The position numbers were made by a program, and so were the translations under genes. From a virus, in the IMG/VR virus record IMGVR_UViG_3300010413_000167, positions 1 through 24,115 of that record: a stretch of 24,115 bases of DNA. One strand, 5' to 3'. The notes beneath the pieces are model-generated. The model made no database searches. It was not told the DNA's origin and saw nothing but the letters and a program-made list of their open reading frames with translations. Of the stretch, positions 1 to 24,115 are shown one piece after another (position 1 is the first letter of the stretch; the number at the start of each line of letters is the position of its first letter).

Positions 1-1411
1 GGTGGACCTCAAGCACCGCGAAGTAGTTCGTCCCGCTCGACAGGGTGATCTGGTTCGAGCCGGTGAACATGCACCGAACGAACTTCCTGCTGCTGATCGT
101 GTTCCCTGTGAACTCCTCGAAGACCGAGTTCGCACTCACCGGTTCGGACTCGGCGAGCGCCGATCCGGTGGGGGTGCCGTTCGCTCCGAACGTCCCAGTG
201 TGAGCGTAGATCCTCGCGACGTACCACCCCTCCGCTTCCTCCGTTGTGAGCGGTTGCCAGACCCACGCGGAGAACTCCGCGATCTCGTTCCCATCGCCAG
301 CGAACGATTGCCCAACAGCGTTCCTCCCGGTCCCAGATGTTCCGGCACCGGACGGGTACGAATCAGCCAGCGGGGTCTGCAGTGTCGGCCCGGTGGCAGG
401 GGTGCCAGTGTGCAAGCCGAGCCAGATGTCGGGCTGTTCCGGCATCGCCACGCCGCCGACGAGCCAGTCCATGATCTCGTCGTTGTCCACCATCCCCGAG
501 GCGATCGTGCTGGAGTAGATCCCAATGTCGATGTCACCGGCTGCAAAACTGACGGTATCGCCGCTCCCCACCGCCGTTCCGGTGACCGTGCAGTAGATGA
601 GGCAATTCCCTTCGCCGCGATCCTCGTGGTCAAAGATGCCGACCCCGACGATCGTCCCCCAGCTTCCGGTCGCTTCGGGGAACGCCACCAGAAGGTCGTT
701 CGACACGTACCCTCCAGACGACGCGGTGAAGGTGATTCCCTCGCGGGCGTATCCGTTCCCGCTCGGCTCGATGCCCTCTGCGCTCTCTGACGGCAGCGTC
801 GTGAACAGTCCGAGGAACATCTCGTCTCGCTTGATGAAGACCCGGAACGAGTAGTCGGTCGCCGTGGAGTACCACGTCCCACCCTGGTAGTAACACCCGT
901 TCCCGGCGAGGCTCGTGCTCGTCTGGTAGACGGCATAGACCTGCGTCCCGGTGTAGGCTCGGTAGACCTTGATCACCGCGACGTAGTTCACGTCCTGCGT
1001 CAGCGTGATCTGGTTTGCTCCCATGAACCGGAACCCGATCGTGACCTGGGTGGAACTCAGGGTGTAAAGCTCGACGACCTCCGAGTATGCGAGCGGCGAG
1101 CCGGTGGGCTTCCCAGACGAGCCGAACGTCCCGGTGTGAGCGTAGATCTCGCACCGGATATCACCCTTGGAAAGCGTCGAGAGCTTTTTGATGTCCACCT
1201 CGACGCGATCCAGCGTCTGTCCAGTGCCGACAAAGGTCTGACCATAGGACGAGATTGCGGTGGGGTGGTCCCAGCAACTGACGTTCGAACTCGTCGTGTT
1301 CGGCGTCATGTCATAGCAGGGCGTCCTCCCACCGTTCGTCCGGCTCGTTCGACCGGACCATTCCTCGGCGATCAGCTGTTCCGCGAAGTCGGTCAACGTA
1401 GCACTCGACAC
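1..1411 (-). CDS. Large modular tail fibre / receptor-binding protein (partial, runs off left edge)
   Basis: An open frame of 470 codons starts at GTG 1411, with GGAGG four nt upstream, and reaches the edge without a stop. It is a mosaic. A choice-of-anchor-R-like beta domain (about residues 56-150; GQTF...IYAHTGTFGSSGKPTGSPLA) is followed by a fibre domain like the whole small upstream protein (197-299). Then comes a copy of that protein's N-terminal helix (308-341), and a second choice-of-anchor-R-like domain (about 366-470; GQSF...IYAHTGTFGANGTPTGSALA). IYAHTGTF recurs at residues 89-96 and 401-408, 312 apart. The C terminus is outside. Role in host adsorption is inferred. Confidence 0.88.
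   Translation of the reverse strand, partial: MSSATLTDFAEQLIAEEWSGRTSRTNGGRTPCYDMTPNTTSSNVSCWDHPTAISSYGQTFVGTGQTLDRVEVDIKKLSTLSKGDIRCEIYAHTGTFGSSGKPTGSPLAYSEVVELYTLSSTQVTIGFRFMGANQITLTQDVNYVAVIKVYRAYTGTQVYAVYQTSTSLAGNGCYYQGGTWYSTATDYSFRVFIKRDEMFLGLFTTLPSESAEGIEPSGNGYAREGITFTASSGGYVSNDLLVAFPEATGSWGTIVGVGIFDHEDRGEGNCLIYCTVTGTAVGSGDTVSFAAGDIDIGIYSSTIASGMVDNDEIMDWLVGGVAMPEQPDIWLGLHTGTPATGPTLQTPLADSYPSGAGTSGTGRNAVGQSFAGDGNEIAEFSAWVWQPLTTEEAEGWYVARIYAHTGTFGANGTPTGSALAESEPVSANSVFEEFTGNTISSRKFVRCMFTGSNQITLSSGTNYFAVLEVH
2..316 (-). repeat. Fibre beta-module, copy 2
   Basis: Residues from about 366 to the window edge of the left-edge protein, in the same orientation as copy 1 at 962-1246. The aligned blocks are VGQSFAGDGNEI, IYAHTGTFG, GTPTGSALA and GSNQITLSSGTNYFAV. 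The module may be incomplete because the window ends. Confidence 0.8.
962..1246 (-). repeat. Fibre beta-module, copy 1
   Basis: Residues 56-150 of the left-edge protein. It shares GQ(T/S)F, IYAHTGTFG, G(K/T)PTGS(P/A)LA and NQITL with copy 2 at 2-316. The DNA around IYAHTGTF (1124-1147) differs from copy 2 (188-211) at only one or two bases, so this core is unusually well kept. Confidence 0.8.
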
Positions 1412-1424
1412 AAGACCTCCAATA

Positions 1425-1454
1425 TGGCGCACCCCCGCATCTGGGGGTGCGCCA
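1425..1454 (-). terminator. Strong hairpin before the large fibre gene
   Basis: A perfect 12-bp stem (TGGCGCACCCCC / GGGGGTGCGCCA, loop of 6 nt) lies in the only sizeable gap of the left part. On the minus strand it follows a GTTTTTTG run and is followed by TATT and GGAGG, the ribosome binding site of the next gene. Without a U-run behind the stem it is not a classical terminator. It may reduce or time expression of the fibre gene or protect the upstream message. Confidence 0.6.
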
Positions 1455-1472
1455 ACAAAAAACTTTCCGCAC

Positions 1473-1868
1473 TCAGTCCAGAGTGATCGTCAAATCAGTC
1501 GTGGCGAATTGTGCGGAGTCCCCGTTGGAGAGTGTCCGCGCCGTGGTCAGGGACGCAAACGCGAGCAGGTTGCCCGACGACGACGCATCCCAGATTCCGA
1601 ACGCGACGACTTCGGTCCAGTTCTCGGTGGCCGGCCCGAACGTCAGGGTCGCCGTGGGGTTGAGCGTCTGCCCGGTCCGAACGAAGGTCGTGACCTGTTG
1701 CCGGGAGTACCCAGCGTTGCTGCACTCCGTTCCGCCGGTCCCATCATCTGCAGATGGGATGACGGTGAACAGTCCCACGTACCATGCTGTTTGCCGAGTC
1801 GGTGCGGCGCCGGATGTGAACACCCAGTCAAGAATGTCCTCTTCGATTTGATTCACAAGATTTGCCAT
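1473..1868 (-). CDS. Small tail-fibre-type protein
   Basis: This 131-residue protein resembles a widespread small beta-structured phage protein often annotated as tail fibre. The N-terminal helix (LVNQIEEDILDWVF) is followed by WYVGLFTVIPSA, FGPATENWTEVVAFGIWDAS, then SGNLLAFASLTTA and a closing FATTDLTITLD. A homologous domain occurs inside the next protein (about residues 197-299), and its N-terminal helix is echoed there too (about 308-341). ATG at 1868 has AGAGGACA upstream. The small protein may co-assemble with the large fibre. The strong hairpin at 1425-1454 separates the two genes. Confidence 0.85.
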   Translation of the reverse strand: MANLVNQIEEDILDWVFTSGAAPTRQTAWYVGLFTVIPSADDGTGGTECSNAGYSRQQVTTFVRTGQTLNPTATLTFGPATENWTEVVAFGIWDASSSGNLLAFASLTTARTLSNGDSAQFATTDLTITLD

Positions 1869-1914
1869 TGTCCTCTACCTCCATGTCCTGTCGTTAACAA
1901 TACGTGACCAGTCG

Positions 1915-2178
1915 TCACAACACTTTTCCCGCCTTGCCAGCAACCCACTTCCCGCCAACCCAAATGGTAAGCGTTCCAAGGATAATCCCTGACCATGTCG
2001 TTTCAGAGATCACGGCCTTGCCGATCACGTCGAGCCCGCGAAAAATGGTCGCAATCAGGTCAGACCCGATCATCGTCCAAAACGTCCTGCTCGCGAGCTT
2101 CGGCGTCAATGCGATGTCGGCAACTTTTGCAAGGATCGTTTCTGCCGACTGCGATGCGCTTCCAGTTGTCCCGGTCAT
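1915..2178 (-). CDS. Small membrane protein, holin candidate
   Basis: This 87-residue protein, MTGTTGSASQSAETILAKVA, has an amphipathic N-terminal region and a hydrophobic segment at about residues 59-81 (WSGIILGTLTIWVGGKWVAG), with a weaker hydrophobic stretch at about 33-55. Its C terminus is basic. One or two membrane passages next to an endolysin make it a reasonable holin candidate. ATG at 2178 has AGGAGG seven nt upstream, one of the strongest sites in the window. It lies inside the previous small gene in another frame. No family is recognised. Confidence 0.68.
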   Translation of the reverse strand: MTGTTGSASQSAETILAKVADIALTPKLASRTFWTMIGSDLIATIFRGLDVIGKAVISETTWSGIILGTLTIWVGGKWVAGKAGKVL

Positions 2179-2254
2179 CTTTCAACCTCCTTGTCCGGTC
2201 CTCGATTTCCTCGACCCATGCATCAGATAGCTCGCGGGCGAGGCGGGTCGGCAT
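2060..2254 (-). CDS. Small charged helical protein, overlaps the next gene
   Basis: This 64-residue protein, MPTRLARELSDAWVEEIEDR followed by TRRLKDD, is helical and charged, with no transmembrane segment and a CKSC pair near residues 42-45. ATG at 2254 overlaps the upstream stop as TGATG and has GGAGG eight nt upstream. Its last 119 nt are also coded, in another frame, by the following 87-residue gene, so only the first 25 codons are free. Both could be real. Alternatively this frame is expressed mainly to couple translation to the next gene. Confidence 0.5.
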   Translation of the reverse strand: MPTRLARELSDAWVEEIEDRTRRLKDDRDNWKRIAVGRNDPCKSCRHRIDAEAREQDVLDDDRV

Positions 2255-2565
2255 CAGTTCCACCTCCCGGTATTCCCAGACTCAAACCCATCGATGAAAA
2301 GAATGCCAGCCGGTGGTTCGCCGCATCGTTTGACCAACACCCCATCGAGCCACCACTCGTGCGCCACAGGATGACCCTCGGATGTCTCGTCTGCGATCCC
2401 CGGACCGATGTAATAGCCTGACGCCGACGAGGTGTAGGTGGGCTCTGGAGAGTCGGTCGGCGGCGCGTGTGAGTAGTACGAGGTGAGGATGACGTGATGC
2501 ATCCCCTCCGGGATTGCGAGCGGGCACGAGAGAACGAGAGCGGCGAGCAGCAACGATTTCATCAT
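2254..2565 (-). CDS. Exported protein with signal peptide and FESGNT motif in the lysis cassette
   Basis: This 103-residue protein starts MMKSLLLAALVLSCPLAIPEG, a clear signal peptide. The Cys in VLSC is at about the right place for a lipobox, but the -2 Leu is atypical, so lipidation is uncertain. The C terminus ILFIDGFESGNTGRWN carries the DGFESG(N/D)T..W motif seen at the ends of exported proteins in several Gram-negative phyla. Its place straight after the endolysin is where an outer-membrane spanin (Rz1-like) usually sits. It starts at ATG 2565, overlapping the amidase stop as ATGA, with GAAGG nine nt upstream. I do not know its function. Confidence 0.72.
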   Translation of the reverse strand: MMKSLLLAALVLSCPLAIPEGMHHVILTSYYSHAPPTDSPEPTYTSSASGYYIGPGIADETSEGHPVAHEWWLDGVLVKRCGEPPAGILFIDGFESGNTGRWN

Positions 2566-3107
2566 GTGAGCCATCCTTCGATGCCTTGGGCAATGGCATC
2601 AGCCTGGATTCGGAGAAAACGGTCGTCCCTGAGCAACTGCTCCTCACGATGATTTGAGATGAAGGCAACTTCAACCAACACCGCAGGCATAGGGGTCTTT
2701 AATAACACGGTGAACCGACCCTCTTTGTCGCAGTCGTGGTCTGCCCAGTCACATCGGAACCTTCGTTGTTCGGACGAGTGCCGGACGACAGATTTGAAAA
2801 TGGAGGTTGCTAGAGCATCGGCGGTCGTGACCCCTGGGCTCGTCCAGATTTCGAATCCCTCCGCTGAAGGGTTGTCCTCAACTGAGTTGCAGTGCAGCGA
2901 AATGAAAGCATCCGCCTCGGGGTGCAACCGGGCCCGGTGGGTTGTCGACAAATAAGAGTCATTGACCCTGGTCATGTAACACTTCCCTCGCGGGAAAAGG
3001 TCGGCCAAATGATAGGCGAGCACGAGGTTGACATCAGCCTCTCTCGTGCCAGCGGGCCCGATTGCCCCTGGATCGCTGCCGCCGTGACCTGGGTCGATGA
3101 TGAGCAC
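2562..3107 (-). CDS. Endolysin: N-acetylmuramoyl-L-alanine amidase (Amidase_3)
   Basis: This 181-residue amidase cuts the bond between muramic acid and the stem peptide to release virions. Zinc ligands and catalytic residues are visible: H8 in IDPGHGG, E23 in READ, H72 in ISLHCNSVE, and E146 in VEVAFISN. It has no signal peptide and no C-terminal wall-binding domain, so it is a catalytic-domain-only enzyme of the kind common in phages of Gram-negative hosts and must be released through a holin. The start is GTG at 3107, with GGAGG four nt upstream. The stop overlaps the next gene start as ATGA. Confidence 0.95.
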   Translation of the reverse strand: MLIIDPGHGGSDPGAIGPAGTREADVNLVLAYHLADLFPRGKCYMTRVNDSYLSTTHRARLHPEADAFISLHCNSVEDNPSAEGFEIWTSPGVTTADALATSIFKSVVRHSSEQRRFRCDWADHDCDKEGRFTVLLKTPMPAVLVEVAFISNHREEQLLRDDRFLRIQADAIAQGIEGWLT

Positions 3108-3115
3108 GTAACCTC

Positions 3116-3511
3116 CTACTGTGGCACCGGGGGTGGTTTCCGGCCAGATGTCTCTTCGACCACAATCTGCAGCAAAAGGGTGTTGTAGTTGATCTGTTTT
3201 TCGAGTGTGTTGATTCTCTTCGAGACATCGGTATCAATCTTGGTCATTACCTTTTGCCGCTCATCGTCAATCTGCTCTTGTGTCGCCTTGTAGATTTTGC
3301 CGCCCGGGGGGAGTACCTCGTTTGAAATCGTGTCCTGGATATGGTGTTCCGATTTGGTGTACATCCACCCCTCGGCGACTATCACGCCACCCCAAACAAG
3401 ACCGAAAAATGATGCAACACCGGCAACCAATGCCATGTAGAACTGCATCGATTTCAAATTGATGCTCCATACCATTTTTGGAGTATCCCCGCTCATGTCG
3501 GTCTTTGTCAT
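3116..3511 (-). CDS. Membrane-anchored coiled-coil protein, candidate holin or inner-membrane spanin
   Basis: This 131-residue protein has a short N-terminal cytoplasmic tail, one strong hydrophobic segment at about residues 24-46 (YMALVAGVASFFGLVWGGVI), then a long, charged, coiled-coil region (about 75-120), ending KPPPVPQ. This N-in/C-out layout is that of inner-membrane spanins (Rz-like) or of some holin-like proteins. It stops (TAG) eight nt before the amidase start. ATG at 3511 has AAGGAG seven nt upstream. A longer frame to 3724 runs through the previous gene and is rejected. It also resembles small membrane proteins that sit beside endolysins without proven function. Confidence 0.7.
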   Translation of the reverse strand: MTKTDMSGDTPKMVWSINLKSMQFYMALVAGVASFFGLVWGGVIVAEGWMYTKSEHHIQDTISNEVLPPGGKIYKATQEQIDDERQKVMTKIDTDVSKRINTLEKQINYNTLLLQIVVEETSGRKPPPVPQ

Positions 3512-3537
3512 CGTCGATCTCCTTGGGTCGATCATCC

Positions 3538-3882
3538 TCAACTCCCCAATCCAATTGTAAGCGGGAAAAACCGTCCGCGAATGGAGACTGCCCCTGCGAT
3601 GTTGATTTTGATTTTGATAGCCAGCCTCGAGCCCGCGCTGCGCGGCCCGAGATCGTAGCTCGTCGTTCGATCGTTGGTGATCGCATAGTAGTTGCTGCCA
3701 CCGTCCGGAGACACGCTCGCCCATCCAGCCGGGTCACCCATCAACACTGCCTCGTCCACAGCTTGGTTTGCAACGAGGTCGAGATCGATGACGTAGTCGG
3801 TGTCCTGCTCATACCCGTCGAGGGGGATCCGGTTCAGCGGGACAGTCATCCCGGTCTTGGCGAGGTAGATCAGTCGGCTCAC
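3538..3882 (-). CDS. Small beta-rich protein, unknown
   Basis: This 114-residue protein is rich in Ile, Val, Gly and Asp (for example MTVPLNRIPLDGYEQDTDYV near the start and AIKIKINIAGAVSIRGRFFP at the C terminus). Two Gly/Asp-rich turns and regular strands suggest a small beta-sandwich. It starts at GTG 3882, overlapping the coiled-coil gene stop as GTGA. No family is recognised. The pairing with a coiled-coil partner just before the lysis genes suggests a small tail appendage. Confidence 0.68.
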   Translation of the reverse strand: MSRLIYLAKTGMTVPLNRIPLDGYEQDTDYVIDLDLVANQAVDEAVLMGDPAGWASVSPDGGSNYYAITNDRTTSYDLGPRSAGSRLAIKIKINIAGAVSIRGRFFPLTIGLGS

Positions 3883-4151
3883 TTGGTCACCCCTGCCGCT
3901 TTGCGGAGTTGCTCCATCGTCATCAAATTACGTTGGAATTCCTGCGCCGCTTCGCTCGATCGTTCGGCATTCCTGCGCCCATGTACCAGAGCCTCTGCGG
4001 TCCTCCGCTGCGCGGCCCGGATCTCGTCGCGGAAGGCATCCATCGATGCCCGCAACTCCTGGTAGGACCGGGTGTCCTCCTCCATCTTGGTCTCGATCCT
4101 CTCGAGTGTTGAGCTGAGTTTTTCGAGCACGTCAGTCAATTTGTCGCTCAT
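3879..4151 (-). CDS. Small coiled-coil protein
   Basis: This 90-residue protein, starting MSDKLTDVLEKLSSTLERIE, is predicted almost wholly helical with heptad-like spacing of Leu/Ile and many charged residues. It has no transmembrane segment. ATG at 4151 has AAGGGGG five nt upstream, which decides the start against a longer frame to 4208 that overlaps the previous gene. The stop overlaps the next GTG as GTGA. It may be a trimeric spacer or tail-fibre attachment protein; function unknown. Confidence 0.75.
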   Translation of the reverse strand: MSDKLTDVLEKLSSTLERIETKMEEDTRSYQELRASMDAFRDEIRAAQRRTAEALVHGRRNAERSSEAAQEFQRNLMTMEQLRKAAGVTK

Positions 4152-4161
4152 CGTGTCCCCC

Positions 4162-5322
4162 TTATCCGTTTGCCATTGGATCGAAGAAATCCGACCAGAA
4201 CACCCCAACAGGAATGCGCGGATAGATGCTGCTCATCGAGACATTGTTACCAATATGGATTTCCGAGGCGGGTGCCGAATCGTAAGGTCGAACCACGCAG
4301 ACCACGTCATTGACCCTCGGCACCTCTGCCTGGATGTACAGGGTTGCCGGGGTCACGTCCATCAGGATGTACGCCGACGACCAACCATGCCACTGCATCT
4401 TGAGGATCTCCTGGGAGAGTTGTCGCGCCGCCGCAGAGTAGTAGAAAGCGTAGTTGATCCCGTGATCGTAACTGACAGGCGTCCCGAGGTAATCGTCGAT
4501 GGGTTGCGTGGCGGATGTCACAAACACATTGTGCCGCCAGGGTGCGACCGGCGGGCGCATCTTGCTTTGCACAATGAAATCGACATCGTCATAGGCGTAC
4601 CCAAAGTTGGTAACCCAAATGTAGCGGGCGCGGCATCTGGCCTGGATTTGCCAGAGCCTCGGACGCAAGTGGTACTCCCACTGGGCATCCTCGTCCATGT
4701 CAAGAAACGCAGGATCGATCCCGCGCCCGTCCCGGTCCCGGATCCAGTACCTACCCGACTCGGTCAAATCGAACGGAGTAAAGAGAATATTGTCTGGAAC
4801 CTCCACTCGGTAGACAGACCCGGCGAGGTAGTGCCACTCGATGTGCGCCTGCTCCTCGAGGGCAGTCCCCCCGAGCGAGGTGACGTTCTCGGGCTCGATG
4901 TAGATCCAGTCACCCGGATTGTCGACCCACCCCCTCACCTCTGTCTGGTTGAGAAGATCCGACACCATGAGATCGTCAGGGTCGGTCGTGGAAACCTGGG
5001 TCGCTGTTTTGAAAACGGCATTGCCAGCTGGCACCTCTGACCAATCATCCCGATACTGATCGTATGCCTTGAGCTTGAGTCCGAACGTGCGGTACTTGTC
5101 TGTGAAATCGAGCACCATGTGGTAGTTGAACGGCAGCGGGTAAGGCTCGGACCGCACATCATCGATCGTGATCATGCATTCGTTCGTTTCAACCTGATTC
5201 GAAACGTAGGATGCCTCTTCCTCGTAATTGGCCTCGACCCACAAAAGACGATCCATCCCCGGTACGACATCAGTCCGGCGGATTGCCCTCGTCCCACCGT
5301 CGAAGGGAGTCACCCCGATCAT
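4162..5322 (-). CDS. Tail-tip/baseplate protein of unknown family
   Basis: This 386-residue protein is rich in Tyr, Trp and Asp, with alternating strands. It has no signal peptide, no transmembrane segment and no enzyme motif that I can see. Its aromatic content (for example HIEWHYLAGSVYRVEVPDN, YDHGINYAFYYSAAARQLSQ) and its place straight after the hub genes suggest a baseplate or adsorption component that touches the host surface. I do not recognise a family. ATG at 5322 overlaps the upstream stop as ATGA. The open frame has codon use like its neighbours and no internal break, so it is a firm gene. Confidence 0.8.
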   Translation of the reverse strand: MIGVTPFDGGTRAIRRTDVVPGMDRLLWVEANYEEEASYVSNQVETNECMITIDDVRSEPYPLPFNYHMVLDFTDKYRTFGLKLKAYDQYRDDWSEVPAGNAVFKTATQVSTTDPDDLMVSDLLNQTEVRGWVDNPGDWIYIEPENVTSLGGTALEEQAHIEWHYLAGSVYRVEVPDNILFTPFDLTESGRYWIRDRDGRGIDPAFLDMDEDAQWEYHLRPRLWQIQARCRARYIWVTNFGYAYDDVDFIVQSKMRPPVAPWRHNVFVTSATQPIDDYLGTPVSYDHGINYAFYYSAAARQLSQEILKMQWHGWSSAYILMDVTPATLYIQAEVPRVNDVVCVVRPYDSAPASEIHIGNNVSMSSIYPRIPVGVFWSDFFDPMANG

Positions 5323-7157
5323 GTGGTCACCAACGTCGCGGAGATCGCGCCCGGAGACACCGAGAACGTCCCATTATCACTTGCCTTGAACGTGAATGAA
5401 TACCCGTCGACCCGAGCCAGAGACGGGACCACCTCGGACGAGATCACAAGACTGTTTCCGGTGGTCGTCCAGGCGACCGCAGGGATCGTGATGTACATGC
5501 CTCGGCGCAGGTTGAGAAGGGGGATTGTCGGCAGAATCTGGATCTTTCTGACCCCATTGTCTCGGACCAGATTTGCGGTTCCGATGACCTTACCAATCTC
5601 CTCGAGTTCCTCCTCCCAGTCCTTCGCGTCGTCCCGATCGGAATCGAGCCCGAGCGGCACATCGTAGATCAACGTCTCACCATAATCACCAAGATCAGAC
5701 GCATGTTCCCCAAGGTCATCCGCTGCCTCGACATCTTCCGGCGCCGCGATGTCGAGTTCGATGAACCCGTCACCGTCTTTGATCTTGACGCGCACCCCGG
5801 TCAACCCGCTGCTCGTGCCGTTGTACTCAATCTGCTTCGGCTCGGAGTACGGACTCTCCGTATCACCGACAACACAGGTCGCCACATACTCGTAGGTGGC
5901 CCCGGTCTCCAAACTTTCCCGATCGGCAAACGATGCATAACCATCGGCCCATCGCGCCGTTTCCTCGTTCAATGCCTCGGCAATCAGAGTCCATTGAATG
6001 ATCTCGTCAGGATTCGGATCCTCGTCCGCTGGCTCGGTGTCCGGCACCGACGCGGGCAAGCTCGAGGTCGGTACGCCGGCAACCGTTTCGACACCGGTCT
6101 CGTCGACCCGCATGTTGAGCCTGATTGGCGTTTCCGGATCGGTTGCATAGATTCCGTAGATGTCGTCCGGTTGTGTCCGCTCCGGGCGCGAAATCAACCG
6201 GCGATAGAGTCGATACTTTTCGGGCTGAATCGGAATTTTGTGGAACCGTGGGAAGGTGATCACCCAGACGGCACCACCACCCTTGACATCGGCTCGCACC
6301 GCATCGGAGATTCCGAACAACGATTCGATGTTTGGTGGGTCGAGCGGAACCGAGATTTCTTCACGACCGGCAACCTTGCTCTCGTACTCCGGTCCCTGAA
6401 CGTCGACCTTCCCGGGTCGAAGCAGATCCTTTTTGACGGTCCACGTAATGATGTGCGACCACGTTTCTTCAACTCGGTGGTCTTCGATCGAAATCTGCTT
6501 CCACATCGTTCGAACAGCGGAATTTTCTTTCTCGATGATTGTCGACCGTTCGAGTGCTTGATCCCAGGTCTGCACCGAGTCAAGCTGCAGATCGTTCTCC
6601 TCATCCTCTGGGGTGGGGTCCGGCCCGCCCGGTGGCTCGCCGCCGAGCTCATCGTCCTCATCGCCCATGCTTGCGAGCAGTTGTCTCCCCTGATCTTTTG
6701 CCAGCTCGATGTCTTCCTCGGTGGGAGCTTTCTTCGTGGAGCTCACCCGGTAGATCACGACACCTTCCCGCACGGTCCGATATGACAACTCGTTCGAACT
6801 CGTCGAAGCATATACAGACGATGACCAGAATACAGTTCTGACCCTATCGACGAGACCCATCGTCGTGCGCCTCGACCGACCCGGCAACCAGAGCCGAGCA
6901 TAGGTGAGCTTGATGTACTCGTCCGGGGGGGAGTAGACCGTGCGGTACTCCCACTCCTCGACCGTGTGAGTGATCTCAACCCCATACTGATTGGTCACCC
7001 ACATTTCACGCTTGACAAGCACCTCTTTACCACCCGGCAACCCGGACCACCACGACTTCGTTCGGACCCGCTCGAGTCCCTCCGAGTACTTCTCGACCGC
7101 TGGGAAATCCCCGAGGTTTTCTTCGGACTCACGGGTGATTGGCAAGGAATTGTTCAT
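5319..7157 (-). CDS. Baseplate hub, C-terminal part, with Fn3-like domain
   Basis: This 612-residue protein begins with a beta region (VKREMWVTNQYGVEITHTVE, DEYIKLTYARLWLPGRSRR) that reads like the second half of a tail-hub. An acidic Gly/Pro-rich linker follows at about residues 166-190 (DEDDELGGEPPGGPDPTPED). A probable fibronectin-type-III region spans about 305-465 (AVWVITFPRFHKIPIQPEKY ... LETGATYEYVATCVVGDTES). The C-terminal part (LNLRRGMYITIPAVAWTTTG) is typical of hub proteins. ATG at 7157 overlaps the upstream stop as ATGA. The frame continues upstream to 7265 but inside the previous gene. The stop overlaps the next start as ATGA. Confidence 0.82.
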   Translation of the reverse strand: MNNSLPITRESEENLGDFPAVEKYSEGLERVRTKSWWSGLPGGKEVLVKREMWVTNQYGVEITHTVEEWEYRTVYSPPDEYIKLTYARLWLPGRSRRTTMGLVDRVRTVFWSSSVYASTSSNELSYRTVREGVVIYRVSSTKKAPTEEDIELAKDQGRQLLASMGDEDDELGGEPPGGPDPTPEDEENDLQLDSVQTWDQALERSTIIEKENSAVRTMWKQISIEDHRVEETWSHIITWTVKKDLLRPGKVDVQGPEYESKVAGREEISVPLDPPNIESLFGISDAVRADVKGGGAVWVITFPRFHKIPIQPEKYRLYRRLISRPERTQPDDIYGIYATDPETPIRLNMRVDETGVETVAGVPTSSLPASVPDTEPADEDPNPDEIIQWTLIAEALNEETARWADGYASFADRESLETGATYEYVATCVVGDTESPYSEPKQIEYNGTSSGLTGVRVKIKDGDGFIELDIAAPEDVEAADDLGEHASDLGDYGETLIYDVPLGLDSDRDDAKDWEEELEEIGKVIGTANLVRDNGVRKIQILPTIPLLNLRRGMYITIPAVAWTTTGNSLVISSEVVPSLARVDGYSFTFKASDNGTFSVSPGAISATLVTT

Positions 7158-7909
7158 CGTGGGATTCTCACAATCACTCGATTTGCTTTGCGCTTCCGGA
7201 CCGGGACATCGGTCAGTGACTTGATCAGATGCTCTGGGAGATTCATTGTCGACCCGACACCACATTGGGCAGCAACCGGATCAGTGATCATCAGAGTGTT
7301 TGTCCCCGAGTCAAAATGGATGTACGGCGCCTGGGATTCGACGAGGTCTGAGATCTGCCGCCAGTAACTGCTATCCGGCGGCATGACAAACGGGTCGAGC
7401 GGGAGATCCTCGATGCGGAACTCGCAGCGGAAACCCGCCATGTGAGCCAGCGTGGTCACGACTCCACGCAATGTCATCCTCGGGCCCATCGTGACAGTCG
7501 TGTAAACCCCGATTGGGTCGGTGTAGCTGGCGACTGCCCGTCGCGCATTGTTCGGGTCACGAGCAAAAACCAGTGTTTGTCGTGGGCGTTTGCGTTGCAT
7601 CAGCCAGATTGCCTCGTACCCCTGGACAGTGATGGTAGGCACATCACCGTCTATGCTGATGTCCGGCTGGATGTCCGGTGGAATGACGCCGGCCCGCATG
7701 AGCAGTTCAGCCCTCGGGACCGTACCGTCGTAGCTCGCATAGATGTCCCACGGCACCCCAAGCTCGAGGTTGTGGTAGCCACGCAACGTAACTCGAAAAC
7801 TTCCGTAGAGAGTATTTTCGCCCTGCTCAATGTGGATCTCTGATGTCCAGTCGGTAATGTCCCGGCCACCCATGAGCACCAATAGTTTGACCCGGACTAC
7901 ATCAGCCAA
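7154..7909 (-). CDS. Tail hub protein, N-terminal part (gp27/gpD-like)
   Basis: This 251-residue protein has the recurring features of tail-hub/baseplate hub proteins: VLMGGRDITDWTSEIHI (residues 11-28), DISIDGDVPTITVQGYEAIW, LRGVVTTLAHMAGFRCE, and SSYWRQISDLVESQAPYIHF followed by TNTLMITDP. These match the first domains of hub proteins that cap the tube and hold the puncturing device. It ends before the domain in which a longer hub would continue, and the next gene supplies that part. The start is TTG at 7909, with GGGGGTGA about three nt upstream; no ATG fits. It overlaps the previous gene by 8 nt and the next by 4 nt (ATGA). Confidence 0.82.
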   Translation of the reverse strand: MADVVRVKLLVLMGGRDITDWTSEIHIEQGENTLYGSFRVTLRGYHNLELGVPWDIYASYDGTVPRAELLMRAGVIPPDIQPDISIDGDVPTITVQGYEAIWLMQRKRPRQTLVFARDPNNARRAVASYTDPIGVYTTVTMGPRMTLRGVVTTLAHMAGFRCEFRIEDLPLDPFVMPPDSSYWRQISDLVESQAPYIHFDSGTNTLMITDPVAAQCGVGSTMNLPEHLIKSLTDVPVRKRKANRVIVRIPR

Positions 7910-8759
7910 AGGTCACCCCCAGACCCTCGAGGACGGTCCTCGTCGTATCGTCCGGGACAATGATCTCAACCACCGTCCCCCGGACAACCCCGTAGACGAC
8001 CATCGACGCAGGCAATTTGGTAAGCACCTCCGCACCGACAATCACCGATGCCTTGTGCCCATGCCGGAAGTAGACCCCGGTGATCACCGATGCTGGTTGG
8101 CTCGTACTCGTCCAGTTCTGCGTGACCATCGAAGCCGGGACTTTCTGTCCCATGTAGGCTTGCACGATCATCGAGGCGTCGACGACGTGCTCCACAAGCT
8201 CGCCGACGATTGCCGACACCGGTTGGCTCACCCTGATCGGGTGCCCGACGTAGTAGTACAGGTCGGCTTGAGCCTTGAGGATGTCCATCGTCCAGTAGTA
8301 CGCCTCGCCGGTACACCGGTCGGTCCCGTTGTTCAGACAGATCCAGTAGGCTCGCATCGACGAGATTGGTCGTGTGAACTCGTGCGCTGTGTAGTAGATC
8401 ATCCCGGTCGCCGGGTAGTGCTGCTCGTGATCAAGCACAGTGAATGAAGTTGTCGAGAGGGTGCTTGAGTTGTACTTGACGACGACCGTGATCTCCTCGC
8501 CGCTCATGTAGTACCAATCGATCCGAGTTGCCACGGTCACATCAGTGAAATCGTCGACGTAGACACCACCTGAAACCTTCTTGATGCCGGTGGCCTCGAG
8601 CCCGCCATTCGCGATGGTGAAGGACTGTGAGCCGAGCAATACTTCGATCAGAGACAGGGTCATGTCGGTCGAGTCCGAAAGCTCGACAATCACCGGAGTG
8701 TTTGCGAACACATTCACCGCACCATCAGCCGGCGAAACGGAATCGACCACAACTGCCAT
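7902..8759 (-). CDS. Tail-tip protein with six tandem 14-residue repeats
   Basis: This 285-residue protein has two parts. Residues 1-110 form a beta sandwich that opens VDSVSPADGAVNVFANTPVI, the pattern of bacterial Ig-like (Big_5/SbsA-type) domains. Residues 179-262 hold six back-to-back 14-residue repeats with the core PAS-[MVI]-[IV]-[VT], for example VDASMIVQAYMGQK, VPASMVTQNWTSTS, QPASVITGVYFRHG. They predict a regular beta-solenoid or fibre shaft. Between them is a Tyr/Trp-rich linker (about 115-175). The start is ATG 8759, 1 nt past the previous stop. The stop lies inside the next gene's start region. The full family is not recognised. Confidence 0.85.
   Translation of the reverse strand: MAVVVDSVSPADGAVNVFANTPVIVELSDSTDMTLSLIEVLLGSQSFTIANGGLEATGIKKVSGGVYVDDFTDVTVATRIDWYYMSGEEITVVVKYNSSTLSTTSFTVLDHEQHYPATGMIYYTAHEFTRPISSMRAYWICLNNGTDRCTGEAYYWTMDILKAQADLYYYVGHPIRVSQPVSAIVGELVEHVVDASMIVQAYMGQKVPASMVTQNWTSTSQPASVITGVYFRHGHKASVIVGAEVLTKLPASMVVYGVVRGTVVEIIVPDDTTRTVLEGLGVTFG
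7974..8225 (-). repeat. Six tandem 42-bp coding repeats (14-residue units)
   Basis: These are residues 179-262 of the preceding protein. The units are strictly 14 residues long with no gap: QPVSAIVGELVEHV, VDASMIVQAYMGQK, VPASMVTQNWTSTS, QPASVITGVYFRHG, HKASVIVGAEVLTK, LPASMVVYGVVRGT. Positions 2-7 ([PDK]-A-S-[MVA]-[IV]-[VT]) are conserved and the last seven residues vary. The DNA units have diverged, so the repeat is held by protein structure, not by recent duplication. Confidence 0.88.
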
Positions 8760-8760
8760 G

Positions 8761-10917
8761 TCATGTCCTGACGTTCAGCCTGAGTTGCTTGAGTTCTTCG
8801 GTCGTGGTCTCGTCGATCACGTACCGCAGCCAAAACGGCACCTCTCCCTCGCCGACCTGGACGACAAACGAACCCTCGGCAAAGTCTGCGTCGAGATCAG
8901 CCGTGAGTTCGATGTAGGTACTCGTCACCCCCGATGTGGCGATCGACCGAGTGTTGAAGATCGTCGCGTCGAAGTTGGAGATAGTCACATCAGACCCAGC
9001 AGTGAACCCGATCGTGACCGGGTCGTCGATGTAGATCCGCGCAGGTTGCCCTTCAGACACCCCTGAGTCGGCGTTTGTTTTTGCGTGAACAGATGGTCCC
9101 ACATCCTCGGCGGGCAGCGTGGTGCCAACCCTGGACCCCACGGCATAGGCATTCGAGCCGGACGTGAGACCCTCGATCTCGATTTGAAACGGCGTTAGAG
9201 GAATCGTCCAGTAGTCGGTAGCCGTATGGTTGTCGTCCGCAGTCCAGTAGACGTAGATGCCGTCCTCGAGCAACACCCGGTTTCCGGCCCCGGTGACGAC
9301 GTTCTGTGCCGATGACCACGACGGCGGATACGAAGCAGCACGACCCCACTTGAACTGATCTGGCGACCCCTCACTGTCGATGTAGATGTAGAGGTTGTCC
9401 TCGACCGTCCCGGTGAAGTTGCCCTCGACGGTGATGTCGTCCGCTCCGGTCCCGGTCAGTGTTGCGGTGCCGATCGACGCCTCGTCCACCGACTTGATCG
9501 TGCCCTCGTCGAGGGTCGTCCCGTTGCCAATCCAACACGGGATTCCGATCGTCCACCGGGTTGCCACGATCGGTTTGACGACGATCGTTTTTGTCGTGCC
9601 GTCGATGGTGACTGCCGCCATGGTCCGGGTCCGCTGCCCGCAGATCGGGCGCCACCCTGCCGAGTCCGGAGAGTTCGAATCGTCGTATGTGATTTCGACC
9701 TGATCGTTCGAATCTGCGGCCCACAACGAGGAGTCTGTTGTGTTGCCCAACACCAACACCTCGAAGTCATCAGCCGCAGTGAGTCCATCCGGTTGCCAGC
9801 ACTCTTTTGGGATCGTGAGCCCACCCTCGGGTGCAACGAAGTCCGTACCCGTGGTGCCGCGCCAGTTGCTATCAGCATCGATCGTTGGGTGCAGGTTTGT
9901 TGTGTTGTCGCGAAACTTCAACGCCTGGATTTCATACTCCGTTGCGGAGTAGAAATTGACGATGTAGCGTTGGGAAACGGCACCCTCCTGGAGAACGACG
10001 TAATCGAGATTCCCAGTGCCGGACCCGTTGAGATGTACCGGGTCGGTCCACTCCGGGAAGTCATCCCAGATTTCCATCAAGTCGAAAGTGTTGGTTAGGG
10101 AATGGTTCTTGGCAAACGCCTTGACCGGGGTGCCAGTCTCGCCGCGCTGCCCTGCCCCGAGGTAGAGAGAATCCGAAAGCTCGTCCGACTCGATCGCGAT
10201 TGCCTCGAGGTTGATGTCCCCATTGGTCCGCGCCGCATAGAACTCGACGAGGTTCAAGTAGCGGATCGTGAAAAACGGTTTTCTCGATGCTGCCGAAAAC
10301 CCGACAAAGTAGTGACTGCAGTTCGACGATGATTTCGGCTTGATCCGCATCAACACTTGCCAGTCAACACCGGCTCTGAGCACGTACTCCATCTCATCGG
10401 TTACGTCGATGACCATCGCAGGGGTGTCCCGATCCTGCCCGTCGTAAACGACGGTGACCGTGTCCTCCCAGATCGGCGCGGCCTTTATGTCCTTGCCCTC
10501 AACCGGTCCCCAGATGTCATGGGTCCACGTTGTCGTGCTTGCAATGCGGTATTGCACGGTCGCCGACCCCGACTCGTCGTGCCATGCCGGCGGGAGAAGA
10601 AACCGCATCAGCTGCACGGTCCCAGAGTTTGTACCACCGAGGGAACTCTGTTTAAAAAACGTCCAGGTTGCCGAGAGGATGATCGGCGACTGCCCGATGA
10701 TTGCCCGGAGGTTTGCGAGCCGCAGACGCAGACACCACCAACGGAATGCACCGTCGACAATGTGATACGGCTCGATCTCGTCGTACTCGTTGTAGCTCCC
10801 GAGGTCGGAGTTGTTGCCCGAGTTGTTGAGGATGACAGAGTTCCCGTAAAGACATCTGATGCTGTAGCCGGGAGTCTGATCGGGATATTTCCCATACTCC
10901 AAATATCGATGACTCAT
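8761..10917 (-). CDS. Large multi-domain beta-structured baseplate/adsorption protein
   Basis: This 718-residue protein is one of the two largest complete tail-tip genes. Residues about 55-225 include a DNRLRE-like or lectin-like sandwich (QLMRFLLPPAWHDESGSA ... FVGFSAASRKPFFTIRYL). Residues about 505-575 carry a repeat-type beta motif I know from phage and adhesin proteins: YIYIDSEGSPDQFKWGR, then AGNRVLLEDGIYVYW, then DNHTATDYWTI. The C terminus FWLRYVIDETTTEELKQLRL plus NVR resembles the previous protein's. It probably forms part of the host-binding tip. No enzyme motif is seen. The start overlaps the previous stop as ATGA. Confidence 0.82.
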   Translation of the reverse strand: MSHRYLEYGKYPDQTPGYSIRCLYGNSVILNNSGNNSDLGSYNEYDEIEPYHIVDGAFRWWCLRLRLANLRAIIGQSPIILSATWTFFKQSSLGGTNSGTVQLMRFLLPPAWHDESGSATVQYRIASTTTWTHDIWGPVEGKDIKAAPIWEDTVTVVYDGQDRDTPAMVIDVTDEMEYVLRAGVDWQVLMRIKPKSSSNCSHYFVGFSAASRKPFFTIRYLNLVEFYAARTNGDINLEAIAIESDELSDSLYLGAGQRGETGTPVKAFAKNHSLTNTFDLMEIWDDFPEWTDPVHLNGSGTGNLDYVVLQEGAVSQRYIVNFYSATEYEIQALKFRDNTTNLHPTIDADSNWRGTTGTDFVAPEGGLTIPKECWQPDGLTAADDFEVLVLGNTTDSSLWAADSNDQVEITYDDSNSPDSAGWRPICGQRTRTMAAVTIDGTTKTIVVKPIVATRWTIGIPCWIGNGTTLDEGTIKSVDEASIGTATLTGTGADDITVEGNFTGTVEDNLYIYIDSEGSPDQFKWGRAASYPPSWSSAQNVVTGAGNRVLLEDGIYVYWTADDNHTATDYWTIPLTPFQIEIEGLTSGSNAYAVGSRVGTTLPAEDVGPSVHAKTNADSGVSEGQPARIYIDDPVTIGFTAGSDVTISNFDATIFNTRSIATSGVTSTYIELTADLDADFAEGSFVVQVGEGEVPFWLRYVIDETTTEELKQLRLNVRT

Positions 10918-11954
10918 GTGGTCAACCCCCTCACCTTCAGGTTCACTGCTTTCATTAGACCGATCACCGCAGAGTCAGGCATGGCAACCCGTGCCCAGAA
11001 GTATGCCGTTCCACCGGCGGTGATGGTCCCGGTCGTCTCTCCCACCTCGGTCAACGTGACATCGGAGGTGCCGTAGGTGCCCTCGGACCCGGACACGTCC
11101 GGAGCGAGCTCGAGCCAGAGATACCCGTCTGTGACCTGCAACGTGATCGAGTCCGAGGTCGGATCCGAGGTCACATAGGCGAGGACAATCTGCAGACCTT
11201 TGAGGTAGTCATTGGTGTCGTCATAATCCGCATGACCGAACTCGTACACCGTCGACCCGTCGAACCGCGCCCCGGAAACTGCCGTACCGTTGCCGCTCGG
11301 GCCCGCTACAACGATGTCGCAGACTTTGTATCCAACATCATCGCCGGTCCCATCAGCCCAGTTGGTGAACGTAATCGTGTAGGTGCCGATCACTGCCATC
11401 TTGTCTCTGGAGTCGGCACTGTGGTTGTCGATCCTGAGCACACGCGTCGTCGACCCGGCGCCGGTGAAATAGGTGCCCGGGAGTGCGGTCGCCACGCACC
11501 CCTGAGCCGGGTCTCCACCGATATTGGTGACTGCAACCCTGACGCCCGGACTCGTTGTCGTTCCGGCATTGATCACGCCGAACGCAAGCCGGTCCGACAC
11601 CACCCCAACATCGGACATTAGTTGCCCGATCGAGACCTTCGCTTTCTGCCCGGTGGTTGCCGCCGAGTCGAACACGATGTCGCATCCTGGGATCAGGTCC
11701 GAGTGGACTGTTGACCCATCGGTGGTCACCGATTCCGATGAGGTGTATGCATTGACGTTTTTGACGTTGCACGTCACCTTGCAACTCGAGTCCGAAAGCA
11801 TCTCGATCTCGTAGGTGTCGGCGATTGCCCTACCGTCCCCGCGCCATGTGACCGAGTCCAACGGTTCGTTGAGTGTGTTCTCCCACCGGAGTTGGAGATT
11901 CGAATCTGCCGAGCCCGGTACGGCGGCATCTCTCAGGACGAGTTCTGCGCTCAT
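10914..11954 (-). CDS. Beta-rich tail-tip/baseplate protein, unknown family
   Basis: This 346-residue protein lacks charged helices and is rich in Thr, Gly, Val and Asp, with alternating strands throughout, as in multi-domain beta-sandwich baseplate or fibre proteins. A central region (about residues 135-215) reads like an immunoglobulin-type sandwich: VRVAVTNIGGDPAQG ... ATALPGTYFTGAG ... IGTYTITFTNWADG. The C-terminal tail FWARVAMPDSAVIG followed by LMKAVNLKVR (319-342) resembles the C terminus of the next protein. ATG at 11954 is chosen for AGGAGA about eight nt upstream; a longer frame up to 12002 overlaps the previous gene. The stop overlaps the next start as ATGA. Confidence 0.82.
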   Translation of the reverse strand: MSAELVLRDAAVPGSADSNLQLRWENTLNEPLDSVTWRGDGRAIADTYEIEMLSDSSCKVTCNVKNVNAYTSSESVTTDGSTVHSDLIPGCDIVFDSAATTGQKAKVSIGQLMSDVGVVSDRLAFGVINAGTTTSPGVRVAVTNIGGDPAQGCVATALPGTYFTGAGSTTRVLRIDNHSADSRDKMAVIGTYTITFTNWADGTGDDVGYKVCDIVVAGPSGNGTAVSGARFDGSTVYEFGHADYDDTNDYLKGLQIVLAYVTSDPTSDSITLQVTDGYLWLELAPDVSGSEGTYGTSDVTLTEVGETTGTITAGGTAYFWARVAMPDSAVIGLMKAVNLKVRGLTT

Positions 11955-11965
11955 GACTGTGTCTC

Positions 11966-12382
11966 CTACATCTTGTACATCGTGACCTGGGCGCGTTGCC
12001 AAGTCAGTCGAGAGTTGATTGCCGACCCATCCCGAGCTGAGTCCGGATGGTCGCCGATGACAGCGTCGAATGTGGTTTCTTCTCGGGGTCCGAACACCGC
12101 ATAAAACGGTGTTCCGCCAGACTTCAGTCGAGTTGTAATGATCCCGCCGGCATCGAGCAACACGGCAAGTGTTTCGGCTTGTGCCGCATCGAGCAAGGTG
12201 AATTTCAGAACGAGCTTCGCATTGGTTGGTGTTGCGTCGTACTCCGTTACGATCCGCTGCCCGGACACGCTCGAGGCGACGGCAGTCTGCCGCCCGCGAT
12301 CCTGAAATCTCTCAACAAGGATCGGTGGTCGGTCGACGGTCAAGCTCGTCGTGCCGTTGCTCAACACAACGAATGAACTCAT
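11966..12382 (-). CDS. Tail-tip protein of unknown family, after the tape measure
   Basis: This 138-residue protein has an opening of alternating strands (SSFVVLSNGTTSLTVDRPP), a middle region AKLVLKFTLLDAAQAETLAV, and a C-terminal TFDAVIGDHPDSARDGSAIN segment. The plain beta-type pattern, the small size and the place directly after the tape measure fit a distal tail or baseplate ring component, but I recognise no family. ATG at 12382 overlaps the tape-measure stop as ATGA. The strict coupling implies it is needed with the tape measure. Confidence 0.78.
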   Translation of the reverse strand: MSSFVVLSNGTTSLTVDRPPILVERFQDRGRQTAVASSVSGQRIVTEYDATPTNAKLVLKFTLLDAAQAETLAVLLDAGGIITTRLKSGGTPFYAVFGPREETTFDAVIGDHPDSARDGSAINSRLTWQRAQVTMYKM

Positions 12383-14583
12383 GGCAAAACCCCCGCAGCA
12401 TCGGTCGGATCCAGGATCTTGCCGTCCGGGCCGACAAGCCGGAACCCGAGCACAATCGGATTCTCATCAGCGTGCTTCTGCAGACCCTTGATCTCTTCTT
12501 TTACCGTTTCGGTGACGGTGCCGAAAGCACTCTTTGCGTTCTTAGCACTCTTGTCAGACCACTCCATGAAGATCATCGGGTTTTCCGCAGGGAGTTTGGT
12601 GCAATCCAGCACTGCCTCGGCTGTGACGTAGACAATCTTCTTCGCCTGCTTCGCCACCTCGGGGAGTTGGGTTTTGATGCTCTCCCCGAACCCCTGCATG
12701 ATCCGGTCTGCTTCTTGTTTTGCGTCTCTTGCGTACTTCCCAAACTCGTCCTGTTGACCTTGTAGGTACTCGACATAGTCACCGAAATACTTCTTCATCG
12801 GGCCAATCATGAGCGGGTTGTTATAGATGCCCACCATGACATCGACGATCGTTTGGCTGATCGCTTCCCATGCCTTCATGACCAGCTCGGCACCCTTCCA
12901 GGCGTAATATCCGACGATCTGTGCGAGATTTTTTTGCGATGTCGCGATGTCGTCGTTGATACCTATCGCCATCCGTTTTGCCGCTTCCCATGCTCCCTTG
13001 AAATCACCGTTCAGTGCCTTCACGATGATTTCGATCGAGCCGGTCAACGCGGTCACCATTGCCGCCGCAACGTCTGTGATGAGCACCAATGTGACAGTCA
13101 ACACTGCCTTGATTTCCTTGCCGTATTGCCCGAAAAAGGTCTTCAGCTTTTCAAAGATCTCTTTGATGTCCGGCCAGATACGGATTGCCGTGTCCTTGAT
13201 CTTCTGGATCTGTGCCGCAAAGTGCTCGTACATGAAAACGAACACCGGTTTCGCATACTCCCAGAAATCGACCACAGCCTTTTTGATCTGTTGCCAGTAG
13301 ACCCCAACACCAACAACGATTGCGGCAATCCCGGCGGCAGCGGCGATCGACGCCGGCCCGATCGACCCGATGATCGTGATGAGCGTCCCGAGGGCAAAGA
13401 TGACCGGACCGGCGGCGACGGCAATCAGACCAATCGTCAGCACCGTCTTTTTGATCTTTGGGTCAAGCTCTTCGAATGCCGTCGTCGCCTTGGAAATGAC
13501 CTCTGACACCTTTTGCACAGCTTTGAGGACGTATGGCATGACAACGTACCCGAGCTTGACGCCAGCCGCTTGAATTGCCGCCAGTGCCATCTGGAACATG
13601 AGCATCGGTCGGCTTGCGGTCTCCTCGAACGCTTCCGCCAGGTCTCCGGTGTTGTCCTTCATGCGCTCGAAGATCTCCATGGCATCCTTCGCGTTTTCGC
13701 CGGTCAGTGCGAGCACGCCAGTCAGAGCCCGGATCCGGCTGAACATCTGCCCGGTGGGCTCGATGCCTTGGAGTTTCTCCCGCAACCCGAGCAAGGCCGG
13801 GAGCAACCCTTTCTCGTCGACCTCCTGCCGCAGTTGCCCGAGGTTGAGCCCAACATCAGACAGGGCCTTTGCCGACTTCGAGGTCGGTTTGATCAATGCG
13901 GTCATGATGGTTCTGATTGACGTTGACGCTTCCGCCGCTGGGAGACCGACACGAGTCAATCCTGCCATCGAGGCGCCCAACTCTTCGAACGAGATCCCGA
14001 GCTCGGCGCCGATCGGCACGAGTCGGCCCATGACGGGAGCGAGGTCTTCCGCATAGGCTTTACCCTCTCGGACGGTCGCGATAAGGGTGCTCGCCGCCCG
14101 CTCGGCACTCATGTTTGACTGCTTGTAGGCATTCATCGCCGAGGTGATCAGGTCCGCTGCGGTCGCGGTATCCCCGAGACCGACCGCAGATGCCATCGCA
14201 GACTTTTCGAGGATATCCATTGCCTCCGCCGTTTTGAACCCGGCAGAGGTCACAAAAAACAGACCGTTGGCGAGGTCTTGCGGTGCCTTGCCGACCTTCG
14301 GGGCAAGCTCGAGCAGATCTTTTCCCCACTGATCGACCTGTTCTCGGGAAACACCAACGAGAGAGACGATCTTGGTCATCGACTCGTCGAAGGTCGTTGC
14401 CATCTTCGTACTTTGGATTGCCGCCATCCCCATCGGAACGGTAAGACCATAGGTGAGTCCCTTGCCCATCCCCTGAAGTTCCCGCCCGACTGCCCGCATC
14501 TTCCGTTGAACACGCTTCATGTCCCGAAAGAATTGTTCAGTGTGCATCCCGAGAAGAATGTCGAGTTTTGCCAAAGTTGCCAT
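12379..14583 (-). CDS. Tail tape measure protein, TP901 type
   Basis: This 734-residue protein sets tail length and is likely ejected with the DNA. The N-terminal coiled coil (MHTEQFFRDMKRVQRKMRAV) leads into the TP901 core: ATTFDESMTKIVSLVGVS, then DLANGLFFVTSAGF, then LGISFEELGASMAGLTRVGL (residues 62-214). A large hydrophobic segment, about 380-430 (LTIGLIAVAAGPVIFALGTL and AGIAAIVVGVGVYW), may cross the host membrane during ejection. No peptidase or lytic domain is seen after it. At about 0.15 nm per residue the tail would be roughly 110 nm if the protein is uncut. The start overlaps the T-domain stop as TGATG, with an AAGG-type site about 8 nt away. Confidence 0.95.
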   Translation of the reverse strand: MATLAKLDILLGMHTEQFFRDMKRVQRKMRAVGRELQGMGKGLTYGLTVPMGMAAIQSTKMATTFDESMTKIVSLVGVSREQVDQWGKDLLELAPKVGKAPQDLANGLFFVTSAGFKTAEAMDILEKSAMASAVGLGDTATAADLITSAMNAYKQSNMSAERAASTLIATVREGKAYAEDLAPVMGRLVPIGAELGISFEELGASMAGLTRVGLPAAEASTSIRTIMTALIKPTSKSAKALSDVGLNLGQLRQEVDEKGLLPALLGLREKLQGIEPTGQMFSRIRALTGVLALTGENAKDAMEIFERMKDNTGDLAEAFEETASRPMLMFQMALAAIQAAGVKLGYVVMPYVLKAVQKVSEVISKATTAFEELDPKIKKTVLTIGLIAVAAGPVIFALGTLITIIGSIGPASIAAAAGIAAIVVGVGVYWQQIKKAVVDFWEYAKPVFVFMYEHFAAQIQKIKDTAIRIWPDIKEIFEKLKTFFGQYGKEIKAVLTVTLVLITDVAAAMVTALTGSIEIIVKALNGDFKGAWEAAKRMAIGINDDIATSQKNLAQIVGYYAWKGAELVMKAWEAISQTIVDVMVGIYNNPLMIGPMKKYFGDYVEYLQGQQDEFGKYARDAKQEADRIMQGFGESIKTQLPEVAKQAKKIVYVTAEAVLDCTKLPAENPMIFMEWSDKSAKNAKSAFGTVTETVKEEIKGLQKHADENPIVLGFRLVGPDGKILDPTDAAGVLP

Positions 14584-14942
14584 CAGGCACCACCTTCCCT
14601 CACCGCACCGATCGCCTCGAGGAAGGCGAGCGTTTCATCCGAGACCTTGTCCGAGATCTTGTTGGGTGCCACCTCCCGACTGGACTGTGCCTGCCACGGG
14701 TCAAGGTCGAAAAAGTCTCCGGGCGCCACTCCCTTTTTCCCCTTCTCGATGAACAGGTTTCCGATCGTCGCGCAGATCATCCCGGACCTGTAGTCGTCCT
14801 TGATTTGTCCGAATGGCTGGATCTGATAGAACGCGAGCCACTCACTGAATTCATGCGACCCCATCCGCGACTGGAGTTCACCCACGGTGGCACCGAGTGC
14901 CAATGCGAGAACAAACCAGAACCGATGGAGAGGTCGCATCAT
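14583..14942 (-). CDS. Tail assembly chaperone, T-domain (expressed as GT fusion)
   Basis: This 119-residue segment carries the well-known T-domain motif: LALALGATVGELQSRM, then HEFSEWLAFYQIQPFG (residues 12-45). It is read mainly after a -1 frameshift at 14945-14951, giving the upstream protein to N118 plus Leu plus this sequence. The ATG at 14942 overlaps the upstream stop as ATGA but has no good ribosome binding site at a suitable distance, which favours expression through the fusion. The T-domain contacts the tail tube protein in lambda. The stop overlaps the tape-measure start as TGATG. Confidence 0.9.
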   Translation of the reverse strand: MMRPLHRFWFVLALALGATVGELQSRMGSHEFSEWLAFYQIQPFGQIKDDYRSGMICATIGNLFIEKGKKGVAPGDFFDLDPWQAQSSREVAPNKISDKVSDETLAFLEAIGAVREGGA

Positions 14943-15298
14943 GAGTTTCCCGAGAGTTCCTCGATGTCGGTGTTCGAAATTTTGTTGATCTTCCGCGCAA
15001 CCTCGAACACCCGGTCGAGGGCAACCGAACTGAGCTTGGTGACAAGTTCGATATCAGACGACATAAACACCGGATTCCGATCGGCATCGGTGACAGTCGC
15101 GACGGCGAGCTTCGCCCGGAAGTCCCGCAAATCCTGTTTCGGAACATCTCCGGTCATGTCGAGCACCGACTGTTCCCAGGCGTCACGTTGCCGCCCGTCC
15201 ATCTCCGAGACGTAGACAGATCCACCCCATTCCGGAACCTCGACCTCGACGATCGCGAGCGGGCCCGCACCCAAAATCTGATCTCTGGTAAGCATCAT
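14939..15298 (-). CDS. Tail assembly chaperone, G-type (upstream half of the frameshift pair)
   Basis: This 119-residue protein is soluble, with the opening LTRDQILGAGPLAIVEVEVPEWG, then VYVSEMDGRQRDAWEQSV, and a helical C-terminal half. These match the G chaperone type that binds the tape measure before the tube forms. It starts at ATG 15298, overlapping the previous stop as ATGA; a second in-frame ATG at 15295 is equally possible. It ends E-L-S-G-N-S-stop at a G GGA AAC slippery heptamer, in the correct phase, and the next gene is in the -1 frame. A fraction of ribosomes should therefore make a fused GT product of about 238 residues. Confidence 0.9.
   Translation of the reverse strand: MMLTRDQILGAGPLAIVEVEVPEWGGSVYVSEMDGRQRDAWEQSVLDMTGDVPKQDLRDFRAKLAVATVTDADRNPVFMSSDIELVTKLSSVALDRVFEVARKINKISNTDIEELSGNS
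14945..14951 (-). promoter_or_regulatory. Programmed -1 frameshift slippery heptamer GGGAAAC
   Basis: In the upstream chaperone frame the codons are TCG GGA AAC TCA TGA, so G GGA AAC is in the X XXY YYZ phase, and a stop follows after one further codon. After slipping to GGG AAA the ribosome reads CTC ATG ATG CGA, which is exactly the frame of the downstream chaperone gene. Lambda uses GGGAAAG at the same junction. A GAGGAA box lies 5 nt upstream of the heptamer and could stimulate slipping as an internal Shine-Dalgarno element. Confidence 0.85.
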
Positions 15299-15798
15299 CT
15301 CCCCCTTCCATATTTTGCCGTCACCTGATCGATGTACTTTCTCAGCATCTGCTTGACCTTCAGGAGAGCGGCATCCTTTTTCCGGTCAAAAGCTGGACGC
15401 AGAAACGGTTTCGGTGTTGACCCCGGATGGTTATGCACCATCTTGTGGGGTTTGTGTTTCTGTTTTTTTGCTCCTTTCTTCCCTTGTCCAGGCAGGGCCA
15501 CCGGATGTGGTGCCGTCCCGAGTTCGACAAGGTGAGCGTGTGCCGCCTTTTTGCCAGTCCCCACGCTCACGATGATTTCTTTTGCGTTGACACGCTGTTT
15601 GATTTTGATCTCGTTGTGCAGGGTGCCGAACTCTCTGGTGACGATTTTCTTTGCTTCCTCTTGCCAGAGATACGCTCCGCGCCGCGCCGCCTTGGTCAAG
15701 GTTTTCCGACCAAGCTTTGACTCAAGCATTTTCAATGCTGCCATCAACTCCCGGTCGTCGACGCGGAGCGTAACGGTATTCAGCGACCTGCCCGCCAT
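15295..15798 (-). CDS. HK97 gp10-like tail-completion protein
   Basis: This 167-residue basic protein has the family's order of features: a helix rich in Lys/Arg (LMAALKMLESKLGRKTLTKA), AARRGAYLWQEEAKKIV, a middle strand with the motif AHAHLVELGTAPH (the hallmark YAHLVEFGT-like segment), and a PFLRPAFDRKKDAALLKVKQ C terminus. A Lys/His/Gly-rich insertion (about residues 105-125) is family-typical. The usual place is before the tail tube; here it follows the tube and precedes the chaperones. The start overlaps the tube stop as TAATG and has only a weak ribosome binding site, so coupling to the tube gene is likely. Confidence 0.9.
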   Translation of the reverse strand: MAGRSLNTVTLRVDDRELMAALKMLESKLGRKTLTKAARRGAYLWQEEAKKIVTREFGTLHNEIKIKQRVNAKEIIVSVGTGKKAAHAHLVELGTAPHPVALPGQGKKGAKKQKHKPHKMVHNHPGSTPKPFLRPAFDRKKDAALLKVKQMLRKYIDQVTAKYGRGR

Positions 15799-16208
15799 TA
15801 CGGATCCACAAAGGTTGGCTGATCGGAAATCGCCAGGGCAACACTCATGATTTGCGCTGCCGAGGCGACTGCCAGAGTGAACGTCACAGAGACGGTCGCC
15901 GAAAGGTTGGAGATCGTCCCGTCCTTGAACGTCAATCGGAAGTCGGTCGGAGTTTCGACCGTCCGCTTGTTTCGGAGTTCCTTGTGGATTGCCTTCGCCT
16001 GGTCGTAGTTCACATCGAAGTTCAGTGAACCTTCGCCGGACAGACCCCCGAGATACTCCCGGGCCAGGGAATCGTGGTTGGTGACATCGACCTTTTCGGC
16101 GACACCGGGGTCGTAGTCGATGTCGAGTGGTTCGGAAATCGGCGTGAATGTTGGCGTGGTCGCCATGTTACTCATCGCGATGGTTGCGCCGTGAGCGAGA
16201 ATTGCCAT
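15798..16208 (-). CDS. Major tail tube protein
   Basis: This 136-residue protein is the probable tail-tube subunit that polymerises around the tape measure. The region LAREYLGGLSGEGSLNFDVNYD followed by a helix (QAKAIHKELRNK) and then a FRLTFKDGTISNLSATVSVTFTLAV beta hairpin is the standard tube fold (related to lambda gpV N-domain and HK97 gp6-like tubes). There is no extra Ig domain. ATG at 16208 is preceded by AGGAGG six nt upstream, a strong site as expected for an abundant protein. The stop overlaps the next ATG as TAATG. Confidence 0.85.
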   Translation of the reverse strand: MAILAHGATIAMSNMATTPTFTPISEPLDIDYDPGVAEKVDVTNHDSLAREYLGGLSGEGSLNFDVNYDQAKAIHKELRNKRTVETPTDFRLTFKDGTISNLSATVSVTFTLAVASAAQIMSVALAISDQPTFVDP

Positions 16209-16217
16209 ATCAGCCTC

Positions 16218-16574
16218 CTAGCGCAGATGGAACACGGCAAGTTTGACCGTTGCGTCCGAAACGTCAACGTGTACCGTGTTGTCGGTCTGCATCCAACCAT
16301 CGCGTCCGAACGGACCGAACAGCGCAATGTCGTCTGCAGCGAGAGAATATGCGGTGATCGCACCGTCTCGACCGAGCTCGTCAGGCGCAGCATCGATCGT
16401 CACGGTTTGGGCACCGACATCGGTGTTCTGAACGAGGAGGATATCCCCCTCGCTCGGGGTCCAGTAATTGCCGTTGACATCGTCACCGGCAACGAAACCA
16501 ACATCCGCAGCACCGGCAACGACCGCAACGGTTTGCGCCGCCTTCGATACCGGGGTGAGTGCTGTTCTTGCCAT
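16218..16574 (-). CDS. Small beta-rich structural protein, possibly decoration or neck
   Basis: This 118-residue protein has an Ala/Val-rich N terminus, then alternating hydrophobic strands. The pattern GDILLVQNTDVGAQTVTIDA, then DDIALFGPFGRDGWMQTDNT, then VHVDVSDATVKLAVFHL matches a type of small beta-sandwich protein I know from many siphophages (LLVxN...VTI...GPF...W.Q...V.VD.S). It has no named function; head decoration or a neck role is usually guessed. ATG at 16574 has GAGG about nine nt upstream. It sits between the tail-completion and tail-tube genes, which is not its commonest place. Confidence 0.75.
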   Translation of the reverse strand: MARTALTPVSKAAQTVAVVAGAADVGFVAGDDVNGNYWTPSEGDILLVQNTDVGAQTVTIDAAPDELGRDGAITAYSLAADDIALFGPFGRDGWMQTDNTVHVDVSDATVKLAVFHLR

Positions 16575-16586
16575 CTGTTGTTACCT

Positions 16587-16606
16587 CACTTTTCTTCACT
16601 TTTCTT
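16587..16606. repeat. 10-bp tandem duplication at a gene junction
   Basis: CACTTTTCTT occurs twice head to tail. On the minus strand the repeat carries the end of the DUF3168-like gene (codons for EEK and its TGA) and then the purine-rich lead-in to the GAGG ribosome binding site of the next gene. It probably arose by replication slippage and sets the spacing between the two genes. Confidence 0.7.
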
Positions 16607-16976
16607 CGTTGAACATGGCAGTCACCATGAACTGCCACGACTTGTAGTCCGGGAAATACCCGACATCGTAGAAATTGGTGACCTCTACCCACCCGATTTT
16701 CTTTCCGCCGATGATCCCCCGGAAACCCTTGTTATCCGGGTTGAGTACCTCCTGGATTTGGTCAACGATGGCTCGAGCACCGGCTCGAGTCGTCGAATGA
16801 CCGGTGAATTGGAAATGGTGCCCGATGATTGTCCCGGCATTCGAGTGGCTTGTCGGTCCGGGAGTCTCTGAGAGAAGTCGGTAGACGATCGCATCACCGG
16901 ATCTGTCGTCCGGCAGGTAGACCGGGTACACCGGAGCGATGTGTCCGAACAGGGCAGCAAACCCAGACTCGATCAC
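16596..16976 (-). CDS. Tail completion protein, DUF3168-like
   Basis: This 126-residue protein is a minor neck/tail-terminator protein that caps the tail tube and mates it to the head. It opens with IESGFAALFGHIAPVYPVYL, followed by the polar region in which this family reads out its characteristic DxxVYRLLSETP motif, and ends in SWQFMVTAMFNEEK. I start at the GTG at 16976, which overlaps the head-closure stop as GTGA and has GGAGG seven nt upstream. An in-frame GTG at 16994 is possible but lacks a site. The stop lies in a 10-bp tandem duplication (16587-16606). Confidence 0.82.
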   Translation of the reverse strand: MIESGFAALFGHIAPVYPVYLPDDRSGDAIVYRLLSETPGPTSHSNAGTIIGHHFQFTGHSTTRAGARAIVDQIQEVLNPDNKGFRGIIGGKKIGWVEVTNFYDVGYFPDYKSWQFMVTAMFNEEK

Positions 16977-17299
16977 GTCACCACCTCCAAGCACATCAGG
17001 CTCAAGTCGCGCCGCCGACCCTGATGGTCGATGACGTGTTTGATTTGGAACAAACGGTCGCCAAACACGATCCGCCAGGTCGGTTTCAAACCGGGGTAGT
17101 ACCGCATGTTGACCTTGACATCAACCTCGGCATGTAGCTCCCGAGAGTTGATGTACTCCCGGCCTTTCAGTTCGAGCACCTCTGCCGGGTAGTCCTCGAT
17201 CTCGTCCACCCAAGATTCGACCAGTTCCCCGTCCTCGATGGACTGTGTCCGGAGGGGGGACTGGAGGGTCACGAGGTGGCGCAGTCGTCCAGCTTGCAT
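16973..17299 (-). CDS. Head closure protein (SPP1 gp16 / H_T_join type)
   Basis: This 108-residue protein has the standard head-closure pattern. It starts with MQAGRLRHLVTLQSP (beta strand after a Gly-Arg-Leu-Arg opening), and then has WVDEIEDYPAEVLELKGREY and a C-terminal YYPGLKPTWRIVFGDRLFQI segment before a final strand. These small beta-barrel proteins plug the connector ring after packaging and join it to the tail. The ATG at 17299 overlaps the upstream stop by 1 nt, and the stop overlaps the next GTG start as GTGA. Confidence 0.92.
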   Translation of the reverse strand: MQAGRLRHLVTLQSPLRTQSIEDGELVESWVDEIEDYPAEVLELKGREYINSRELHAEVDVKVNMRYYPGLKPTWRIVFGDRLFQIKHVIDHQGRRRDLSLMCLEVVT

Positions 17300-17874
17300 C
17301 AGTACATCACCCTGTTCGGCCAGAGGAGTTTTTGGGCTGTGGTGATCGGCATCTGCATCACCATCACCCCGACGATCTCGGACTCCCGGTGCTCGTACAT
17401 GTCCGAGATCGCGATGAGCATCCCGTGTTTGATGTCGTCCGGCACGTCGTCCGGCACCCCATACCCCGCGACAAACGTGACAAACACAGCATCGGTACGT
17501 GGGTACGTGCCGGGGTAGATCACGTTGTAGGCAGGGATCATGAGCGGGCTCGGGTCATCCGCGACGAGTTGATATTGGTCTGCCGCGAGTGTCTGCTCGA
17601 CGTTGTTCACGTCGTAGTAGGTGACCGAGGAAATCTCCGAAACCGGCGGCAGCGGAAGACTGATCTCCGGGTAAAACCCGTCGAGGGTCATCTTGAGAGT
17701 GCGAGACACGAGGGAGCGATTCAGGAACCCTTCAGCCCATGACGTTGCCGACTTGATCAACCCCGTCACATACGAATCCTCTCGCTTGTCGGCGAGCGGG
17801 ATCCGGAGATGTTCCTTGGTCTCTTTCAGGGAGAGCACCCCCTGTGTCGGTGGTGTCACGGTGGAGATTCTCAC
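17299..17874 (-). CDS. Head-tail connector, gp6-like (adaptor)
   Basis: This 191-residue protein opens with MRISTVTPP and the classic connector segment LSLKETKEHLRIP (residues 15-27), then DSYVTGLIKSATSWAEGFLNR, and ends with a helical AYGVPDDVP-type region containing DIKHGMLIAISDMYEHRE. That is the HK97 gp6 / SPP1 gp15 adaptor pattern: an alpha-helical ring docked under the portal. The start is GTG at 17874 and overlaps the upstream stop as GTGA. The stop overlaps the next ATG as TGATG. Confidence 0.9.
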   Translation of the reverse strand: MRISTVTPPTQGVLSLKETKEHLRIPLADKREDSYVTGLIKSATSWAEGFLNRSLVSRTLKMTLDGFYPEISLPLPPVSEISSVTYYDVNNVEQTLAADQYQLVADDPSPLMIPAYNVIYPGTYPRTDAVFVTFVAGYGVPDDVPDDIKHGMLIAISDMYEHRESEIVGVMVMQMPITTAQKLLWPNRVMY

Positions 17875-18050
17875 TTTTTCTCTCCCTCATCCGGCAGGAT
17901 TTCGAGTGCTCCACCCTTTGCCAGACTCCGCGCCCAGGTCTCCTCGAGGCGCAGCACGCGCCCCTTTCGCAGCGAGACACTCGGGCCGGCGAGCGACCTG
18001 AGCATCCTGACCCGGACTGTCGTTTTGTCTTTCGATTTTGCTTTTGCCAT
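17871..18050 (-). CDS. Small basic protein after the capsid gene
   Basis: This 59-residue protein has a very basic N terminus (MAKAKSKDKTTVRVRMLRSL) and a C terminus ending in DEGEKK. ATG at 18050 has a GGAGG five nt upstream, and the stop overlaps the next gene's GTG start as GTGA. Size, position and the SVSLRKGRVLRLEETWARSL stretch resemble the short proteins often found between capsid and connector genes in siphophages, whose core folds as a small beta motif. No function can be assigned. Its close coupling to the connector suggests a head or neck role. Confidence 0.75.
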   Translation of the reverse strand: MAKAKSKDKTTVRVRMLRSLAGPSVSLRKGRVLRLEETWARSLAKGGALEILPDEGEKK

Positions 18051-18069
18051 GATCCCTCCAAGAGGGCAA

Positions 18070-18093
18070 TGCCGGGGGTGTTGTCCCCCGGCA
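18070..18093 (-). terminator. Strong hairpin after the capsid gene
   Basis: A perfect 9-bp stem (TGCCGGGGG / CCCCCGGCA, loop of 6 nt) lies 12 nt past the capsid stop. On the minus strand it is followed by TTGCCCTCTT and then the GGAGG of the next gene, with no real U-run. It is therefore more likely a partial terminator or an mRNA-protecting 3' hairpin that raises capsid expression over downstream genes than a full terminator. Confidence 0.6.
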
Positions 18094-18104
18094 CTGCCGG
18101 GTGA

Positions 18105-19373
18105 TTACGATGCCGCGTTGATGTAGTACTTCACCGGGTTCGACCCGGCATTCTGAAGCAGACCATCGTAGCGGGCATACGCCAAAAATCCGACTTGGAG
18201 GTAGTCCGCGTAACGCTCACTGAGCCTCATCATCTGGATGCCGAGCACCTCTCGGATGAGGTACTGACTCAGGTCACCAAAGATGATCGACTTTGCGCTC
18301 GCAGCCATTGCCGCCATGTCCTGATTGATGGTGTACGGGTAGTTGAGGATGCGGTCCGGCGCACCATAGGCGAGGCCGGGTTGCCAGATCGGGAGGTCGT
18401 TCGCGTCGAGAAGTTTCTTCGCGGCGGCGAGGGTCGTGTCGGCGAACATCCAACCGACACCGGGTGCCCGACGGTGCTCCGGGTCGACCGAATGCTCGAG
18501 GTCGACAAAGTCGTCGTAGATGACGGTCGTGGTCTGACCACTCGCACCGGTTTTCCCGAGGGCAGCACCCACCACAATGCCGAACGGCAGCGTGGTTCCG
18601 GCGCCGGTCGTGAAGTGGGTGTTTGTGATTCGAGCGATCCGGGTTCCCAGAGCCTTCGCCAGAAATGCGTTCAGGTTGAATGCCGAGTCCTGAAGCAACT
18701 GCAGGGAAACGAGGACGAGCTTCGAGGTGTACATGAACGACCCGATGGACTGCTGGAGGAACGCAACATCCTGGGTGGAAACCTGCGTGTTCTCCGCGAG
18801 GATCGCTCCGGTGTTCCCGGTGTCGTTGACGGTCGGCAGCAACATGGTCGCGCCGCTCGCGGTTCGCATGATGGTTGCGACATCACGCATCCCGCCGTAT
18901 GCCTTCATCGCCTCGTTCAGTTGTCGATAGAACTCCTGCGGAACGGTGTAACCACCGGCACCGGGGGTGCCAACGGACTGCGCCGCCTGGAAGTCCGGGT
19001 CGAACCGGCGAGACATGAACTCGCGATGCTTGTCGGTCGCCCGTGGGTTGTGAATGCCACCCTTCAGGAAGAGATCAAAAGCTTCCGCCTCGAACTTCTC
19101 TTCCTCGGCGACCTGATCGGGCACCTTGTTCTCGAGACCAGCTTTCAGCCGGCGATTCTCGTCGAGCTCGAACTCGGAAGCGATCAGACGCTCCTCGGCG
19201 CGAACCCGCTCCCCGAGCTTGTCAGCATCGGCCATGGCAGCATCGAAGCTCGCCATGTCCTCTGCGGTCACGGGACTGTCGTCCCCTTTGTGGATGAATG
19301 CACGAGCCTGCTCGACGAGGTTGCCGCGCTGCTCGTTCAACTCGCGGATCAATTCCATACCTGAACTTGCCAT
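18105..19373 (-). CDS. Major capsid protein, HK97 fold
   Basis: This 422-residue protein forms the icosahedral shell. Residues 1 to about 125 are charged and helical and act as a built-in scaffold (delta domain), so no separate scaffold gene is needed. The mature part begins near AQSVGTPGAGGYTVPQEFYR (residues 131-150), so protease cleavage is expected shortly before this. Typical HK97-fold segments follow, such as TSKLVLVSLQLLQDSAFNL, LGTRIARITNTHFTTGAG and the C-terminal QVGFLAYARYDG. ATG at 19373 has AGGAGG four nt upstream; the longer start at 19391 would put that site inside the gene. A strong hairpin lies just past the stop. Confidence 0.96.
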   Translation of the reverse strand: MASSGMELIRELNEQRGNLVEQARAFIHKGDDSPVTAEDMASFDAAMADADKLGERVRAEERLIASEFELDENRRLKAGLENKVPDQVAEEEKFEAEAFDLFLKGGIHNPRATDKHREFMSRRFDPDFQAAQSVGTPGAGGYTVPQEFYRQLNEAMKAYGGMRDVATIMRTASGATMLLPTVNDTGNTGAILAENTQVSTQDVAFLQQSIGSFMYTSKLVLVSLQLLQDSAFNLNAFLAKALGTRIARITNTHFTTGAGTTLPFGIVVGAALGKTGASGQTTTVIYDDFVDLEHSVDPEHRRAPGVGWMFADTTLAAAKKLLDANDLPIWQPGLAYGAPDRILNYPYTINQDMAAMAASAKSIIFGDLSQYLIREVLGIQMMRLSERYADYLQVGFLAYARYDGLLQNAGSNPVKYYINAAS

Positions 19374-19381
19374 TTTGCCTC

Positions 19382-20179
19382 CTATGAACACTCGGCAACG
19401 TGCAATCTGATGCGCCGTTCCATGAGTGCTCGGATGTGTTCCGACCCGGTATCCGGATCGGTGTCGTCGACGATCGGCTCGTCGCCGTCGTCTCGTGGAT
19501 CGATTGGCACCACATTGGGCTGTGGCTCAACTTGCAGGGGTTCGGGGAGGTTGCAGAAACCCGAGAAATCGAAACATGCCGCTGCCGCGATTTCCTCGGT
19601 GTCATAAACCTCATCGATCAACCCTGCCTCGAGTGCCTCAGAGCCCGAGTACCACGTTTCATCGCTCATCTTTTCCAGCATCTCGGCAACCGAGTCGCCG
19701 GTCTTTCTCGCATAGATCTCGGCAATCGTGTTGCCGAGCTTATCCAGCACGTCTGCGGTGTCCCGCATGTCCTGTGCGTTCCCGATCGCCATTCCCCACG
19801 GGTTGTGGATCATGACAAACGAGGCGTCCGCTGCAGTGACGTGGTCGCCGGCCAGAGCAATCACCGAGGCAATGCTCGCCGCCACTCCCTCGATCCTCGT
19901 CGTCACCCTCGCCGGGTGGGCCCGCAGCGCGTTGTAGATCGCGAGACCGTCAAACACACTGCCGCCCGGGGAGTTGATCCTGAGCTTGATGTTCTTCGAG
20001 GTTATTCCCTTGAGGTCGTCTACGAACTTCTTCGCCGACAACCCATACCAGGAGATCGAGTCATAGATCAGCACCTCGGTCGTGTCGTCGTCCTTTGCCG
20101 CAAAGAACTCGTACCACGACCCGTCACTCTTGACCCTCTTGATCCTCTTCGCCAGTTCCTCGGGGTTGATTGTTGCCAT
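19382..20179 (-). CDS. ClpP-like prohead maturation protease
   Basis: This 265-residue Ser protease of the ClpP/S49-like phage type cleaves the capsid protein's N-terminal delta domain during head maturation. Motifs: NSPGGSVFDGLAIYNAL (residues 69-85); the nucleophile S102 in GVAASIAS; the catalytic His H125 in VMIHNPWG; and an acidic residue at D173/E174 before WYSGSEALEAGLIDEVYD. The last 55 residues are acidic and Pro-rich, a tail often used for capsid targeting. I chose ATG at 20179 because GGAGG lies six nt upstream. Longer in-frame starts at 20203 and 20245 have no comparable site. It lies directly before the capsid gene, the usual place. Confidence 0.93.
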   Translation of the reverse strand: MATINPEELAKRIKRVKSDGSWYEFFAAKDDDTTEVLIYDSISWYGLSAKKFVDDLKGITSKNIKLRINSPGGSVFDGLAIYNALRAHPARVTTRIEGVAASIASVIALAGDHVTAADASFVMIHNPWGMAIGNAQDMRDTADVLDKLGNTIAEIYARKTGDSVAEMLEKMSDETWYSGSEALEAGLIDEVYDTEEIAAAACFDFSGFCNLPEPLQVEPQPNVVPIDPRDDGDEPIVDDTDPDTGSEHIRALMERRIRLHVAECS

Positions 20180-21389
20180 CAGATCCTCCGGTGTAGGGTT
20201 CATCGATCGGGCGCAGACTGCCATTGATGAACAGTTGATCCCCATCGGGGTGGGGTGGCAGGTTTTCGAATTTCCGAGCCTCGTTGGGTGTTATCCACCC
20301 GTTCTGAATGCCTGACGCATAGAACTCTGATCTGGATTTCGAGTCCCCACGCATCAGCCCATTCAGGTTGAGCTCGCAGAAGTAAGGTGGCCGGACGAGC
20401 TTACGGTTGAACTCCTGCTCGATCGCCACAGCCCAGGACCGCAGCACGTACTGGACGAAGGCGATATTCCGCTGCTCGAGTGAGTTTCCCCACTCGACGT
20501 TCGAGTCGCTTTCGCCGATCATCTGCGGCGGCACCCCAAAGATCTTGCAGATGTCGATCGCCTGATACTTCCGCTGCTCGAGGGTTTGGGCATCGCTCGG
20601 TGTCATGACGAGGTTTTGCCACTTCATCCCCTGGTCGAGCGGGATTGCGAGACCGTCACCCGTCATGATCTTCTGAATGCCATCGAGAAGTTTCTTCCAC
20701 GTCTCCGGTTTCAAGTGACCTGGAATTTCGACCGCACCCTTTGCCATCGTGGCATTCCTGTGCAATCGAGCGACGTAGTTTTCCATGCCGAGCCCGAGGG
20801 CAATCGGCTCTGCCTGGGCGGCGATGACCGACATCCCGACGATGCCGTCAAACCCGAGACCAGGAACATGGATCATGTCGACCTGATCGATTTCTTCATG
20901 CGTCCCGTCCGCGAGGTTCACGTCGTACTTCAGCCGACCATTCTTCCGTTCGACCTTGACGGTCGAGGCCGGGAGATAGAGCAACTCGCTCGGTCGTCCT
21001 GACGTTCGGTTGATCACCGAATACAGGTTCCCCAGCGATAGCACATCGGCCATGATCAAACGCCGATACGTCGAGCTCGTCATCATCACGTTGGGACCGT
21101 CGTGGAGCAGGCGCCGGGTGGGGTGGCTCGTCGCCTTTTCCCGCGACCCGTCCGGCAAGAGCTTGAACATCTCCCAAGGCACAGAGGAAATTTGATCGGC
21201 AATCAGTGAGACGCATCGGAACACGGTTGCGTTCCGCATCGCTCGTTCTTGCGACATCGATATCCCCGACGCCGTGTCGCGACCACCCATCCAATCAATC
21301 AGCCACTGTGACGGGTCACCGAGATTGGTGCTCGGATTTTCCGGGCTCGCACCAACTGCCCGCAAAACGGATTTCGTTAGGATACCCAT
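20124..21389 (-). CDS. Phage portal protein, HK97 type
   Basis: This 421-residue protein forms the dodecameric ring at the capsid vertex through which DNA enters and to which the connector attaches. Family signatures are clear: NATVFRCVSLIADQISSVPW (about residues 53-72), the AEPIALGLGMENYVARLHRN region, the KYQAIDICKIFGVPPQMIGE segment, and the usual C-terminal GWITPNEARKFENLPP motif. The C-terminal 30 residues are polar and Gly/Asp/Glu-rich, as is common in portals. The ATG at 21389 has AGAGG five nt upstream. The 3' end overlaps the prohead protease gene by 56 nt, so the two are coupled. Confidence 0.96.
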   Translation of the reverse strand: MGILTKSVLRAVGASPENPSTNLGDPSQWLIDWMGGRDTASGISMSQERAMRNATVFRCVSLIADQISSVPWEMFKLLPDGSREKATSHPTRRLLHDGPNVMMTSSTYRRLIMADVLSLGNLYSVINRTSGRPSELLYLPASTVKVERKNGRLKYDVNLADGTHEEIDQVDMIHVPGLGFDGIVGMSVIAAQAEPIALGLGMENYVARLHRNATMAKGAVEIPGHLKPETWKKLLDGIQKIMTGDGLAIPLDQGMKWQNLVMTPSDAQTLEQRKYQAIDICKIFGVPPQMIGESDSNVEWGNSLEQRNIAFVQYVLRSWAVAIEQEFNRKLVRPPYFCELNLNGLMRGDSKSRSEFYASGIQNGWITPNEARKFENLPPHPDGDQLFINGSLRPIDEPYTGGSDGNNQPRGTGEEDQEGQE

Positions 21390-21390
21390 C

Positions 21391-21537
21391 TCAGCCTCTC
21401 ACCGCTACGAGGATTAGACCGGCACCGGCAACAACGAACATCGCGGCAGGATTGATCATCCAGACCCCGTATCCCATGACACCGCACCCGATGACCAGGA
21501 GCAGATCCTTGAAATCGAGCTTCCGTTTTCCACTCAT
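21391..21537 (-). CDS. Small two-TM membrane protein between terminase and portal
   Basis: This 48-residue gene starts with ATG at 21537, overlapping the large-terminase stop as ATGA, and stops (TGA) 1 nt before the portal start. After a short charged head (MSGKRKLDFKD) come two hydrophobic stretches, LLLVIGCGVMGYGVWMI (about residues 12-28) and AAMFVVAGAGLILVAV (about 31-46), split by an Asn-Pro turn. That predicts a helical hairpin in the inner membrane. I recognise no family. It fills the TerL-portal gap exactly and keeps the tight coupling pattern, so I regard it as a real gene. Holin-like function, or a membrane role during head assembly, is possible but unsupported. Confidence 0.7.
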   Translation of the reverse strand: MSGKRKLDFKDLLLVIGCGVMGYGVWMINPAAMFVVAGAGLILVAVRG

Positions 21538-23177
21538 ACGACTTGCTCCTCGGTGTCCCAGATCGACTGACCGTTTTCGGGGTGGATTGCAGCGCGACCG
21601 ACTGCCATGATCCCGGCGACGATGCCGTCGATACGTTCGGTCGAGACCTTTTTGTCAGGCTTGAGTAACCCGGTTGCGTTCTCGGTGACTGCCACGTTTC
21701 CCGCCATCCACCGGAGCACCGGGTTCCCCCCGTGCTCGAGCTTCCGGCTCAAGATCAGCCTCTCAAAAGCCCTCGTGGGCTCGTTCATGGTGATGACACC
21801 CTGCCGATGTTCAATCATCGGTAGTCCCTCTTCCTGAGCCCGCAACGCGAACTGCAGCGCGAGGTAGGGGTCGTAACAGATCTCCGGAATCTCGTAGAGA
21901 CGGGACTTTTCGAGCAGGGATTGCAGGATGTAGTCGTAATCGATGACGTTTCCTGGGGTCAAATGGAGCAAACCGAGGTCTCTCCAAGTGTCATACGGCA
22001 CCTTGTCTTTCTCTACCCGCTTTCGGAGAGAGTCCATCGGCAACCAAAAATCGGCAATGAGAGCGACCTTTTCTGTCTCCGGATCCGGAAATGCGAGTAC
22101 CAATGCGGTCAAATCGATGCTCGTCGAGAGGTCGATGCCGGCGTAACAACGCCTTCCCGAGAGGTGTTCAGGCAGTTCTGACCACCCTACCGGGCCGGCG
22201 CACTGGTCCCAGACATCGAGATCAATGAATCTCTCGACCTGTTCGGTCCATTCATTGCAGTGCAAACGCCTGAATGCGTTCTGATTGCGCGGGGAGTCCT
22301 GCGCCCGCTGGCATTTCTCCGCGATCTGTTCCTCTTTGACCGAGATGCCGAGATTCGGGTTACCCTTCTGCCATGTAGTTGAGTCTTTCCAGTCGTCACC
22401 CTCGTCTGGCTCACAGATGTAAAACAGGAACGCATCATCGGTGACCATGTCCTCGGGGTCGAGCACCTCGACACCATGTTTCCTGAGATCCCAGGCGACA
22501 CCCGCCATCCCGGCGCCAGCTGTGCTGATGCCGATCATGAGTGGCGACCTTCTGGCACCGGTTGAGGTGTCGATGACATCCCAGAGTCCGGAGTCGCGAT
22601 GCTGGTGGATCTCATCGAGCACCGCACCGTGGGTGTTCAACCCGTCCAGGGTGTTGTAGTCGGCACTCAAAGGCTCGATCTTCGCCCACAGATCCTCGAC
22701 GACGATCGATGTCTTCATCGGCTTAGAGAACTGCCGCAGGACCGGGCTCTGGAGGATCATGCGCCGCGCCGCTTCCCAACAGATCTTCGCCTGATCCCTC
22801 TTTGTGGCGACCGTGTAGCACTCGCTGCCAGCCTCGTTGTCGAGAAACATCACGGCGAGCAGGAGACCGGCGGCGAATTCGGTTTTGCCGTTCTTCCGAG
22901 CCACCTGGATGTAGATGTATCGGTACCGACGAGACCCGTCCGGGCGCAACCACCCGAATGCCATCCGAACAATGAATTTCTCCCAGTCCGAGAGAATGAA
23001 CGGTTGTCCGGCCCATTCGCCGCTGCCGTGTTTGAGGTGCTTCTGGAAGAAGTCGACTGCCCGCTGTGCCGCCTCGGGATAGTAGCGGAATGGAAAACCA
23101 CTCGTGCCCTGGCGTTTGAGGTCTGCCTCGTGCCGGTCGTAGGCTTGCTGCTCGAGCTTCCCGATCATCCTACCCAT
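21534..23177 (-). CDS. terL: Terminase large subunit (ATPase and nuclease)
   Basis: This 547-residue packaging motor belongs to the Terminase_1 type. The N-terminal ATPase has an atypical Walker A, ARKNGKT (residues 93-99), and a Walker B AVLDEIHQH with D188/E189. The C-terminal RNase H-like nuclease supplies acidic residues at D349 (YAGIDLS), D436 (CYDPYLA) and D517 (RIDGIVAG). It pumps DNA through the portal and cuts concatemers. Family length is normal and no lesion is seen. The ATG at 23177 has GAGG six nt upstream; an in-frame ATG at 23168 is an alternative. Its stop overlaps the start of the next small gene as ATGA. Confidence 0.96.
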   Translation of the reverse strand: MGRMIGKLEQQAYDRHEADLKRQGTSGFPFRYYPEAAQRAVDFFQKHLKHGSGEWAGQPFILSDWEKFIVRMAFGWLRPDGSRRYRYIYIQVARKNGKTEFAAGLLLAVMFLDNEAGSECYTVATKRDQAKICWEAARRMILQSPVLRQFSKPMKTSIVVEDLWAKIEPLSADYNTLDGLNTHGAVLDEIHQHRDSGLWDVIDTSTGARRSPLMIGISTAGAGMAGVAWDLRKHGVEVLDPEDMVTDDAFLFYICEPDEGDDWKDSTTWQKGNPNLGISVKEEQIAEKCQRAQDSPRNQNAFRRLHCNEWTEQVERFIDLDVWDQCAGPVGWSELPEHLSGRRCYAGIDLSTSIDLTALVLAFPDPETEKVALIADFWLPMDSLRKRVEKDKVPYDTWRDLGLLHLTPGNVIDYDYILQSLLEKSRLYEIPEICYDPYLALQFALRAQEEGLPMIEHRQGVITMNEPTRAFERLILSRKLEHGGNPVLRWMAGNVAVTENATGLLKPDKKVSTERIDGIVAGIMAVGRAAIHPENGQSIWDTEEQVV

Positions 23178-23649
23178 TGCTCACCTCGGGCACGACCTTC
23201 GGGCCGAACACGTTGCCGATCGTGGGGAGCTTCGAATCAGGGGTGATGATCTTCGACCTAGAACTCGGGCTCAACCCGAACTCCGACCCGAACTGCCGGA
23301 CGAGCTCGAGGGCTTGCTTCCGCTGCGAGACGACCGGCGAGGTCTGAAGAAACCCCTTCGGCGTTTCGATCAGCCGGCCATTCTCTTTCAGGTATTCCTC
23401 GCACCAACGAAACTCAGCGACGGCAGTACAGAATGCGGCGAACAGAGGCTCGTCCACCTTCGAGAGCAGACCCATCTTCTCCATCTCGGGTCCGTACTCC
23501 CGCCAGACTGCCTTTGCCATGCGCGAGATCCAGGTCGGACGCCTCGCGATCGTGTTGCACTTGGGTTCCTTCTTGTTGATCGGTCGCTTGCCGGGGTTGC
23601 CGTCAATCAGTTTCAGCGTGGTCGGTTTCGCCTTGCGCCCGCTAGCCAT
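23170..23649 (-). CDS. terS: Terminase small subunit, P27 family
   Basis: This 159-residue protein recognises phage DNA and hands it to the large terminase. The N terminus MASGRKAKPTTLKLIDGNPG followed by KRP is the hallmark opening of the P27-type (Terminase_4) small subunit. The middle (about residues 40-100) is helical, with the WREYGPEMEKMGLL and LFAAFCTAVAEF segments typical of the family. Length is normal. The open frame extends further upstream, but that part overlaps the HNH gene in another frame and reads as low-complexity shadow, so I start at the ATG at 23649. The gene overlaps HNH by 8 nt and the large terminase by 8 nt, consistent with coupled translation of the packaging proteins. 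Confidence 0.92.
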   Translation of the reverse strand: MASGRKAKPTTLKLIDGNPGKRPINKKEPKCNTIARRPTWISRMAKAVWREYGPEMEKMGLLSKVDEPLFAAFCTAVAEFRWCEEYLKENGRLIETPKGFLQTSPVVSQRKQALELVRQFGSEFGLSPSSRSKIITPDSKLPTIGNVFGPKVVPEVSNG

Positions 23650-24040
23650 TCGCTGCCACCTTCCGGCGCCGGGAATCCTCGACGGTCTTGATCTTGTGGC
23701 AGGGACCACAGAGGCTCTGGAGATTGTCGAAGGTGTCCGGCCCGCCGTCGCGACGAGGAACGATGTGGTCGACCTCGGTCGCTGCAGTCGTGATGCCGTG
23801 AGCCCGACACACAACACAGAGGGGGTGTCTGGCGAGCACCCACCCCCGGAGATCGATCCAGTACTGAGAATGGTAGAACTTCACATCCTCGGGGTCGCGA
23901 CTGAACCGGTCGTACCTGCGCCTCGACTCCGCACGGTCCGCGATGTCGAACTCTCGGTGGGCCTTGCAATGCCGAGACTCATACTCGGCGAGACCTGGGC
24001 ACCCAGGTTGCTTGCATGGTCGGCGAGGTTTCATCGGCAT
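23642..24040 (-). CDS. HNH homing-type endonuclease, terminase-associated
   Basis: This is a 132-residue zinc-finger HNH nuclease. The HNH core runs from about residue 90 to 120: EVDHIV (H92), the Asn in TFDNLQ (N107) and CGPCHK (H115). The zinc pairs are C75/C78 (LCVVC) and C111/C114. A further Cys/His cluster at residues 9-28 (C9, C13, C25, H28) looks like a second zinc knuckle. It is the first gene of the operon and overlaps the small terminase start by 8 nt. In HK97-like phages an HNH protein in this position works with terminase in DNA packaging, so that role is inferred here rather than homing. I chose ATG at 24040 because GGGTGA lies 5 nt upstream. An in-frame GTG at 24049 and an ATG at 24034 are alternatives. 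Confidence 0.9.
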   Translation of the reverse strand: MPMKPRRPCKQPGCPGLAEYESRHCKAHREFDIADRAESRRRYDRFSRDPEDVKFYHSQYWIDLRGWVLARHPLCVVCRAHGITTAATEVDHIVPRRDGGPDTFDNLQSLCGPCHKIKTVEDSRRRKVAANG

Positions 24041-24057
24041 CAAGGTCACCCTATCTC

Positions 24058-24086
24058 AATATCTGCCATTTTGGCACCTTTGTCAA
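24058..24086 (-). promoter_or_regulatory. Candidate sigma-70-type promoter for the late operon
   Basis: Read on the minus strand there is a perfect -35 hexamer TTGACA (24086-24081), a 17-nt spacer, and a -10-like GATATT (24063-24058, four of six consensus matches). Transcription would start near 24051, only about 11 nt before the preferred HNH start, so the ribosome binding site GGGTGA would lie at the very 5' end of the transcript. The spacer is almost wholly occupied by a dyad (see the operator entry), which suggests repression by a bound protein. The boxes and spacing are seen directly. Promoter activity is inferred, and the -10 is only moderate. Confidence 0.5.
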
Positions 24087-24107
24087 AAAAACATGCCATT
24101 ACGGCAC
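24064..24107. promoter_or_regulatory. Pair of dyad operator-like repeats
   Basis: Two near-identical 14-bp elements lie in the same orientation: TGCCATTTTGGCAC at 24064-24077 and TGCCATTACGGCAC at 24094-24107 (12 of 14 bases identical). Each is an inverted repeat; the first is TGCCA-TTT-TGGCA. They are 30 bp apart start to start, about three helical turns, so they face the same side of the DNA. One fills the -35/-10 spacer of the candidate promoter. This is the expected layout of a dimeric repressor or activator binding cooperatively. The regulator is not in this window. Confidence 0.5.
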
Positions 24108-24115
24108 AAATCGCG

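Follow-up and report, generated by a model that had tools for sequence, protein, structure and literature searches.

Six gapless 14-residue units form a repeat array in P0001, a protein encoded in the tail module of the virus analysed here (the window, which is the whole IMG/VR record of 24115 bases). The array is a real repeat. Judged from its sequence it is also an orphan, a term that applies at the reach used, as single-protein peptide-pattern scans find close relatives only and near records may be missing from the searched sets. The finding is real but modest: it concerns six units in one protein, with no relatives for comparison. Our preferred reading, to which we give a probability of about 0.55, is that P0001 would belong to the minor structural proteins of a tail of siphophage type, probably at its tip. 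It would combine an Ig-like N-terminal third with a C-terminal beta-repeat acting as a rigid element, structural or adhesive in role.

The array and its carrier protein

The array covers residues 179-262 of P0001, and its units read, in order, QPVSAIVGELVEHV, VDASMIVQAYMGQK, VPASMVTQNWTSTS, QPASVITGVYFRHG, HKASVIVGAEVLTK and LPASMVVYGVVRGT. Ser at position 4 is invariant (6/6), preceded by Pro at position 2 in four units and by Ala at position 3 in five. Position 5 is Met, Val or Ala, position 6 is Ile or Val in all six units, position 7 is Val or Thr, and position 8 is Gly (three units), Gln (two) or Tyr (one). Positions 9-14 vary. An earlier note, made from the letters of this DNA, had described six tandem units of exact length with one variable half, and both descriptions are borne out. 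The PAS-[MVI]-[IV] core that it gave is kept throughout at Ser4 and at the Ile/Val of position 6 but is somewhat loose at Pro (4/6), Ala (5/6) and position 5, where Ala also occurs.

In ungapped self-alignment, P0001 peaks at a score of 75 at offset 14, over about 70 residues. When P0001 was shuffled 2000 times, with all offsets from 5 to 139 allowed, the self-scores had a mean of 29.7 (sd 4.4) and a maximum of 60, and none of the 2000 reached 75; eight further proteins from the window reached self-scores of at most 40. At the DNA level, pairs of units share just 12-23 of 42 bases and Tandem Repeats Finder did not detect the array, which argues for an old array and not for recent slippage. The same Ala column is encoded by GCC, GCT, GCA and GCG in different units.

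The frame of P0001 has a single stop, which is its last codon, while the other five frames have 4-14 stops each, and its GC content by codon position (0.55/0.42/0.76) is similar to that of neighbouring genes; it is thus read as coding. Its ATG directly follows the stop of P0002, and there is an 8-base overlap with the start of the next ORF. The Ig-like head that had been proposed for this protein agrees with a weak match to the bacterial Ig-like domain Big_5 (PF13205), whose first strands are resembled by residues 2-39. This match stayed under the curated cut-off of 23.6 bits in all searches (13.1 bits and E 0.0026 for the window; 13.1-14.3 bits and Pfam E 0.07-0.26 across searches), and the likeness concerns the N-terminus, not the array. 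An Ig-like domain probably makes up the N-terminal third. In the middle part two Cys stand close together (CLNNGTDRC) and may form a disulfide loop, and the first 14 residues of the C-terminal tail could be a decayed seventh unit.

Table 1. Positions in the window of P0001, its parts and selected tail genes.
Feature	Position	Strand	Basis
P0001, 285-aa ORF carrying the array	7902..8759	-	ATG start, coding-like GC by codon position
N-terminal part of P0001, residues 1-110, probably Ig-like	8430..8759	-	weak Big_5 match
Middle part of P0001, residues 111-178, no family match	8226..8429	-	translation
Array, six 14-residue units	7974..8225	-	self-alignment, hydrophobic moment, 1-3/4-6 pairing
C-terminal tail of P0001, residues 263-285 and stop	7902..7973	-	translation
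P0002, upstream neighbour, 718 aa, no clear family	8761..10917	-	
P0003, downstream neighbour, 251 aa, hub-like	7154..7909	-	translation reading alone
Tape measure protein, marks the region as tail module	12379..14583	-	PhageMin_Tail E 2.3e-28; phrog_991 E 1.4e-71

Tail block and searches for relatives

On the minus strand, the genes run from an HNH-like gene through the terminase genes, portal, protease, capsid, connectors and major tail protein (phrog_158) to the tape measure, and then through P0008, P0005, P0002, P0001, P0003, P0004, P0007 and an Amidase_3 gene to two Gp80-type fibre genes. HNH, portal, protease and capsid were named by reading their translations, and the last three were additionally matched by tblastn in fetched loci. 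P0001 is the fourth gene past the tape measure and lies between it and the amidase, among a run of large genes. It had been labelled a tail-tip protein. Its place in the tail module is confirmed, while the tip is drawn solely from gene order past the tape measure, because P0002-P0005, P0007 and P0008 have no confident family. The tail hub that the earlier note placed beside P0001 found no backing: P0003 and P0004 gave no match in family searches, P0003 in none of the libraries searched. A hub neighbour and host contact may be supposed for P0001, and host contact need not sit there, since the window has separate fibre-type genes. These two minus-strand genes (2-1432 and 1473-1868) match Gp80 (podophage GP4 fibre I family, PF23140) with E values of 2e-25 and 7e-30, in a phage that has a tape measure protein.

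Searches of phages, plasmids, IMG/VR, bacterial genomes (GTDB), PDB, Pfam, NCBIfam and PHROGs gave no relative of P0001 or of the array, and for P0001 they also took in 50 whole records of terminase relatives and 797 genomes of two phyla; these negatives weigh little because they include no control genome known to match. Most tail-block neighbours likewise gave no relatives, and P0002 gave only marginal local matches. Relatives were found for the tape measure and for the head genes, which leaves the tail block as the divergent part. The terminase relatives found in phage records (36-40 % identity) and in IMG/VR (up to 46 %) lack this tail block and indicate no single host.

The earlier note had not recognised the repeat, and no described repeat family matched it here. 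A profile-type search with the 14-residue consensus, which the note had proposed as a check, was run as an idealised consensus array and gave no useful match; its PHROG matches cover 6-19 residues, with no stretch passing alone, and were taken as chance. When IMG/VR and genomes were scanned with periodic DNA patterns spanning three or two units, the matches listed were all either frames of low complexity or of 7 residues, genes of coiled-coil type or chance matches. The 7-residue frames include long ones of the PACVVAI / PAWVVAM type (L024, L038, L040, L058 and others). The opposite strand of L040 reads TTQAGIATTQAGIA, so that these frames are probably antisense of repetitive genes.

Fold of the array and competing readings

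The hydrophobic moment of the array is 0.81 at 180 degrees and 0.17 at 100 degrees, an alternation with the period of a beta-strand, and the array is thus probably of beta-strand type. A coiled coil with two heptads per 14 residues was rejected on the same two moments and on the presence of Pro in four of six units. The exact period and the alternation agree with the regular beta array that had been predicted from the letters; the solenoid or trimeric form predicted along with it is not covered by them. AlphaFold2, run on the monomer with no alignment, gave low confidence in both cases (pLDDT 33.9 for whole P0001 and 35.7 for the array).

In the preferred reading, each unit would supply roughly one strand, at positions 3-11, and a turn at positions 12-2 in which Pro is frequent. 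The packed core would consist of Ser4 and Ile/Val6, with hydrophobic residues at 3, 5, 7 and 11, and the variable positions 9-14 would be mainly surface-exposed. Close to the hub, the array would then be a rigid module with a structural or adhesive role, and a small module of this kind at the tail tip is its most likely identity. The exact period over six units, the alternating hydrophobicity, the weak Big_5 match and the place between tape measure and amidase support this reading, as do old, diverged units that keep a protein core while their Ala codons differ. Against it count the neighbours without confident family and the searches, which found no homologue of established location or structure. 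The repeat, its register, its beta-type pattern and the gene order are shown, and we infer tip location, fold, oligomeric state and function for P0001.

It is possible, at odds well short of even, that the array is instead one compact domain, a six-stranded barrel or sandwich made by old gene duplication from two three-stranded halves of 42 residues; a tail-tip location is compatible with this too. The self-alignment score at offset 42 (70, over 42 residues) is near that at offset 14, and the array, at only 84 residues, is about as long as a single small beta domain. Pairing units 1-4, 2-5 and 3-6 is the best among the 15 possible pairings, with QP-S-I-G, AS-IV-A and K-PASMV kept between partners, hinting at a duplicated half (units 1-3 to units 4-6). 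However, this preference reaches only p of about 0.067, and the core is common to all units, which a plain repeat explains equally. A single domain of two halves fits the array about as well as a solenoid or trimeric shaft does. That the array represents a new beta-repeat family, which stacks strict 14-residue layers into a trimeric shaft on the tail tip of a siphophage and has no sequence relationship to YadA heads or other known viral shafts, seems improbable to us.

Three known repeats were tested against the array (YadA head, adenovirus shaft and phage RVSQ repeats), and none fits. The YadA head is a left-handed parallel beta-roll (PF05658) with 14 residues per layer, and the array would be hardly likely to form a trimeric roll of this kind, as a short shaft whose variable surface contacts the host. 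If units are presumed to be layers, layer length is the same in all six. Ser4, Val5, Gly8 and Ala9 of unit 5 (HKASVIVGAEVLTK) are in register with the published motif GxNSVAIGAxSxAx, but Gly8 occurs in three of six units whereas Gly at this position is described as completely conserved in BpaC (PMC9543794). Moreover, the motif fit is no better than with permuted columns (p 0.47), and the YadA_head profile, searched up to E 10, matches nothing in the window. The adenovirus fibre shaft, a triple beta-spiral belonging to a viral attachment protein, likewise consists of short beta-repeats; its repeat is about 15 residues long with a different signature, and with the Adeno_shaft profile (PF00608) too the window gave nothing up to E 10.

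The motif RVSQxxVEVL was found in phage records and IMG/VR; arranged as an idealised array, it matches PHROG 13560 and PHROG 7226, both listed as function unknown. It is very unlikely that the P0001 array is a divergent member of these strand arrays: both have tandem units of about one strand with Ser near the start, in phage proteins whose genes have tail and lysis genes nearby (for RVSQ in CcrSwift, Redjac and Enc34), and P0001 carries one RVSQ (residues 176-179), but this lies four residues off the array register, RVSQ spacing in the collected IMG/VR set is 16-19 residues (17 or 18 in most cases, 14 in none), the R-V-S-Q and E signature is missing from the array, and the RVSQ-profile scores of the array are negative in register and no better than with permuted columns (p 0.13).

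RVSQ arrays themselves occur in many differently built phage proteins (L306, L309, L311, L314, L323, L329 and others, besides CcrSwift, Redjac, Enc34 and Leszy, L301-L304). One ORF (L331:1291-2772) has two RVSQ-type units followed by a region that is hub-like by translation reading alone. In L319, L320 and L326 a second strand repeat, PFIxSxTxVY, comes after the RVSQ array, with a spacing of 18-21 residues; PFIxSxTxV repeats are unrelated to the P0001 array (p 0.91).

Meaning of the array

Under either fold, most of the tail block (P0001-P0005, P0007 and P0008) consists of proteins without recognisable relatives. If the array is a duplicated six-stranded domain, it would be an ordinary small domain with its history still visible. 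If it is a regular shaft, the few designs of viral shafts would gain a sequence-new beta-repeat.
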